Shown: positions 1 to 64,000 of the stretch, one piece after another
How the letters are laid out: each line of letters opens with the position of its first letter
Position numbering within the stretch: position 1 is the stretch's first letter
NCBI RefSeq assembly: GCF_002159915.1
Contig: NZ_NFJP01000024.1
Location: 1 to 64,000, forward strand
DNA length: 64,000 nucleotides
Direction: 5' to 3'
Origin: Gordonibacter sp. An230
Lineage (GTDB): Bacteria; Actinomycetota; Coriobacteriia; Coriobacteriales; Eggerthellaceae
Translations under genes and position numbers: made by a program
Notes under the pieces: generated by a model
The model's database searches: none
Told to the model about the DNA's origin: nothing
The model's input: the letters and a program-made list of their open reading frames with translations, nothing else

Positions 1-19
1 AGATGTGTATAAGAGTCTG
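1..19. other. Tn5/Nextera mosaic-end-like sequence at contig edge
   Basis: Bases 1-15 (AGATGTGTATAAGAG) match the first 15 of the 19 bases of the Tn5 mosaic end used in Nextera libraries; bases 16-19 differ (TCTG instead of ACAG). The match lies exactly at the window start and its composition is unlike the GC-rich coding sequence that follows. I infer an untrimmed or chimeric adapter at the end of an assembly contig, not genomic sequence. Confidence 0.8.
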
Positions 20-2917
20 GGCCGGGCGGGCCGACGCGAGCGCGCGGCCGGCGCCCGAGACGAGCTCCACCGCGTCGTCGGCCGCCGGCGCGAAGGCCTC
101 GGCCGGCTCGTAGGGCGCGCCCGCCCAGGCGGCCTGGCCCGACGAGAACTGCTCGTTGTAGCCCACGAGCATGAAGAACCTGCCCGCCTGGGACAGCGCC
201 GCCGCGTCGGGGCGGCGGATCATCTCCTTGGAGTCGGCCGCGTCGGCCACCTTGAGGCAGACCTTGAACTTCGAGTTCGACCATATCTGGTCGTTGACCA
301 CCCCCGTGGGCTTCTGGGTGGCCAGCACCAGGTGCACCCCGAGGGAGCGGCCGATGCGCGCGGCGCTCACCAGCTCGTCCATGAACTCCGGCTCCTGCTG
401 CTTGAGCTCGGCGAACTCGTCGGCCACCACGAACAGGTGCGGGCAGGGCTCGCCCACCTTGCCCTCGCGGAAGAGCTCCAGGTAGCGGTAGACGTCCACG
501 GTGCCGCCCCCCGCCGCGGGCCTCGCGGCGTTGAACAGCGCCTGGCGCCGGCGCAGCTCGCTCTTCAGCGAGGCGAGCGAGCGGGCGATGGCCGCGCCGT
601 CGAGGTTGGTCACCGTGCCGGCGAGGTGCGGCAGGCGGGCCCGCTCGTTGTCGAAGGCCCCGGCCAGGCCGCCCCCCTTGTAGTCGATGAGCACGAAGGC
701 CGCCTCCTCGGGGGAGTACTCCACGCACATGGAGAGCACCCACGAGATGAGGAACTCCGACTTGCCGCTGCCCGTGGTGCCGGCCACGAGGCCGTGCGGG
801 CCGTGGAAGCGCTCGTGGAGGTTCAGGAGGAACGGCTCGCCCGACGGGCCCGCGCCCACGCGGGCGGCCAGCGTCTCGGAGGCCTTCGCCTCGGCCCAGC
901 GGGCGCGCACGCCCAGCTGCCCCACGTTGCCCGCCTCGTACATCTCCAGAAAGCCCAGGGAGTCGGGCAGGGCCTCGCGCGCGGAGGCCACGTCCAGGCG
1001 CACGAGGTCGAGCGCGCGGCAGAGCGCCTCGCAAGCCCGCGGATCGGCGAACGCGTCGGGGCGGAACGCCAGACCCTCCCCGCTCGCGTCGTCCTTGGCG
1101 CGTATCGTGCCCGCGCCATCGGCCACCTCCACGATACAGGTGCACTGCCGCGGCAGGTCCTTGCGCGCCTCGGCCACGCACACCACGGTGAACCCAGGCG
1201 CGGGGCGGCGCGCCAATCCGGCCACCAGCTCGCCTTTGTCGGCGAGGCGCTTCGACGCGCACACCACCACGTAGTGCGGCAGGGGCGCCGCGCCCCCGCT
1301 CCGGCCGGCCTCGCGCCGCTCCTCGGCCACGCGCCCCAGGGAGAGCCCCAGCTCGGTCGCCTCCTCCAACGTGGACGCGGCGTAGCGCTCGGCGCGGTCG
1401 TCGCTGAAGGCGTGCGGAAGGGCGCGGGCCCAGGCCCACGCGCCCGCCTCCGCCCCCTCCGCAAGCACGACGAGCTTCACGTCCTCGTAGGAGTGCAGGC
1501 ACGCGACCTGCGCCACCAAACCGAACGCGAACGGTCGCGCCTCGGACGCCGGACCGGCAATGCCCACCACGGGGTTGGCCGCCAGCGGCACGGCAAGAGG
1601 GGCGTCTTTGATGTCCTTCGGCTCGCGGGCCAGCCGGAACACCACCTCGGACAGGTCGTCCCTCTCCACGCTGAAGCGCTCGTCGGGGTAGCGGACGTCG
1701 GCCGCGAGCGGCACCGCGCCCGTGCCGACGCGCACCTCCAGGAAGTCGTCGTGGGCGGGCGTGCGGTCCATGAGGCGCGGATCCCGCTCGAACGCGCGCC
1801 GCAGGCACTCCCCCACCTCGACGCGGTTCTCCTCGAGCACCTCCTTCTGGTAAGCCGCCTCGTCGCGGATGAGCGACCTCATCCTGTCCAAGTAGGCGGT
1901 GTAGGCGCGGCGGCGCTCCTTTTCGGCGCGGTCGGCGCGCCTACCCTCGAAGCGCCGCGCCAAAACGGGCCACAGCACGCTGCCCAGCACCAGCGACACG
2001 GCCATCACCAGCGTGGGCGCGGCCGATAGCGGCGACCCGCCGGACTCCTGCATGCGCACGAACATGGCGGCGCCCGAGAACACCGCCGCCAGCGCCATCA
2101 CCATCGACGGCCCTATCTTCATGGCAAGGGGCGTCTCGTCCGGCTTCCGGGGCGCGGGCGGCGGGTCGACCGAGAGAGCCCGGCGCACGACGTCGCGCTT
2201 GAACCGGGGAGCGGGGTAGAAGCGCTCCTCCTCGTCATCGCCCTCGACCTCCCGCCCAGCATCGGGGGAGGGAACGGCGGGCGGCAGCTCGAAGGGCACG
2301 AACGTGGGCGTGGGATTCACTGCGAGAGCGCCGCCGGGATTGTTGAAGCTGACGAACCGGTGGCCGAATGCCATCACCAACCCCAAAACCTCCAGCACAT
2401 CGCCTGGGGCGAGGGGCGTGCGCCGCTGCGGCTGGATGCGCCGACCGTTCACGAACGTGCCGTTGGCGGAATCCAAGTCGGTAACGGAGAACTCATCGCG
2501 CTCGTAGTCGATGCGCGCGTGGTGCGACGACACGAAGCGCGAGGAGTGCGCCAGCGTGTTGTCGGCCGCACTTCCAACGGTGAGGCATTCGTCGTCGGAG
2601 AAACCCACGATGCGCCATGATCGATCCCCCGTCGCAGCCGGGCGAACCACCAGCGCCGCCGACGCTTCGCCCCCTTCTATTTGGAACACGGCCTCCTCGT
2701 CGCGCGTGAGCGCAGCCTTGCCCAGAGGCTCACCCTGCTCGCTGAGGAGGCGAAGCCCCCGCTTGGGCGAGAGCACCCACGCGCCGTCTTTGGCCTCCGC
2801 GAGGGCCCAGCGCCGCCCGCCGCACGAGGCAGGTTCGGCTATCCAGACCATGCCGGATGCCTCCTCGGGCAAAGAGGACGTGTTGATGTTCCCGTCAGAT
2901 ATCAGCGTGATCAGCAT
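1..2917 (-). CDS. essC: Type VII secretion ATPase EssC (FHA-FtsK/SpoIIIE), 3' end cut off
   Basis: Membrane motor of the Firmicutes-type (T7SSb) secretion system; it drives export of WXG100 and LXG proteins. About 970 residues are visible and the frame stays open to the window edge. An N-terminal FHA region lies near residues 103-180 (NxxxxxSRFVSSHHARI, then SANGTFVNG). Two membrane helices follow near 269-288 and 298-320. The first FtsK ATPase domain has Walker A GTTGSGKSE from residue 713 and a Walker B-like VVADEFAELK near 833, then the EssC-typical QIWSNSKFK. The start at 2917 has a GGAG about 7 bases upstream. The remaining ATPase domains should lie beyond base 1; EssC proteins are usually about 1,500 residues. 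The lowest few residues are encoded by adapter-like sequence and should be ignored. Confidence 0.93.
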   Translation of the reverse strand, partial: MLITLISDGNINTSSLPEEASGMVWIAEPASCGGRRWALAEAKDGAWVLSPKRGLRLLSEQGEPLGKAALTRDEEAVFQIEGGEASAALVVRPAATGDRSWRIVGFSDDECLTVGSAADNTLAHSSRFVSSHHARIDYERDEFSVTDLDSANGTFVNGRRIQPQRRTPLAPGDVLEVLGLVMAFGHRFVSFNNPGGALAVNPTPTFVPFELPPAVPSPDAGREVEGDDEEERFYPAPRFKRDVVRRALSVDPPPAPRKPDETPLAMKIGPSMVMALAAVFSGAAMFVRMQESGGSPLSAAPTLVMAVSLVLGSVLWPVLARRFEGRRADRAEKERRRAYTAYLDRMRSLIRDEAAYQKEVLEENRVEVGECLRRAFERDPRLMDRTPAHDDFLEVRVGTGAVPLAADVRYPDERFSVERDDLSEVVFRLAREPKDIKDAPLAVPLAANPVVGIAGPASEARPFAFGLVAQVACLHSYEDVKLVVLAEGAEAGAWAWARALPHAFSDDRAERYAASTLEEATELGLSLGRVAEERREAGRSGGAAPLPHYVVVCASKRLADKGELVAGLARRPAPGFTVVCVAEARKDLPRQCTCIVEVADGAGTIRAKDDASGEGLAFRPDAFADPRACEALCRALDLVRLDVASAREALPDSLGFLEMYEAGNVGQLGVRARWAEAKASETLAARVGAGPSGEPFLLNLHERFHGPHGLVAGTTGSGKSEFLISWVLSMCVEYSPEEAAFVLIDYKGGGLAGAFDNERARLPHLAGTVTNLDGAAIARSLASLKSELRRRQALFNAARPAAGGGTVDVYRYLELFREGKVGEPCPHLFVVADEFAELKQQEPEFMDELVSAARIGRSLGVHLVLATQKPTGVVNDQIWSNSKFKVCLKVADAADSKEMIRRPDAAALSQAGRFFMLVGYNEQFSSGQAAWAGAPYEPAEAFAPAADDAVELVSGAGRALASARPAQTLIHI

Positions 2918-3001
2918 GTCCGTCTCCGTTTCGCAGGGCCGCCCATCCGGTGCACGCCGACTCTCCTTTCGCCGTCTTCCGACGCGATGGGCCCTGACAG
3001 A

Positions 3002-3040
3002 CGGCCGCCCCGCCGGCAGCAAGGGCCTGCGGGGCGGCCG
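3002..3040 (-). terminator. Hairpin between the WXG100 gene and essC
   Basis: A 12-bp perfect stem (3002-3013 with 3029-3040) with a 15-base loop lies 17 bases past the stop of the WXG100 gene and about 85 bases before the essC start. There is no U tract. It probably terminates or attenuates transcription, so the small secreted protein can be made in excess over the ATPase. The structure is read directly from the sequence; the role is inferred. Confidence 0.55.
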
Positions 3041-3056
3041 CTGGACGCGTCGCTCG

Positions 3057-3350
3057 CTAGCCCCTGAACCCGCTCGCGATGGCCGCGTCGGTCTCCTCCA
3101 GGGTGGCCGCCGTCTGGTCGAGGGCCTGGGCGATCTCCTGGATGAGCTCCTCGGCCTTCTGGAAGCCGGGCTTGAGCTCGGCGTAGCGCTGGGCGTAGGA
3201 CTGGCTCGCCTCGCCCTCCCACTCGCTCTGCAGCATGCTCAGCAGGTTGTCCATGCTGGCGATGACGGCGTTCACGTTGGCCGCCTCGTTGCGGTACTGG
3301 CCCGCGCGCTGGCGCATGACGTCGGGGGAGATCCTGATCTGTCCTGCCAT
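3057..3350 (-). CDS. WXG100 (ESAT-6/EsxA-like) T7SS substrate
   Basis: A 97-residue helical-hairpin protein of the length expected for WXG100 proteins. The turn motif WEG sits in the middle (LQSEWEGEASQSY), flanked by two amphipathic helices, with no signal peptide. WXG100 proteins form dimers, are exported by EssC and are needed for T7SS activity. It lies directly upstream of essC on the same strand with a hairpin between them. The start is set by AAAGGAA just upstream of ATG 3348-3350. The adjacent AT-rich stretch (3380-3440) probably holds its promoter. Confidence 0.93.
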   Translation of the reverse strand: MAGQIRISPDVMRQRAGQYRNEAANVNAVIASMDNLLSMLQSEWEGEASQSYAQRYAELKPGFQKAEELIQEIAQALDQTAATLEETDAAIASGFRG

Positions 3351-3527
3351 GTGAGTTCCTTTCTCTCGTCCGCCTCCTAAAGGTTACGAAGCAGATAACA
3401 TAATACCAGAGAATGGCATACTTTTACCATTAAAATTAAAAACACGGGCGTCGGCGGCCCGTCTCGGGAGGGCGTCTCCGGATCGACTCGAAGAATGCGG
3501 GCGTCGGCCACGAAGCGCACGACCCTC

Positions 3528-3556
3528 CTTCCCGCCCCGCCGCGATGCGCTATACT
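3528..3556 (+). promoter_or_regulatory. Predicted selD promoter
   Basis: A perfect TATACT -10 box lies at 3551-3556, with a poor -35 (CTTCCC, 3528-3533) at 17-base spacing. It would start transcription near 3563, about 33 bases before the selD ATG. The weak -35 leaves room for an activator or an alternative sigma contact. Confidence 0.45.
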
Positions 3557-3595
3557 CGCTCCATCGACCATAAGCGACCACGATAGGCGGCTTCC

Positions 3596-4651
3596 ATGAG
3601 CGAGAGAGAGCGCATACGGCTGACGCACCTCACCGAGAAGGGTGGTTGAGCGGCAAAGTGGGGTCCGGGCGACCTCTCCGACATCCTGAAGGGCATCGCG
3701 CCGTCGCCGACGGCCGAGCTGCTGCTGGGCTTCGACACCTCCGACGACGCCGCCGTCTATCGCTTGGACGACGACACCGCCGCCGTGCTCACGCTCGACT
3801 TCTTCGCGCCGGTGGTGGACGACCCCTACGAGTTCGGCGCCGTCGCCGCGGCCAACGCGCTCTCCGACGTGTTTGCGATGGGCGCGCGCCCGCTCGCGGC
3901 CCTCAACATCCTCGCATTCCCCTGCAGCCTCGGCAAGGACGTCGCGTCCGAGGTGCTGCGAGGCGGCTCGGACAAGGTTCGCGAAGCCGGAGCCGTCTTG
4001 GCCGGCGGCCATTCCGTCGAGGACGACGAGCCGAAGTACGGGCTGGCCGTGTTCGGCACCGTCCATCCCGGCCGCATCGTGCGCAACGACGGCGCGCGCC
4101 CGGGCGACGCGCTGTTCTACACCAAGCCCCTCGGAACCGGCATCGCGAACGCGGCGTTCCGCGCGGGGCTCATCGACGACGCAGGCATGCGCCCCGCCAT
4201 CGACTCCATGATGGAGCTCAACCGCGCGCCGGCCGAGGCCATGCTCGCGGCCGGCGCGCACGCGGCCACCGACGTGACGGGGTTCGGCTTGGCCGGGCAC
4301 CTGCACGAGATGCTCGAGGCGTCGGGCGCCGCGGCCGCGCTCGAGTGGGGCGCGCTGCCCCTGCTCGACGGGACGCTGGAGCTCTCGCGCGACTTCTGCC
4401 GGCCGGGCAAGACGTTCGACCTCGTCGAATGGGCGGGCGCGTTCGTGTCGCAAGAAGCCCTCGACGACGCGGAGCTCGAAGCGCGCATGGGCGTGCTCTG
4501 CGACCCCCAGACCTCCGGCGGCCTGCTCGTGGCCGTGCCCCCCGATGCGGTCGCAACGTTCGAGGAGGCGTTCGAAAAGGCGGCGGGACGCGCGCCGTCG
4601 CTCATCGGGCGCGTGACGGACGGAGCGCCAGGGACGATCGAGGTTCGCTGA
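3596..4651 (+). CDS. selD: Selenide, water dikinase SelD, a selenoprotein (in-frame UGA = Sec18)
   Basis: SelD makes selenophosphate from selenide and ATP for Sec-tRNA synthesis. Reading from ATG 3596 (AGGCGG upstream) gives MSERERIRLTHLTEKGG, then UGA at 3647-3649, then AAKWGPGDLSDIL. The UGA sits exactly where SelD enzymes carry the catalytic Cys or Sec, and the essential Lys follows three residues later, as in Cys-17/Lys-20 of the E. coli enzyme. The frame then continues to 4651 with normal SelD features (DDAAVY, DFFAPVVDDPYEFG, AGGHSVED, DVTGFGLAGHLHEM, DPQTSGGL). Length is 351 residues including Sec. A caller that treats UGA as stop would start at 3764 and lose the active site. A SECIS-like stem-loop follows the UGA, and selA, selB and tRNA-Sec are all in this window, so readthrough as Sec is expected. 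Confidence 0.95.
3647..3676 (+). promoter_or_regulatory. Sec UGA codon and bacterial SECIS-like hairpin of selD
   Basis: After the UGA (3647-3649), GGGGTC (3660-3665) pairs with GACCTC (3671-3676) around the 5-base loop CGGGC. The loop is 16 bases past the UGA and has a G in its first two positions. This fits the general pattern of bacterial SECIS elements, which bind SelB. The stem contains one G-U pair. The structure was folded by eye. Confidence 0.6.
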
Positions 4652-4997
4652 GGCCCTCCCGAGCCGCCCTTCCTTCGGGGCGCCGACCCTGCGCACGGCC
4701 TCCCGCGCGCCCGAAACCGCGTCCGCGCATCGTCCGGAAACGGCGCCGCAACGGCGCGCGGCCCGTCTTCGAAACCGGAAGCGCGGCGACGCGTCAAGGC
4801 GCGCGCCGCTTCCGCGGAAAAGTCGCGAAGCTCCGACGCCATGGCGTCGGGGCAGGGCCCCTAAGGGGAGAAGCGGCCCGCGGCCACGGACCTTCCTGCA
4901 GACGGCATCGGGAACATGCCGGGAAAAGAGGCCGGGCCCCTTACCAGTCACCGCCCTCCCCTGCCTCCTGCGCGGAAAAAAGGCGCGAAGGGGCCCC
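4652..4997. other. Convergent intergenic region after selD
   Basis: No gene is seen between the ends of selD and the DUF3343 gene. It holds a perfect 18-bp palindrome centred on CCATGG (4833-4850) and a 9-bp inverted repeat, GGGCCCCTT (4934-4942) with AAGGGGCCC (4988-4996), that touches the DUF3343 stop and may act as its terminator. No clear U tract is present. Confidence 0.4.
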
Positions 4998-5246
4998 TCA
5001 GTACAGCTCCACCTCGTGCAGGGCCTCGAAGGGAAGCGCCCTCTCCTCGAGAGCGCGCTCCAGGTCGCCGCGCTCGCGGGCGTCCACGCACCAGGCCAGC
5101 CCGCAACCGGCCGAAACGGCCGCCGGCACGGGGATCATCCGGCCGGGGACGCCCCCTTCGCGGGCCGCGGCCTCCACGGCCAGCGCGTCGCCCGTCGAGG
5201 TGAACGTGGCCACCACCTTGGGCACCTTCTCCCGCACGGCGCTCAC
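4998..5246 (-). CDS. DUF3343 putative Se/S carrier-like protein
   Basis: A small protein (82 residues) matching the DUF3343 pattern: an N-terminal beta strand (VVATFTSTGDALAVEAAAR), a central GRMIPVPAAVSAGCGLAW segment with a conserved Cys, and a short C-terminal alpha/beta tail. DUF3343 genes recur in selenium clusters and are proposed to carry Se or S; biochemical function is not settled. It starts with GTG at 5246, overlapping the stop of the cysteine desulfurase in a GTGA, so the two are translationally coupled. It is the last gene of a yedF-desulfurase-DUF3343 operon pointing toward selD. Confidence 0.8.
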   Translation of the reverse strand: MSAVREKVPKVVATFTSTGDALAVEAAAREGGVPGRMIPVPAAVSAGCGLAWCVDARERGDLERALEERALPFEALHEVELY

Positions 5247-6391
5247 GAGAACGCCGCCTCGGCCACTTCGGCGACGGCGCGCACGGCCGCATCGGCCTCG
5301 GCCTCGGTGCCGAGGCAGCTGAAGCTGAACCGCACCGCCCCCTGCCCCCGCGTGCCGAGCGCCTCGTGCATGAGCGGCGCGCAATGCGCCCCCGCTCGCA
5401 CGCAGATGCCCCAGCCCGCATCCAGCTCGCCGGCCACGATCGCCGAGTCGACGTCGGCCACGTTGATCGCCACGATGCCGCATCGCCCCGCGTCGCCTCC
5501 CCCGCCGAGCACGCGCACGCCGGGAACGGCGCGCACGCCGAGCTCGAAGCGCTCCGCGAGCGCGCGGGCCCGGGCGCCGGCCGCCTCCACCCCGCGCTCC
5601 TGCACGAAGGCCACGCCCGCAGCCAGGCCCGCGAGGCCATGCGCGTTGAGCGTGCCCGCCTCGAGGCTCTCTGGCATGCGCGCAGGATGGCGACGATCAT
5701 AGCTGCGCGCTCCCGAGCCCCCTTCCTTGAAAGGGGGCACCTCCACATGGCAAAGCGCGGCGAGACCGCCCGTGCCCTGCGGGCCGTAGAGGCTTTTGTG
5801 CCCGGTGAACGCCACGAGATCTATTCCGTCTCGAACCATGTCGAGGGGCACGCAGCCCGCTGTCTGGGCCGCATCCACCAAGACGAGCGCCCCGTGCTCG
5901 TGCGCAAGGCGCGCGATGCGGGCCACGTCGTACACATCGCCCGTGAGGTTCGAAGCGTGCGCCACCGCCACGAGCCGCGCGCCGCGGGAAAGCTCGCGCT
6001 CGAGCGCGCCGTAGTCGAGCGCGCCGCGCGCGTCGTGCGGCACCACGGCCACCTCGCATCCCTCCTCGTCCTGCTTGCGAAACAGCGGGCGCAGCATCGA
6101 GTTGTGGGAGGCGGCCGTGGTCACCGCGCGCTCGCCGGGGCGCAGAAGCCCCGCCACGGCCGCGTTGAGGGCCTCCGTGGCGTTCGCGCAGAACGCCACG
6201 CGCGACGGCGACGGCGCGCCCAAAAGCCGCGCGAGGGCCTCGCGCGCATGGAGCACCGCGACCCCCGCGTCGAGCGACGCCCCGTGCGCGCCGCGGCCCG
6301 CGCCCCCGAAGCCGTCGATGGCGCGGGCGACCGCGGCCGCGACCTCGGGGGGCTTGCGCGCCGTGGTGGCGGCGTTGTCCAGGTAGATCAT
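5243..6391 (-). CDS. PLP-dependent cysteine desulfurase/selenocysteine lyase-type enzyme
   Basis: A 382-residue class V aminotransferase-fold enzyme. The PLP Lys is K199 in FTGHKSLYGPQG. A catalytic Cys (C337) lies in RAGAHCAPLMHEALG, and the N terminus MIYLDNAATT is family-typical. It resembles the cysteine desulfurase subgroup found beside selD and yedF, which likely frees Se (or S) as persulfide or perselenide for SelD. It lies 4 bases after the yedF stop and overlaps the DUF3343 start. True substrate preference (Cys or Sec) cannot be read from sequence. Confidence 0.88.
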   Translation of the reverse strand: MIYLDNAATTARKPPEVAAAVARAIDGFGGAGRGAHGASLDAGVAVLHAREALARLLGAPSPSRVAFCANATEALNAAVAGLLRPGERAVTTAASHNSMLRPLFRKQDEEGCEVAVVPHDARGALDYGALERELSRGARLVAVAHASNLTGDVYDVARIARLAHEHGALVLVDAAQTAGCVPLDMVRDGIDLVAFTGHKSLYGPQGTGGLAALCHVEVPPFKEGGSGARSYDRRHPARMPESLEAGTLNAHGLAGLAAGVAFVQERGVEAAGARARALAERFELGVRAVPGVRVLGGGGDAGRCGIVAINVADVDSAIVAGELDAGWGICVRAGAHCAPLMHEALGTRGQGAVRFSFSCLGTEAEADAAVRAVAEVAEAAFS

Positions 6392-6395
6392 CGCC

Positions 6396-7019
6396 TCACG
6401 GCCTCACGACGACGCGGGCCGACATCTGGCGCTCGACGATGTCGTACATGTTCGTGGGCTCGCCCACTGCCAAACGCTCGGTCAAGCCGTAGTGCGAAAG
6501 GCACGTGCCGCAGCTGAGCACGTCCGCGCCCGCGCCCGCGAGCGCGCGCAGGTCGTCGAGCGCCTCGGATCCCTCGCAAGCCCATTTCACTCCGCCGTTG
6601 TACAGCAGGACGGCCTCCGGCGGATCGTCGAGCTGCGTGAGCGCGAACAGGAAGCCCTTCATGAGCGTGCGCCCGAGCCCATCGTCGCCCGAGCCCATGG
6701 TCTCCGACGACACGACGGCCACCCGCCCGCCGCGCGCGGACGCGGGCCCTCGCTCCGCCGCGTCGCCCGCGGAGGACGCGGCCGCATCGGCGCCGGCGAC
6801 CTCCGCGCCCTTCGCGATGCGCACCGCGAACTCCGTCCCCCCGCGCCGCTCGCTCTCGGAGGCGCACTTGAGGGCCCGCGCGAGCGCCTCGAGGTTGCGC
6901 GCCGCCGTCTCGTTGTCCACAAGCACCTCAAGAGACCCCTCCCCCATCGCAGAGAGCGCCTTCTTCGCCCGCACCACCGGCAAAGGGCAGGCCTGCCCCC
7001 GCGCGTCGATCCTCTCCAT
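6396..7019 (-). CDS. yedF: Sulfurtransferase-like selenium metabolism protein YedF
   Basis: 207 residues. The N-terminal TusA/SirA-like domain has the CPLP motif (RGQACPLPVV, reactive C11). An Ala/Gly-rich linker leads to a DsrE-like C-terminal domain (ETMGSGDDGLGRTLMKGFL, VLSCGTCLSHYGL). This two-domain layout is the YedF selenium-metabolism family. It probably relays Se between the desulfurase and SelD. It is the first gene of the three-gene operon; ATG 7019 has GAGGAG upstream. A start far upstream in the same frame would add a low-complexity Arg/Ala tail and is unlikely. Confidence 0.88.
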   Translation of the reverse strand: MERIDARGQACPLPVVRAKKALSAMGEGSLEVLVDNETAARNLEALARALKCASESERRGGTEFAVRIAKGAEVAGADAAASSAGDAAERGPASARGGRVAVVSSETMGSGDDGLGRTLMKGFLFALTQLDDPPEAVLLYNGGVKWACEGSEALDDLRALAGAGADVLSCGTCLSHYGLTERLAVGEPTNMYDIVERQMSARVVVRP

Positions 7020-7646
7020 AAGCGCTCCTCTCTCTCGCGCCCTCCCTCGGGTGGCCCAGCGGGCAGGGCGTCGACGCTCGGCGGACCGCGAAGGATGCGC
7101 CGCCGACCTCGGACATCGGAAAATCGCAGAACGACATGCTCGCGCATGCGGCTCCGCCGGGAAGACCGCGCGGCGCCGACGCGCCGAAGAGCTTCGGGCG
7201 CCTCTTCGAGCCCCTTTCGAACGGCCTCGCGCAAAGCGACGGCCGCCAGCGGCCCCGCCTTCGACTGCGGCGCGCCAAAGCGCCTGCCGCGGCGGTCTTT
7301 TCATCTGTGGTCGCGCGACAAGGGCGCGCGGACGCGGAGCGGCGGCCCGCAAAGGGCGCGGCATGCGCGCAAGAACGCGCTCGCAGCGTGCAGAAAGAGG
7401 GGATCCGCGCAGAAAGGACGCCCGCGAGAAAGCTGCAAGCAGGGAAATGATACCTCCCTCGGCCCCGTTGCGCAATCGCGCGGAAGCCCGCAGGTCGGAA
7501 AAACACCGATGCCGCACATCGCATGATGCGGCCGCATGGGAGGCCTTGCCGCCTCGGCGCGCTTCGCGCGGACGCGCCGGGCGCCGCAGAACCACGGGCG
7601 CGCCCGACTTCGCCCGAGCACCCGTCGCGCCCCCCTCCGAGCCGCG
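7020..7646. other. Intergenic region upstream of yedF
   Basis: No credible gene is seen. A possible yedF-operon promoter on the minus strand is -35 TTGCGC (7470-7475 complement) and -10 TATCAT (7447-7452 complement) with 17-base spacing, which would give a leader of about 420 bases. The long GC-rich leader could hold regulatory structure, but I recognise no known riboswitch. Confidence 0.35.
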
Positions 7647-8492
7647 CTACCCCGATGCGGCCTTCCTGCGGTAGACGAACCAGTAGGCAGCGCCCACGAG
7701 CAGGCCGCCCACGACGTTGCCAAGCGTGACGGCCGAAAGGTTGCACAGCGCGGACCCCGCACCGAGCGCCTCGACGCCCGCCACGGCCGATCCGCAGCCG
7801 AGCGCCTTCGCGAGCAGGCCCATGGGGAGGAAGAACATGTTCGCCACGCAGTGCTCGAAACCCGCAGCCACGAAAAACGAAATGGGCAGGAGGATGCCGA
7901 GCACCTTGTCGGCCACCGTGCGGGCCGAGTACCCGATCCACACTGCCAGGCACACCGCCATGTTGCACATGACGGCCTTGGAAAACAGCGTCCCCCACCC
8001 CGGCGCGACCTTGCCCACGGCAACCGACACCATCGCATCCCCCACGGCGCCGCCGTTCATGTCCGCCACGCCCGCCGCGAAGACGAGGGCCACGGCCAGG
8101 AGCGACCCCGCAAGGTTTCCCGCCCACACGATCGCCCAGTTGCGCAGCAGCCCGCCCATCTTGATCCTCTTCGACAGAAGCGAGGTCACCATGAGGTTGT
8201 TTCCCGTGAACAGCTCCGCGCCGCAGCACAGCACGAGCACGAGCCCCAGGCAGAAGCAGACGCCGCCCATCGCGCGCTGCGCCGCGAACGGCAGGCTCGG
8301 GTCGCCCGAGACCACCAAGAAGTACGTGGCGCCGAAGCCGATGAACGCCCCGGCCAGCATCGCCGAGACGAAGCACCGGTCCGCGGCCATGCCCGCCTTC
8401 GACACGCCGAGCGCCTCGGCCTTCTCGAGCGTCTCTGCCGGAGTGAGCGCATCGGGCCTCGAAGCCTCGGACCCGTCCCGCGTCGTCGCCAT
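7647..8492 (-). CDS. Formate/nitrite transporter (FocA/NirC) family channel
   Basis: 281 residues with about six membrane helices and the FNT signatures: CGAELFTGNNL in the second repeat half, NWAIVWAGNLAGS, GFEHCVANMFFLP and NVVGGLLVGAAYWFVYRR. FNT channels pass small monovalent anions such as formate, nitrite or hydrosulfide. It sits among selenium genes between yedF and selA. Formate would fit a selenoprotein formate dehydrogenase elsewhere; a role in selenium-anion uptake is speculation. The start at 8492 (MATTRDGS) is preceded by AAAGGCGGG. Confidence 0.88.
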   Translation of the reverse strand: MATTRDGSEASRPDALTPAETLEKAEALGVSKAGMAADRCFVSAMLAGAFIGFGATYFLVVSGDPSLPFAAQRAMGGVCFCLGLVLVLCCGAELFTGNNLMVTSLLSKRIKMGGLLRNWAIVWAGNLAGSLLAVALVFAAGVADMNGGAVGDAMVSVAVGKVAPGWGTLFSKAVMCNMAVCLAVWIGYSARTVADKVLGILLPISFFVAAGFEHCVANMFFLPMGLLAKALGCGSAVAGVEALGAGSALCNLSAVTLGNVVGGLLVGAAYWFVYRRKAASG

Positions 8493-8849
8493 GGAAACCC
8501 GCCTTTCCTCTCTTCCGTCCGATCCCCCGCCCGAAGCGGCTGGGAGCCCGCGCCCCTCGCGCGCCAAGGCCCCTCGGCGCCGCGCGCAGACGGGGAAGAT
8601 CGGAATAGCCTCTTCGCGCAACCCTCGGAAACGTCATATCATCGCAGATTCCGCCCGATTCGCCAAGCGAAAACGAAGGGAGGGCGCGCAAAGGGAAGCG
8701 AGCGGCGTGCGCAGGCCGTCCGCACCGTCCGCACGAGCCGTCCGGACCGTCCGCGCCGGCCGTCTTCCGCGGCGTGCGGGGATTGCGTATACTGTGATCC
8801 GTTCCATCCGTCGAGAGCGGGTCCTTCCCGCACGCGAGAAAGGCCCCGT
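8493..8849. other. Divergent region between the FNT gene and selA
   Basis: Contains four exact copies of CCGTCCG (8716, 8725, 8738, 8747) just upstream of the selA promoter. No gene is seen. Both flanking genes must be transcribed from here. Confidence 0.5.
8765..8793 (+). promoter_or_regulatory. Predicted selAB promoter
   Basis: A perfect TATACT -10 at 8788-8793 with a weak -35 TTCCGC at 8765-8770 and 17-base spacing. It uses the same -10 hexamer as selD. The CCGTCCG repeats lie immediately upstream of the -35, where an activator or repressor could bind. Confidence 0.45.
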
Positions 8850-10331
8850 ATGACGACGCCCCGAACAGACCAGCTTCGCATGCTGCCGCAGGTGGAGGAG
8901 ACCCTGCGCGCCCCCGAGCTGCGCGCCCTCGAGGCGATCATGGAGCGCTCCGTGCTGGCCGACTGCGCGCGAGAGGCCACCGACGAGCTCAGGCAGCGCC
9001 TCCTCGCCGGAGAGCGGACCTGCGCAGACGCGGACGAGGCGGCTTGCACCGTCGTCGAGGGGGCCGTCGCACGGGCGCTCGCCTGCCTGCGTCCGTCGCT
9101 TCGGCGCGTGGTGAACGCCACGGGCGTCGTCGTCCACACGAACCTCGGGCGCAGCCCGCTTCCCGAGGCGGCCGTGCAGGCCGTCGCGGACGTGGCGCGC
9201 GGCTACTCCACGCTCGAGTACGACGTCGCCTCGATGGCCCGCGGAAGCCGCCATGACCACGTCGAGCGCCTCGTCTGCGCGCTCACCGGAGCCGAGGCCG
9301 CCATCGCCGTGAACAACAACGCGGCCGCCGTCATGATGGTGCTCTCCGAGTTCGCCCGCGAACGGGAAGCCGTCGTCTCGCGCGGCGAGCTGGTCGAGAT
9401 CGGCGGGTCGTTCCGCATCCCCGACATCATGGAGCTCTCCGGCGCGCTCATGCGCGAGGTGGGCACGACGAACCGGACCCGCGCCGCCGACTATGAGCGC
9501 GCCCTCGCGCCCGGCACGTCGATGCTCTTGAAGGTGCATCCTTCGAACTACCGCGTGGTGGGATTCGCCGAGGACGTCGGCGTGCCCGAGCTGCGCAGGA
9601 TCGCCGACGAGGAGAACGCGCGGCGCGGGGCGGCGCGGGGCGGGCGGGATTCCGTCCTCGTCTACGAGGACCAGGGATCCGGCACGCTCCTGCGCCTCGG
9701 ATTCCTGGGCTCCTCCGCCGAGCCCACGGTGGCCGAGTCGCTGCGCTCGGGCTGCGACCTCGTGTCGTTCTCGGGCGACAAGCTGCTCGGCGGCCCTCAG
9801 GCGGGCATCGTCGTCGGCTCGAGCGAGCTGGTGGGGCGCCTCAAGAGAAACCCGCTCGCCCGCGCGATGCGCCTGGACAAGATGGCGATCGCCGCCCTCG
9901 AGGCAACGCTTCGGCTCTACCTCGACCCCGAAGGGGCGCTTCGGAGCATCCCCGTGCTCCGGATGCTCTCCGAACCCGCCGAGGCCGTGCGCGAGCGCGC
10001 CGAGCTCCTGGCGCGAACGTTGCGCGAGGCCGTGCCCGAGGGCTGCGCGCGCATCGAGGTCGTGCCCGAGACGGCGCGGGCGGGAGGAGGGGCCCTACCC
10101 TTGTGCGACATCGAAACGCACGCCGTGCGCGTGGGCTTCGAGCGCGGATGCGCCCAGAGCTGCGAGGAGTTCCTCGTGAGGCGACGCGAAGTGCCCGTCG
10201 TGGCCCGCATCAGCAAGCAGGCCGTGCTCTTCGACGCGCGCACGCTTTCCCACGACGACCTTTTCGAGGTGGCCGCGGCCGTGCGCGCCTACTTCGAAGA
10301 GGCCGGGACGGCCGGAAAGGCGGGCGCATGA
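8850..10331 (+). CDS. selA: L-seryl-tRNA(Sec) selenium transferase SelA
   Basis: 493 residues, normal for SelA. A PLP enzyme that converts Ser-tRNA(Sec) to Sec-tRNA(Sec) with selenophosphate. Visible motifs are RRVVNATGVVVHTNLGRSPL, GYSTLEYD, NNNAAAVMMVL, GGSFRIPDIM, VGTTNRTRAADYE and the PLP-lysine segment SFSGDKLLGGPQAGI. Translation starts at ATG 8850, about 57 bases after the TATACT -10. Its TGA overlaps the selB ATG (ATGA at 10328-10331), so the pair is coupled. Confidence 0.96.
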   Translation: MTTPRTDQLRMLPQVEETLRAPELRALEAIMERSVLADCAREATDELRQRLLAGERTCADADEAACTVVEGAVARALACLRPSLRRVVNATGVVVHTNLGRSPLPEAAVQAVADVARGYSTLEYDVASMARGSRHDHVERLVCALTGAEAAIAVNNNAAAVMMVLSEFAREREAVVSRGELVEIGGSFRIPDIMELSGALMREVGTTNRTRAADYERALAPGTSMLLKVHPSNYRVVGFAEDVGVPELRRIADEENARRGAARGGRDSVLVYEDQGSGTLLRLGFLGSSAEPTVAESLRSGCDLVSFSGDKLLGGPQAGIVVGSSELVGRLKRNPLARAMRLDKMAIAALEATLRLYLDPEGALRSIPVLRMLSEPAEAVRERAELLARTLREAVPEGCARIEVVPETARAGGGALPLCDIETHAVRVGFERGCAQSCEEFLVRRREVPVVARISKQAVLFDARTLSHDDLFEVAAAVRAYFEEAGTAGKAGA

Positions 10332-12271
10332 GCAGGGCGGACGGACGGACGAGGGAAGACCTCGTCCTGGGCACGGCGGGCCATATCGACCACGGCAAGT
10401 CGTCGCTCGTGAGGGCCCTCACCGGCGTCGATCCCGACCGCCTGGCCGAGGAGAAGTCTCGCGGCATCACCATCGAGCTCGGCTTCGCGCGCCTCGAGCT
10501 GCCCGACGGCACGTCGCTCGGCATCGTCGACGTGCCGGGGCACGAGCGCTTCGTGCGCCGGATGATAGCCGGCGCGACGGGCATCGACCTCGCTCTCCTG
10601 TGCGTCGCCGCAGACGACGGCGTCATGCCCCAGACAGAAGAGCACCTGGCCGTGCTCGACCTCCTCGGCGTGCGCACGGGCGTCGTCGCCCTCACGAAGT
10701 CCGACCTCGTCGATGCGGAGTGGAGCGCCTTCATGGCCGAGGAGGTGCGCGCGCGGTTGGAGGGAACCCCCTTCGCCGATGCCGAGATCGTGCCGGTTTC
10801 CAGCCGCACGCGGGAGGGGATCGGCGAGCTCGAGGCCGCCTTGGCGCGCGCCGCCGCGCGCACGACGCGCGCCAAGGCGGGCCGGCTCCTGCGCCTGCCC
10901 GTAGACCGCGCGTTCACCGTCAAGGGAGCGGGCACCGTGGTCACGGGCACGCTGTGGAGCGGAACGGCCGCGGCGGGCGACGAGGTGGAGGTCCTCCCCT
11001 CGGGGGCGCGCACGCGCATCCGGGGCGTGCAGATGCACGGAGAGCCCGTCGAGCGCGCGCGGGCGGGAAACCGCGTCGCGCTCAACCTCAACGCGCTGTC
11101 CGTGGACGAGGCCCGTCCCGGCTGCTTCCTGACGGCGCCCGGCGCGCTGCGGGCCACCGACCGCTTCGACGCCGAGGTGCGCTACCTCGGCGCTCCCGGC
11201 GCCGCGCGCCCGCTCGAGAGCGGCGCGCATGTGCGCGTGGCGCACGGCACGCGCGAGACGGGCGGACGGGCGCTTCTCATGGGCGGACGCGAAAGGCTCG
11301 CGGCGGGAGAGCGCGCCTTCGCGCAGATCCGCCTCGACGAGCCGCTGCCCGTGTCCTGGCGCGACCGATTCGTCCTGCGCTCCGCCTCCTCGGCGCGCGT
11401 CGTGGGCGGAGGCACGGTGCTGCGCGCGCGGCCGCGGCGCTCGACCGCGCTCGACCCGACGACCGAGGAGCTGCTCGTCGCGCTCAGGGACGGGGACGAG
11501 GCCGCCGCCGCGCGCGCGGCGTTCGCCCTCGAAGCGCTTCCGACAACCGCCGAGGAGCTCGCCGCGGCGGCGGGCATCGGCGAGGAGGCGGCGCGGCGCG
11601 AGCTGGCAGCTCTCGAGGCGGAAGGGAAAGCCGTCGCCCTCCCCTCCCGCGACGGAAAAGCGCGCTTTTCGGCGCCCCAGAAGCTGCAAAGGCATCGAGC
11701 CGCCCTCGAGAACGCGCTTTTGCGCTTCCATGCCGAGGAGCCCGCCGCAGCGGGCATCGCGAAGGACGCGCTCCGGCGCCGCTGCCTCCCGAACGCGACG
11801 CCGGAGTGCTTCGACGCCCTGCTCGAAGACGCAGCGGCCCGCGGAGCGGCGGAGGTCGACGAGGGCAGGGCGAGCCACCCCCGCGCGGGCGCGAAGGCTC
11901 GCAAGCGAGACGAGGAGGCCGCCGAGAAGCTGCATGCGGACCTCGCCGCCGCCGGAGCCGCACCGCCCTTTGTCGCCGAGCTCGTGGCCGGCTGCGGCTA
12001 CGAGCCCGCCGTCGCCCGCCGCGCCCTCGGAGCGCTCGAGCGGCAGGGGCGCATCGCGCGCGTCGGCGCCGAGCTCTGCTTCGACGCCGCGGCCCTCGAG
12101 GCGCTCGAGGCCGCGGCGCTCGAGCGCCTCGCCTCCGGACCGGCCACCGCCGCCGAGCTCAAGGAGGCCATGGGCACGAGCCGCAAGTACGCCATCCCGC
12201 TCCTCGAGCACTTCGACGGCAAGGGCCTGACCCGCCGCGAAGGCGACTTGCGCGTCCTCAACGCGCGCTGA
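10328..12271 (+). CDS. selB: Selenocysteine-specific elongation factor SelB
   Basis: 647 residues. The GTPase domain has GTAGHIDHGKSS, DVPGHERFV and LTKSDLVD; these are followed by EF-Tu-like domains and C-terminal winged-helix repeats that bind SECIS hairpins. SelB delivers Sec-tRNA(Sec) to UGA codons followed by a SECIS, here at least selD. It overlaps selA by four bases. A strong hairpin separates its end from the convergent lactate permease. Confidence 0.96.
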   Translation: MSRADGRTREDLVLGTAGHIDHGKSSLVRALTGVDPDRLAEEKSRGITIELGFARLELPDGTSLGIVDVPGHERFVRRMIAGATGIDLALLCVAADDGVMPQTEEHLAVLDLLGVRTGVVALTKSDLVDAEWSAFMAEEVRARLEGTPFADAEIVPVSSRTREGIGELEAALARAAARTTRAKAGRLLRLPVDRAFTVKGAGTVVTGTLWSGTAAAGDEVEVLPSGARTRIRGVQMHGEPVERARAGNRVALNLNALSVDEARPGCFLTAPGALRATDRFDAEVRYLGAPGAARPLESGAHVRVAHGTRETGGRALLMGGRERLAAGERAFAQIRLDEPLPVSWRDRFVLRSASSARVVGGGTVLRARPRRSTALDPTTEELLVALRDGDEAAAARAAFALEALPTTAEELAAAAGIGEEAARRELAALEAEGKAVALPSRDGKARFSAPQKLQRHRAALENALLRFHAEEPAAAGIAKDALRRRCLPNATPECFDALLEDAAARGAAEVDEGRASHPRAGAKARKRDEEAAEKLHADLAAAGAAPPFVAELVAGCGYEPAVARRALGALERQGRIARVGAELCFDAAALEALEAAALERLASGPATAAELKEAMGTSRKYAIPLLEHFDGKGLTRREGDLRVLNAR

Positions 12272-12335
12272 TCGGGACAGGGCCCTCCCGCCGGGCCGCT
12301 CTCCATCTTCGGAGGTTTCGTTCGAGGGCCGATAG

Positions 12336-12376
12336 GCGAAAGGCGGCCCGCACCGCACGGAGGGGCCGCCTTTCGC
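12336..12376. terminator. Bidirectional terminator hairpin between selB and lldP
   Basis: A perfect 14-bp stem (12336-12349 with 12363-12376) and a 13-base loop lies between two convergent genes. The stem begins GCGAAAGG and ends CCTTTCGC, so its outer A/T-containing ends can serve as weak tails in either direction. It very likely ends both transcripts. Confidence 0.75.
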
Positions 12377-12406
12377 AGGTCGGGACGGGGGATCCGAAGA
12401 CGATCC

Positions 12407-14086
12407 CTAGCCGGGGATCATGAACGACAGCAGCCCCGATTGCAGGAACACGAGCAGGCACATGCAGGCGAGCAGCCCCAAGCTCCACGGAAGGACCTTC
12501 TTGAACAGCGACGACTCATGCTCTCCGGTGGCAACCGCCGCAATGGCCAGAGATTGGGGGGATATCATCTTGCCCATGACGCCGCCCATCGTGTTGGAGG
12601 CGAGGAACAGATCCGGCGATGTGGCCGCAAGCGAGGGGTTGGCCTGGGCGGCCGTGTGCTGCAGGCTGGCGAACAGGGCGTTGGCCGAAGTGTCCGAACC
12701 CGTCACCGCCGTCCCCACCCAGCCGAGCACGGGCGAGAGCAACGCAAAGAACACGCCCGTCCCTGCGAGAAGCTGGCCGATGGCGATGGTCTGACCGGAG
12801 AAGTTCATCACGTAGGCGAGCGACAAGACGAGCACGATGGTCAGGCACGACAAGCGCATCTTCCACGCGGTCCTGAACAGCTCCCGAACGACCGTGCCCA
12901 TCGTCACCTTGTACGCCCCGCCTCCGTCAAACACCGAGTAGATGAGCCCCACGATGAGACCGGCGACGACGAGCATAGTCCCTGGATTCGACAGCCAGTT
13001 GAACGTGTAGGTGGTGCCCGGGTCGGCTCCGAGGGCGTTCGTCACGTTGCCGGCCAAGCCCGGCCACGGAATCTTTATGTCGGTCGCGGCCAACACGTCC
13101 GGTATCCCCAGCTTGCCTATCGCGAACACCGCCGTCACCACGACGTAGGGCAGAAGGGCCATCCAGCCGCGAGAAAGCGAGAGCTTCCCGGCCGCATCCG
13201 AGGAGCCCGCCGGCGCCCCCATGCGCTCGCGGGCCTCGTCGGCTCCCTTGGCTTTCCACACGCGCATGAACACAACGGCCGCGCCCAAGGACACGAGCGA
13301 CGCGATCACGTCGGTCAGCTCGTAGGCGAAATGGTTCGAGCACCACCATTGGGTGAGAGCGAAGGACGCGCCGATGACGAGGGCGGCCGGCCAGCAGTCG
13401 CGCACGCCCTTGCGCCCGTCGAGGACGACGCACACGAGCAAGGGCACCACAAGGGCGAAAAGCGGAGCCTGCACGCCCACGATGGCGGCCACGTGCTCCG
13501 CCGTCTCGGCGGCGACCGAGGCGTCCCCGCCCGCCACCATGCTGCCAGCCGTGGTTATGGGCGTGGCGACCGCCCCGTAGGCGACCGGGGCGGTGTTGGC
13601 GATCAGCACCACGAGAGCCGCGCGAACGGGCTTCACGCCCAAGGCGAGCACCATCGTGGCCGTGATGGCGATGGGGGCCCCGAATCCCGCCAGCGCTTCG
13701 AGCAGCGCTCCGAAGCAGAACGCCACGAGCACCGCCTGGATGCGGATGTCGCCTCCGCCCACGATGTCGAAGAAGCTGCGCAGATCGTTGAAGCGCTTCG
13801 AAACGACCGTGATCTCATAGAACCACACGGCGGCCACGATGATGAACACGATGGGGAACGCCCCGTAGGCAGCCCCCTGCAGCGCCGAAAGCAGCGCAAG
13901 GTCGATCGGCATGCGAAAAGCCAGGATCCCCACGAGAAGAGAGGCCACGAGCGCTCCCAACGCGGACACGTGGGCCTTGAGCTTGAAACCTGCGAGCATC
14001 ACGAAGAACGTTGCCAGGGGGGCGCAGGCCGTAAGCGCCGAGAGCGCGAGGCTTCCCCCCACAGGGTCGACGGTTGCCTGGAACAT
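12407..14086 (-). CDS. lldP: L-lactate permease (LctP family)
   Basis: 559 residues, hydrophobic throughout with about 12-14 membrane helices. It matches LctP: VWFYEITVVSKRFNDL near the second helix pair, LLEALAGFGAPIAI, NTAPVAYGA, TGSDTSANALFASLQ and SPQSLAIAAVATG near the C terminus. It imports lactate (or glycolate) with protons. It lies downstream of lutABC on the same strand with a 67-base gap, so lactate uptake and oxidation are probably co-expressed. Confidence 0.92.
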   Translation of the reverse strand: MFQATVDPVGGSLALSALTACAPLATFFVMLAGFKLKAHVSALGALVASLLVGILAFRMPIDLALLSALQGAAYGAFPIVFIIVAAVWFYEITVVSKRFNDLRSFFDIVGGGDIRIQAVLVAFCFGALLEALAGFGAPIAITATMVLALGVKPVRAALVVLIANTAPVAYGAVATPITTAGSMVAGGDASVAAETAEHVAAIVGVQAPLFALVVPLLVCVVLDGRKGVRDCWPAALVIGASFALTQWWCSNHFAYELTDVIASLVSLGAAVVFMRVWKAKGADEARERMGAPAGSSDAAGKLSLSRGWMALLPYVVVTAVFAIGKLGIPDVLAATDIKIPWPGLAGNVTNALGADPGTTYTFNWLSNPGTMLVVAGLIVGLIYSVFDGGGAYKVTMGTVVRELFRTAWKMRLSCLTIVLVLSLAYVMNFSGQTIAIGQLLAGTGVFFALLSPVLGWVGTAVTGSDTSANALFASLQHTAAQANPSLAATSPDLFLASNTMGGVMGKMISPQSLAIAAVATGEHESSLFKKVLPWSLGLLACMCLLVFLQSGLLSFMIPG

Positions 14087-14153
14087 GGTGCCTTCCTTTC
14101 ACGAGACCCCTTTTCGGGGGGCAGGCGGATGCGGGCGTTCGATCCCGTCTTCA

Positions 14154-14876
14154 TCAGGCCGATGGGGCCGGCCCGTCCTCGAGCAAGATGACCGCCGTCT
14201 TCACGGGCCCGTGCACGCCCACCACGCGGACAAGCTCGATGTCGGAGGTGGCGGATGGGCCGGTCACGAACACGAGGCTCGACGGCAGAGGGGGCAGCTC
14301 CCCGCTATCCCGGGCTCCGTCGATCCGCTCGAGAACGTCTATCATGTGCGGGACGATCGTGGATGTCCCGACGATGGCGATGTGGCACGCGGGCAGCAGG
14401 CTTATCGACCTGCCGCATTTCTCGTCGCAATGCTGCGCAACGGTCGCCGTGGTCGCGATCCCCGCGAACGGAAACGTGATGCCCACATCGGCGTCACGCG
14501 CGCAGGCGATGCTCTGCTCGGGACGCCTGGGATCCCATGCGGTGCCGAGAACCCCCTCCTCCGTCAGGGCCTCGACCAAGCCGAGATCGACCATCCGGGG
14601 GTCGTCCGGCCACACGGCCCGCCGCGCTTCGAAAGCGCGCGCCTGCCGGGCCAGAACCCCCGGCAGCGTGTCGAGGGTCGCTCGGGACACGGCCGTTCCG
14701 ATAGCGGCGGCCTCCAGCTCGAATCGCTCGACCAGCTCCTCTCGGGAAAGCGAGGCGAACCGCTCCCTTTCCATGCCGAAGGAAGGATCCGGGGACGGGC
14801 CGGGATCGGCCGGAGAGCGGCGTCCCAAGGCCGCCGAGATGGGCCCCAAGAACTCCTCGAGCGTCGTCTCCTTCAT
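14154..14876 (-). CDS. lutC: Lactate utilisation protein LutC (LUD domain)
   Basis: 240 residues with a C-terminal LUD domain (DADVGITFPFAGIATTATV, VGTSTIVPHMIDVLERI, LVFVTGPSATSDIELVRVVGVHGP). LutC is the small subunit of the LutABC iron-sulfur L-lactate oxidase complex. Its ATG overlaps the lutB stop (ATGA 14873-14876), so translation is coupled. The N-terminal 100 residues are less conserved. Confidence 0.9.
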   Translation of the reverse strand: MKETTLEEFLGPISAALGRRSPADPGPSPDPSFGMERERFASLSREELVERFELEAAAIGTAVSRATLDTLPGVLARQARAFEARRAVWPDDPRMVDLGLVEALTEEGVLGTAWDPRRPEQSIACARDADVGITFPFAGIATTATVAQHCDEKCGRSISLLPACHIAIVGTSTIVPHMIDVLERIDGARDSGELPPLPSSLVFVTGPSATSDIELVRVVGVHGPVKTAVILLEDGPAPSA

Positions 14877-16354
14877 CGACGGCCTCCTTCCTCGACACCC
14901 GACGAGGCGTCAGCGTCCCCGGCGCCATCCTGACGAGACCGCTGCCGCTCGGCGAATTGAGATCGAAACGTCTTTTTCATCGGATCGAGATCACGCGATC
15001 CGGTCCAGCCTTTGAGAACGGGGATCCAGTTCGAAGCCTCGCCGACGCGCCCCGACTTGCCCGTCATCGCCTTCATGCCCAAGCGGCCGACGCCCGCCAT
15101 CATGCCGTACAGCGCACGGCTTCCCAGAAGCTTCCCCGCCGCCTCGAACGCGATCCTCTCGCCGCCCTGCACGTACCCGCCGTCCACCAAGTTGTTGCGA
15201 TGCTGCAGGATGAGGCTGTTGAGGGGGATGCGCACCGGGCACATGTCGGCGCACGCCCCGCACAGCGTGCAGGCGTTCGGAAGCTTCTTCGTCCTCTCGT
15301 AGCCCTCGAGCAAGGGGGTCATCACCACGCCGATGGGGCCGGGGTAGATCGAGCCGTAGGCGTGACCCGTGATGTGCCGGTACACGGGGCAGGTGTTCAT
15401 GCACGCTCCGCAGTGGATACAGCGCAGCGCATCGCGGTAAGGTCCGGCGAGGATGTCGCTGCGGCCGTTGTCCACCAGTACGACGTGCACGCTCTTCGGC
15501 CCGTCCGCCTCGCCCTCAAGCCGCGGACCGCTGTTGAGCGTGAAAGAGCTCGTCAACTTCGACCCCACGGCGCTCGTCACCAGAAGGCGGGTCATCACAT
15601 CGAGCGAAGCGAGGTCGGGCACGATGCGCTCGATGCCCACGAACACCACGAGCGTCTCGGGAAAGGACGAAACCATGCGCCCGTTGCCCTCGTTCGTGAC
15701 GAGCGTGCACGTGCCCGAATCGGCGACCGCGAAGTTGCACCCCGCAACGCCCACCCGCTCCGAAAGGAAGCGCGGACGCAGAAACGAGCGCAGGAAACGA
15801 GTGATCTCCTCGGGGTCGTCCTCGCCCTCGTAGCCGAGACGCTCACGGAACAGGTCTCGTATAGACGCGCGGTCGAAATGGAGCGCGGGCACCACGATGT
15901 GCGAAGGCGCGCTCCCCGCCGTCTGCAGCACGACCTCAGCGCAGTCGGTCTCGATGGCGCGCATCCCGCAGGCTTCCAGATGCTCGTTCACGCCCACTTC
16001 TTCTGTGAGCAGGCTCTTGGCCTTGATGCACGTCGCGGCCCCCGCGTCGCGCATCACCTGCTCCATGATGGTCGCGGCCTCGTCGGCCGTGCGGGCGAAA
16101 TGGACGCGGCATCCTCGCCGCTCCGCGTTCTCGGCGAACTGCCGGACGTAGAAGTCGAGGTTGTCGAGCACATGGGCGCGGATGGCGGCCGCCGAGGAGC
16201 GCAGGTGATGCCATCCGGGCTCCGCCTCGACCAGGGCGTCCCGCTTTCCGGTGATAACGTCCTGAGCGGACATGATGGCGCCATGCTGGAACTCCTTGGC
16301 CAGGTTGGTCTTCACCCGCTCCTTGAAGGGGGCCTCGTCGTAGATGACCGGCAT
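14873..16354 (-). CDS. lutB: Lactate utilisation iron-sulfur protein LutB
   Basis: 493 residues. An N-terminal LUD domain (AGCNFAVADSGTCTLVTNEGNGR) is followed by two 4Fe-4S clusters: C312/C315/C318 with C322 (CIHCGACMNTCP) and C362/C365/C368 with C372 (CTLCGACADMCP). It transfers electrons in lactate oxidation to pyruvate together with LutA and LutC. It lies 3 bases after lutA and overlaps lutC. Confidence 0.94.
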   Translation of the reverse strand: MPVIYDEAPFKERVKTNLAKEFQHGAIMSAQDVITGKRDALVEAEPGWHHLRSSAAAIRAHVLDNLDFYVRQFAENAERRGCRVHFARTADEAATIMEQVMRDAGAATCIKAKSLLTEEVGVNEHLEACGMRAIETDCAEVVLQTAGSAPSHIVVPALHFDRASIRDLFRERLGYEGEDDPEEITRFLRSFLRPRFLSERVGVAGCNFAVADSGTCTLVTNEGNGRMVSSFPETLVVFVGIERIVPDLASLDVMTRLLVTSAVGSKLTSSFTLNSGPRLEGEADGPKSVHVVLVDNGRSDILAGPYRDALRCIHCGACMNTCPVYRHITGHAYGSIYPGPIGVVMTPLLEGYERTKKLPNACTLCGACADMCPVRIPLNSLILQHRNNLVDGGYVQGGERIAFEAAGKLLGSRALYGMMAGVGRLGMKAMTGKSGRVGEASNWIPVLKGWTGSRDLDPMKKTFRSQFAERQRSRQDGAGDADASSGVEEGGRR

Positions 16355-16357
16355 GGG

Positions 16358-17104
16358 TCACGCTCCTTTCCGCATGTCGAGGATCTGGGCTATGTGAAGG
16401 ACGCGCAAAGGCGAGTTCGTCTCCCCCCGCTCGCGCATGCGGTCGAGGCATCCTTTGATGTTCATGAGGCAGCATTGATCCGCGCCTACGAGGAAGTCGG
16501 CGCCGCATTCGAGCGCCGCAAGCGTCTTCTCCCGAACGATCTGCTCGGATATCTCGGGCTCCTTGAAGCTGAACGTTCCGCCGAATCCGCAGCATCGATC
16601 CGCCGCGCGCATTTCGACAAGAGACAGCCCTTCCACCGCCGAGAGCAGGGCGAGCGGCTGCCGCTCGATTCCGAGGCAGCGCGTCAGATGGCAGCTGCGG
16701 TGGTACGTCGCGGTGCCGTCCAAGCGGGCGCCCACGTCGACGACCCCGAGCACGTCCACGATGAACTCGGTGAACTCGTGGATACGCGGGGCGAGCGCCG
16801 AGAGCTTCCGCCGATAGGCCGCATCGTCGCCCACGAAGCGCATAGCCTCCTCCTTGAGCGCGTAGGCGCACGAGCCGGACAAGGACACGATGGTCTCGTA
16901 GTCTGCATAGGCGTCGATGGCGTTCTTGACGATGGGGGCAGAAGCCTTGCCGAATCCCGAGTTGAACAGAGGTTGGCCGCAGCACACCTGCTTGTCGGGC
17001 AGCTCGACGTCGCATCCCAAGCGCTCAAGCACACGGACGGCCGCCATGCCCACTTCGGGGTAGAACATATCGACCAGGCATCCGGGAAAGAACGCGACCT
17101 TCAT
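16358..17104 (-). CDS. lutA: Lactate utilisation protein LutA (CCG-domain oxidoreductase)
   Basis: 248 residues with two cysteine-rich CCG domains: CCGQPLFNSG at 41-43 and CCGFGGTFSF at 171-173, plus C9, C79 and C138 of the CX(n)CCG(X)nCXXC-type motif. It is the first gene of lutABC, with AAAGGAGG upstream of ATG 17104. The cluster oxidises L-lactate with a low-potential or quinone acceptor; this is known for Bacillus LutABC and inferred here. Confidence 0.93.
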   Translation of the reverse strand: MKVAFFPGCLVDMFYPEVGMAAVRVLERLGCDVELPDKQVCCGQPLFNSGFGKASAPIVKNAIDAYADYETIVSLSGSCAYALKEEAMRFVGDDAAYRRKLSALAPRIHEFTEFIVDVLGVVDVGARLDGTATYHRSCHLTRCLGIERQPLALLSAVEGLSLVEMRAADRCCGFGGTFSFKEPEISEQIVREKTLAALECGADFLVGADQCCLMNIKGCLDRMRERGETNSPLRVLHIAQILDMRKGA

Positions 17105-18011
17105 GAAGCCTCCTTTCTCTATTGCTTCGCCTATTTTCCTAAAAGCAACTCATTTAATTCCATATTTCATCGACAAGCAGGTGTTCTCGGCGGCAAGCGG
17201 AAAGCCGCCCCTTCGAAAAAACCGTTCGTCGGCTTATAAGACCGCTGACGGCTCCGGGAGAGCACCGGCCGCCTTGCGATCCTGGCCGCTTTGAACCCGT
17301 CGCGCCGCCCTCCGCGCGACCGCGCTCGGAGAGAAGCGTTCGATCGCCAAGCGCCCACCCCCCCCCCGCCGACGACGCACGGTTCCTTATATGACACATA
17401 TGTGAAATCATTTTAGACGAGGGGTGCGCGCGGGAAAGGGAGCTGCAGTGGGATCGACGAGAGGAGGGAGGGATCGCCGACGACGCGTTGCGCGGGGATT
17501 CTTCGAGGCTCGTGGCGTCGCGTTCGCCGCATCCGCGCCCTTCGAGCCTACGCAGGGTTCCAGAACGCGCGGCCCAAGCAAGGCGGGCAAAGGCCGACGG
17601 CGAGCGCATGGCCGTCCGCCGTCGCAACACCGGCCGATGCGAGGCCGTCCGCGCGACCCGGAACAGCCGACTCGTCAGCGCAAAAGGCGGCTGCGCCATC
17701 CCGTCGGCGAAAAGGCGCTCAGCCCGAAGGCCGTTGCAACGCCTCGAGTGCGCAGCTTCGTCGGCCCTGGAACGAAGGAGGCCCCCAACGCCCTGACGCA
17801 TCGCGCTCGACAGCGCTCCAACCAAGCGCATCCGAATGGGCGCCCGGCTCTTGGGACGTCGCAGGCGCGACCGGCGCATAGTCGGGCAAGGCGCAGCCTG
17901 CTGGCTCCAACCGCAAGCGAACGCCCCACCCGAACGCTTCCCTCAAGATTCGAGCCTTTTTCCTATCCAGTTGTCGGGATCAGGTTCATACGATGCGCTT
18001 TTCCGCCTCGT
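17105..18011. other. Long non-coding gap upstream of lutA
   Basis: About 900 bases with no gene that I can support; the open frames are Arg/Ala-rich shadows typical of GC-rich DNA. The first 90 bases are markedly AT-rich and probably hold the lut promoter. Further out are a run of 10 C (17358-17367) and a 10-bp palindrome CACATATGTG (17395-17404) in an AT-rich setting. The rest of the interval up to the tRNA shows nothing recognisable. Confidence 0.45.
17395..17404. promoter_or_regulatory. Candidate operator palindrome CACATATGTG
   Basis: A perfect 10-bp palindrome inside an AT-rich patch upstream of the lut operon, with further AT-rich bases on both sides. Such symmetric sites are typical of dimeric regulators. 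It lies about 290 bases from the lutA start, so control of lut is only one possibility. Confidence 0.35.
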
Positions 18012-18108
18012 TGGCGGAGATGCGTGCGAATCGAACGCACCCGAGACGTTCTGCGCGCCTCACAGCGGCTTTGAAGGCCGTGGGGCCCACCAGGGCCCAT
18101 CCATCTCC
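18012..18108 (-). tRNA. selC: tRNA-Sec (anticodon UCA)
   Basis: 97 bases including an encoded CCA (18012-18014). The 7-bp acceptor arm GGAGATG/CATCTCC is followed by an extra-long acceptor-T stack, a long variable arm, anticodon TCA (complement of 18072-18074) in the loop CTTCAAA, and a T arm with GTTCGATTC. Length, UCA anticodon, long variable arm and discriminator G match bacterial tRNA-Sec. It lies about 6 kb from selAB on the other strand, completing the Sec decoding set. Confidence 0.95.
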
Positions 18109-18141
18109 GTTTCGACCGCGCGCCGAAACCGGCGCACGGCC

Positions 18142-18169
18142 ATGATAGCGCAAGCGGCGGCAAAATCAA
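18142..18169 (-). promoter_or_regulatory. Predicted promoter of tRNA-Sec
   Basis: On the minus strand TTGATT (complement of 18164-18169) and TATCAT (complement of 18142-18147) are separated by 16 bases. Transcription would start near 18135, about 27 bases before the mature 5' end at 18108. Confidence 0.55.
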
Positions 18170-18212
18170 ACGCCGAGCCGCGCCCGGCCGCCGAAGGGCG
18201 CGAAAGTCGTCC

Positions 18213-19667
18213 TCAGCCGTCGAGGATCCCGGAGGCCGTATGCCGCACCGTCTCGAACCGCTCGAGCTCCACGTCATCGTCGGCGAGGTCGATGCCCGCC
18301 GAGCGCTTGGCGAGCTCGATCTGCTCCCGCGCCGTGCCGACGCCTTCGAGGCCCGGCAGCGCGACCCCGCGCCGTCGACCCTTCGACACGGCCACTCCCC
18401 AGCGGGCGGGGTCGAGCTCCGAGACGGATCCGACCGGCATCGCCGGGCGCAGCACGTCCACCACGTACGACAAGCCTTCGAGCTCGCAGGGGCTCACGGG
18501 CGCGGAGAGCGCGCCGTCGGTCGCGGCAGATGCGGCGTTTCGCATGATCTCATCGGCAACGCATCCTGTGACCGGCTCGAACGTCCCCGCGCGTCCGCGC
18601 AGCCCGGCGCGGGCGCGCAGCGAGACGAACACCCCCGCGCGCTCGTCCATGAGCTCGGAGGGCAGATGCGCGGGACGGTCGATGGGCCCGCCCGTGCGGG
18701 CAAGCCCCTCGACGCTCGCCTTCGCGAGCGCCGCGTACGGGTCCGCCCCCTCCTCGCGGATGGCCTGCCGGACCGCTTTGCGCGCGGCCGCTTGGGCATC
18801 GACGGGCGACGAGACCGCTCCGTCTCCCTGCGCGCCGCGCACCTCGAACGCCGCCGCGAGCCGCATTGCGCCCGTCGGCGCCTCGCGACCCAACAGCTCG
18901 TGCGTGAAAGGAGCCCCCTCAAGCGCCCCCGCCATGACCTGCAGAGGCCTGAGCGCGCACGCGCCGGCCGCCTCGGCGTATGCAGGATCGACGGACAGCA
19001 GCCCTTCCAGATCGCCCGCATCGAGCAACGCCGCCACGCCACGGGCGAGCACGGTGCCCTCCAAACGCGCCGCCCCACGCGCATCGCCCGAGGCAGCCAC
19101 TCCGATTTCGCCGTCCAAACTGCCGATCGCCACGAGCACGCATTTCCTGTCCAGATCGCGCGCCGCCTCCGCGATGCAGCGGCCGAGGGCGAGGTGCGCT
19201 GCGGACGGAAGGTCGGAGACACCGACGCGCACGACGCGCGCGCCCCCGAGCGCCTCGGCAAAGAAGGGGAGCAGGAAGGCCGTCGCGGAATCGAGCCGGG
19301 CATCTCCCATCCCGCTGCCGCAGATGGGCGCCGCATGCTTGCGCGCGCATGCGGCCACGGAAGCCACGAGCGCTTCGTCGTTGCGCACCGCGCCCGCGAA
19401 AGCCCGGGAAGGGGCCTCGTCGACAAGGGCGGCCTCTCCGGTCGCGAGATGGAAGCAGTCGCGAAACCGGGGCGCGCGCGGAGAGATCGCGATCACGGTT
19501 TCAGGCGCATGCGCGCCAATGCGGCGAGCCACCTCGCGAAAGGCCCCGAACGAGCCCACCTCTTCGAGCGACGATCCCAATCCGGCGCGCTCGGGCGCAC
19601 CCGAGCGCGCCGCCTTCGGATCGCGAAGCGACGGATGGACGACGACGTATGCGGCGACGATGCTCAT
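18213..19667 (-). CDS. MEMO-AMMECR1 fusion protein (AmmeMemoRadiSam system A/B type), degenerate
   Basis: 484 residues. The N-terminal ~275 residues resemble the MEMO/class III extradiol-dioxygenase fold (AYVVVHPSL, ISPRAPRFRDCFHL) and the C-terminal ~160 resemble AMMECR1 (AGVFVSL...TFEP, ADEIMRNAASAAT, YVVDVL). Such fusions are known beside a radical SAM partner, which is absent nearby. Key positions look lost: the SPH histidine is R64, the later DLSH-type His motif is absent, and the AMMECR1 hallmark LRGCIG reads LRGRAG with R359 for Cys. The start at 19667 is set by AAAGGAGG. It is followed by the tRNA-Sec gene. Function is unknown; catalysis is doubtful. Confidence 0.75.
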   Translation of the reverse strand: MSIVAAYVVVHPSLRDPKAARSGAPERAGLGSSLEEVGSFGAFREVARRIGAHAPETVIAISPRAPRFRDCFHLATGEAALVDEAPSRAFAGAVRNDEALVASVAACARKHAAPICGSGMGDARLDSATAFLLPFFAEALGGARVVRVGVSDLPSAAHLALGRCIAEAARDLDRKCVLVAIGSLDGEIGVAASGDARGAARLEGTVLARGVAALLDAGDLEGLLSVDPAYAEAAGACALRPLQVMAGALEGAPFTHELLGREAPTGAMRLAAAFEVRGAQGDGAVSSPVDAQAAARKAVRQAIREEGADPYAALAKASVEGLARTGGPIDRPAHLPSELMDERAGVFVSLRARAGLRGRAGTFEPVTGCVADEIMRNAASAATDGALSAPVSPCELEGLSYVVDVLRPAMPVGSVSELDPARWGVAVSKGRRRGVALPGLEGVGTAREQIELAKRSAGIDLADDDVELERFETVRHTASGILDG

Positions 19668-20125
19668 GGCGAGCCTCCTTTCCCAAGGCGCGCGGCAAGG
19701 CCCTCGCGCACTCCGCAGCGGACTCCCCGGACAGGCGCTCCTTGCGCGGAGCGGCCCGCGATGCCGGGCATGCGCGCCATCTGCAGCCTCCCTGGCCCTC
19801 GGATGCATGCGCGCCTTCCTGAGCACTTTAACGGCGACACGCGCCGTCGCGCGTCGGAAGCGGCAGCCGTTGCCGCTCCGTGCTGCCGTCGTCAAGCGCC
19901 CGCGACGCCGAGCGAGCACCGCGACCAGGCGGAAGCAGCCCGGCAGAAGCCCGTTGCCCGTCCTTCCCTTCTCGGCAATCCACGCGTTTTGCGAAGCGCG
20001 CACAATGGTAGCCACACCGCGCGGGAGACGCATGAGTTGCGGGCTAGGGGTCGAACGGACGCCCGACGCGCTTGGCAAGGGCGCGCTCTTTAGAAGCCCG
20101 CCGTGCCGGGATCGAGATCGGACCG
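19668..20125. other. Intergenic region holding a possible tRNA remnant
   Basis: No protein gene is seen. The only structure is the tRNA-Gly-like sequence at 20041-20103, described separately. Confidence 0.4.
20041..20103 (-). pseudogene. Possible degenerate tRNA-Gly(GCC) remnant
   Basis: On the minus strand a 7-bp acceptor-like stem GCGGGCT/AGCCCGC encloses CCTTGCCAAG, the anticodon loop of tRNA-Gly(GCC), and GTTCGAC of a T loop. The whole is only 63 bases: the D arm is mostly missing, one anticodon-stem pair is C-C, the T stem does not pair, and no CCA follows. It cannot be a working tRNA. It may be a relic of a tRNA gene or of an integration scar; chance resemblance is possible. Confidence 0.35.
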
Positions 20126-20950
20126 TCAGGACAGCTCGAGCTCGTCGATGCGACGCAGATCCTCCTCCGAGATGTCGAACCAGAATACGCGCGCGTTCTC
20201 GGAGATGCGCGCCGGATCGGCGGACTTCGGCAGCGGAATGGCACTGCGCTGCAGGCACCAGCGCAGGCACAGCTGCGCCGTCGTGCAACCGTACCTGGCC
20301 GCGATGTCCGCGAGCAGGGCGCTCCCGAGCACGCGCCCGCTTCCGAGCGGCGACCACGCTTCCACTACGATGTCGTGGCGATCGCAGAACGAGCGCGTCT
20401 CCTCTTGGGCGCAACCGGGATGCAGCTCGATCTGGTTGACCATGGGAAGTATGTCGGCTGCGTCCATGAGCGGCTCGAGATGGCGGCGCTCGAAGTTGCT
20501 CACGCCGATGGCGCGCACCCGGCCGTCGCGGTACAGCTCCTCGAGGGCGCGCCAGGTCTGCCGGTTCGTGCTCTGCCACTCGTCGTCCGCACCCTGCGTG
20601 GCCGGCCAGTGAACGAGGTACAGGTCGAGGTAGTCGAGGCCGAGCCGCTCGAGCGACCCTTCGAAGGCCTTGAGCGCGGTATCGCGGCCGCGATGGTCGT
20701 TCCATACCTTCGAGGTCACGAACAGATCCTCGCGGGCGACGCCGCTGTCGCGCAGCGCCCTGCCCACGCAGGGCTCGGTGCCGTAGACCTCGGCCGTGTC
20801 GATGTGCCGGTAGCCATCGGCGAGGGCCTGGCCGAGGGCGTCGAGGCCCGCCTCGCCTTCGGGCAGCTTCCACGTGCCGAAGCCCACGCACGGCACGCCC
20901 GTGCCGTTGCGCAGCTCTATGCGGTCCTTCACGCTTTCCAATCGCGCCAT
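20126..20950 (-). CDS. Aldo/keto reductase
   Basis: 274 residues, the normal size of this TIM-barrel NADPH-dependent family. The catalytic tetrad is visible: Asp and Tyr in DTAEVYGTE, Lys in FVTSKVW, His in YLVHWP. NADPH-binding segments include IPLPKSADPARI. It resembles the 2,5-diketo-gluconate reductase-like group. It starts at 20950 with GAGGAGG upstream. The gene appears monocistronic; substrate unknown. Confidence 0.92.
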   Translation of the reverse strand: MARLESVKDRIELRNGTGVPCVGFGTWKLPEGEAGLDALGQALADGYRHIDTAEVYGTEPCVGRALRDSGVAREDLFVTSKVWNDHRGRDTALKAFEGSLERLGLDYLDLYLVHWPATQGADDEWQSTNRQTWRALEELYRDGRVRAIGVSNFERRHLEPLMDAADILPMVNQIELHPGCAQEETRSFCDRHDIVVEAWSPLGSGRVLGSALLADIAARYGCTTAQLCLRWCLQRSAIPLPKSADPARISENARVFWFDISEEDLRRIDELELS

Positions 20951-21078
20951 AGCGCCTCCTCTCGCACGCGCCCGACAGAGCGGCGGGCGCACGGTTCGTC
21001 GTCACGCACCACGATACGACCAGGACAGGAGAGGTCGCCGAACCGTGGCGCAACCGTGGCGACGCGGGAACCTGCGCT

Positions 21079-21456
21079 TCATTCGCCGTCCACGCGGGCG
21101 CGTCGCGCCTTCGTCTGGGCACGATGGCGCTTGTCGGCGAGGCGCCGCTCCTTCGAAGCGCGGGTCGGCTTCGTGGCTCGGCGAGGCTTGGGGGCCGCAG
21201 CCCTGCGCACGAACTGGGCATGCAGCTTCCGGAGGCACAGCTGACGATTGCGGAACTGGCTGCGCGACTCCCGCGACGACACCGCGATGCCGCTGGGTCG
21301 GTGCGTCATGCGCACCGCCGAGTCGGCGGTGTTCACGCATTGCCCGCCCGGCCCGCGCGCATGGAACGCGCGGACCTCGCAGTCGCGCGCCACCTCGTCG
21401 AGAGGCTGCGCCGCCCAGCGAGCGAAGTCGCGGTATGTCGGCTCGCGAGAATCCAT
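21079..21456 (-). CDS. ArfB-like peptidyl-tRNA hydrolase (codon-independent release factor)
   Basis: 125 residues with the GGQ catalytic motif (ARGPGGQCVNTADSAVRM) and a basic C-terminal tail (KPTRASKERRLADKRHRAQ) like that of ArfB/YaeJ, which probes the empty mRNA channel of stalled ribosomes. There is no codon-recognition domain, so it should release stalled peptides regardless of codon. The residue after GGQ is Cys rather than the usual His. ATG 21456 was chosen because the DSREPTYRDF start fits the family; upstream sequence is unlike it. Confidence 0.85.
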   Translation of the reverse strand: MDSREPTYRDFARWAAQPLDEVARDCEVRAFHARGPGGQCVNTADSAVRMTHRPSGIAVSSRESRSQFRNRQLCLRKLHAQFVRRAAAPKPRRATKPTRASKERRLADKRHRAQTKARRARVDGE

Positions 21457-21849
21457 GGGGACATGATAGCGCAATGCCGGGGAAGGCGTCCGGCGCGGCG
21501 TGCCCGATGCGGCGCCGATCATGCGGGCGAATCCAAGATCGTCGCGCGGATCCCGTTTCTCCGACAAGCCCCCCGGTCGGGCAGCGGCCCCCTTCGCCGC
21601 TGGACCGAAGCCGATGCGATCCCATGCTCGGCAGACCCCGGATCGATCCCCTTGCGGCCAGAGGAGACGGGGCCGTCCGTTGGGGAAGAAGCCCAGACTC
21701 CGAAGGGAGCTGCGCGACGTGCCTGCACGGCCTCCGCCGATCCCGCCCCGGCCGTGAAAGGATCCTTTCGCAGAAGTCCCTCGCTCCAAAAAAAGAACGA
21801 AGGGGAAAGGAGCCGAGGGCAGGGGGGGTGCCAGCGGACGCCCCGGCCC
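21457..21849. other. Intergenic region between the ArfB-like and acyl-CoA synthetase genes
   Basis: No gene is seen. The right end carries the terminator of the acyl-CoA synthetase gene (21788-21851). The upstream region of the ArfB-like gene is GC-rich with no clear promoter. Confidence 0.4.
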
Positions 21850-21851
21850 TC
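21788..21851 (-). terminator. Terminator-like hairpin after the acyl-CoA synthetase gene
   Basis: GAGGGC (21815-21820) pairs with GCCCTC (21846-21851), with an inner C/G stack, overlapping the stop codon. In the transcript this is followed by U-rich sequence ending in seven U (complement of 21788-21794). The U tract is about 20 bases from the stem, so it is an imperfect intrinsic terminator. Confidence 0.45.
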
Positions 21852-23550
21852 AGTCCTCGATACCGTCGCGCGCGCGGATGAGCTTGCGCTTTATCTTGCC
21901 GCCGATGGTCTTGGGAAGCTCGTCGGTGAACTCCACGATACGGGGATACTTGTAGGGTGCCGTCGTGTGCTTCACATGCTCCTGAAGCTCGCGCACGAGC
22001 GCATCCGACGGCTCCCAACCGCGGGCCAGCACCACGGTGGCCTTCACCACCTTGCCGCGAACGGGGTCGGGCGCGGCCGTGACGGCGCACTCCACCACCG
22101 CGGGATGCTCGATGAGCGCGCTCTCCACCTCGAAGGGCCCGATACGGTAGCCCGAGCACTTGATGACGTCGTCGTTTCGCCCCACGAAGAAGCAGTATCC
22201 GTCCGAGTCGCGCCATGCCATGTCATGCAGGTTGTAGCAGTCGCCGCCCACGGCGTCGCGCGTGCGCTCCTCGTCGCGGTAGTAGCCCACGAACAGCCCC
22301 GGAGGGTACGCCTCGCGCAGGCCGGTCACGCAGATGGCGCCCTCCTCGCCGTCGGGCACCTCTCGTCCCGCGTCGTCCAAAAGCCTGATGTTCAGAAGCG
22401 GCGAGGGCTTGCCCATCGAGCCGGGGCGCGGCTCGATCCACGGGAACGTCGCGAGAAGGACGGGCCCCTCCGTCTGTCCGAAGCCCTCGCGGATCCTCTT
22501 GCCGGTGAGGCGCTCCCATTGGATGGTGACCTCGGCGTTGAGCGGCTCGCCCGCCGTGGCGAAATTGCGCACGCTCGAAAGGTCGAAGGACGCCACGTCC
22601 TCCTGCAGCATGAAACGGTACATCGTTGGCGGCGCGCAGAACGTTGCAAGACGGTAGTCCTGCATCTTCTGCAGAAGCTTCGTGGGCACGAACCTGTCCA
22701 TATCGTAGGCGAACACGGTCGCCCCGCAGATCCATTGGCCGTATATCTTGCCCCAGCCGAACTTCGCCCAGCCGGAGTCGGTCACGCTCATGTGCAGCTC
22801 GTTCTCCCGCACCTGCTGCCAATAGCGCGCCGTGAGGATATGCCCGAGAGGATGCGCGAAGTTGTGGCACACGGCCTTGGCGAGCCCCGTGGTGCCGGAG
22901 GTGAAGTAGATGAGCATGATGTCCTCGCTCGTGACGCCCGCATCGCCCGTCGGTCGCGCGAACTCCTCCGGTTCGCCCGCGATCAGCCCGTCGAACGCCG
23001 TCCAGCCCTCGCGCTCGCCCGCCACGACGATGCGGCTCCCAACAGACGGCGCCTCCGGCAGCGCCTGCTCCATCTGCCCGCACACGTAGTCGTCGTCCAC
23101 GCATACGACCATTTTGACCTGCGCTGAATTAGCGCGGTAGACGATGTCCTTCTTCGTGAGCTGCAACGACGCGGGGATAATGGTGGCGCCCAGCTTGCAG
23201 AGCGCCACCGCGCATACCCAGTACTCCCAACGGCGTCGCAGGATCATCATCACCACGTCGCCCTTGCCAATGCCCAGCTTGCGAAACGCGTTGGCCGCCT
23301 GGTTCGACAGCCGCGCGATGTCGGAGAACGTGAAGGCGCGCTCCTCGCCCGCGTCGTCGCACCACAGAAGCGCGCGCTTGGCGGGCTCCACGCGCGCCCA
23401 CTCGTCCACCACGTCGAACCCGAAGTTGAACGCCTCGGGCACGTCGATGCGGAAGTTGTCGTAGAAGTCCTCGTAGGAGTCGAACTCGATACGGGGGCAG
23501 TATTTCTTCAGGATGTGGTTCACGGGTCGTTTCTTTCTCTCTTTGCTCAT
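21850..23550 (-). CDS. AMP-forming acyl-CoA synthetase (medium-chain/acetyl type)
   Basis: 566 residues of the ANL superfamily. P-loop YFTSGTTGLAKAV, adenylate motif FGQTEGPV, hinge and CoA-domain motifs GRNDDVIKCSGYRIGPFEVE, and the C-terminal catalytic Lys in PKTIGGKIKRK. It activates a carboxylic acid to acyl-CoA with ATP to AMP, or can run toward acid release. It lies downstream of a cupin-HTH gene and the 2-oxoacid oxidoreductase. The start at 23550 (MSKERKKRPVNH) fits the paralogue at 27996. Aromatic or branched-chain acids fit the context but are not proven. Confidence 0.9.
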   Translation of the reverse strand: MSKERKKRPVNHILKKYCPRIEFDSYEDFYDNFRIDVPEAFNFGFDVVDEWARVEPAKRALLWCDDAGEERAFTFSDIARLSNQAANAFRKLGIGKGDVVMMILRRRWEYWVCAVALCKLGATIIPASLQLTKKDIVYRANSAQVKMVVCVDDDYVCGQMEQALPEAPSVGSRIVVAGEREGWTAFDGLIAGEPEEFARPTGDAGVTSEDIMLIYFTSGTTGLAKAVCHNFAHPLGHILTARYWQQVRENELHMSVTDSGWAKFGWGKIYGQWICGATVFAYDMDRFVPTKLLQKMQDYRLATFCAPPTMYRFMLQEDVASFDLSSVRNFATAGEPLNAEVTIQWERLTGKRIREGFGQTEGPVLLATFPWIEPRPGSMGKPSPLLNIRLLDDAGREVPDGEEGAICVTGLREAYPPGLFVGYYRDEERTRDAVGGDCYNLHDMAWRDSDGYCFFVGRNDDVIKCSGYRIGPFEVESALIEHPAVVECAVTAAPDPVRGKVVKATVVLARGWEPSDALVRELQEHVKHTTAPYKYPRIVEFTDELPKTIGGKIKRKLIRARDGIED

Positions 23551-23714
23551 CGGTCGAACGTAAGTCAGCAAGAAGCATTGAGGTGTCCGAGATTGCCGTG
23601 TTTCGCGGCCGAGCGTGCTTCGCACGTGAGAGAAAGCGAAAAAGCGGCAAGATCGGGCGCATCAATGTTTCGCAGCGTCGAGCAGTTCCGCCGTTCGGAG
23701 AACGGCGGAACCCA

Positions 23715-24266
23715 TTACTCGGCGATGATCGTCACGAACTTCGCCGGCACGTCGCCGCCGCAGCGTTGGCCGTGAGGGCGCTCCGGGTTGAAGTAGATGC
23801 TGTCGCCGGGATTGAGCTCGAACTCCTTCTCCCCCCAGGTGACGACGACCGTGCCCTCGAGCACCAGGTTGAACTCCTGACCAGTGTGGCACACGAGCTT
23901 CGCCGGCGCGTCCGAAGGATCGAGCACCACGAGCAAGGGCTGCATGACCTTTCCCGCATAGCGCCATGCGAGATCCTCGAAGTGGTACTCGGGGTTGCGG
24001 TCAACCTCGCGCCCCTCGCCCCAACGCACGACCTGGTAGGTGTCGAGCTTCGCCGCGGTGCCCGTGAGTATCTCGGTGAACTCCACACCGAAGCGATGCG
24101 CCATATGGTAGATGGCGCTGATGGGCACGTCCTCGCCCGTCTCCTCCCAGCTCGCGTACGTCTCGAGCGGCACCTCCAGCTCGGCCGCCATGTCCTCGGC
24201 GCGCACGTCGCACGCTTCGCGCAGGCCCTTGATGCGCAGGCCGATCTCGGCCAGTTCATCTACCAT
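23715..24266 (-). CDS. XRE-family HTH regulator with C-terminal cupin
   Basis: 183 residues. An N-terminal helix-turn-helix (GLRIKGLREACDVRAEDMAAELEV) joins a double-stranded beta-helix (HTGQEFNLVLEGTVVVTWGE, LNPGDSIYFNPERPHG) that probably senses a small ligand. The regulator precedes an acyl-CoA synthetase gene on the same strand by 164 bases and is paralogous in layout to the one at 29919. It likely controls the synthetase/oxidoreductase genes. Confidence 0.88.
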   Translation of the reverse strand: MVDELAEIGLRIKGLREACDVRAEDMAAELEVPLETYASWEETGEDVPISAIYHMAHRFGVEFTEILTGTAAKLDTYQVVRWGEGREVDRNPEYHFEDLAWRYAGKVMQPLLVVLDPSDAPAKLVCHTGQEFNLVLEGTVVVTWGEKEFELNPGDSIYFNPERPHGQRCGGDVPAKFVTIIAE

Positions 24267-24454
24267 GCGCACTCCTTCCACCGTATCGTCGGTTGCAAAC
24301 ACAGGTCGGCGAGACGCCGCATCGAGCCTCCGGATGACCCATAGCGCGTCCGGAGATCGAGCGTCAGCCATCCCGCCCGAGCGCGCCTCGCGCATCCGCT
24401 CAGGCAGGCCGCTCGGAGAGCAGCGGCCGAACCGTCGGACGGAGGCGGGGGCCG

Positions 24455-25009
24455 TCAGGCCGCCGGCTCCGCCTCGGCCCTCATGCCCAACGCAAGCGCC
24501 CGCTTGTTCAGCTCCAGCATCTCGGCCTTGCGGGCGGGCACGCACGCCTCCATGGCCTTCCACAGCGCCTCCTCGCCGCAAAACGACGTCTCGGCGTACA
24601 GGGCGCCGGCGAGGATGATGTTGGCGAGCTTTTTGAAGCCCGCCTCCTCGGCCATGGCCGTGGCGGGAACGGCTCGAACCCGCACGCCCGGAATGACGGG
24701 TATGCGCTTGACGAGCGTGGAGTCGGCCACCACGACGCCGCCTTCGACCACGCTGCCCTCGAACTTGTCGAGCGAAGGCTGGTTCATGGCCACGAGCGCG
24801 TTCGGGGCGAGCACGAGGGGGCTTCCGATGGGATCGTCGGACAGGCACACGCTGCAGTTCGCGGTGCCGCCGCGCATCTCGGGGCCGTAGGAGGGAAGCC
24901 ACGACACCTCGCGGCCCTCCACGAGTCCGGCGTAGGCGATGAGCTTGCCGGCGAAAAGAACGCCCTGCCCGCCGAACCCGGCGAGCACGATGTCGAGGCT
25001 GCGGCTCAT
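24455..25009 (-). CDS. 2-oxoacid:ferredoxin oxidoreductase, gamma subunit
   Basis: 184 residues matching the POR/KOR gamma subunit: DIVLAGFGGQGVLFAGKLIA, SWLPSYGPEMRGGTANCSV. The complex oxidatively decarboxylates a 2-oxoacid to acyl-CoA, reducing ferredoxin. The start overlaps the stop of the beta subunit (25006-25009). Separate alpha, beta, gamma and delta subunits match 2-oxoglutarate- or 2-oxoisovalerate-type (KOR/VOR) enzymes; which one cannot be told here. Confidence 0.9.
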   Translation of the reverse strand: MSRSLDIVLAGFGGQGVLFAGKLIAYAGLVEGREVSWLPSYGPEMRGGTANCSVCLSDDPIGSPLVLAPNALVAMNQPSLDKFEGSVVEGGVVVADSTLVKRIPVIPGVRVRAVPATAMAEEAGFKKLANIILAGALYAETSFCGEEALWKAMEACVPARKAEMLELNKRALALGMRAEAEPAA

Positions 25010-25851
25010 CGCGCACCTCCTTCCGTCTGCGAGGGCTGGTTCGCGACCGGGCAGTCCGCAGAGCGCGCCGCAGCGGCCTCAGCGGCGTTCGCGAAGCCCT
25101 CCGCGCGCACGTCCTTGTACACGCCCAGCGGATAGTACGGCAGCATGTTCTCCCGCATCCACGAAAACGCCTCCTGCGGCGTCATGCCCCAGTTCGTCGG
25201 GCACGTGGACACCACCTCGACAAGCGAGTAGCCCACGCCGTCGATCTGATTCTCGAACGCCCGCCTGATGGCTTTCTTCGCCTTGCGCACGTTCTTCGGG
25301 CAGTCCACGGTGACGCGCTCCAAGTACGCCACGCCGTCAAGCGAGCTCAACAGCTCGCACACGCGGATGGGATACCCCGCGCTCGCCACGTCGCGACCGT
25401 AGGGCGAGGTCTGCGTCACCTGGTTCGGCAGACTCGTGGGCGCCATCTGCCCGCCCGTCATGCCGTAGATGGCGTTGTTGATGAAGATGACGGTGATGTG
25501 CTCGCCGCGCGTGGCCGCGTGCACCGTCTCGGCCATGCCGATGGAGGCGAGGTCGCCGTCGCCTTGGTAGGCGAACACGACGCCCTCCGGATGCACGCGC
25601 TTCACCGCCGTAGCCACCGCCGGAGCGCGGCCGTGCGCGGCCTCGATCATGTCGCATCCGAAGAAATCGTACGACGTCACCGAGCAGCCCACGGGGGCGA
25701 CGCCCACCGTGCGCCCCTCGACGCCCAGCTCGTCCAACGTCTCGGCGACGAGCCGGTGCACGATGCCGTGCGTGCAGCCCGGGCAGTAGTTGGTCACGAC
25801 CGGCAAAAGCGCATGGGGCCTCTCGAACACGACCTTGGATTGTGCAGCCAT
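25006..25851 (-). CDS. 2-oxoacid:ferredoxin oxidoreductase, beta (TPP-binding) subunit
   Basis: 281 residues. TPP/Mg site: GDGDLASIGMAE followed by NNAIYGMTGGQMAPTS; a cysteine pair starts the protein (YCPGCTHGIVHRL). Catalytic subunit for decarboxylation. It overlaps gamma by 4 bases and follows alpha by 3 bases, so the operon is tightly packed. Confidence 0.93.
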   Translation of the reverse strand: MAAQSKVVFERPHALLPVVTNYCPGCTHGIVHRLVAETLDELGVEGRTVGVAPVGCSVTSYDFFGCDMIEAAHGRAPAVATAVKRVHPEGVVFAYQGDGDLASIGMAETVHAATRGEHITVIFINNAIYGMTGGQMAPTSLPNQVTQTSPYGRDVASAGYPIRVCELLSSLDGVAYLERVTVDCPKNVRKAKKAIRRAFENQIDGVGYSLVEVVSTCPTNWGMTPQEAFSWMRENMLPYYPLGVYKDVRAEGFANAAEAAAARSADCPVANQPSQTEGGAR

Positions 25852-25854
25852 GGC

Positions 25855-26937
25855 CTACTCCCCTCCCTTCCCGACGAAGCGCCCGTTCATGTCCACGATC
25901 TTGGCCAGCACCTCCGCCGGCGTGGGGACCACGCCTCCCGCATGCCCGAAGAACTCCACCGGCCGCCGACCGTTCACGACGAGGCGCACGTCATCCACCA
26001 TCTGGCCCATGTTCATCTCCACCGACAGGTACGCCTTGGACGCGGGCACCGTGGCCTCGAGGACGTCTTTGGGAAACGGCCACAGCGTGACGGGCCGGAC
26101 GAGCCCGGCGAGCACGCCCGCATCGCGCGCGGCGACAACAGCGCTTCGCGCGATGCGGGCCGAAGCCCCGAAGGCCACGAGCACGATGTCGGCATCGTCG
26201 ACGAGGAACGCCTCGGCGCGCTGCTCATCGCGCTCGATGCGGGCATAGCGCTCGAAGCGCTCGACGTTGAGGCGCTCGAGGGCCTCGGCCGTGAGGTACA
26301 GAGAGTTCGCCACATTGTGCGGACGCGCGTCCGCATGCCCAGTGGTGGCCCAGGGCTTCGCGGGCAGGTCGGCGGGATCGAGCGGCTCCGGCAGCTCCAC
26401 CGGCTCCATCATCTGGCCCAGCATGCCGTCCGCGAGGATCATCGCAGGGGTGCGGTAGCGGTCGGCCACCTCGAACGCCTCCCGCACGAAGTCGGCCATC
26501 TCCTGCACCGTGGAAGGCGCGTACACCACCACGTGGAAGTCGCCATGGCCGAGCGCGCGCGTGGCCTGCCAGTAATCGGATTGGGACGGCTGGATGCCGC
26601 CGAGGCCCGGGCCGCCGCGCTGCACGTTGATGATGACGCCCGGCAAATCGGCGCCGGCCATGTAAGATATGCCCTCGCCCTTGAGCGAGATGCCGGGACT
26701 CGACGACGACGTCATCGCGCGCGCTCCCGCAGCCGCGGCGCCGTACACCATGTTGATGGCCGCGATCTCGCTCTCGGCCTGCAGGTACGTACCGCCGACC
26801 TTCGGCATGCGCTTTGACATGTAGGCCGCAAGCTCGGTCTGCGGCGTGATGGGATAGCCGAAGAAGAACCGGCATCCCGCACGTATGGCGCTCTCGGCCA
26901 GGGCCTCGTTGCCCTTCATGAGCACTTTCTCTGCCAT
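25855..26937 (-). CDS. 2-oxoacid:ferredoxin oxidoreductase, alpha subunit
   Basis: 360 residues. Pyrimidine-binding TPP domain (GYPITPQTELAAYM, QAESEIAAINMVYGAAAAG, SSSPGISLKGEGISYM) and a transketolase-C-like end (AYLSVEMNMGQMVDDV). It is made from the second cistron after the ferredoxin gene, 5 bases away. Start ATG 26937. Confidence 0.93.
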   Translation of the reverse strand: MAEKVLMKGNEALAESAIRAGCRFFFGYPITPQTELAAYMSKRMPKVGGTYLQAESEIAAINMVYGAAAAGARAMTSSSSPGISLKGEGISYMAGADLPGVIINVQRGGPGLGGIQPSQSDYWQATRALGHGDFHVVVYAPSTVQEMADFVREAFEVADRYRTPAMILADGMLGQMMEPVELPEPLDPADLPAKPWATTGHADARPHNVANSLYLTAEALERLNVERFERYARIERDEQRAEAFLVDDADIVLVAFGASARIARSAVVAARDAGVLAGLVRPVTLWPFPKDVLEATVPASKAYLSVEMNMGQMVDDVRLVVNGRRPVEFFGHAGGVVPTPAEVLAKIVDMNGRFVGKGGE

Positions 26938-26942
26938 AGGGC

Positions 26943-27149
26943 TCACCTCTCTACTGTGATGGCGACGTCGGGGCACATGATGGCGCACGACGCGCAGCCG
27001 GTGCAGCGCGCCTCGTCGACGCACTGGGCCGGATGGTAGCCCTTCGCCGTGATCGTGTCGGCGTCGAGCTCGATGATGTGCACGGGGCATGCGTCGACGC
27101 ACAGGCCGCATCCTTTGCAGAAGGTGTCGTCTACGCTGATTCTCGCCAT
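26943..27149 (-). CDS. 2-oxoacid:ferredoxin oxidoreductase, delta (ferredoxin) subunit
   Basis: 68 residues with two 4Fe-4S motifs, CKGCGLCVDACPVHI and CTGCASCAIMCPDVAI. It is the electron-accepting subunit of the complex and the first gene of the delta-alpha-beta-gamma operon. Start at ATG 27149. Any longer frame upstream overlaps the P-loop ATPase gene and is not supported. Confidence 0.93.
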   Translation of the reverse strand: MARISVDDTFCKGCGLCVDACPVHIIELDADTITAKGYHPAQCVDEARCTGCASCAIMCPDVAITVER

Positions 27150-27273
27150 GGTCCGCCTCTCTCGCGTCTCTCTTCTCCTCCGCGCCCCAATGCGCGCGGA
27201 GCGCCTCGTCCTCCCGAAACGTTCCGCGCCCGGGGGGCGACTGCCGCCCGCAAGCGCACGGAGCCCGTCTCGT

Positions 27274-27999
27274 CTATTCCCAGGGTGTCTGCGCATATAC
27301 TCGCACAGGATAAAGCCCATGCCCACCGTCGGTTTGCCGAAAGCGGCCGTTTTGCCGGTCGGCGAACGGCCCGGCCAGCTCGGCGGGAACCGCCGTGAAC
27401 GCGATAGGCAAGTCGGCGGCTTGCGCGACCGCCTCAGCGAACGGCACGCCCGCCTCGAGGACGGACAGGTCGGTTTCGGCTTTGAGATGCGTGTTGTTCG
27501 CAATCGCGGTCGCGCGCAGACGGCAGGCGGCTTCGATCTCCCGCAGGATCGCCACCGCCCCTCCCGCGTCCCGAGAAAGGACGCGGCTGCGGTTCACCAC
27601 GTAGAGCATCTCGTAGGGCCCGGCCGCCACCGCGCGCGCGAAGCGCCCGAGGGCCGTCGCGCCCGCGTCGTCGCCGCCCGCGTCCACGATGAGCAGCCGC
27701 CCCTCCCCCGCGCGCGCCCGCTCGATGGCCGGCAGGATGGTGCCCGACAGGCTCGGCCCGTCCAGGTTCGTGCCGGCGAACACGGGCGCGATCACGCGCA
27801 CGCCCGCCTCGTCGAGCAGCGCGCGGTAGTCGCTCGAGCGGAAGAACGGGTTCACCACGTCGAGGTCCGCCACCGCGACCTCCAGCCCGCGCGCCGCCGC
27901 GTCGAGCGCCAGGTTGAGCGCGAGGTTGGTCTTGCCCACGCCGTAGTGCCCGGTGACCACGAGGACGGGCGCGGCGGGCGCCCAGGCGGGCGCCGTCAC
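27274..27999 (-). CDS. ParA/MinD-like P-loop ATPase
   Basis: 241 residues. Walker A GHYGVGKTNLALNLAL, strand DLDVVNPFFRSSDYRALL, and LLIVDAGGDDAGA as a Walker B-like segment. SIMIBI-class ATPase of unknown role. It starts with GTG at 27999 inside the stop of the upstream acyl-CoA synthetase (GTGA), so the two are translationally coupled; a link to acyl-CoA or ferredoxin-enzyme function is likely but unknown. It could be a cofactor-insertion or nucleotide-loading ATPase. Confidence 0.8.
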   Translation of the reverse strand: MTAPAWAPAAPVLVVTGHYGVGKTNLALNLALDAAARGLEVAVADLDVVNPFFRSSDYRALLDEAGVRVIAPVFAGTNLDGPSLSGTILPAIERARAGEGRLLIVDAGGDDAGATALGRFARAVAAGPYEMLYVVNRSRVLSRDAGGAVAILREIEAACRLRATAIANNTHLKAETDLSVLEAGVPFAEAVAQAADLPIAFTAVPAELAGPFADRQNGRFRQTDGGHGLYPVRVYAQTPWE

Positions 28000-29786
28000 A
28001 CCAATCCCTCGGGGGTCTTGGGCCTCTCGTCCGCCTCGCGGATGGCGGCGCGGCGGATCTTGCCGTTCACGGTCTTGGGCAGCGCGCCCACGTACTCCAC
28101 GATGCGCGGGTACTTGTAGGGGGCGGTGCGCTTCTTCACCCAGGTCTGGAGCTCGCGCGTGAGCTCGGAGGAGCCGGCGAAGCCCTCGGCCAGCACGATC
28201 GTGGCCTTCACGGCCTTGCCGCGCACCGGGTCGGGCACGCCCGTGACCGCACACTCGCGCACGGCCTCGTGCTCCAGAAGCACGCTCTCGATCTCGAAGG
28301 GCCCGATGCGGTAGCCGCTCGACTTGATCACGTCGTCGTTGCGGCCCACGTACCAGAAGTAGCCGTCCTCGTCGCACCAGGCGGTGTCGCCGGTGTGGTA
28401 CCAGCCGCACGTCATGGCCGCGGCGGTCTTCTCAGGGTCGCGGTAGTACTCCAGCATGATGCCGGCGGCCTTATCGTGCACGTCGATGCACACCTCGCCC
28501 GTCTCGCCCGTGTCGCAGCGGCTGCCGTCCTCGCGCTGGATCTCCACGTTGTACAGCGGCACCGGCTTGCCCATGGAGCCCGGACGCGGCACCGATCCCG
28601 TGAGGTTCGCGATGGTGAGCGGCGTCTCGGTCTGGCCGAAGCCCTCGTAGATGGTGAGGCCCGTGTGCTCCTTCCAGAAGTCGAACAGGTCGGGGTTCAG
28701 CGCCTCGCCCGCCGTGGTGGAGTACATGAGCGTGTGCAGGTCGTAGGCGTCCACGTCCTCGGCCATCATCATGCGGTACATCGTGGGCGGGCAGCACAGC
28801 GTCGTGATGCCGTACTTCCCGATGAGCGAGAGTATCTCGGAGGGATGGAAGCGGTCGAAGTCGTAGGTGAACACGCACGCCTCCATGAGCCACTGGCCGT
28901 AGTACTTGCCCCACACGGCCTTGCCCCAGCCGGTGTCGGCGATGGTGAAGTGCAGGCCGTCGGGCTGCACGTTGTGCCAGTGCTTGGCCGTGACCAGGTG
29001 CGCGATGGCGTACTCGGAGTCGTGCAGCACCATCTTGGGGTTGCCCGACGTGCCGGAGGAGAAGTACATGAGCATGGGGTCGGCGGCGGCCGTCTCCACA
29101 CGTGCGAAGTCGGCGCTCGCCGCGCGCACGCCCGTGTTGAAGTCGAGCCAGCCCGCGCGCTCGGCGGGCGCGGCGCACACGCCGTCCGGGCCGGAGAGCG
29201 CCTCGCCAAGCGGCAGCCCGTCGTCGGGGAACACGAGGTTGCCCTCCGCGTCCTCGGGCGTGAGCCCGCCGCCCGCGCCGTTCACGAGGATCTTCGCCTC
29301 GAGCGTGGGGCACGCGCCCGCCACGTTGTCCACCACGTCGGCGATGTCGCCGAGCGAGGTGGCGATGACCGCCTTGATGGACGCGCCGTTCAGGCGGTAC
29401 TCCAGGTCGTGCTCCTTGAGCATGAAGGTGGCCGGCACCATGACCGCGCCCAGCTTCGCGAGCGCCGTGGCCACGAACCAGAACTGGTAGTGGCGGCGCA
29501 GGATGACCATGACGTAGTCGCCGCGCCCGATGCCCGCGTCCGCCAGGAAGTTCGCGGTCTTGTCCGACCAGCGCTTCATGTCGGCGAACGTGAACACGTG
29601 CTCCTCGCCCTCGGGGTTGCACCACACCATGGCGCGGCGGTCGGGGTCGTTCTCGGCAATGTCGTCGACCACGTCGTAGCCGAAGTTGAAGTGCTCGGGG
29701 CAGTTAACGGCGAAATCAACGAGCAGGCCTTCCTCGTCGTAGGCCTCGTGAACGTAACGGAGATGGATGTTCCTCGTGGTGTGCAT
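27996..29786 (-). CDS. AMP-forming acyl-CoA synthetase, second paralogue
   Basis: 596 residues, colinear with the synthetase at 21850 but somewhat longer, with an insert near residues 160-200 (DAEGNLVFPDDG). Motifs: MYFSSGTSGNPKMV, FGQTETPLTIAN, GRNDDVIKSSGYRIGPFEIE, catalytic Lys in PKTVNGKIRR. Start ATG 29786. A run of 11 G lies about 115 bases upstream. It follows a cupin-HTH gene, repeating the order seen at 24266-21850, and is coupled to the ATPase. Confidence 0.9.
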   Translation of the reverse strand: MHTTRNIHLRYVHEAYDEEGLLVDFAVNCPEHFNFGYDVVDDIAENDPDRRAMVWCNPEGEEHVFTFADMKRWSDKTANFLADAGIGRGDYVMVILRRHYQFWFVATALAKLGAVMVPATFMLKEHDLEYRLNGASIKAVIATSLGDIADVVDNVAGACPTLEAKILVNGAGGGLTPEDAEGNLVFPDDGLPLGEALSGPDGVCAAPAERAGWLDFNTGVRAASADFARVETAAADPMLMYFSSGTSGNPKMVLHDSEYAIAHLVTAKHWHNVQPDGLHFTIADTGWGKAVWGKYYGQWLMEACVFTYDFDRFHPSEILSLIGKYGITTLCCPPTMYRMMMAEDVDAYDLHTLMYSTTAGEALNPDLFDFWKEHTGLTIYEGFGQTETPLTIANLTGSVPRPGSMGKPVPLYNVEIQREDGSRCDTGETGEVCIDVHDKAAGIMLEYYRDPEKTAAAMTCGWYHTGDTAWCDEDGYFWYVGRNDDVIKSSGYRIGPFEIESVLLEHEAVRECAVTGVPDPVRGKAVKATIVLAEGFAGSSELTRELQTWVKKRTAPYKYPRIVEYVGALPKTVNGKIRRAAIREADERPKTPEGLV

Positions 29787-29898
29787 GGATGCGGCTCTTT
29801 CTCGCAGGATGCGGCGGGCAGGCTCGCCGCAAGGCGGATGATGTCGTCGAGCGGAACGGCGCATGCGCCCCGCCCACCGACGCGGAAGTCGCGTCACA

Positions 29899-29909
29899 GG
29901 GGGGGGGGG
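29899..29909. repeat. G11 homopolymer between the cupin regulator and acyl-CoA synthetase genes
   Basis: Eleven consecutive G in the probable leader of the acyl-CoA synthetase gene, 10 bases past the cupin gene stop. Such tracts slip during replication and can alter expression, and are also error-prone in sequencing. Confidence 0.7.
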
Positions 29910-29918
29910 CGCATGCGC

Positions 29919-30500
29919 CTAGATAATCTCTCCGCCCGGCTTCATCACAACGGCCAGGAACACGCATGGTTCGCCGCCCGTGGCTATCATGCCGTGACCC
30001 CGTCCGGAGTCGTACATGAGCACGTCGCCCGCTTCGAGTTCCTCCACATGGCCCTCGTAGGCGAAGCGCATCCTGCCCGAGATGACGAAGTCGAGCTCTT
30101 GCCCTTCGTGGTAGGACAGGTGGATGGGCCGGTCTTGCTCCTCCTCGAGGTACGGCGCCGTGACGAGGAACGGCTCGGCCAGCTTGTTCTTGAAACGCGG
30201 CGCCTTGTGCAGGTACTCGAACCCCGCACGGCGTTTGATGGACAGCCCTTCGTTCGCGCGAACGAGCGAGTACCCCGACAGATGCGGATCCTCGCCGGTG
30301 AGCAGCTCGATGACGTCCACGCCGAGACGCTGGGCGCACTTGTAGAGGAATGTGAACGACAGATCCTCGTCGCCAGACTCCTGCGCGGCGTACTCGGCCA
30401 CCGACCGCCCCGTCGCGTCGGCCATCTCCTGCATGGTCAGGCCCATATCCTCGCGCAGCGCTCGAATGCGCCCCGCCACCTCTTCGATGTTCGGCTCCAT
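29919..30500 (-). CDS. XRE-family HTH regulator with C-terminal cupin, second paralogue
   Basis: 193 residues. HTH near residues 8-40 (RIRALREDMGLTMQEMADAT) and cupin (YHEGQELDFVISGRMRFAYE, LEAGDVLMYDSGRGHGM). It precedes the second acyl-CoA synthetase. GGAGG lies upstream of ATG 30500. Together with the pair at 23715/21850 it forms a repeated regulator-synthetase module around the oxidoreductase. Confidence 0.88.
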   Translation of the reverse strand: MEPNIEEVAGRIRALREDMGLTMQEMADATGRSVAEYAAQESGDEDLSFTFLYKCAQRLGVDVIELLTGEDPHLSGYSLVRANEGLSIKRRAGFEYLHKAPRFKNKLAEPFLVTAPYLEEEQDRPIHLSYHEGQELDFVISGRMRFAYEGHVEELEAGDVLMYDSGRGHGMIATGGEPCVFLAVVMKPGGEII

Positions 30501-30719
30501 GCTCTCGGACCTCCTTCGCTGCTGCGCGGCTTTCATTCTGAAAAAGTCGTTTCATTGTAGAGCAAACCGGGCGAAACAAAGCGAAAAAGTCGGAAAACCC
30601 CGTGCACGATGGGTGCGCGGCATGCACCATCAAGGTCGCCATGCCGGGAAAACCCGCGCAACGTGAGCGCCACAGCGCGCGGCAGCCGACGCATCGGACG
30701 CCCGAGCGCGGCCTTCGCC

Positions 30720-32606
30720 CTACGGGCAGGAGGCTCCCCCATCATCGACTCGCGCGAACCGCACGGCGAAATGGGCGTCGGGCGAACCCTCCGAGAGCCT
30801 CGTGGCGATGCAGGATCCTCCGGCTATGGGAGCGAGACGGAAACGCGAACCCTCCTCGGTCTTGAGGAACGCCTTCGCCACGGCGTCGTTCTCCATGCGG
30901 GTCACCGTGCAGGTGGCGTACGTCAGCGTGCCCCCGGGGTTCACATGGGAGGCGAGCGCCCGCAACATAGCCACCTGCTGGCGCGCCATGTCGACGATCG
31001 CGCCGGGCTTCAAACGCCAACGGATCTCGGGATGGCGGCGCAGCGTGCCGAGGCCCGAGCAGGGCGCGTCCAGGAACACCGCGTCGAAGGACCGCCCCGG
31101 CAGAAGCTCGTCCGCGCTCAGCACGTCGCCGACGAGCGCCTCGGACACGCGGATGCCGCAGCACTCCACGCGCTCCTCGAGCACCTTCTTCTTGAACGCG
31201 CGATTGTCGAGCGCGACGTACTCCTCGATCTGGGCTTCCCACCGCCGCAACGCGCCGTTTTGGATGAGGATCGTCTTCGTCGCGCGGCCCGATCCCACCT
31301 CAAGAAACGACGTCGGCCTCTCCTCGGGAAGCGCGTTTGCCGCCACCCACTGAGAAGCGGCGTCGGACACGAGGATGCGCCCTTGCTTCAAAAGGCGCTT
31401 CACGTCGGGGACAAGCAGCGTTCGAGGGTCGTCCAAACGCAGGCACCCCGGCACCTCCACCCCGTCGATCTCCACGCGCTCGAACTGCTCCCCTATGCGC
31501 TCGAGCGTGCGCAAGACCAGATCGTCGCGCGTCTTCGCAGCGTTGACGGCCACGAACAGCGGCGCGGGCTCGTTCGAGGCGCGCATGAACTCGAAAGCGG
31601 CTTCGGGGCCTAGGTCGTTCATGAGCAGGGCGGCCTGCCACGTCGGGAACGCATGGAGGCGCGCAAGCGCTTCGATGTCTTTGTTCGGATCGGCGAAGGG
31701 GAACTCGGCGCGCAGGCGCACGAGTTGGCGCAAGACGTAGTTGGTCAGGCCCGCGGCAGGCGGCGCGACGGACTTCACAAGCTCCACGCCCTGGTCGACG
31801 GCGGCATGGAAGCGCTTGTCGAGGAAGAGCACCTCGTAAGCCGAGATGCGCAGGGCATCGCGCACCTGGGGGCTCACATCGCGGGGGTCGTCCAGCACGC
31901 GGTTGATGATCTCGTCGAGAGTGCCTGTCGAGCTGACCACCCCGAGCACGAGCCGCGTTGCGAACGCGCGGTCCTCGGGCGTGAGCGACGAGTCGTCGAT
32001 GTCCTTCGCGATGAGGTCCTGGGCGTACGCCCTGCGCTCGCGGACCTCGCGCAGGACGGCCAGCGCCGCAAGGCGCGCGGGCGTCGCCTTCGTGCGCAGA
32101 GGCCGGGGGCGGTCGGATCGGCCCGCGTAGCCGGAAGGCGCGCGCTTGCCGGCCGCATCAGAGCGGGCGGAGCCGCGCTCGTCGGAGCGCGGCGCCTCGG
32201 AAGAGCCGGGGGCGCTCCGGACGCCTCGCCGGGCGCCGGCCGAAGCGCCCCCGGAGCGCGAGGGGCGCCGGCCGTCGCGCTCCGGGCGAAAGCCTCGAGC
32301 ATCGCCACCGCGCGCAGGACGCACGCCCTTCCCGCGGCTCTCGCGGATGGAACGCGCATCGTCCCCGATAGAAACCGCATCGCGGCCTTCGCCGCCATGA
32401 TGGCCGCGGCGTTGCGGAGCGTCGGAACGCTCGCCTTTTCGACGCGGAGCGCCTGAGCGCGCAGACGCTCGGCCCTCGCCGTCGCGGCGCGGGGCGCCCT
32501 TGCCCTTCCCGCCGCGCGGGGCGCCCTTGCCGAGGTTCTTCCCGCCGCGCGGGGCTCCGGACCGGCCGCCACGGGGCGGCCGGCTATCGCTTCGCTTCTC
32601 AGACAC
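30720..32606 (-). CDS. rsmB: 16S rRNA m5C967 methyltransferase RsmB with basic N-terminal tail
   Basis: 628 residues; bacterial RsmB is usually about 430. The C-terminal part has the NusB-like RNA-binding domain (ALAVLREVRERRAYAQDL...) and the methyltransferase with catalytic Cys in FLDAPCSGLGTL and the TC motif in TYATCTVTRMEN. About 170 N-terminal residues are low-complexity Arg/Gly/Ser with RGG-like repeats. Start GTG 32606 has GGAGGAG; it overlaps the fmt stop by 8 bases, so rsmB is the third gene of def-fmt-rsmB. Confidence 0.9.
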   Translation of the reverse strand: MSEKRSDSRPPRGGRSGAPRGGKNLGKGAPRGGKGKGAPRRDGEGRASARSGAPRRKGERSDAPQRRGHHGGEGRDAVSIGDDARSIRESRGKGVRPARGGDARGFRPERDGRRPSRSGGASAGARRGVRSAPGSSEAPRSDERGSARSDAAGKRAPSGYAGRSDRPRPLRTKATPARLAALAVLREVRERRAYAQDLIAKDIDDSSLTPEDRAFATRLVLGVVSSTGTLDEIINRVLDDPRDVSPQVRDALRISAYEVLFLDKRFHAAVDQGVELVKSVAPPAAGLTNYVLRQLVRLRAEFPFADPNKDIEALARLHAFPTWQAALLMNDLGPEAAFEFMRASNEPAPLFVAVNAAKTRDDLVLRTLERIGEQFERVEIDGVEVPGCLRLDDPRTLLVPDVKRLLKQGRILVSDAASQWVAANALPEERPTSFLEVGSGRATKTILIQNGALRRWEAQIEEYVALDNRAFKKKVLEERVECCGIRVSEALVGDVLSADELLPGRSFDAVFLDAPCSGLGTLRRHPEIRWRLKPGAIVDMARQQVAMLRALASHVNPGGTLTYATCTVTRMENDAVAKAFLKTEEGSRFRLAPIAGGSCIATRLSEGSPDAHFAVRFARVDDGGASCP

Positions 32607-33552
32607 AGGGCTCCTCCCAGGTCAGGTTTCCGTCCTTGATGCCATGGACGCCGGCGGCGAACGCCTTGGCGTCCATGGCCTGCTTGCCGTCGGGCTTGCA
32701 GGAGAGCACCTCGAGCGCTCCTTCGGCCGTGCCGAGGAGAAGCCGCTTTCCGACGAAGCGCACTCCGCCGGGCGCGAGGCCCTCCGCAAGCGCACGCGCG
32801 TCCCCTTCCGCTTCGGAGGCGCTCAGCACCGTGAGGCCCCTTCCCGCCACGACCGCACGCGAAGGGTGCGCGGCGCTCGAAGCCCTCACCCGTCGCTCGA
32901 GGACGCGTGCGGGGGCCTCGGGCGAGAGGTCGAGCTCGCCTTTGGCCACCTTCTCGGCGTACGTAGCCCGCCTCTCGTCCTGCTCGGTCCACACGTCGGC
33001 CCCGCGCTCCACCCGCACGAGCGCCGTGAGCAGGGCATGCGACCCGAGGTCGGCCAGCTCCTCGGTCAGGTCGTCCGCGCTTTTGCCGGCGACCGAAGTC
33101 GTGCGGCACACGCAGTAGGCGCCCGTGTCCAGGCCCTCCTCCATGCGCATGACGCACACGCCCGTCTCCTCGTCGCCCGCCAAGATGGCGCGCTCGACGG
33201 GGGCGGCGCCGCGCCAGCGCGGCAACAGCGACGCATGCACGTTGAGGCACCCGAAGCGAGGCAGGTCGAGCACCTCCTTCGGCAATATGGCGCCGTAGGC
33301 CGCCACGCAAACGACGTCGGGCTCGAACGCCGCCAGCTCGCGCTGCACAGCCTCGTCGCGCAACGAGCGCGGCGTGCGCACGGGAAGCCCCAGCCGCTCG
33401 GCCGATGCCTTCACCGGAGACGCCTCGAGCCGCCTGCCGCGCCCGCGAACCGCGTCGGGACGCGTGTAGACCGCGGCCACCTCGTGCTGTTGCGCGAGGT
33501 TCTCCAGAATGGCGGCCGCGAAGCACGGCGTGCCCATGAACACGACGCGCAT
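32599..33552 (-). CDS. fmt: Methionyl-tRNA formyltransferase
   Basis: 317 residues. Formyl-transfer domain with NVHASLLPRWRGAAPVERAI and the folate-binding region, then the C-terminal tRNA-binding domain. It formylates Met-tRNAfMet. It starts 2 bases after the def stop and overlaps rsmB, a classic def-fmt-rsmB order. Confidence 0.95.
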   Translation of the reverse strand: MRVVFMGTPCFAAAILENLAQQHEVAAVYTRPDAVRGRGRRLEASPVKASAERLGLPVRTPRSLRDEAVQRELAAFEPDVVCVAAYGAILPKEVLDLPRFGCLNVHASLLPRWRGAAPVERAILAGDEETGVCVMRMEEGLDTGAYCVCRTTSVAGKSADDLTEELADLGSHALLTALVRVERGADVWTEQDERRATYAEKVAKGELDLSPEAPARVLERRVRASSAAHPSRAVVAGRGLTVLSASEAEGDARALAEGLAPGGVRFVGKRLLLGTAEGALEVLSCKPDGKQAMDAKAFAAGVHGIKDGNLTWEEPCV

Positions 33553-33554
33553 CG

Positions 33555-34097
33555 TCAACGCACCTGCGCTTCCACCGACGTCTCGCCGGGACGCGCCCCG
33601 GCGGCCAAAGCGAGCTCGTAGTCGCGCAGCGCCTGGATGCGCACAAGGGGGTCGCAGCGCTCGAACATCGTGATGCCGTCGAGGTGGTCGAGCTCGTGCT
33701 GCAGGCAGCGGCCGAGCAGTCCGTCCCCTTCGACCTCCCACTCCTCGCCGTCCAAGTCGAAGTAGCGCACGCGCGCGAACGGAGGACGGGCGATGGGCAC
33801 GGAGATGCCAGGGCACGACAGGCAGCCCTCGCCCTCCGCGACCGGATCGCCCTGCGTCTCAACGAGCACGGGGTTCACCAGCACGAGCGGATCTTGCTCG
33901 CCGTCCTCCTGGTCGCAGTCCACCACCACGAGGCGCTTCGTCACGCCCAGCTGGGGGGCGGCCAGGCCGCACCCGTCGTTTTTGTACATGGCCTTGGCCA
34001 TTTGCTTAGCCAGCTTGCGCAGGCTTTTGTCGCCCAGCTCGCACGGCTCGCATACCGTGTTGAGGATGGGGTTGGGAGATCGCACGATGGATATCAT
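33555..34097 (-). CDS. def: Peptide deformylase
   Basis: 180 residues. Metal and active-site motifs GLAAPQLGV, EGCLSCPG (metal Cys) and QHELDHLDG (HExxH). It removes the formyl group from new proteins. First gene of the def-fmt-rsmB operon. ATG 34097 was chosen because ISIVRSPNPILN aligns with the usual N terminus. Confidence 0.95.
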   Translation of the reverse strand: MISIVRSPNPILNTVCEPCELGDKSLRKLAKQMAKAMYKNDGCGLAAPQLGVTKRLVVVDCDQEDGEQDPLVLVNPVLVETQGDPVAEGEGCLSCPGISVPIARPPFARVRYFDLDGEEWEVEGDGLLGRCLQHELDHLDGITMFERCDPLVRIQALRDYELALAAGARPGETSVEAQVR

Positions 34098-34893
34098 GGT
34101 CGGCACGCCCTTCTGTTGCGATGAAACGCGCCGCAGGTCGCGACGCGGAATGGTTCCGCAGGCCATTGTCCGCAATCGCGGACGCCTTGTCCAGACCGCA
34201 GGGAAAGTTCCACAGAACGCCGCCAGCGCGAGGCCGGGGAAAGCGCCCAATCGGGAAAGCGTCCGCAGCCCGATGCGGCGGCGAGCGGGCGGCGGATCGG
34301 AGCAGAGGCTTCGGATCCACGGGGATGGGACGCAACGCGAGCCCGCCCGAAGGAGCGGCGCTTCGGCGGAGGCGGCGCGCATCCCGATTCGCCCCCGCCC
34401 GGCCGGGACGAGGCGAGGCGGAGGGGGGATCGGAACCGACGCGCGTCGGACGGACGGGCCCGGCCCCCTCACGGCCTTCACCAGGCGATCCCGACGTCTC
34501 GCTTTCCGGAGCCTCCGTCGACAAAACCCGAGACGGCAAGCTCCTCGGCGACATCTTGCCGAAGCGCCTCTCGGACCGAAGAAGAGCACCGAAACGGCGG
34601 CGCTTCGAAGAGGGAGCGAACGTTCCGACCGCACCGGACCCCAACCCCCGCCCTCGCCTTTCGGCGGCGCGCCGAAGAGCCCTCGCCGCTCCATCGCCGA
34701 GAGATCCGAACGCGAGGCCGCCTCGAGGAGGGTCGATATCGGACGGGAAAGCCGATGCGGAATCGCCGCCGAGCTCCGTGCATGCCGAGACAGGCGCGAA
34801 ACCCTTTCGGAAGGAGAGCCGCGCCTGCGAAGCCCCGCCACGAACCCGAGACCCCCCCCCCGCTCATCCAGCGAAGGGCACCCGGGTGCCGGG
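34098..34893. other. Long intergenic region between def and the SPFH gene
   Basis: About 800 bases with only low-complexity Arg/Ala/Pro frames; no gene supported. It contains a hairpin GTCCGC-AATC-GCGGAC (34168-34183) about 70 bases upstream of def, a run of 10 C (34852-34861), and a 14-bp palindrome GGCACCCGGGTGCC (34877-34890) just after the SPFH gene that may be its terminator. Confidence 0.4.
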
Positions 34894-35835
34894 CTACGCC
34901 CCCTTGGTACCCTGCGGAGCGTCGTCGGCGACGACCTCCTTCAGCGATGCCGCCAAGCCGGCCAACCCTTGGATCTCGGAGGGGATGATCAGCTTCGTGG
35001 CGCGTCCGTTGGCGACGGACTTGAGCGCCTCGTACGCCTGAAGCGTGAGCACGGCGCCGTCGGCCCCGGCCTCGCGCACCATCCTGATGCCCTCGGCCGT
35101 CGCGCGCTGGACGTTCAGGATGGCCTCCGCCTCGCCCTCGGCCTCGCGAACCTGCTTCTCCTTTTCGGCCTCGGCGGCGAGGATGACCTTCTGCTTGTCC
35201 GCTTCGGCGGCCAGGATGATGGCCTGCTTCTCGCCCTCGGCGATGGTGATCGCCGACTGCTTCTCGCCTTCCGCCAGAAGTATCGCCTCGCGTTTCTCGC
35301 GCTCGGCCTTCATCTGCTTCTCCATGGACTCCTGGATGGCCGCAGGAGGCGTGATGTTCTTCACCTCGACGCGGTTCACCTTGATGCCCCAGGCGTCCGT
35401 GGCCTCGTCCAAGATGGAGCGCATCTGGGAGTTGATGGTGTCGCGCGAAGTGAGCGTCGTATCGAGGTCGAGCTCGCCAATGATGTTGCGCAGCGTCGTT
35501 GCCGAGAGGTTCTCGATAGCCACGATGGGATTGTCAACTCCGTAGGTGTAGAGCTTCGGATCGAGCACCCGGAAGAACACGACCGTATCAATGGACATGG
35601 TGACGTTGTCCTTGGTGATGACCGGCTGTGGGGGAAAGTCGAACACCTGCTCCTTGAGCGAGACGAAGGGGCGCACGCGATCTATGAACGGCAGCTTCAC
35701 GTGAACGCCGTTGCTCCATGTGGCGAGATAGGAACCGAGCCTCTCGACCACGGCGGCCTCCGCCTGCGGCACGATTTTCACGCACGTGACGCTGAACAGC
35801 ACCACGAGCACCACGAGCACGATGAGGACGATCAT
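34894..35835 (-). CDS. SPFH/stomatin-like membrane protein
   Basis: 313 residues. One N-terminal membrane helix, then the SPFH domain (VPQAEAAVVERLGSYLATW, NVTMSIDTVVFFRV, INSQMRSILDEATDAWGIKV) and a long charged coiled coil with AEGEKQ-type repeats (EGEKQSAITIAEGEKQAIIL). It forms ring oligomers that organise membrane and are linked to proteases. It overlaps the NfeD gene by 4 bases, a standard NfeD-SPFH operon. Confidence 0.92.
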   Translation of the reverse strand: MIVLIVLVVLVVLFSVTCVKIVPQAEAAVVERLGSYLATWSNGVHVKLPFIDRVRPFVSLKEQVFDFPPQPVITKDNVTMSIDTVVFFRVLDPKLYTYGVDNPIVAIENLSATTLRNIIGELDLDTTLTSRDTINSQMRSILDEATDAWGIKVNRVEVKNITPPAAIQESMEKQMKAEREKREAILLAEGEKQSAITIAEGEKQAIILAAEADKQKVILAAEAEKEKQVREAEGEAEAILNVQRATAEGIRMVREAGADGAVLTLQAYEALKSVANGRATKLIIPSEIQGLAGLAASLKEVVADDAPQGTKGA

Positions 35836-36260
35836 CGCTGCCTCCTTTCGACGATGAGCCTGACGCTTTCCCGCCCGACCACCACCACGCTCTCGCCGAC
35901 GGGAATGGGGTTACCGTCGGCAGATCGGGCGGCCCAGGTCATATGGTCAGACGTCTCAACGCGACCCGTCATCAGATCGTTGTCCACAGCCTCGCGCACC
36001 ACGGCATGCTCGCCGAGAACCGAGGGCTCCTCTTTCTTGCCGCGCTCGCGGTACCTGACGAACACAGGACGCAGCACCGCCAAACACAGAACCGACACCG
36101 CGAGGAATACGAGCACTTGAACGAACAGACTGGCCCCAAGCACGTTCGCGACGAACGCGGCAAGCCCGCCCACGACGAACCACAGGGTGACGAGGCTCAA
36201 CGATACGACTTCGATCACGGCCATCACGGCCGCGACGACCAACCATGCAATGGGGCTCAC
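35832..36260 (-). CDS. NfeD-like membrane protein
   Basis: 142 residues. Two or three N-terminal helices (WLVVAAVMAVIEVVSLSLVTLWFV...) and a C-terminal OB-fold domain (LGEHAVVREAV...GESVVVVGRESVRLIVERR). NfeD proteins partner SPFH proteins. First gene of the operon, stop coupled to the SPFH start (ATGA). Confidence 0.9.
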   Translation of the reverse strand: MSPIAWLVVAAVMAVIEVVSLSLVTLWFVVGGLAAFVANVLGASLFVQVLVFLAVSVLCLAVLRPVFVRYRERGKKEEPSVLGEHAVVREAVDNDLMTGRVETSDHMTWAARSADGNPIPVGESVVVVGRESVRLIVERRQR

Positions 36261-36412
36261 AGTCTCTCCTTTCCTGTTGGAAGTATAGCAGAAACTTCAA
36301 GACCCAAAGCCCCGAAAAAGCGATGGAGCGCGCTTGGCCCGGCCAGCCCTGAAAGGCCGGGCGAAGCCCCCTCGCCGCCGGAGGCCGTCCGCCCGGCCCG
36401 TCGTCCTGGCAG

Positions 36413-36760
36413 CTATCTCGCGCTCGCACGCTCGGGAGGCCACGATGCGTCCCGCGCCCCTTCGAGGTAAGCCTCCACCGCGTCGACGAGCGCGTCGTCG
36501 CGGGAGGATCTCAGGCCCTCGAAGAAGACGCGCTCCACCCGGTCTCGGGAGAAGAGCAAGGAGTGCTCGGCGTCCACCAGCCCCTCCGGATACGGGACGC
36601 CGAGGTAGTCCCACACGAGCCCCTCCTCGTCCCGAAGAGCCCTGCCGATCACGGCAAGCGGGACCGACGCGCCGGCAACCGCCACCACGCTTCCCACCGG
36701 GAGGAGCCGGATTCCCTCCCGCTCCCCTTTCTCACCATGCGGCCCATCAGGATCGATCAT
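36413..36760 (-). CDS. DUF4176 protein of the T7SS effector operon
   Basis: 115 residues with the DUF4176 pattern: LLPVGSVVAVAGASVPLAVI, GLVWDYLGVPYPEGL, FSRDRVERVFFEGL. DUF4176 genes occur in T7SSb/LXG effector loci, and an assisting or chaperone-like role is plausible. It is the last gene of the six-gene operon and its start (36760) lies 14 bases inside the preceding gene. Confidence 0.8.
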   Translation of the reverse strand: MIDPDGPHGEKGEREGIRLLPVGSVVAVAGASVPLAVIGRALRDEEGLVWDYLGVPYPEGLVDAEHSLLFSRDRVERVFFEGLRSSRDDALVDAVEAYLEGARDASWPPERASAR

Positions 36761-37634
36761 TGCTTCTCCCTTCGTTCGAATCGCTTGCCTTGGCTCCGCG
36801 CCGCGGCGGCTTGGGCCAGCGCACGCGGTAGAGCTTGGTGAAGAACTGCCCGAATAAGACGTTCGGATTGGCATGGGGGCTCGTCTGGCGCGCCTTGCCC
36901 GACAGCCGCCAACCCCTCGTGCGCTTGAAGCGGAAGCGCGGCTCCAGGTGGGCGAGCAGGGCGTCCGCGTCCCCCTTGACGAAGGTCGCGGGGTCGACCA
37001 CGACGTCCCACACGCATTCGAGCCCCTCCCCCCAGCAGAACCTCAGGACGAGCATGTCCTCGGCGCGCCAGGCGCACGTGATCCACCCGTAGGGCAGGCG
37101 CATCCACGACCTCCCGGCCCGGCCGCGCCGCCCCGTCTCCGCCTCCTTCGGGACGCGCACGCCGCTGAAGCCGTCGAGGACGTCCATGCTCTCCCGGCGC
37201 GCCTCGACGCGGGCGGGATGGCGCTCGCCCGAGCGGGAGAGGTGGATCTCTTGCGACCGATACCAGCTCCCCCTGCTCCGACCGAATTTGGAGAACCTCC
37301 AAACATAGAAGCGCTCGCTCAAAGACAGGAGGACCAAGCACGGAAACCCCACTGCGAAGGGCACGGACACAAGCGGGAAGACCGGCCAGAGAAGGTACAG
37401 CATGAAACTGTGGCGCGTGGCCATGGCTGAGAAGCCGGGCCACTCGCCTCCGCCCTCAACCCACACGACGGTCATTTGGACTGCCACGACAACGAGCACG
37501 ACGCAGAAAAGGGCCAGCACCTTCCTGCCATGCGACATGGTGACGACGCGGTAGCGCCCGTAGACGTTGCCCTGCGCCCCCCGCGGCCGCGCCTCGAACA
37601 GGACGGGGTCGTCCTCGCGCTCCACAGCGCTCAT
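36747..37634 (-). CDS. Membrane protein, paralogue A (candidate T7SS immunity protein)
   Basis: 295 residues, no family recognised. The N terminus (VEREDDPVLFEARPRGAQGN) is soluble, followed by two or three membrane helices near residues 38-58 and 76-105, then a soluble Arg/Trp-rich C-terminal domain. It is a tandem duplicate of the next gene: 305 bases of the C-terminal half are identical and the first ~100 bases nearly so, while the helices differ. Such tandem membrane paralogues beside a toxin-like gene suggest immunity. ATG overlaps the stop of paralogue B. Confidence 0.65.
   Translation of the reverse strand: MSAVEREDDPVLFEARPRGAQGNVYGRYRVVTMSHGRKVLALFCVVLVVVAVQMTVVWVEGGGEWPGFSAMATRHSFMLYLLWPVFPLVSVPFAVGFPCLVLLSLSERFYVWRFSKFGRSRGSWYRSQEIHLSRSGERHPARVEARRESMDVLDGFSGVRVPKEAETGRRGRAGRSWMRLPYGWITCAWRAEDMLVLRFCWGEGLECVWDVVVDPATFVKGDADALLAHLEPRFRFKRTRGWRLSGKARQTSPHANPNVLFGQFFTKLYRVRWPKPPRRGAKASDSNEGRSNDRS
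36937..37241. repeat. 305-bp perfect direct repeat, copy 1 (C-terminal domain of paralogue A)
   Basis: Identical base for base to 37806-38110 (offset 869) in my reading. It starts inside the C-terminal domain and ends abruptly where the membrane-helix region begins to differ, which suggests recent gene conversion. Confidence 0.85.
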
Positions 37635-38503
37635 GACTCGGCCTCGCTCCCCTTCGCCCGCTTTCCGCGCCGCGGCGGCTTGGGCCAGCGCACGCGGTAG
37701 AGCTTGGTGAAGAACTGCCAGAAGAAGACGTTCGGACTGGCGTAGTCGCTCGTCTGGCGTGGGCCGTCCGGCTTGCAATTGTAGCTCGTGCGCTTGAAGC
37801 GGAATCGCGGCTCCAGGTGGGCGAGCAGGGCGTCCGCGTCCCCCTTGACGAAGGTCGCGGGGTCGACCACGACGTCCCACACGCATTCGAGCCCCTCCCC
37901 CCAGCAGAACCTCAGGACGAGCATGTCCTCGGCGCGCCAGGCGCACGTGATCCACCCGTAGGGCAGGCGCATCCACGACCTCCCGGCCCGGCCGCGCCGC
38001 CCCGTCTCCGCCTCCTTCGGGACGCGCACGCCGCTGAAGCCGTCGAGGACGTCCATGCTCTCCCGGCGCGCCTCGACGCGGGCGGGATGGCGCTCGCCCG
38101 AGCGGGAGAGATGCCGCCTCTGCCCTTCCGACGAGTAACCTCGGAGCAACGTGCATTTCGAGAACCGTCCGACGAAAAACGACTCGCTGCACGACAGGAT
38201 CAGGAAAACGGGGAACCATACGATTATCGCCGGCGAAAGGATCGGGACAACCGGCCACAAGAAATACATCGTGAAATGATGGCGCGTCAGCCCGGTGGAG
38301 AAGCCGGGCCACACGCCCCCGTTCTCGAGCCAGAGCGCGAGGAGGGTCGCCGCCGCCCACCATACCACGGGGCAGAACAATGCAGCCACCTTCCTGGCGT
38401 GCGACATGGTGACGACGCGGTAGCGCCCGTAGACGTTGCCCTGCGCTCCCCGAGGCCGCGCCTCGAACAGGACGGGGTCGTCCTCGCGCTCCACGGACCT
38501 CAC
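37631..38503 (-). CDS. Membrane protein, paralogue B (candidate T7SS immunity protein)
   Basis: 290 residues, same layout as paralogue A: soluble N terminus, hydrophobic segment (VAALFCPVVWWAAATLLALWL and WPVVPILSPAIIVWFPVFLI), then the same Arg/Trp-rich domain. It starts with GTG at 38503, overlapping the stop of the effector gene (GTGA), and ends overlapping paralogue A (ATGA), so all are translationally coupled. Direct position after the effector is where immunity genes usually sit. Confidence 0.65.
   Translation of the reverse strand: MRSVEREDDPVLFEARPRGAQGNVYGRYRVVTMSHARKVAALFCPVVWWAAATLLALWLENGGVWPGFSTGLTRHHFTMYFLWPVVPILSPAIIVWFPVFLILSCSESFFVGRFSKCTLLRGYSSEGQRRHLSRSGERHPARVEARRESMDVLDGFSGVRVPKEAETGRRGRAGRSWMRLPYGWITCAWRAEDMLVLRFCWGEGLECVWDVVVDPATFVKGDADALLAHLEPRFRFKRTSYNCKPDGPRQTSDYASPNVFFWQFFTKLYRVRWPKPPRRGKRAKGSEAES
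37806..38110. repeat. 305-bp perfect direct repeat, copy 2 (C-terminal domain of paralogue B)
   Basis: Partner of 36937-37241. The distance between copies equals one gene length. A third short near-identical block covers the 5' ends of both genes. Confidence 0.85.
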
Positions 38504-39990
38504 CTCGCCATCCCGGTCGGCGCGGTGACGAGCTGCTCCCAGAACGCCTCGGCGCATCCGTTGGCGAAGGCGTGGCCGCCCCCGGCGTACCACCATTCGT
38601 CGATGTCGCCCTGAACCGTTCTCCCGTCTCCGTCAAGGTCGGACTCGAGATAGGTTTCAACTCCCTGAGAGAAGACAAGACCGACCACAGCCCCCACCAC
38701 CACCCCCGCAGGCCCTCCTAACGCAAGCCCCGCAACGGCACCTTCCAAAGCCCCCGCTCCCGCCGCCGCGAGAGACCCGATGGCGGCGGCCTCGGCATCG
38801 GAGCGCCTGCGATCCTCGTCCTTCCCCTCGCCCTCCTTGTAAGTCGAGCCGTAGGCGCTCGCCGCGCCCGCGCCTACGAAGAACATCGAAAGCAGCCCGC
38901 CTCCCGCCCTCAGTCCGGACGCCTTCGCTTTGGCTGCGGCCTCCACCTCCTCGGCCGCGAAGACCGCTCCCGGGCGGGCGTGCTTTCCGATGTTGTCGGC
39001 GCTGATGCGCGTGGTCATCTTCTGCGCGCCCTCGGCCATCGTGAAGCCCGAGAACACGATCTTGCCGTCAGAGGTGAACCGGTACGTGCCCGCCTTCTCG
39101 ATGCCGACGGCGCGCAGCACGTCCGAAGCGGTCGCCTTGCCGTCGAGCTCCGCCTTGAGCGCCGCGAGGTCGATGCTCGCGCCGAGGCCGGTTTCGGCGA
39201 GCGCGGCGATAAGCTCGCTCGAAAGGAGGCCGGAAGCCGTCCCGGCGAGAGGGAACCTCTTGCCCGAGACGTACGCCCACGCGCCGTCCTCCGAGACGCA
39301 CACCATGCCCGGCTCCTTGCGCGTCGCCTCCAGCAGCACCTGGTCGGCCACTTTCGCGGCCTTCTCCCGAAGCTCGACGCTCCACGACATGTCGAGCGCG
39401 CCCCATCTGCCCGCCTCCGCATCGAACCCCGACGACGACACGGCCGCGCATCCCCGGGCAAGGCACGAGGTCAGATCCGCGAGATCCCCTTCGTAGGCGC
39501 CGTTCGTCTCGTCGCAGTAGGAGTACACCTTCGACAGCATGTCGCCCGCCAGGTTGGCGGCGTCGTAGGCGAAGGCGGCGGCTTCCTCGTACATCCTCGC
39601 AAGGCCGGCGCTGCCCACTGTCCCGTGCAGCGCCCATCGCGCCCGCTCCTCCATCAGTCTGGCTTGGGAGAGAGCGTCGCTTTGACGGTCGAGCCACTCC
39701 CGCTCGCTCACACGCTCGCAGCCTTCGAAATAGCCCGCCAGGGCCGATGACACCCGCTCGTCCGCCTGCATCGTCCGCTCGGCCGCCGTCGTCAGGGCAG
39801 AGAGCAGCGCGCCGTAGGAGGCGATCCGGTCCTTCGACGCCTGCCATCCCGCCCCCGTCAAGAGCGTGTCCTGGGAAAACCCCTCGACGGAAAGCAGCTT
39901 CGAGGCGGCCTCGTCCCGAAGCGCCTCCAGGGCCTCCTTCTTGCGCTCGATCTGCTCCATGACCGCCGCGGGCCTGATCTCGATCGTCAT
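38500..39990 (-). CDS. LXG-like T7SS effector with glycine-rich membrane segment and EF-hand-like loop
   Basis: 496 residues. The N-terminal ~190 are alpha-helical like LXG targeting domains. The C-terminal part has a hydrophobic Gly-rich stretch near 362-380 and a longer one at 400-445 (GAVAGLALGGPAGVVVGAVV) resembling glycine-zipper pore formers. This is followed by D451-L-D-G-D-G-R-T-V-Q-G-D462, an EF-hand-type calcium loop. No signal peptide. It is preceded by two small helical genes and followed by membrane paralogues, all overlapping by 4 bases. I infer a T7SSb-exported membrane-active toxin. The family call is from layout, not a database hit. Confidence 0.65.
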   Translation of the reverse strand: MTIEIRPAAVMEQIERKKEALEALRDEAASKLLSVEGFSQDTLLTGAGWQASKDRIASYGALLSALTTAAERTMQADERVSSALAGYFEGCERVSEREWLDRQSDALSQARLMEERARWALHGTVGSAGLARMYEEAAAFAYDAANLAGDMLSKVYSYCDETNGAYEGDLADLTSCLARGCAAVSSSGFDAEAGRWGALDMSWSVELREKAAKVADQVLLEATRKEPGMVCVSEDGAWAYVSGKRFPLAGTASGLLSSELIAALAETGLGASIDLAALKAELDGKATASDVLRAVGIEKAGTYRFTSDGKIVFSGFTMAEGAQKMTTRISADNIGKHARPGAVFAAEEVEAAAKAKASGLRAGGGLLSMFFVGAGAASAYGSTYKEGEGKDEDRRRSDAEAAAIGSLAAAGAGALEGAVAGLALGGPAGVVVGAVVGLVFSQGVETYLESDLDGDGRTVQGDIDEWWYAGGGHAFANGCAEAFWEQLVTAPTGMAR

Positions 39991-40328
39991 CGTCCATCTT
40001 CCTCCCTCAAGGCCCGCAGATGCCGCTCGTAGAGCTCTTCGCGACGCCGGTCGAGCGACGAGCGCTCTTCGAGGTTCTCGTCCAGAAGATCCCCCACCGT
40101 CGTCCGGCACTCGGCTTCGAGCGCCTCGGACATTTGGAGCAATCGGAAAAGACGTCCTTGGCCTTGCGGACCCGAAGGCGTCGACGCCGCGCACTCGTCG
40201 AGCCACGACCTCCGCCAAAGAGAGAAGCGCTCGAAGTCGTCCCATGCCTCCTCGAGAAGCGCGCGCCGCTTCCGATTCGCACCCTGGGCGTCCTCGATTT
40301 GGAGTATGGCCCGCTCCATGCCCTTCAT
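39987..40328 (-). CDS. Small helical T7SS partner protein (Lap2/DUF3958-like)
   Basis: 113 residues, almost wholly charged alpha helix with coiled-coil character (RRALLEEAWDDFERFSLWRR, LDRRREELYERHLRALREED). In known LXG loci, two small helical proteins encoded upstream bind the LXG domain for export; the second is about this size. Stop overlaps the effector start (ATGA). Assignment rests on size, composition and order. Confidence 0.55.
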   Translation of the reverse strand: MKGMERAILQIEDAQGANRKRRALLEEAWDDFERFSLWRRSWLDECAASTPSGPQGQGRLFRLLQMSEALEAECRTTVGDLLDENLEERSSLDRRREELYERHLRALREEDGR

Positions 40329-40585
40329 TCGAACCCCTTGGCACTGGCGGTGTCCGCCGCCTCGTACGCCTCGGCCGCCTTCTGCACGTTGCCGGCGTCC
40401 GCATCGAGAGAGGCCAGGAGGGTTTCGCCGCAGGATTTCAGATCATGATGGCTGTTGTACACCCCGCTTTCCGCAAGGGTGTTGTCGTCGTCGACTCCGT
40501 AGAGCCCTTCGGGCCTGAAGCCCGTGCGCAAAAGACCCGACCATAAGGCGGCCTGCGCGTCATTGGACAAGATGGGATGGTCCAT
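40325..40585 (-). CDS. Small WXG100-like T7SS partner protein (Lap1/DUF3130-like)
   Basis: 86 residues from ATG 40585, which has GAGG 5 bases upstream; a GTG at 40603 could add six residues. The end carries YEAAD, a match to the YxxxD/E T7SS export signal, within a helix. It is the first gene of the effector operon and overlaps the next by 4 bases (ATGA). Upstream is AT-rich with TAATAT, a likely -10. Probably the export-signal partner of the effector. Confidence 0.55.
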   Translation of the reverse strand: MDHPILSNDAQAALWSGLLRTGFRPEGLYGVDDDNTLAESGVYNSHHDLKSCGETLLASLDADAGNVQKAAEAYEAADTASAKGFE

Positions 40586-41081
40586 GTCCACCTCGATTCG
40601 CACATGTTCGATAACCTTTCGACAAATATTATCATAAAGGTATCAGTAAAGCACGGGGAAAGCGAGCGGCATCCCGCTGCCATCGAAGAGCGGCTGATCG
40701 TCAAACGCGAGCGGAGCACGGCATCGGGCGGAAAGGGGCGGGTCGAGCGCGCGACGGCCCACTTTTTCGCCATCCGACGCCATTCAGCCCAGCTCGCATC
40801 TTCGCGAAGCGGAGTCAGCGCCCATGCACGAGGAAGCGAAGGCGCGGCAAGCCGGGGGGTTGTCCGAAACGGAAGGAAGACGAAGCCGGAAGGCTCCGAG
40901 GAGCGGAGGGCGCGCCTTTCCGTCAGGCCGAAACAGGGCAAGCGGGGCTGCAGGCCGAAAGTCGCTGCAAGCCCGCGAAGGGAGAGCCGGAGCGCGGGGC
41001 CGTGCCTCCCTACGGCGTTCGATCAGCGACCCGGAAAGCGGAGCGGATTCGGCGGGAGCGCGCCGACGGGATTCGGCGCCC
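40586..41081. other. Intergenic region between the T7SS operon and dnaG
   Basis: No gene is seen. The first 60 bases are AT-rich and hold the probable effector-operon promoter. The far end carries the dnaG terminator hairpin. Confidence 0.4.
41060..41079 (-). terminator. Hairpin just after dnaG
   Basis: A 7-bp stem GCGCCGA/TCGGCGC with a 6-base loop, starting 3 bases past the dnaG stop. No U tract, so it may only slow or protect the transcript end. Confidence 0.4.
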
Positions 41082-42950
41082 CTACCCCACCGGCTTGTGG
41101 GCGGCGCGACGGCGAGCGAGATCCTTCTGCATGGCGGCCACCGTCTCGAACAGCATCTCGTACTCGTCGGCGGGCAGACGCGCAGGATCGACGAGCTGCG
41201 CGCGCAGGGCGGCAACGGCGTCCTCCGCATCGCCGATGGAAAGCTCCTCAACGAGGAAGGCCGCCAAACGCTCGTCGCCCGCACCGCCCGCGGGCGCGCC
41301 CGCCGTCAATAGGTTCGCCGCTGCGGGCAACCGGCGGGCGGCATCGGTGACGATGCGCGCCGGCGATGCCGCAGGGTCGTCGGCGAGCGTATCGAGCACG
41401 CTTTGGGCGATCTCCGCGCTCGCACGGTCGTGCCACTGCGTCTGAGCGAGAGCGTCGGCGTGGACGAGCGCCAAGTCGGGCCGGCGCGCGGCGAGGGCGA
41501 GCAGCTGCCGCTCGAAGCGACGACGGCTCCGCTCGGCCGACGACAGAGCCGCGCGACGCGGTGCAGGAGCAGGGGCGTCCGAGGCCGGATGCCCCTGCGT
41601 CGAGCCCTCGTCGGGCATCGGGCGAGGAGCCTTCAAATGCGCGAGCTCGGCGAGCACGTCCTCCTCGCGCGCCCGGCAGCGACTGGCGATCTGCACGGCG
41701 TAGTCCTTCGCGAGCATCGAATCCTTGATGGGGGCGAGAACCGAGAGCGCGTCCGAAAGCGCAGCGGAGCGCCCCTCGGGACGCGAAAGATCGTGCTTCG
41801 CCAAACGTCGCTCGATGCCGTAGGTGAGCAGGGGCTGCGCGCGCTCGACGAGCTGCCGCAGCGCGTCGGCTCCACGCGCGCCCACGAACTCGGCCGGATC
41901 GAGGGCGTCGGGCAACGTGACGGCAGCCAGCTCGATGCGGCTCTTGCCGGCCTCGGGCGTCATGGACCCGTCGATGAAGGCGAGCGCCCGGTCGGCGGCG
42001 CGCTGCCCGGCCTCGTCGCCGTCGAACAAGTACACGATGCGATGGCGGGCATGGCGCGAGAGCAGCCTGATGTGGCGCATCGTGAGCGCCGTGCCGAGCG
42101 TCGCCACCGCGTTGCGCAGCCCCGCCTCGTGCAACGCGATGACGTCGGTGTAGCCTTCGCAGACCACCGCCGTGCCCGTGGAAGCCATGGCGGCCTTCGC
42201 CTTGTCCAGCCCGTAGAGCACCTGCGACTTGTGGAACAGCGGCGTCTCTTGCGAGTTGAGGTACTTCGGCTCGCCCTTGCCCACCACGCGTCCGCCGAAG
42301 GCGATGCACTCGCCCTGCGGATCGTTTATGGGAAACATGATGCGGTTGAAGAAGCGGTCGCGCAGCCTCCCGTCATCCTTGCCGACAAGCGCCACATTGG
42401 CCTGCTGCATCTCCTCGGCAGTGAACCCCGCCGCCGAAAGGTGCCTCACGAGGCTTCCACGTCCCGGAGCGAACCCGAGCCGCCAGGCCTTCGGCACCTC
42501 CCCGCCAAGCCCGCGCCCCGCCAGATAGCTTCGCGCGGCCGATGCGTCCGGACCAGGGTTGCGCATGAGCTGAGTGTGGTAGTACTCGGCCGCCTCTGCG
42601 CACACGGCTTTGAGGCGAGCCTTGCGCCCGGCACCCTCGCCCGGACGCCCTCCCGACTCCGATATCTCGATATGGGCGCGTTCCGCGAGCCGCCGCACGG
42701 CCTCCGGAAACGACAGATCCTCCGACTTCATCACGAAGGCGAACACGTCGCCCCCCTCGCCGCAGCCGAAGCAGTGCCACAGCTGCAGGGCGGGGTCGAT
42801 CTTGAACGAGGGCGTCTTCTCGTTGTGCAGGGGGCAGCAGCACCAGAAGTCGCGCCCGCGCTGCTTCACGGGCGTGCGCTCGCCGATGACCGCGACGATG
42901 TCGCTGGCCTCGCGTACCTTCTGGATGTCCTCTTCGCTGATGCCCGCCAT
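41082..42950 (-). CDS. dnaG: DNA primase DnaG
   Basis: 622 residues. CHC2 zinc finger (CPLHNEKTPSF, WHCFGCGEGGD), Toprim motifs VVCEGYTDVIALHEAG and FDGDEAG, and a C-terminal helicase-binding region. It makes primers for replication. Start at ATG 42950 (MAGISEEDIQKV). The usual downstream rpoD is not here. Confidence 0.96.
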   Translation of the reverse strand: MAGISEEDIQKVREASDIVAVIGERTPVKQRGRDFWCCCPLHNEKTPSFKIDPALQLWHCFGCGEGGDVFAFVMKSEDLSFPEAVRRLAERAHIEISESGGRPGEGAGRKARLKAVCAEAAEYYHTQLMRNPGPDASAARSYLAGRGLGGEVPKAWRLGFAPGRGSLVRHLSAAGFTAEEMQQANVALVGKDDGRLRDRFFNRIMFPINDPQGECIAFGGRVVGKGEPKYLNSQETPLFHKSQVLYGLDKAKAAMASTGTAVVCEGYTDVIALHEAGLRNAVATLGTALTMRHIRLLSRHARHRIVYLFDGDEAGQRAADRALAFIDGSMTPEAGKSRIELAAVTLPDALDPAEFVGARGADALRQLVERAQPLLTYGIERRLAKHDLSRPEGRSAALSDALSVLAPIKDSMLAKDYAVQIASRCRAREEDVLAELAHLKAPRPMPDEGSTQGHPASDAPAPAPRRAALSSAERSRRRFERQLLALAARRPDLALVHADALAQTQWHDRASAEIAQSVLDTLADDPAASPARIVTDAARRLPAAANLLTAGAPAGGAGDERLAAFLVEELSIGDAEDAVAALRAQLVDPARLPADEYEMLFETVAAMQKDLARRRAAHKPVG

Positions 42951-43474
42951 GGATGCGCCCTCGCCGCCCTTCCCGTGCGCCCGACGTGTGTTTCGCATCA
43001 GTATAGCGCAAGCGGGAAGGGCGGCAGGGCTTAGGAGGGAGGGAGAGGGCATATTCGGCGATGCGCTTTCCGACCAGGTAGCCGTACGTGAGGGCGAGGC
43101 TGTGTCTCATGCCCGCGAGCGTTATGGGGTAATCGTTTCGATAGGGCCATCGGCCAATCCGAATCGGCGGAAGCCCATGCCCGCAAGCGACGCGCGCCGA
43201 TCGATGCCGCAGTCCGCCGCATCTGCGCGATCCCGCGCCTGCCGCACGAAGCGCCGCTCGCAACGACTCCGTCCGCTTCCCCGGGAACACGGCTCTCCCC
43301 GATTGTCGCGTTCGGAGGGCTGCGCGCATCTTGCAAGGATACGCCCGGGCCGCGTTTCCCGAATCGCCGCAAGCCGCAGGAAAACGAAACATCTCGGGCA
43401 AAACCGCACGCCCCTTCGGCGTCCGCACGCTCGGACGCGCGGCAAGGCCGCCGCAACGCAGTACCGTGCGCCGA

Positions 43475-43490
43475 TGTTTCACGTGAAACA
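43475..43490. promoter_or_regulatory. parS site (ParB/Spo0J binding)
   Basis: TGTTTCACGTGAAACA is an exact match to the 16-bp bacterial parS consensus. It lies within a larger imperfectly centred inverted repeat with 9-bp arms CAGTACCGT (43459-43467) and ACGGTACTG (43496-43504). ParB binds parS to load partition complexes; parS sites cluster near the replication origin. Confidence 0.95.
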
Positions 43491-43491
43491 T

Positions 43492-43520
43492 TTGTACGGT
43501 ACTGCTCCATGCGCTACAAT
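43492..43520 (+). promoter_or_regulatory. dgt promoter abutting parS
   Basis: -35 TTGTAC (43492-43497) and -10 TACAAT (43515-43520) at 17-base spacing, one base from the end of parS. ParB bound at parS would touch or block RNA polymerase here. Start of dgt is 58 bases past the -10. Confidence 0.65.
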
Positions 43521-43577
43521 GTCCTCGATACACACGTTGCGCCCTGCGAAGCGGGGCCCGCGCAGCAGAGGACGCCT

Positions 43578-44804
43578 ATGGAACGCACGGACATCCCCTA
43601 TCTTTCGCTCGACCCCGACATCGAAGCCGCCATCCGCGCCGACCGCGCCGCGGGTCGACTGCACCCGCATCGTTTCGACGACGCGAACGTGGTGCGGCGG
43701 GAGCGGAACCCGCACGACGACGCCACGCTCACGCGCCCCGCGTTCGCGCGCGACATCGAGAAGATACTCAACGTGCCGGCGTACAACCGCTACGCCGACA
43801 AGACGCAGGTGTTCTCGTTCGTGGAGAACGACGACATCAGCCGCCGCGGCCTGCACGTGCAGCTGGTCAGCCGCGTGGCCCGCGGCATCGGCTCGCTTCT
43901 GGGCCTGAACTGCGAGCTCATCGAGGCCATCGCGCTCGGCCACGACGTGGGGCACACCCCCTTCGGCCATGCCGGCGAGCGCTATCTCAACGCCTGCTAC
44001 CATGCGCGCACGGGGCGCTACTTCAACCACAACGTCCACTCCGTGCGCGTGCTCGACCAGCTGTACCGCCGCAACATCAGCCTGCAAACGCTCGACGGCG
44101 TGCTGTGCCACAACGGCGAGTTCGCCCAGCAGGTGCTGAGCATGGGCGACACGCGCGACTTCGCCGCGCTCGACAGCCTTGTGGAAGCCTGCACCGCAGA
44201 CGAGCGCGCCATCAAGACGCTGCGGCCCTCCACGCTCGAGGGATGCGTCGTGCGCGTGGCCGACATGATCGCCTACATCGGCAAGGACCGCCAGGACGCC
44301 ATCGACATGGGCGTGCTGCACTCGCTCGCGCCGTTCGAGAGCACCGTCATGGGAAAGGCGAACGCCCAGATCATCAACAACCTCACGGTCGACATCGTGA
44401 ACAGCAGCTACGGATGCGACCGCATCGCGCTCAGCGAGGAGATGTTCGCCGACCTCAAGCGCGCCAAGCGCCAGAACTACGAGCTCATCTACGAGCGGGA
44501 GGGCATGGTGAACGGCGCGGGCAACATCGTGGGAGAGATGTTCGAGGAGCTCTACGAGCGGCTGCTGTCCGACCTCGAGGCCGGCGACGAGAGCTCGCCG
44601 GTGCTCAAACACCACATCGCTTCGCTCGAGGCAAAGTCGCGCACGATGAGCGCAACCGACTACCTCGCCTCCGATCCGAACCAGATCGTCGTGGACTACA
44701 TGGCCTCCATGACCGACAGCTATTTCATGGCGCTCTACGCCCATCTGTTCCCGAAGAGCGGCAAGCGCATCCTCGCGCGCGGCTATTGCTCCGACTTGGC
44801 CTGA
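43578..44804 (+). CDS. dgt: dGTPase-like HD-domain deoxynucleotide triphosphohydrolase
   Basis: 408 residues. HD motif in ALGHDVGHTPFGHAGE and a further metal-binding DMIAYIGKDRQDA. Hydrolyses dGTP (or other dNTPs) to nucleoside and triphosphate. Start at ATG 43578 (MERTDIPYLSL). The 3' end overlaps the convergent LuxR gene by 22 bases. The promoter abuts parS. Confidence 0.88.
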   Translation: MERTDIPYLSLDPDIEAAIRADRAAGRLHPHRFDDANVVRRERNPHDDATLTRPAFARDIEKILNVPAYNRYADKTQVFSFVENDDISRRGLHVQLVSRVARGIGSLLGLNCELIEAIALGHDVGHTPFGHAGERYLNACYHARTGRYFNHNVHSVRVLDQLYRRNISLQTLDGVLCHNGEFAQQVLSMGDTRDFAALDSLVEACTADERAIKTLRPSTLEGCVVRVADMIAYIGKDRQDAIDMGVLHSLAPFESTVMGKANAQIINNLTVDIVNSSYGCDRIALSEEMFADLKRAKRQNYELIYEREGMVNGAGNIVGEMFEELYERLLSDLEAGDESSPVLKHHIASLEAKSRTMSATDYLASDPNQIVVDYMASMTDSYFMALYAHLFPKSGKRILARGYCSDLA

Positions 44805-46243
44805 GGACGCTCGAGCAGGTCGATGATCTCCTGCTTGTCGTGCACGTCGAGCTTGCGGTACAGGTGCGCGAGGTGCGTGTTCACCGTGCCCGCCGTCAAT
44901 CCGAGCGCTTTCTGTATGCGCGGCGTTGAGCGACCCTTCGCGACGAGCGCCATGATCTCCTGCTCGCGGGGCGTCAGGCTGTACTCGCGCGCCACGCGCT
45001 CGCAGCGCTCGCGGAAGGGCCGCCGCCTGCTGTCGGGGCGCACGCCCAGAAGGCTCGTCATGGAGCGGTCGGTGAACAGGAACAGGTAGGCCAGGAACAG
45101 CAGACACACGCACCCGAGCTCGACGACGCTCAGCACGCGCGGCGCAAGCTCGATGAACGACCCCAGCAAAGCCCCGCCGAACGTCCCTGCGAGCGACCCG
45201 GCCACGTGCGCGCCCCAGCCCACGCCGAACGAGAACGGCGCCACGAGCCCGAACAGCCCCGTGATGCGCACGAGCACGATCCACACGAGCAGCGTCACCG
45301 TGGCGTACATCGTGAGCGCCACGATGTCGGCGGGCAGCGACCCCAAGTCGAGGATGGGCAGCAGCAGGAACATGAACCCGAGCGCGAGCACCGCCGCGCG
45401 GTACGCCGCGGCCACGTCCAGCCCGTCCGCCGAGAACAGCGGCACGCACACGAACGCGATGGACGCCATCGTGGCCACGAGGAACAGCCATGGGTAGCTG
45501 CCCTCGCTGATGATGGGCGAGGCGTTGAAGAACAGCGCCCGGATGAACGACTCGGCGAACGACAGCACGCCGAGCGACAGCAGCGCGCGCACCGAGAACG
45601 CCCCGCGCCTGAGCGGGGCCGGAGCGCTCGCGGGCTCGGCGGCGTCCTTCCACACGCCGCGCGCGAGCACGACGAGGCCCACCGCCAGCGGCAGAAGCAC
45701 GGTCGCGACGACGCCGACCGGGCGCGGCAACGCGACCACCAGGGCGAACAGAAGGGCGGCCAGCATGAACGACGAAGCCGTCTCAACGACGGCCTGCGTC
45801 GGGGCGAGCCGTCGAAACTCCTCGCCCCACGCGAGGTAGAGCACGCCGAGCCCGGCGCCCGCCGCCATCGAGGAGAGCGAGCACCACGGCTGCGTGAAGA
45901 AGTTCAGGTCGATGACGACGAGCACCACGGTGGACACCGACATCACCGCCGGGGCGAGCGCGCGCATGATGGGCGCCCGCATGGCGCGGGCGAAGCGCTT
46001 TGGGCCGAGCGCCGCCGGCAGCAGCACGGCCAGCATGCCAACGCTCGAGAACCCCACGACGCTGTTGAAGTGGCTCACGTCGTTGCGCGTGGAGAAATGC
46101 ACGGTGGTGCTGAAGAACACGATGGACGCCCACGCGAGCGTCAGCGCGAACCCGAGCGCCCGCACGTCGAACACGTCGGCCAGCGTCACGGCCTTCAGAT
46201 GCCGTCTGAGAGCGGCCATCCGCTCCACGATCCCCGCCTCCAT
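44783..46243 (-). CDS. Membrane-bound LuxR-family transcriptional regulator
   Basis: 486 residues. About 12 hydrophobic helices from residue 25 to 400, then a LuxR HTH (YSLTPREQEIMALVAKGR, TAGTVNTHLAHLYRKLDV). This membrane-sensor LuxR type is abundant in Eggerthellaceae, usually next to the enzyme it controls. Here it is divergent from a molybdoenzyme operon, so it probably senses a substrate and controls it. Start ATG 46243. The frame is open far upstream but the N-terminal extension would run through the molybdoenzyme gene. Confidence 0.88.
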   Translation of the reverse strand: MEAGIVERMAALRRHLKAVTLADVFDVRALGFALTLAWASIVFFSTTVHFSTRNDVSHFNSVVGFSSVGMLAVLLPAALGPKRFARAMRAPIMRALAPAVMSVSTVVLVVIDLNFFTQPWCSLSSMAAGAGLGVLYLAWGEEFRRLAPTQAVVETASSFMLAALLFALVVALPRPVGVVATVLLPLAVGLVVLARGVWKDAAEPASAPAPLRRGAFSVRALLSLGVLSFAESFIRALFFNASPIISEGSYPWLFLVATMASIAFVCVPLFSADGLDVAAAYRAAVLALGFMFLLLPILDLGSLPADIVALTMYATVTLLVWIVLVRITGLFGLVAPFSFGVGWGAHVAGSLAGTFGGALLGSFIELAPRVLSVVELGCVCLLFLAYLFLFTDRSMTSLLGVRPDSRRRPFRERCERVAREYSLTPREQEIMALVAKGRSTPRIQKALGLTAGTVNTHLAHLYRKLDVHDKQEIIDLLERPQAKSEQ

Positions 46244-46329
46244 GGCGACCCCTTCCCCCTGCCGCTTGAGCGGCTGCCATGCATCGGCGGGTATTGTACC
46301 GCAAACGGCGCTCATACGAAACATATGTC

Positions 46330-46343
46330 TTCCCAGATGGGAA
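46330..46343. promoter_or_regulatory. Candidate LuxR operator TTCCCAGATGGGAA
   Basis: Arms TTCCCA and TGGGAA are perfectly inverted around GA, in the 288-base space between the divergent regulator and molybdoenzyme genes, close to an ACATATGT palindrome (46321-46328). It is the best operator candidate for both promoters; binding is untested. Confidence 0.45.
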
Positions 46344-46531
46344 ACGTATTTTGCCAGCCTGTGAAACCTACGATTCAAAATGGGCGATGACCTGCGTAAA
46401 GTGAAGCCATCGCATAAGCGATCCCGACGAGGGGCGCAGGGAAACGCGGGCGGCGTGCACGGAGGAGGGGTTCGACAGCACAGGCCGACGGGCGCGAAGC
46501 GTCGGGGGGAATCGATCCAAGAGGAGGGATC

Positions 46532-48937
46532 ATGCCAGAACTGACGAGGAGAACGTTCTTCAAAGGCGCCGCAGCCCTGGGCGCCGCAGCCCTGCTGGGC
46601 GGATGCGCCCCGCAGAAGATGAAGGAGTCCGAGGGCACGAACGCCGCAGCCCCGGCCGCCGACGACGCCGTCGTCGAGGTCAAGCACGCCTGGTGCAAGA
46701 TGTGCGGCCCCGCCCGCACGCACTGCTCCACCCTGTGCACGGTCAAGGACGGCCGCTGGGTGCACGTCGAGGGCAACCCCGAGGCCGGCAACAACTTCGG
46801 CCGCGGCTCGCGGACGCTGTGCGCCAAGGGCAACGCCGCCATGCACACCGTGTACTCGCCCACGCGCCTTCTGTACCCCATGAAGCGCACCGGCGAGAAG
46901 GGCGAGGGCAAGTTCGAGCAGATCACATGGGACCAGGCGCTCGACGAGATCGCCGCGAAGCTCAAGGAGCAGAAGGAGCAGTACGGCCCCGAGTCCTACG
47001 CCGTGCTCAGCCCGCAGTTCTACGCGGTGCTCGGCAGCCTGGGACGCCGCTTCCTCAACGTGCACGGCTCGCCGAACTACCTGCATTCCGCCATCTGCAA
47101 CTCGCAGCGCATGTTCTCGCGCCTTGTGACCATCGGCGGCCCCGAGCACGCCAAGGCCACCGACACGGCGCCCGGTCAACTCGACAAGACGAAGCTTTTG
47201 GTGGTGTGGGGCTACAACTCCGAGAACTCGGCCGTGAACCAGGGAAACCCGTACGCGCGCATGAACGCCAAGGAAGGCGGCATGCAGATCGTGGACATCC
47301 GCCCGATGCAGGAGGGCCTCGGCGCGCACGCCGATCACTGGCTGCCCGTGCGTCCCGGCACCGACACGGCGCTCGCGCTCGCGTTCCTCAACGTCATCAT
47401 CGGCGAGGACCTCTACGACCACGACTTCGTCGAGAACTGGACGACCGGCTTCGACGAGCTGGCCGAGCATGTGAAGCAGTTCCCGCCTGCCTGGGCCGCC
47501 GAGATCACCGGCCTGCCCGAAGAGCAGATCACGGAAGTCGCCCGCCTCATGGGCACCGTGAAGCCCATGGGCATCAACATCGGCAACGGCATCGGCGACC
47601 AGGCCAACGACGGCCACTGGACCGTGGCCTGCGCCTGCATCATCGAGGCCATCACCGGTAACCTCGGCATCGCGGGCGGCGGCGGGGCGGGCATGGTCAT
47701 GCCCGAACCCCTCATCAAGACGAAGGGCATCGACCTCTTGAGCGACCGTTTGCCCGAAAGCGAAGAGGACAAGGCGAACGGATGGATGGCCGGCGCCTCC
47801 AAGCTCGTGGCGCCCGAGACGCCGCGCTGGTTCCAGAACATGATGACGCAAGAGTCCGGCCCGACGAGCGCCTACAACAAGGGCCTGCAGTCCATCCTCA
47901 CCGAGGATCCCTACCCGCTGCGTTTCGTGTTCGGCCAGTCCTCGAACCCGATGTCGGCCACCCGCCAGCCCAAGACCATCGCCGAGGCCTTGAAGAAGCT
48001 CGACTACTACGTGGTCATGGACACGGCGTGGAACTCCTCATGCGACTACGCCGACATCGTGCTGCCGGCCACCACGCAGTACGAGTCGGCCGACCAGTTC
48101 GCCACGAAGAACTCCCCCGCCGGCACGTTCATCGGCATCAACCAGGTGATCTCCGAGCCTCCGGGAGAGACGCGCTCCGACTGGCAGTACTACCTCGACC
48201 TGGCCGTGAAGATGGGCTACGGCGCCGACTTCTGGGACGGCGACATCGACAAGATGCTCTCCGAGCAGCTGGACGGCTCGGGCGTGACGCTCGAGGAGCT
48301 GCGCGAGAAAGGCTACGTGTTCAAGGAGCGCACCGACGGCGCCAAGCCGACCGAGCCGGCGTACCAGGACTACGAGAAGATGTTCGCGAACCTGCCCGGC
48401 GGAAAGGTGCAGTGCGTCAACGAGTGGATCGGCGGCAAGCCCAACGCCATGGACAACGGCACCATCCCGAGCCTGCCCGAGTACACGGGCGCGCCCGAGA
48501 GCATCGTCGGCACGCCCGACATCGCCGCGGAGTACCCGCTCGTCATCTCCGACGTGCACGCCTACCGCCTGTGCAACCACAGCTACTACCACGACGTGCC
48601 CTACCTGCGCGAGCTGCAGCCCGAGCCGTGGGTGAAGATCAACCCGGCCACGGCCAAGCAGTACGGCATCGACGACGGCGACTGGATGACCGTCGAATCG
48701 CCCCACGGCTCCATCAAGATGGTGGCGCGCTACTTCGAGGCCATCGCGCCCGACGTACTGATGACGAAGCGCGGCTGGTGGGAGCCGTGCGAGGAGCTGG
48801 GCCTGCCCGGCTACGGCGCGCTCGACGGCGGCAGCGAGGTCAACGTCCTGTACGACGACAACATGGAGAACTTCGACGGCTTCACGTCGGCGATGGCCAA
48901 GCAGACGCTCGTGAAGATCTCGAAGAGTGAGGGGTAG
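46532..48937 (+). CDS. Tat-exported molybdopterin oxidoreductase, catalytic subunit
   Basis: 801 residues of the DMSO reductase superfamily. Tat signal RRTFFKGAAALGAAALLGGC with a lipobox-like LLGGC. 4Fe-4S site WCKMCGPARTHCS with a later CAKGN. Molybdopterin motifs include WGYNSENSAVNQ and VLPATTQYESADQF. Cys189 (SAICNSQR) is placed where Mo ligands occur in polysulfide/thiosulfate-type enzymes. It is followed by a ferredoxin subunit and a chaperone, with no membrane anchor gene. Substrate unknown; Eggerthellaceae use such enzymes for catechol dehydroxylation and other reductions. ATG 46532 is preceded by AAGAGGAGG. Confidence 0.9.
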   Translation: MPELTRRTFFKGAAALGAAALLGGCAPQKMKESEGTNAAAPAADDAVVEVKHAWCKMCGPARTHCSTLCTVKDGRWVHVEGNPEAGNNFGRGSRTLCAKGNAAMHTVYSPTRLLYPMKRTGEKGEGKFEQITWDQALDEIAAKLKEQKEQYGPESYAVLSPQFYAVLGSLGRRFLNVHGSPNYLHSAICNSQRMFSRLVTIGGPEHAKATDTAPGQLDKTKLLVVWGYNSENSAVNQGNPYARMNAKEGGMQIVDIRPMQEGLGAHADHWLPVRPGTDTALALAFLNVIIGEDLYDHDFVENWTTGFDELAEHVKQFPPAWAAEITGLPEEQITEVARLMGTVKPMGINIGNGIGDQANDGHWTVACACIIEAITGNLGIAGGGGAGMVMPEPLIKTKGIDLLSDRLPESEEDKANGWMAGASKLVAPETPRWFQNMMTQESGPTSAYNKGLQSILTEDPYPLRFVFGQSSNPMSATRQPKTIAEALKKLDYYVVMDTAWNSSCDYADIVLPATTQYESADQFATKNSPAGTFIGINQVISEPPGETRSDWQYYLDLAVKMGYGADFWDGDIDKMLSEQLDGSGVTLEELREKGYVFKERTDGAKPTEPAYQDYEKMFANLPGGKVQCVNEWIGGKPNAMDNGTIPSLPEYTGAPESIVGTPDIAAEYPLVISDVHAYRLCNHSYYHDVPYLRELQPEPWVKINPATAKQYGIDDGDWMTVESPHGSIKMVARYFEAIAPDVLMTKRGWWEPCEELGLPGYGALDGGSEVNVLYDDNMENFDGFTSAMAKQTLVKISKSEG

Positions 48938-48940
48938 ATC

Positions 48941-49480
48941 ATGGCTGAGCAGTACGGATTCTACGTCGACACGAGCCGCTGCATCAAATGCTGGGCCTGC
49001 CAGATCGCCTGCAAGCAGTGGCACGGGATCGAGGCCGGCACCGTGTCGCGCCGCAACGTACGGGAAACGGTGGACGGCACGTTCCCCAACGTGAAGCGCA
49101 TGTTCGAATCGCTTTCGTGCATGCATTGCGATCGTCCCGCATGCTTCGCACAATGCGCGCAGGGCGCCATCAGCAAACGCGAGGAAGACGGCGTCGTGGT
49201 GGTGGACGACGAGAAGTGCATCGGGTGCAAGACCTGCTCGACGGCCTGCCCGTTCGACGTGCCGCAGTTCCGCGAGGCGGAAGGCGGCGGCCTGAAGATG
49301 GACAAGTGCGACACCTGCCTGTCCATCGGGCGAACCGAAGAGGGCGAGCCGCACTGCGTGGCGTCGTGCCCCATGCAGGCGCTGCACTTCGGCCCGCTCT
49401 CCGAGATGGAGACGCAGGCCGCCGAGAAGGGCGGCGCCCGCATGGAAGGCGAGACGAACCCGAGCGTGTACGTGTCCTGA
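48941..49480 (+). CDS. Four-cluster ferredoxin-like electron-transfer subunit
   Basis: 179 residues, DmsB/PhsB type, with four cysteine groups: CIKCWACQIACKQ, CMHCDRPACFAQC, CIGCKTCSTACP and CDTCLS...CVASCP. It carries electrons to the molybdoenzyme. Starts 3 bases after it. No signal peptide; probably exported with the catalytic subunit by hitchhiking. Confidence 0.93.
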   Translation: MAEQYGFYVDTSRCIKCWACQIACKQWHGIEAGTVSRRNVRETVDGTFPNVKRMFESLSCMHCDRPACFAQCAQGAISKREEDGVVVVDDEKCIGCKTCSTACPFDVPQFREAEGGGLKMDKCDTCLSIGRTEEGEPHCVASCPMQALHFGPLSEMETQAAEKGGARMEGETNPSVYVS

Positions 49481-49493
49481 GGCCGACGTTCCC

Positions 49494-49556
49494 GGGGGCC
49501 GCGCCCAGCCGCGGCCCCCTTCCCTCCCCAGCACGAAGGGCGCTTCGGCGCCCTTC
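49494..49556 (+). terminator. Two tandem hairpins between the ferredoxin and chaperone genes
   Basis: Hairpin 1: 10-bp perfect stem (49494-49503 with 49510-49519), loop CCCAGC. Hairpin 2: 9-bp stem (49535-49543 with 49548-49556) closed by a TTCG tetraloop. They probably reduce read-through to the chaperone gene or stabilise the upstream mRNA. Confidence 0.6.
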
Positions 49557-49595
49557 GGCGTTCGCAGCCCGCGACGACGACCCAGAGGAGACCCC

Positions 49596-50237
49596 ATGCA
49601 AACCAGCGACATCATCGAGCTCATGGGCGAGCGCGCCCTCGCCTACCGCTTCCTCTCGCGGGCCTTCCGCACCGCACCCGACGCGGCCTTCATCGCCGCT
49701 TTGCGCGAAGCCGCGAAGGACCGTCCCGCCGACGACCCGCTCGCGGAGTTCTTCGCCGAACTGGACAGCCGCGACGCCGCCGAGGACGAGGCGCTGCGCA
49801 TCGACCTCGCGGCCGAGTACAACCGGCTGTTCCTGGGGATGGGGCCGCATCCGGTGGCGCCGTACGAGTCGGTGTACACGAGCCCCGAGCACCTGCTCAT
49901 GCAGGAGGCGCGCGACGAGGTGCTGACCGCCTACCGCTCGCAGGGCCTCGACGCGCCGGACGATTTCGACCTGCCCGAAGACCACCTTGCGCTCGAGTGC
50001 GCGTTCGTCGCCGAGCTGGCCGACCGCACCGCGGAGGCATGCGCGAAAGGCGACGGGGAGGCCGTCGGCGAGCTCGTCGCGTTCGAGCGCGCGTTCGTGG
50101 AGAACCACGTTGCCTCCTGGGTGCCCGCATTCTGCGACGACGTGGAGGCGCATGCCCGCACGTCGTTCTACCGGGGGCTGGCCGCCCTCGCGCGCGAGCA
50201 GGTGGAAGCCGATCGGGAAGTGCTCGCAGGGCTGTAG
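49596..50237 (+). CDS. TorD/DmsD-family molybdoenzyme chaperone
   Basis: 213 residues, all-helical. Family motifs are seen: EYNRLFLGMGPHPVAPYESVY and FERAFVENHVASWVPAFCDDVE. Such chaperones hold the Tat signal of the apo-enzyme until cofactor loading. It lies downstream of the two structural genes, past two hairpins, so it is likely made in lower amounts. Start ATG 49596. Confidence 0.88.
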   Translation: MQTSDIIELMGERALAYRFLSRAFRTAPDAAFIAALREAAKDRPADDPLAEFFAELDSRDAAEDEALRIDLAAEYNRLFLGMGPHPVAPYESVYTSPEHLLMQEARDEVLTAYRSQGLDAPDDFDLPEDHLALECAFVAELADRTAEACAKGDGEAVGELVAFERAFVENHVASWVPAFCDDVEAHARTSFYRGLAALAREQVEADREVLAGL

Positions 50238-50299
50238 GAAGCGGGTCGCGCGCCTGAGCCGTTTGCGCTACACTGGCACGACCGACGAAAGGAACGCCC

Positions 50300-50848
50300 G
50301 TGAAGCTGCTCATCGCATCCGACCTGCACGGCTCGGCGCCGGCCGTGCGCGCGCTCGCCGCGCGCATCGAGGCCGAGGCGCCCGACCGCATCGCCCTGCT
50401 GGGCGACCTCCTGTACCACGGCCCGCGCAACGACCTGCCCGCAGGCTACGCGCCCAAGGAGGTCGTCGGGCTGCTCAACGACCTGGCCGATCGCATCGTG
50501 GCCGTGCGCGGCAACTGCGACGCCGAGGTCGACCAGATGGTGCTCGGCTTCCCCTGCATGGCCGACTACGCCCTCGTGGAGGCCGACGGCCACCTTCTCT
50601 ACCTCACCCATGGCCACCTGCCGGGAAAGACGCCCGCCGATCCGCCGGCGCTGCCCCCTCGAAGCGCCTTCCTCTCGGGCCACACGCACGTGAAAACGCT
50701 CGAAGAGCGCAACGGCTTGCTGCTCGTCAATCCGGGCAGCACATCCATCCCCAAGGACGACTCAGCAAGCTACGCCGTCTACGATGACGGCCGTTTCTCG
50801 CTCAAAACGCTTGACGGTCGCACGCTGTCCGAGAATGGCTGGAGTTAG
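50300..50848 (+). CDS. YfcE-type metallophosphodiesterase
   Basis: 182 residues. Calcineurin-like motifs: LIASDLHGS, LLGDLLYHGP, VRGNCD, LTHGHLPG, LSGHTHV. Likely a Mn-dependent phosphodiesterase; physiological substrate unknown. A TACACT -10 lies at 50269-50274. Its stop overlaps that of the convergent LuxR pseudogene by 4 bases. Confidence 0.9.
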   Translation: MKLLIASDLHGSAPAVRALAARIEAEAPDRIALLGDLLYHGPRNDLPAGYAPKEVVGLLNDLADRIVAVRGNCDAEVDQMVLGFPCMADYALVEADGHLLYLTHGHLPGKTPADPPALPPRSAFLSGHTHVKTLEERNGLLLVNPGSTSIPKDDSASYAVYDDGRFSLKTLDGRTLSENGWS

Positions 50849-51690
50849 AAAGGCCAAGCCTGCTCCACCATGGCGGCGAGGTCGCGCTTCCTACGCATCC
50901 CGAGTTTGCGGCACGAGCTTTTCGAACAGGTGGGCGCCGTGCCGACGAAGATGCGGAGCGCTTCGGCGTCATGGCCCAACGCGCATCCCTTGACCAGCAG
51001 GAACGCCACGTCAGGCTCACGTTGCGTCAAATCGAACCGTTCCGAAGCGAGCAAGAGGGCGTTCGACCGCGAGATCCGGGCCGACGGGCCCCGAGAGGCG
51101 GGCAGCGTCGAAGCGCGGGACGGACCGCCTCCCCGAATGCAATCGCCACCGTCGCAGCGACGAGGACGAGCGGCATGGCCGCCATCGCCATGATCGCCTC
51201 AAGATCTGGAATCGAAAACGATCATGCCGGCAAGAAGCGCCCCCATGCCGTCGCGATGACGACGGACGACGGGAGTGCGTGCGTCGTCTCGGCGAAACAG
51301 GGAAGCCGCGAAAGGCTCCTGCCGCTGATGCTCCCCGCAAGCGCCACCCAGCGGAACAGCGCGAGGCGTTCTCTCGTCGCTCGAAAAAAGCTCGCGGCGA
51401 AAAGCGGATCGCCGCGCGAGAAGGACGAGAAGAAGAGGAGCCCGCCGAAGATGGCCGCCACGAACGGAGGCCAAACGCTCTCCGAATCCCGTTTCAGCGC
51501 GAATACCCAGATGCGGCAGAGGGCGAGGCGCCGAAGGGCATCGTTGGCAGACACGTCCGGCAGGAAGGGCGCAGAGCCCGTCAGTCGCCTCGCCGAGCCA
51601 TCCGCACCTTTGTCGGAGGCAGGCGGACCCGTCGCAATGCGCAGGTCGGAGCCCTCTTTCGAGGAGAGCGGCCCGAACGCCCGCCTAATC
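50845..51690 (-). pseudogene. Decayed membrane LuxR-family regulator
   Basis: The 3' end encodes a recognisable LuxR HTH ungapped with the intact regulator: FDLTQREPDVAFLL, GTAPTCSKSSCRKLGMRRKRD, ending at a TAA (complement of 50845-50847). Upstream, membrane-like pieces (MAMAAMPLVLVAATVAIAFG; FVAAIFGGLLFFSSF) occur in other frames, so at least two frameshifts are needed, and the total is far shorter than a full ~480-residue gene. The 5' limit is approximate. It is a relic of a regulator like that at 44783. Confidence 0.6.
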
Positions 51691-53001
51691 GCGCTCCTTC
51701 CCCTCTGGCGCAAGGAAGATGAACGCAAGCGAGCTCAGAAGCAGCAAAAACGGGTAGAACAGAAGCGGGATGATCTGGAACGCCGACACCGCGTATCCCA
51801 GCTCGGATGCCGCCGAGATGGCCACGAGCATCTGAGCGCCATAAGGGATGACCCCCTGGAACACGCACGAGAACGTGTCGAGGATCGAGGCCGTCTTGCG
51901 CTTGGAGATGCCGTAGGTCTTCGCCATGTCGGCGGCGATGGGGTTCGCCATCACGATGGCCACCGTGTTGTTCGCCGTGGAGATGTCCATCGCCCCCACG
52001 AGCAAGCCCATGCCGAGCTGTCCGCCCTTCTTGCTTTTGAACAGGCTCTTGATGCCGTTCAAAAGAGCGGTGAAGCCTCCGTGCTCGCGGATGAGCGCGC
52101 AGATGGCGCTCACCAGCACCGCCACCATCGTCGTCTCGAACATACCGGCAGCGCCCGACCCCATGTTCGTCAGCAGATCGACCGGCGCCGTGGCCCCGGT
52201 AGCCACCATGATGAGAGAACCCGACGCAATGCCCAGCAAGAGCACGACGAAAACGTTCACGCCCACGATGCCGCCCACGAGAACGATGAGGTACGGGACG
52301 AGCTGGACGAGGTCGTAGTCGTGGCTCACGGTGCCGCTGATGTCGGATCCGAGCGACAGCGCGAGGATGATGACGAGCGTCGCGAGCGCCGCCGGCAACG
52401 CGATCTTGAAGTTCTCGCGGAACTTGTCCTTCATCTGGCACCCTTGCCCCTGGCAAGCCGCGATGGTGGTGTCCGAGATGAACGAGAGGTTGTCGCCGAA
52501 CATCGCACCGCCCATGACGGAGGCCACGCACAACGGCAGGTCGAACCCCGACGCGGCGGACACCGCCACGGCGATGGGCGTGATGAGCGTGATGGTGCCC
52601 ACCGACGTTCCCATCGACAGCGATACGAAGCAGCTCACCACGAACAGCACGAGCACGGAGAACTGCGCGGGAATGACGGACAGCATGAGGTAGGCGACGC
52701 TCTCGGCGCTGTCGCGGCCCACAGTGCCCACGAACACGCCCGCCGCCATGAAGATGAGGATCATCGTGACGATGGTCTTGTCGCCGATGCCCCGCCCCAT
52801 GATTGCGAGCTTGTCATCGAAGGGGAGCGCGCGGTTCTGAAGGCACGCAACCAAAAGCGCGAGCAGGAACACCACCACGACCGGCACGGACGAAAACCCC
52901 ATGGCTATGCCCAGTCCGTACTCGAACAGAAGCCCCAACCCCAGGTAGCACACGAGGAACACCCCGATAGGCAGAAGCGCCTTCACGTTGCCTTTCTCCA
53001 T
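51685..53001 (-). CDS. NhaC-family Na+/H+ antiporter
   Basis: 438 residues, about 11-12 helices. NhaC-type motifs: MGTSVGTITLITPIAVAVS, GGAMFGDNLSFISDTTIAA, and SISTANNTV-like DISTANNTVAIVMANPIA. It exchanges Na+ for H+ or organic acids. ATG 53001. A minus-strand TACAAT lies at 53034-53039 (complement), a possible -10. Confidence 0.88.
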   Translation of the reverse strand: MEKGNVKALLPIGVFLVCYLGLGLLFEYGLGIAMGFSSVPVVVVFLLALLVACLQNRALPFDDKLAIMGRGIGDKTIVTMILIFMAAGVFVGTVGRDSAESVAYLMLSVIPAQFSVLVLFVVSCFVSLSMGTSVGTITLITPIAVAVSAASGFDLPLCVASVMGGAMFGDNLSFISDTTIAACQGQGCQMKDKFRENFKIALPAALATLVIILALSLGSDISGTVSHDYDLVQLVPYLIVLVGGIVGVNVFVVLLLGIASGSLIMVATGATAPVDLLTNMGSGAAGMFETTMVAVLVSAICALIREHGGFTALLNGIKSLFKSKKGGQLGMGLLVGAMDISTANNTVAIVMANPIAADMAKTYGISKRKTASILDTFSCVFQGVIPYGAQMLVAISAASELGYAVSAFQIIPLLFYPFLLLLSSLAFIFLAPEGKERD

Positions 53002-53172
53002 TGCGATCCCTTCTCCGAAACGACAGCCCGCCTATTGTAACCCAGGGGCGCCGCGATGCGCGCGGCATATCCCGCAGACGCGCGGAAGCGCGCAAGAGAG
53101 GCGCGAAAGGGCCGCCCGTTCCGCTTCGCCGCGAATCAGCAGATGCGCCGACCTCGCAAAAACTCGTCTGCG

Positions 53173-53976
53173 CTATCGTCGGTTGAGGGCGTGAAGCACG
53201 CCCAGACCGCGCAGCGTGAGGTGCTCGTCGGCCTCGTCGATGCGCGCGGAGAGGGCGCGCATCGTCTGCGCGTCGGCGCCCGTGGCCACGACGAGCGTCT
53301 CTCGGCCCAGCTCGCGCCAGATCATGTCGATGAGCCCGTCGATGCGAGCCACCTCCCCCATCACCACGCCGGCCTGCACGGCCTCGCGCGTGCTCTTCCC
53401 GATGACGGATGCGGGCGCGCGCAAATCGACCACGGCGAGCTTCGCCGCCGCATCGGCGAGCGCTCGGGCCGACAGCGCGAGACCCGGTGCGATGATGCCG
53501 CCCACGAACACCCCGTCGGCGTCGACCACCTCGAAGTTCGTCGTCGTGCCAAGATCCACCACGACGAACGGCGGCTTATAGGACTGCCTCGCGGCGGCAA
53601 GATCGGCCACGCGGTCGGCCCCGAGCTCGCCCGGATCGTTGTAGCGCATGGGCACGCCCGTCTTAAGCCCCGGCCCCACCACGAGCGGACGCCTGCCGCA
53701 CAACGCGCCCGAAGCAGCGGTCCACGCATCGGTCAGGCCGGGCACCACCGAGGCAACGATGGCGTCGTCCACCTCGCGCGCGCCGTCCGTCGCGCCCAGG
53801 AACGACATCGCTGCCACGCGCGCCTCGTCGGCCGTCATGCGCTCCGGCGTCGTGAGCGACCACGTGGCGACAAGCTGTCCGCCTTCGACGATCCCCAAAC
53901 TCGTCGTCGTGTTCCCCACATCAATCGCCAGCACCGCCCGGACCGCGGGCGCCGCCGACGCCTCCCGCTTCGCCAT
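53173..53976 (-). CDS. coaX: Type III pantothenate kinase CoaX
   Basis: 267 residues. AVLAIDVGNTTTSLGIV (phosphate motif), YNDPGELGADRVADL, FVVVDLGTTTNFEVVD and GGIIAPGLALSARAL. Catalyses the first step of CoA synthesis. ATG 53976 is preceded by AAAGGCGGAG. Confidence 0.95.
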   Translation of the reverse strand: MAKREASAAPAVRAVLAIDVGNTTTSLGIVEGGQLVATWSLTTPERMTADEARVAAMSFLGATDGAREVDDAIVASVVPGLTDAWTAASGALCGRRPLVVGPGLKTGVPMRYNDPGELGADRVADLAAARQSYKPPFVVVDLGTTTNFEVVDADGVFVGGIIAPGLALSARALADAAAKLAVVDLRAPASVIGKSTREAVQAGVVMGEVARIDGLIDMIWRELGRETLVVATGADAQTMRALSARIDEADEHLTLRGLGVLHALNRR

Positions 53977-54043
53977 GCTCTCCGCCTTTCCCCTCGCACG
54001 CCGCCCGAGCGCGCCCAGACCCACAATCGCGAGGAATTAACGA

Positions 54044-54072
54044 TGTCTTCGACCCTTTCGCTCGATTATACT
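54044..54072 (+). promoter_or_regulatory. Predicted OPT transporter promoter
   Basis: TGTCTT (54044-54049) and TATACT (54067-54072) are 17 bases apart. This -10 matches those of selD and selA exactly. Confidence 0.45.
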
Positions 54073-54140
54073 GTACCCGTCCCGCTGGTAACCCGACTTC
54101 CCGAGCGAAGGGGAAGCGGATATACGCAAAGGAGAAGGGC

Positions 54141-55868
54141 ATGGACTCTGTCAAAGGGCAGTTGACGCTGCGCGGCATCCTCATAGGCTGCGTCGGCTGC
54201 ATCGTCATCACCGCCGCATCGGTCTACACGGCTCTCAAGATGGGGGCACTTCCTTGGCCCATCGTGTTCGCGGCCATCGTTTCTCTGTTCTTCCTCAAGG
54301 CGCTCGGCCACGGCAAGGCCAACCTCAACGAGGCGAACGTCACGCACACCGTCATGAGCGCAGGCGCCATGGTGGCGGGCGGCCTGGCTTTCACCATCCC
54401 CGGAATCTGGATGCTCGGGCACGCCGAGCAGGTCGGCTGGTACGAGATGCTGCTCGTGGCGCTCTCGGGCGTCGTGCTCGGCCTCGTGTGCACCGCGCTT
54501 CTGCGCCGCCATTTCATTGAAGAGGCGGGGCTCACCTACCCCATCGGCGAGGCTGCCGCGCAAACGCTCATCGCCGGAGAGTCCGGCGGCAACACTGGCT
54601 GGAAGCTATTCGGCTCCATGGGGCTGGCCGGCATCTTCACGGCGCTGCGCGACTGGCTCGGCGTTATCCCGACGATGCTCTTCGGGGGCATAGCCATCCC
54701 AGGCGTTTCATTCGGCATCTACCTTTCGCCGATTCTCTTGTCGGTAGGCTTCCTCGTGGGAACCGGCGCCGTCGCCGTGTGGTTCTCCGGCGCGCTGCTG
54801 GCGAACTTCGGCATCGTCGTAGGCGGATCGGCCGCCGGCATATGGGACGTCGCACAAGCCCAGGGCATCGTATCGAGCCTCGGCATGGGCGTCATGATGG
54901 GCGCCGGTGCGGGAGTTGTCTGCAAAGACGTGATCCCAAAGGCGATCGGCGCGCTGCGACGGACGCGCAGATCGAGCACGAGCGGCCCCGCCACCCCGGA
55001 TGCGCAACCCTCGAATGCGAGCGGCTCCTCCGAAGAGGTCGCAGCGCCCGGCGGCCTCCGCGTCACCGCCGGGCTCGTCGCGCTCGCCGTCGCGGCGGTC
55101 GCGCTCGTCGCGTGCTTCGGCCTGGGCCTCGGCCCTGTGCCCGCCGTCATCGTCGTGCTGCTCGCGTTCGTCGCCACCGCCATGAGCGCCCAGAGCGTGG
55201 GGCAGACGGGCATTGACCCCATGGAGATATTCGGCCTTATCGTGCTTCTGGCCGTGGCTGCCGTCTCGGACGTGCCGCAAGCTCAGCTGTTCTTCGTCGC
55301 GGGCATCGTGGCCGTCGCGTGCGGGCTGGCGGGAGATGTGATGAACGATTTCCGTGCCGGGCACGTGCTGGGCACCTCGCCGAAGGCCCAGTGGATCGGC
55401 CAAGCCGTCGGCGCGGTGGTCGGCGCGGTGGTGGCCGCCGCGGTCATGGCCGTGCTCGTGGGAGCATACGGCCCCGAGGCGTTCGGCCCGCAAGCGTCGT
55501 TCGTGTCCGCGCAGGCCTCCGTCGTGGCCACGATGGTATCGGGCGTTCCGTCGGTGCCAGCCTTCGCCCTGGGGTTGGCAGCGGGTTTCGCACTCTACTT
55601 GGTCGGATTCCCCGCTATGATGCTGGGGTTGGGCATCTACCTGCCCTTCTACATGTCGCTCACCGCGTTTCTGGGCGCGCTTGCGAAACTCGCCTACGAC
55701 GCCGCGTGCGCCCGCCGACGCGCTGCCCTTGCGCCCGAAGAGCGCACCGCACGCGAGAAGGCGCAAGTCGAAACAGGCCTTGTCGTGTCGAGCGGCCTCC
55801 TCGGCGGCGAGTCAGTCGTCGGCGTCCTCGTGGCGCTTGCCGCCGTCGCGACGGGGCTGGGATCGTAG
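54141..55868 (+). CDS. OPT-family oligopeptide/metal-chelate transporter
   Basis: 575 residues, about 14 helices. OPT features: TALKMGALPWPIVFAAI near the N terminus, YPIGEAAAQTLIAGE, GIYLSPILLSVGFLVG, and GIYLPFYMSLTAFLGAL. Substrate could be peptides or metal chelates. ATG 54141 with AAAGGAGAAGGG upstream. The last 31-base stretch before the stop is repeated just after it. Confidence 0.85.
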   Translation: MDSVKGQLTLRGILIGCVGCIVITAASVYTALKMGALPWPIVFAAIVSLFFLKALGHGKANLNEANVTHTVMSAGAMVAGGLAFTIPGIWMLGHAEQVGWYEMLLVALSGVVLGLVCTALLRRHFIEEAGLTYPIGEAAAQTLIAGESGGNTGWKLFGSMGLAGIFTALRDWLGVIPTMLFGGIAIPGVSFGIYLSPILLSVGFLVGTGAVAVWFSGALLANFGIVVGGSAAGIWDVAQAQGIVSSLGMGVMMGAGAGVVCKDVIPKAIGALRRTRRSSTSGPATPDAQPSNASGSSEEVAAPGGLRVTAGLVALAVAAVALVACFGLGLGPVPAVIVVLLAFVATAMSAQSVGQTGIDPMEIFGLIVLLAVAAVSDVPQAQLFFVAGIVAVACGLAGDVMNDFRAGHVLGTSPKAQWIGQAVGAVVGAVVAAAVMAVLVGAYGPEAFGPQASFVSAQASVVATMVSGVPSVPAFALGLAAGFALYLVGFPAMMLGLGIYLPFYMSLTAFLGALAKLAYDAACARRRAALAPEERTAREKAQVETGLVVSSGLLGGESVVGVLVALAAVATGLGS

Positions 55869-55908
55869 GCGCATCGACGTCCTCGTGGCGCTTGCCGCCG
55901 TCGCGACG
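55823..55908. repeat. 31-bp direct repeat of the OPT gene 3' end
   Basis: The 31 bases at 55823-55853, inside the OPT gene, recur identically at 55878-55908, after its stop (offset 55). The second copy encodes nothing in frame. It lies immediately before the hairpin-flanked gene. Confidence 0.85.
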
Positions 55909-55924
55909 TCCGCCTCCCAAATGC

Positions 55925-55980
55925 GTTGTCGCCCGAAACGGTCGGTTTTCGCGCCGAAACCGACCGTTTCGGGCGACAAC
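55925..55980. repeat. 56-bp perfect hairpin repeat, copy 1
   Basis: Perfect inverted repeat with 24-bp arms (GTTGTCGCCCGAAACGGTCG... and its complement) and an 8-base loop TCGCGCCG, extendable to 60 bases here. Identical in all 56 bases to 57124-57179, same orientation. It ends 8 bases past the stop of the AbiEi-like gene and can serve as a strong terminator. Confidence 0.9.
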
Positions 55981-55988
55981 GCGCGCGT

Positions 55989-57026
55989 TCAGAAGGGAAT
56001 CACGGTGAACAGATGCGCCGATGTCGAACGCGATCGCGCCAAACGCCGTTCGATGCGCGCGTCCTCGTCGTTTCTCGGAACCCCATAGCGGTCGAGAAGC
56101 TCGGCGAAGCGACCTTCGTCCATCACGTCCTGGTATGAGAATCGGACGATGGGCATGCCATACAGGGTGAGCTGCGCTTCGCGATGGCGCTCATCGGCAA
56201 GCGCCCGCAACGAAGAGCGCCCTGCGAGCATTGTCGCGTCCTCGTACTTCTGCATGCCGTCGAACTCGCCGAGCACTTTGCCGCCGTCCGTGCGATTCCA
56301 AAGGAAGTCCACGCGAAAAGAGCGCTCCCGATTCAAAGGCTGCGGCAAAACGACCTGCAGTTCGGGAAGGGCGAAGCCTCGACGGATCATCACCGCACGC
56401 GCGATGGACTCTCCCCCGCTTTCGCTGCGGGCGTCGGCGTAACGCATCGTCCGCACGGCATGGGCAGTCCCCGTATGGGTGCCGCCCATGTGCTCGAAGC
56501 AGGCGGCAAACGACGCTGACGTCATTCCGCTCACGCGCAGGGCGCTATCGGCGGTGGCTAGCGCTTGATCGAAACCGGAGGTGCGCATGCAGTCGAAAAC
56601 GGTCCTCGCCAAAGACGTGACGCGGACGCCACGCACGACAGCGGTTCCATCACCCTCGACGACATGCCATCGAACGCCTTTCGAGCTCGCATTGCGAACC
56701 GACCGAGATGTCGAGACATGAACAGATCGTAGTCTCTCATACGGAACCGCCAAACCGAATGCGGCAGCGGCCGACTCATGGCAAAACACCCAATCCGGAT
56801 GGGCATCCTGCATCGTCCGCATCATATGGAGCATCTGCCGGGACCTCGTGAGAGCGTTCCAATAAGTCGTTCTCGCGAACATACCTCGTGCCGGTCGAAC
56901 CACCTCGCCCCGCTCGACCCTTCGACGCAAGTTAGAACGCACCTGCTCAGAAGAGGGAGCCAGGCACATCTGCCTGGATTCCGCCCGCGAGAAAAGTCGG
57001 GCCATCTCAACATCGTTGGCTCTCAT
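55989..57026 (-). CDS. AbiEi-like wHTH protein with C-terminal nuclease-like (DUF559-type) domain
   Basis: 345 residues. N-terminal winged-helix region (SEQVRSNLRRRVERGEVVRPARGMF) and a middle domain like type IV antitoxins of the AbiEi group. The C-terminal part has a PD-(D/E)XK-like set D240, E254/D256, K260 in VDFLW...GEFDGMQKYED and REAQLTLYGMPIVRF. No AbiEii toxin lies next to it. It is bracketed by identical 56-bp hairpins. A solitary defence-type or mobile cargo gene is possible. ATG 57026; M8 is an alternative. Confidence 0.7.
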   Translation of the reverse strand: MRANDVEMARLFSRAESRQMCLAPSSEQVRSNLRRRVERGEVVRPARGMFARTTYWNALTRSRQMLHMMRTMQDAHPDWVFCHESAAAAFGLAVPYERLRSVHVSTSRSVRNASSKGVRWHVVEGDGTAVVRGVRVTSLARTVFDCMRTSGFDQALATADSALRVSGMTSASFAACFEHMGGTHTGTAHAVRTMRYADARSESGGESIARAVMIRRGFALPELQVVLPQPLNRERSFRVDFLWNRTDGGKVLGEFDGMQKYEDATMLAGRSSLRALADERHREAQLTLYGMPIVRFSYQDVMDEGRFAELLDRYGVPRNDEDARIERRLARSRSTSAHLFTVIPF

Positions 57027-57123
57027 AGCCCATCACCGCCGTCCGCGTCTCCACGACCCTGCCCATCATCCCACACGCCAGCTGATCGCGATACGTCCGC
57101 AGGTCTTCCTCCAAAAAACCGAC

Positions 57124-57179
57124 GTTGTCGCCCGAAACGGTCGGTTTTCGCGCCGAAACCGACCGTTTCGGGCGACAAC
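57124..57179. repeat. 56-bp perfect hairpin repeat, copy 2
   Basis: Identical to 55925-55980. It lies 98 bases upstream of the AbiEi-like start and 105 bases past the glycosyltransferase stop. The two copies are 1,199 bases apart. Confidence 0.9.
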
Positions 57180-57283
57180 GCATCCTGGAAAGGGCGTATG
57201 ACGCCAGCGCGCCAGCAGAGCCGCGCATCGGAGCGCTCATCGGCATGCGGCGGCCGCGCCCGCCGCATGCGACGCACCATGGG

Positions 57284-58315
57284 CTAGTTGAACTTGAAGA
57301 TGCGCCGCGCCATCCGGTAGCCGGAGATGCCGATCTTGCGACCGAGCTCGGTGGGCAGGTTCGTGCCCATGTTCAGCACACTGCGGCGGATGCGCCGGTA
57401 GACGTCCGGGTTCTGCTCTTTGAGGTAATCCCAGATGGCCTCGCGTTTGTCCTCGGCCTCATCGGTGTCGATCATGCGCAAGAAGATAGAGCAGATGCAC
57501 ATCATCATGGACAGGTAGTTCTCCATGTAGCGCTCGAGGCGCTTCTCGGGAACGGCATCGGGCAGCCGCACGGCGTCGATCATCAGGCGCGTCACGCGCA
57601 GCTGCTGGTCGATGCGGCCGATCATCACGCTCTCGTTCACGCTCTGGTCCTCGCGGCCGATGAAGTAGCGGTACATGTCCACGTCGCGGTAGTAGATGGT
57701 CTTCACGTGCGGCAGCGGCACGTACACGAAGATGTTGTCCACGTAGAACGTGTGCTTCGGCAGCTCGAGCCCGATCTCGCGCAGAAGCTCGGTGCGGTAG
57801 ATCACCGAGTGCATGAGCAGGTATTGGCTCTGGCCGAAGTGGCCCACCTCGTCCCAACCGAACTCGCGGCCCTCGGGGAACACGTTGCGGTAGTGCATGA
57901 CAGTGCGTGCGCCCTCGGAAACCTTCTCGTACACGTAGTTGCCTATCACGAGGTCGGTGGCGTCTTCGAGCTCCATCTGGCGGCGCAAGTAGGCCATGAT
58001 CTCGCGCATGGCGGCCTCGTCGAGCCAATCGTCGGAGTCCACCACCTTGAAGTAGCGCCCCGTGGCGTTGGCCAAGCCCGTGTTCACGGCCTGGCCATGC
58101 CCGCCGTTCTCCTGATGCACGGCCTTGACGATGCCGGGGTGTCGCTCCGCCCACGCATCGGCCTTGGCGGCGGTGTCGTCCTTCGTCGAACCGTCGTCCA
58201 CAACGACGATCTCGACATCGCCCACGCCCCCATCGCATTTCAGAATGGATTCAATGCAATGGTCCATGTAACCAGCCGAATTGTAACAAGGAACGGCGAA
58301 TGTAACGGTCTTCAT
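57284..58315 (-). CDS. Family 2 glycosyltransferase
   Basis: 343 residues. GT-A fold: FAVPCYNSAGYMDHCIESIL, VVDDGSTKDDT, NGGHGQAVNTGL, and metal-binding DSDDW. No membrane helices. It overlaps glf by 4 bases (ATGA), so it probably transfers galactofuranose or a related sugar to a cell-surface polymer. Start ATG 58315. Confidence 0.9.
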   Translation of the reverse strand: MKTVTFAVPCYNSAGYMDHCIESILKCDGGVGDVEIVVVDDGSTKDDTAAKADAWAERHPGIVKAVHQENGGHGQAVNTGLANATGRYFKVVDSDDWLDEAAMREIMAYLRRQMELEDATDLVIGNYVYEKVSEGARTVMHYRNVFPEGREFGWDEVGHFGQSQYLLMHSVIYRTELLREIGLELPKHTFYVDNIFVYVPLPHVKTIYYRDVDMYRYFIGREDQSVNESVMIGRIDQQLRVTRLMIDAVRLPDAVPEKRLERYMENYLSMMMCICSIFLRMIDTDEAEDKREAIWDYLKEQNPDVYRRIRRSVLNMGTNLPTELGRKIGISGYRMARRIFKFN

Positions 58316-59544
58316 CGCTGCCCCTCCGAACCGATCACCAGCTCGTCGGCCAACGCGAGCGCGCGGCCGACGATGACGTCCATGTTGTAGTAGCGGTACT
58401 CGGCAAGGCGGCCAAGCGGATGGAAGTTCGCAAGCGGCGCGGTGAGCGCGCGGTAGCGTTCGTAATGCGCCCGATTCTCGTCGGAAAGGATGGCGTAATA
58501 GGGGATTTGCGCCGTCGGATCCTCGTAGGAACGACTGTACTCTTTCATGATGGTGGTCTTGGGATGCGTCTGGCCGGTGAGGTGCTTGAACTCGGTGATA
58601 CGGGTGTAGTCTTCGGTCACCGTGAAGTTCACCGTGCCGCAGGGAAGCACCTGCTCGGCGTCGTGCGTCTCGTACACGAAGTCCAGGCTGCGGTACGGCA
58701 GGCGGCCGAAGCGCGACAGGAAGAGCTCGTCGAGCGGACCGGTGTAGACGATCGGCCCTTGGAAGGGCGCGCCTTTGATGAGGATCGCCGAAAGCGGCGC
58801 GTCCTCCGCCTCGCTTGCGAACTCGAGGTCGAAGACGCTTTCGGCCTCGGTGTCCAGGCACACGAGGATGCCGTCGCAATCGAGCATCCGCTCGAACAAC
58901 GGCGTGTAGCCCTCGGCCGGCATTCCCTGGTAGGCGTCTTGGAAATAGCGGTCGTCGCGCGAGACGAGCACGGGAACGCGTGCCGTGACGGAAGGGTCTA
59001 CCTCTTCAGGAGTGAGCCCCCACTGCTTCTGCGTGTAATAGAGGAACACGTTTTCGTACACGAAATCGGCGATCTCGGATAACTCGGGGTCGTCCTGCTC
59101 GCGCAGCTCGGTGATGGTGACCTTGCGCTCGTCGCCGAAGACATCGACGAGCTTGCGGACGAGCCGCGCGGCACGTTCCTCGCCGAAAGCGATCTCCATC
59201 GAGTTTTTGTTGAACGGAACAGGAAGGTAGGTGCCGTACCAATCGGCGAGCACTTTGTGCTCATAGTCGCGCCAATCGGTGAAACGGCGCACGTAATCGA
59301 AAGTGCGCCTGTCGTTCGTATGGAAGATGTGCGGCCCGTAACGATGCACGAGAATGCCCGCTTCGTCGAGTTCGTCGTACATGTTGCCGCCGATATGCGA
59401 GCGCTTCTCGATGACGAGCACGCGCGCGCGCCCTCTCTCGGCCAGCTCGCGCGCGACAACGGCGCCGGCGAACCCGCTGCCCACCACCACAGCGTCGAAG
59501 TCGCCGTGGTCGAGATCCTTGAAATCGCAGTAACGAACTCCCAT
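58312..59544 (-). CDS. glf: UDP-galactopyranose mutase
   Basis: 410 residues. FAD-binding [20 protein letters not shown], then the mutase motifs [23 protein letters not shown] and YTQKQWG. It converts UDP-Galp to UDP-Galf. It is the first gene of a two-gene operon with the glycosyltransferase. ATG 59544 is preceded by GGGAAGGG. Confidence 0.95.
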
Positions 59545-59741
59545 GGAGAACCCTTCCCGTCCGTCCAAACGGCGCCCACGCACCGCGCCGCGCATCCTCG
59601 AAAAGGGCGCGTTCGGCCCCTTTGACAAACCGGAGGCTATTTTACCGAAAAGCCTGGGAGGTGCGTAGATTATCATACGAAGGAGACAAATCCCGATGCG
59701 ATGTCCGTTCGAAGGCGGGCACGCCGCGAGAAAGGATCCCC

Positions 59742-60740
59742 ATGAGCGCATTCCTCGAATCGATGCTGGCCCGCGCCAAAGCGGACAAGCGCACCATCGT
59801 GCTGCCCGAGGGCGACGACGAGCGCACGCTGGCCGCTGCCGAGCGCATCCTGGCCGACAGCGTGGCCGACCTCATCATCTTGGGCGACGCGGACACCATC
59901 GCGAACAGCGGGTACGCGCTCGACGGTGCGCGGCTCATCGATCCGCGCACGTCCGAATTGCGCGAAGAGCTCGCAAGCGCGCTCTTCGAACTGCGCCGCC
60001 ATAAAGGCCTTGCGAAGGAGGACGCGCTCAATCTCATGGACGACGTGCTGTACTTCGGCGTGATGATGGTGAAGCACGGGCTGGCCGACGGCATGGTGGC
60101 CGGCGCGTGCCACGCCACGGGCGACGTTTTGCGACCTTGTCTGCAGATCCTCAAGACCGCTCCTGGCGTGAAGCTCGTCAGCTCGTTCTTCGTGATGGTG
60201 GTGCCCGATTGCGACTTGGGCCAGAACGGCACGTTCGTGTTCAGCGACTGCGGACTGGAAGTGCAGCCGGACGCCGAGCGCCTGGCCCATATCGCCGTGA
60301 ACTCGGCGCGATCATGGAAGACGCTCATGGGCACCGAGCCGACCGTGGCGCTGTTGTCTCACTCCACCTACGGTTCGGCGAAAAACGACGACGCAACGAA
60401 AGTGGTGGAGGCGACGGCGATAGCGCACGAGCTGGCACCCAGTCTCTCGCTCGACGGCGAACTGCAGCTCGACGCCGCCATCGTGCCGTCCGTGGGTGCA
60501 TCGAAGGCGCCCGACTCCCCCGTAGCCGGACGCGCAAACGTGCTCGTGTTCCCCGACCTCGATGCGGGCAACATCGGCTACAAGCTCGTGCAGCGCCTCG
60601 CGGGGGCCGAAGCGTACGGCCCCATCACGCAGGGCATCGCAGCACCGGTGAACGACCTGTCCCGCGGCTGCACCGCAGACGACATCGTGGGCGTCATCGC
60701 CATCACCTGCGTGCAGGCTCAGGCGAAAGTCGCTGAATAG
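59742..60740 (+). CDS. pta: Phosphate acetyltransferase
   Basis: 332 residues, the short Pta form. Signatures: [72 protein letters not shown]. It converts acetyl-CoA to acetyl phosphate for ATP synthesis through AckA. ATG 59742 has AAAGGA upstream; longer upstream frames lack family similarity. A TTGACA at 59622-59627 has no -10 at proper distance. Confidence 0.94.
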
Positions 60741-60753
60741 CGAGGGCTTGCAG

Positions 60754-60783
60754 GCCGCCCCGTCTACGCGCGACGAGGGCGGC
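60754..60783 (+). terminator. Terminator hairpin after pta
   Basis: GCCGCCCCGTC pairs with GACG-A-GGGCGGC (7 + 4 bp with one bulge), loop of 7 bases, 13 bases past the stop. Followed by TTACC only, so a weak tail. Confidence 0.55.
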
Positions 60784-60802
60784 TTACCTCGCGGAAAACG
60801 CC

Positions 60803-60968
60803 CCTCCGAGTCACCGTTTTGGCCTTTGTGAAGCGTTTTGGGATGGCGAGGACCTTACTCGCCGCGGTATGTCGAAGCGCTCGCCGGCATTTGCCCAGGT
60901 AAACAAGAGCGGTTCGCCCACGTTGAGTCCGAACGAGCTTCACAGCGGCCAAAACGGTGACTTGGAGG
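60803..60968. repeat. 166-bp element with 32-bp imperfect terminal inverted repeats (MITE-like)
   Basis: Left arm 60803-60834 and right arm 60937-60968 are inverted copies with 3 mismatches in 32 bases (23 of 25 in the core 60810-60834/60937-60961). The ~100-base interior has no frame. Size and ends resemble a miniature inverted-repeat transposable element; a large bidirectional terminator is the alternative. No flanking target duplication is obvious. Confidence 0.6.
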
Positions 60969-61109
60969 AACCGAAACGTCGAAGAGCCCGCGACGCTGCC
61001 CCTGATCCGACGGCGCAGGATAGTGCAGGGAGCACCATGCCCGACATGCCAAGCGGCCTCACGCAACGCGCGAGGCCGCTCCAAACTCCGAGTTTCTTGG
61101 CGAAAGCGC

Positions 61110-62351
61110 CTACGCCAGCAACGACCCCTCGTCGAGCAGGGCACCCTCCACGCGCATCTGCTCGTGGACGATGTCGTAGGTGTCGCGCGCGATCATGTAC
61201 TCCTCGTTCGTGGGGATGATGATGATCTTCACCTGCGAGGAGTCGGCCGATATCTCGCGCTCGAAGCCTCGCTGGCGGTTCTTCTCCTCGTCGAGGATGA
61301 TGCCGAGCGGCTGCAGGCCGGTGAAGATCATCCGGCGCATCTTCTCGCAGTTCTCGCCCACGCCGGCCGTGAGCACGATGGCGTCCACGCCGCCCATGAC
61401 GGCGATGTAGGACCCGATGTACTTCTTAACCGAGTTCGAGTACATGTCGTAAGCCAGCTGCGCCCGCTCATGCCCCTTCTCAGACGCGTCGCGCACGCTA
61501 CGCAGATCGTTGGAGATGCCGGAAATGCCCAGCAGGCCCGACTTCTTGTTCATGAGGTCGTTCATCTCGGCGCCGGTCAGGTTCTCGTGCTCCATGACGA
61601 AAGGCACGATGGCAGGGTCGATGGCCCCGCAGCGCGTGCCCATCATGAGGCCGTCAAGCGGCGTGAGGCCCATGGACGTGTCCACGGCCACGCCGTGGTC
61701 GACGGCGCTGATGGAGCAACCGTTGCCCAAATGGCAGGTGATGAGCTTCAACTCGTCCAGGGGCTCGTCGAGCACGGCGGCCGCGCGCTCCGATATGTAG
61801 CGGTGCGACGTGCCGTGAGCACCGTACTTGCGGATGGCGTACTTCTCGTACAATTCATAAGGCAGCGGGTACATGTAAGCCTTCGGCGGGAGCGTCTGGA
61901 AGAACGACGTGTCGAACACGGCAACCATGGGCACGTCGGGCATGTGCTTTTGGCAGGCGCGAATGCCCATGAGGGCCGCGCCGTTGTGCAAGGGCGCGAG
62001 CTCCGCCAGCTCATCGATCTTGGCGACGACGTCGTCGTCGATGAGCACGGAACGGTCGAAGTACTTGCCGCCCTGCACGATCCGATGCCCCACGGCATCG
62101 ATCTCGGAAAGCGAGTCGATGGCCTTCGCAGGGCCGCTTGTGAGCGACTCCAGAACGAGCGCCATCGCATCGTCGTGGTCGGCCATGTGCGCGTCGATGA
62201 CCACCTCGTTCTCGTCGAGCCCGTGCTTGTGGAACGCCTCGGCCGACCCCACACGCTCGCAGATGCCCTTGGCGAGGAGCTCGTGTTGCTCGACGTTGAC
62301 CAACTGGTACTTCAAGGAAGATGATCCAGCATTGATGACTAGTACGTTCAA
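61110..62351 (-). CDS. ackA: Acetate kinase
   Basis: 413 residues. NVLVINAGSSSLKYQL, VGHRIVQGGKYF, AFVFDTSFFQ-like AVFDTSFFQTLPP, GAHGTSHRYIS, LITCHLGNGCSISAV, MGLTPLDGLMMGTRCG. Makes ATP and acetate from acetyl phosphate. It starts with TTG at 62351, with AAGGAGG 7 bases upstream. It faces pta rather than following it. Confidence 0.95.
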   Translation of the reverse strand: MNVLVINAGSSSLKYQLVNVEQHELLAKGICERVGSAEAFHKHGLDENEVVIDAHMADHDDAMALVLESLTSGPAKAIDSLSEIDAVGHRIVQGGKYFDRSVLIDDDVVAKIDELAELAPLHNGAALMGIRACQKHMPDVPMVAVFDTSFFQTLPPKAYMYPLPYELYEKYAIRKYGAHGTSHRYISERAAAVLDEPLDELKLITCHLGNGCSISAVDHGVAVDTSMGLTPLDGLMMGTRCGAIDPAIVPFVMEHENLTGAEMNDLMNKKSGLLGISGISNDLRSVRDASEKGHERAQLAYDMYSNSVKKYIGSYIAVMGGVDAIVLTAGVGENCEKMRRMIFTGLQPLGIILDEEKNRQRGFEREISADSSQVKIIIIPTNEEYMIARDTYDIVHEQMRVEGALLDEGSLLA

Positions 62352-62677
62352 CGGCCTGCCTCCTTATGCCTATCCTGAAACGTTTATTTTAGGCGCAGGC
62401 AACTGACAGCCGGGTGAGACGCAGCGTCCCGTCGGCAAACGGCGCGCCGCTCGCCGAAAACCACCCCTTCAAAAAGAAAGGCGTCGCGAGGAAGGGAGAG
62501 GACGCTGTCGAATTCTGCGACGCATTGCAGAGAGCGTATCGTATGCGGAAGCGGAAGCATGCCCCTCGCGACAGGGTCCCCTTCTCGTCGCGCCTACGGA
62601 ACCACACGCCGAATTCAAAGCTTCCCTAACAGAAGCCCCCGCTGTTGGAAACCCTTTAGGCGAAGCGATGCCCCAGG
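62352..62677. other. Intergenic region upstream of ackA
   Basis: No gene seen. Contains the ackA promoter region, including an AT-rich stretch (62375-62395), but no box that stands out. Confidence 0.4.
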
Positions 62678-63031
62678 CTAGCTCTTCGAGGGGTCGCCCG
62701 AGTTCATGGGCGCGCCGCCGAGGACGTGCACGTGCACGTGATGCACGGTTTGGCAAGCGTCGTCGTTCGTGTTCACGATGACCCGATAGCCGCTCTCGGC
62801 GACGCCTTTGATGTCGGCCACTTTTCGCACGGTGTTGAACAGATGCCCCATTTCGTCGTCGGGAATGGAGTCGCCGATGTTATCGTAGTGGTTCTTCGGC
62901 ACGATGAGCGTGTGCACGGGCATCATGGGGCTCACGTCCTCGAACGCGAGAACGCGCTCGTCCTCGTACACTTTGGTCGACGGAATCTCCCCCGCAACGA
63001 TCTTGCAGAACAGGCAATCGTCCTTGCGCAT
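62678..63031 (-). CDS. HIT-family (HINT-like) nucleotide-binding protein
   Basis: 117 residues. CLFCKIVAGEIPSTKVYED with two Cys, and the histidine triad HHVHVHVLGG. Such proteins hydrolyse nucleoside phosphoramidates. ATG 63031 has AGGAG upstream; a longer frame is possible but lacks similarity. It lies 75 bases after xseB. Confidence 0.92.
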   Translation of the reverse strand: MRKDDCLFCKIVAGEIPSTKVYEDERVLAFEDVSPMMPVHTLIVPKNHYDNIGDSIPDDEMGHLFNTVRKVADIKGVAESGYRVIVNTNDDACQTVHHVHVHVLGGAPMNSGDPSKS

Positions 63032-63105
63032 GGCGCTCTCCTCTCTCGCGCTGCGTTTCCTCAGCGTCCGTCCAAAGTCCATCAGGCCGGCACGGACGGC
63101 CGTTT

Positions 63106-63363
63106 TCACGAAAGGCTCGTGTCGCGCGTTTCGTCGTCGGCTTCCGGCACGAGCTTGCCCATGAGCACGTCCACTTTCTGCTGCGCCTCTAAGAGACGCG
63201 ATTGGAGCGCGGCGAGCAGCGCAACGCCGCGCTCGTAGCTCCTCAAGCTGTCCTCGAGTTCGAGCGTGTTGCTTTCCAGCACGCCCACGATGCCGTCGAG
63301 CTCGGCCATGGCCTCGCGAAACGTCAGCTCCTCGACGGGCCTAGGTCCTTCTGTCTCGGTCAT
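63106..63363 (-). CDS. xseB: Exodeoxyribonuclease VII small subunit
   Basis: 85 residues. The XseB pattern FREAMAELDGIVGVLESNTLELEDSLRSYERG is visible. It joins XseA to degrade single-stranded DNA. Its ATG overlaps the xseA stop (ATGA 63360-63363). Confidence 0.93.
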   Translation of the reverse strand: MTETEGPRPVEELTFREAMAELDGIVGVLESNTLELEDSLRSYERGVALLAALQSRLLEAQQKVDVLMGKLVPEADDETRDTSLS

Positions 63364-64000
63364 GACAGGTCCTTCCACTCCATGATGTCCGTATCGATGC
63401 GCCGCATCGCCTCGACGCGACAGGCCAGCACGCCGTCGGATAGCGACACGTTCACCTCATCGCCCTCCGCCACGGCCTCCACGCTTTTCACCACGGCGCC
63501 CGCCGAAGTGCGCGCCACAGCATAACCGCGTCCGAGCACGGCGAGAGGGGAAAGATCGTGCAGTCGCGCAGCCGCAACCGCCGTCTCCCGTTCGAAGCGC
63601 CCAACGAGCGCACCTCCGCAAGCCACAAGCCGTTCGCGCCCTCGCTCAGCCTGATCGCGAGCACGTCCAACGGCGGCAGGCAAGGTGCGGGCAAGGCGCT
63701 CGCGCTGCCGTCCCACGCTCGCGACATCGCGCTCGAGGCTCGCAGGCAAGGTGCGGGCAAGGCGTTCGCGCTGCCGCTCCACAACTGCCGCATCGCGCTC
63801 GAGGTTCGCAGGCAGGACGCGGGCGAGGCGCTCAGCGGCAAGGTCGAGCGTCTGCGCCTCGACGGCGAACAGAAGGTGCGCGTCTCGGAACAAAGGCCGT
63901 GTCGCGCAGCGGCGCACGTCGGCGACGGCCCGCTCGAGCGCACGCTCGGCGCAAACCGAGAGCGAACGGGCCCGCGCGACGAGGCGGCGCTCCAGATCAT
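63360..64000 (-). CDS. xseA: Exodeoxyribonuclease VII large subunit, C-terminal part only
   Basis: About 213 C-terminal residues; the N-terminal OB-fold and catalytic core lie beyond the window. The C-terminal end LSPLAVLGRGYAVARTS is the XseA signature. The coiled-coil region holds three tandem 22-residue repeats (RLARTLPASLERDV...), encoded by a 66-bp repeat. It is translated from further upstream into xseB. Confidence 0.9.
   Translation of the reverse strand, partial: DLERRLVARARSLSVCAERALERAVADVRRCATRPLFRDAHLLFAVEAQTLDLAAERLARVLPANLERDAAVVERQRERLARTLPASLERDVASVGRQRERLARTLPAAVGRARDQAERGRERLVACGGALVGRFERETAVAAARLHDLSPLAVLGRGYAVARTSAGAVVKSVEAVAEGDEVNVSLSDGVLACRVEAMRRIDTDIMEWKDLS
63677..63874. 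repeat. 66-bp tandem repeat in xseA, about three copies
   Basis: The motif beginning CAGGCAAGGTGCGGGC recurs at 63677 and 63743, and in diverged form at 63809, each 66 bases (22 codons) apart. It encodes a repeated segment of the XseA coiled coil. In-frame length change should be tolerated. Confidence 0.75.

Follow-up and report, generated by a model that had tools for sequence, protein, structure and literature searches.

A palindrome-bracketed gene for a predicted AbiEi-Vsr fusion nuclease and its dispersed hairpin family in Gordonibacter and other Actinobacteria

The stretch of Gordonibacter sp. An230 DNA analysed here (64,000 nt, hereafter the window) holds a nuclease gene that is bracketed by twin palindromes, which are also dispersed in the same genome. 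The palindrome sequence turns over jointly within a lineage, and the layout recurs with unrelated-looking palindromes across Actinobacteria. The best explanation, to which we assign a probability of about 0.6, is a selfish or domesticated element of two parts, a single-copy nuclease gene and a population of cognate palindromic sites, resembling the REPIN/RAYT partnership with an unrelated nuclease. The protein very probably recognises the hairpin sites, and the balance tips slightly towards its also spreading and homogenising them.

The features of the locus are collected in Table 1. Repeat comparison within the window revealed a perfect direct repeat of 59 nt (55924-55982 = 57123-57181) with a start-to-start distance of 1199 bp, and a chance duplication of 59 nt, perfect, within 64 kb is excluded. 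A preliminary description of this DNA had reported two identical hairpins in the same orientation, 1.2 kb apart and enclosing one gene, which is borne out. Both copies are perfect palindromes with arms of 26 and 25 bp and a loop of 8 nt, and as RNA the sequence folds with -52.4 kcal/mol (z = -9.3 against 200 dinucleotide shuffles). The only ORF enclosed is the nuclease gene, which is single-copy in its own genome. Hairpin 1 occupies the gap between two stop codons, that of the nuclease gene, 6 nt away, and that of the OPT transporter gene, which is convergent; 96 bp separate hairpin 2 from the nuclease gene ATG, on its upstream side. Just before hairpin 1, a 35-nt direct repeat of 97% identity (55819-55853 vs 55874-55908) duplicates part of the OPT gene 3' end.

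Table 1. Features at the nuclease locus (positions in the window)
Feature	Position	Strand	Basis or remark
OPT-type transporter gene, 575 aa	54141-55868	+	convergent with nuclease gene; conserved neighbour
Hairpin 1	55923-55982	none	26-bp perfect arms, 8-nt loop; 59 nt identical to hairpin 2
Nuclease gene, 345 aa: predicted AbiEi-like DNA-binding module and Vsr/homing-endonuclease-like PD-(D/E)XK nuclease	55989-57026	-	profile, model, conservation
Residues 202-317, predicted Vsr-like nuclease	56076-56423	-	structure match and conserved residues
Residues 1-198, predicted full AbiEi antitoxin fold (N-terminal winged helix and second domain)	56433-57026	-	structure match
Hairpin 2	57123-57181	none	59 nt identical to hairpin 1
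Short terminator-like hairpin (GCATGCGGCGG...CCGCCGCATGC)	57243-57270	none	directly after glycosyltransferase stop
Glycosyltransferase gene	57284-58316	-	conserved neighbour of nuclease unit

The protein is confidently predicted to be a fusion, in which a DNA-binding module like the AbiEi antitoxin is joined to a nuclease of Vsr/homing-endonuclease-like fold. The family name given in the preliminary description, AbiEi/nuclease-like, is right but weak by sequence, since the Pfam AbiEi_4 match (E = 5.8e-4) falls under the curated cut-off of the family; the PADLOC AbiEi match reaches E = 5.8e-11. A search of PDB sequences returned no match for the single protein and no credible one for the profile. 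An AlphaFold2 model built on an alignment of 77 homologues has a mean pLDDT of 91.5 and was compared with known structures by VIA-align. Residues 3-198 match AbiEi (6y8q_A; Z 11.7, 178 residues aligned, rmsd 7.2 owing to two-domain flexibility), and the model also matches Rv2827c (1zel; Z 7.3). Residues 203-317 match the catalytic domain of the homing endonuclease I-Bth0305I (3r3p; Z 10.3), and the nuclease domain matches the Vsr-DNA complex (1cw0; Z 8.8). In the 77 sequences, E202, E206, E254, D256 and K260 are invariant and D240 is near-invariant, and the invariant acidic and lysine residues match the pattern of a PD-(D/E)XK site. Carriage by phages or plasmids is rejected, the search for it having given distant matches only, the best of them (82% coverage, 35% identity) on a large Collinsella record.

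The link between gene and hairpins extends far beyond the window. One genome per species was scanned, which gave 80 named homologous loci with flanks, chiefly from Coriobacteriia and two from Bifidobacterium, and control ORFs were drawn from the same loci. Long hairpins stand on both sides of 20/80 homologues and of 0/321 control ORFs. Matching repeats on both sides with a score of at least 20 were found for 53/80 homologues vs 3/279 controls, and with a score of at least 40 for 39/80 vs 0/279, and the remaining 27/80 homologues have no clear matching repeat pair. The flanking repeats show strong secondary structure (median z -6.3). In other genera, the homologues also stand between twin hairpins, whose sequence is particular to them, so that the repeats differ from element to element; within each lineage, the two twins agree with one another and with the dispersed copies of their genome. 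The hairpin reads TTGTCGCCCGAAACGGTCG in the window genome, ...ACGTACG in Paraeggerthella, ...AGCCGCG in Gordonibacter and CTTCGCTCCTAAAACACG in genome G005, and further forms are the 86-96 bp TGACCCCAGGCGAGACCGC in Collinsella and CGAGCAGACGC in a further actinobacterial genus. The layout is often present in distant homologues from other actinobacterial families too (e.g., L260, L262, L274, and L275). The association of gene and hairpin can be regarded as secure.

A half-site search of the window genome and its relatives identified 16 paired copies in the window genome, twins included, together with 1 single half-site and 1 decayed pair, and variants of this hairpin in other genera. A private cassette with hairpins confined to the nuclease gene is rejected on these 16 copies. 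The distance from TTGTCG to CGACAA is exactly 54 nt in 67 of the 70 hairpins measured in five genomes, with a free loop sequence, and the foot in 60 distinct copies is (G)TTGTCG...CGACAA(C). Arm positions 1-6 and 18-19 are nearly fixed; positions 14-17 differ between hairpin families, covary across the stem and form a putative variable specificity box. Over positions 7-19, 97.8% are paired with 131 double changes, compared with 75% and 31 when the 3' letters are re-dealt, a shuffle that ignores relatedness. In the copies of the window genome, changes affect both arms at 6 arm positions and a single arm at 3. From its sequence pattern, the 54-nt hairpin looks like the target of a protein with two-fold symmetry, its spacing being fixed and its arms kept matched. 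Rfam yielded just weak chance matches to the hairpins, under the gathering scores. An integron cassette is rejected as well, the hairpin ends being GTTGTCG/CGACAAC and the attC core GTTRRRY/RYYYAAC.

The copies lie chiefly between convergent or tandem genes, near gene 3' ends, and avoid divergent intergenic regions, as judged with a rough gene caller. Both window hairpins are downstream of a gene end. This preference, like the very stable fold, also fits a role at transcript ends, and the hairpins could be ordinary bidirectional terminators favoured by the lineage, which adjoin the gene by chance or as insulation of an orphan gene. We consider this highly improbable. The hairpins have no T-tract and were left unflagged by a terminator scan, sequence-specific 54-nt cores that differ by lineage are not expected of terminators, and the bracketing, with element-specific sequence, singles out one gene family against the controls. 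Furthermore, the glycosyltransferase gene has a short hairpin of its own, with a similar one at the equivalent position in Gordonibacter G105 and in genome G096, and hairpin 2 is therefore unnecessary as its terminator. The preliminary description had considered a widespread motif that has no association with the gene; the motif is indeed widespread, but the association with the gene holds.

The dispersed copies follow the gene. In a census of 138 Eggerthellaceae genomes, the half-site TTGTCGNYCNAAANNNNCG occurs at least 12 times in 7/7 genomes with a homologue that is about 61% identical or more, and at least 11 times in only 2/131 others (G001 and G096); the Fisher p of 2e-10 for this relation to homologue presence is uncorrected for phylogeny. 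The nuclease gene was not detected in G001 and G096 despite their many hairpins, which may be orphaned palindromes or have a diverged driver that was missed; these two genomes, like the 27/80 homologues above, count against the two-part element. Other families behave alike. The hairpin flanking the gene in G005 and G097 (CTTCGCTCCNAAAACACG; CTTCGCTCC type) has 30+33 = 63 half-sites in G005 and 12+11 = 23 in G097, and among nine other tested genomes there are 19 in G096 and none in the other eight. The G052 hairpin has 9+8 = 17 half-sites in its genome, and the CGAGCAGACGC hairpin has 56+52 = 108 in G295. Reversed-pattern controls for the CTTCGCTCC, G052 and G295 hairpins gave counts of 0-1. 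Paraeggerthella G009 carries two genes and two hairpin families, and each gene is adjoined by its own family. In three dispersed hairpins of G295 (C1 near 900627, 2924349, and 4357734; L297, L298, and L299), a 1.7-kb insert interrupts the palindrome. The inserts carry transposase-like ORFs, which by eye resemble those of IS110 and ISL3, as though the loop were a target of insertion sequences.

A RAYT as the driver of the hairpins was also considered. The window genome has one Y1_Tnp (RAYT-like) gene (C72:83313-83645, L276), near an ffh-like (signal-recognition-particle) gene, and no hairpins of the twin family were found around it; this candidate is rejected.

In Gordonibacter G105 and in Paraeggerthella, the unit occupies the same glycosyltransferase-OPT site as in the window; the nuclease gene is co-oriented with the glycosyltransferase gene in the window and in G105, and inverted in Paraeggerthella. 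Gene and hairpins are both absent from this site in G106 and G108, and in G107, a Gordonibacter without the nuclease, the slot holds a pair of genes that by eye is BrnT/BrnA toxin-antitoxin-like (L228). One intact solo hairpin without the gene is present there in G096, and one decayed hairpin in G097, the nuclease gene of which is located elsewhere. In P. hongkongensis DSM 16106 (G112, L110), the gene is broken, with one TAG in it, and both twin hairpins are intact. These kinds of change at one locus, with the gene inverted between its twins, the site empty or a hairpin left alone, agree with a REPIN/RAYT-like partnership, and inversion, loss and solo copies between identical palindromes can also be expected from ordinary homologous recombination, for which the nuclease is not required. 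As a separate observation, one hairpin in G009 (L081:9974-10031) stands against two in G112 (L209:9696-17585) that bracket about 7.7 kb with oxidoreductase-type genes; the upstream context is also repeated in G112 L209, which looks like duplication or insertion via the hairpin region.

Movement appears to be rare, since the Paraeggerthella pair has 5/5 compared hairpins in common and the unit is mostly vertical in place. No target-site duplication was recognised at the empty-site junctions of G106, G108 and G107, which are strongly diverged. For the dispersed hairpins, the comparison of L201 with L232 of G107 gives the one clear case of an empty site, the other pairs being too diverged, and about 12 nt of the left arm remain there, so that it does not represent a clean excision product. 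Of the proposals in the preliminary description, the REP-like element pair and the hairpins as recognition ends are supported, the hairpins being a dispersed family, specific to each lineage, that goes with this gene family in many genera. Its mobilised cassette survives in part: the unit has been inverted where it stands, and relatives lack it or retain a single hairpin, but its place is kept across genera and no jumping to new sites was seen among the compared relatives. Empty sites, for which it had suggested a search, exist in G106 and G108. Its double-insulated defence gene gained no evidence of a defence function, and no defence genes were seen beside the unit within the window.

Another explanation is a homing or defence cassette, in which a selfish Vsr/homing-endonuclease-like gene cuts palindrome-less DNA, repair copies the palindrome or the gene in, and the hairpins mark self. 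It would agree with the empty and solo sites, with the BrnT/BrnA-like genes in the slot of G107 and with I-Bth0305I as the top nuclease match. However, the dispersed sites are intergenic and do not form a single homing target, an intron or intein context is absent, and the unit has no defence neighbourhood in the window, and we hold this explanation to be quite improbable.

AbiEi is an autorepressor that binds a pair of 23-bp inverted repeats with 3 bp between them (PMC7319586), because of which the palindrome is plausibly a candidate site of the AbiEi module. The protein could then be just an AbiEi-type regulator, the paired-repeat operators of which lie on either side of its gene and at 15-60 places in the genome, with a nuclease serving defence or repair and with hairpins that are not mobilised. 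The constant 54-nt geometry and the specificity box suit protein sites, and in close homologues from Eggerthellaceae, about 94-105 bp separate the upstream hairpin from the ATG. Nevertheless, operators are unusual in convergent intergenic regions or beyond gene 3' ends, are not near-perfect palindromes of 54-96 bp, and do not turn over jointly with 15-60 dispersed copies, which makes the regulator unlikely.

For the two-part element, we infer binding, cleavage and transposition by the protein. The AbiEi module would bind to two inverted half-sites of 19-23 bp, set at a fixed spacing within each palindrome, and the two sites adjoining the gene would give autoregulation and set the ends of the unit. 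The Vsr/homing-endonuclease-like domain may nick or cut at or near bound palindromes, by which palindrome copies would spread and be converted to one sequence. The gene between two palindromes could then invert, be lost, or leave a solo palindrome.

The textbook example of a bacterial enzyme that coexists with many tiny palindromes is REPIN-RAYT, and AbiEi/DUF559-like orphan genes are often annotated as antitoxins. In open-access full texts, only REPIN/RAYT and AbiEi papers were found, and none describes the pairing of an AbiEi-Vsr nuclease with hairpins. Judged on this literature, the pairing of enzyme and site is categorically new, and the layout is a convergent analogue of REPIN-RAYT. A wider proposal, that AbiEi-Vsr fusion nucleases which recognise, copy and homogenise their own lineage-specific palindromes form phylum-wide actinobacterial mobile or domesticated elements, a REPtron that arose independently out of the DNA-binding module of a toxin-antitoxin system and a nuclease of the repair/homing type, stands at even odds. 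If true, it would account for actinobacterial palindrome families with no assigned partner, and AbiEi/DUF559-like orphan genes would gain a testable role. With a matched protein-site pair per lineage, specificity could be read from sequence.

Among known systems, TIRtrons and MITE-forming insertion sequences likewise have a single gene between terminal repeats and short non-autonomous copies elsewhere, whereas the terminal repeats here are complete hairpins and there is no DDE or HUH transposase. The Vsr and I-Bth0305I-type homing endonucleases share the nuclease fold and the acidic/lysine active-site pattern, but the predicted domain here is fused to AbiEi and palindrome-bracketed, with no methylase, intron or intein link seen. 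The AbiE type IV toxin-antitoxin systems (AbiEi, Rv2827c) are alike in that residues 1-198 are predicted to adopt the whole AbiEi fold and in that the sites are paired inverted repeats of similar size, binding being suggested here by analogy. They differ in that the protein here has an additional nuclease domain, the sites flank the gene at either end and are dispersed, and the gene has no adjacent AbiEii/DUF1814 toxin gene, its neighbours being the OPT transporter and glycosyltransferase genes, with hairpins abutting both gene ends. The closest parallel is REPIN-RAYT (REPtrons; Y1/HUH TnpA-REP and REP palindromes; PMC3116915, PMC3733652). By Pfam and structure, the enzyme here is an AbiEi-Vsr fusion and not an HUH Y1 transposase, the GTAG (or CGTC) tag is absent from the hairpin foot in the 60 distinct copies, and the half-sites are paired at a fixed 54 nt; lacking the Y1 (HUH) transposase and the GTAG tag, the element is not classed as a REPtron. 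In both systems, palindromes flank a nuclease-type gene that is present once and inherited vertically, further palindromes, lineage-specific in sequence, are dispersed in intergenic DNA with copies near gene 3' ends, and each paralogue has a palindrome family of its own. A second, unrelated enzyme with the REPIN-RAYT layout would, if true, represent convergent evolution.
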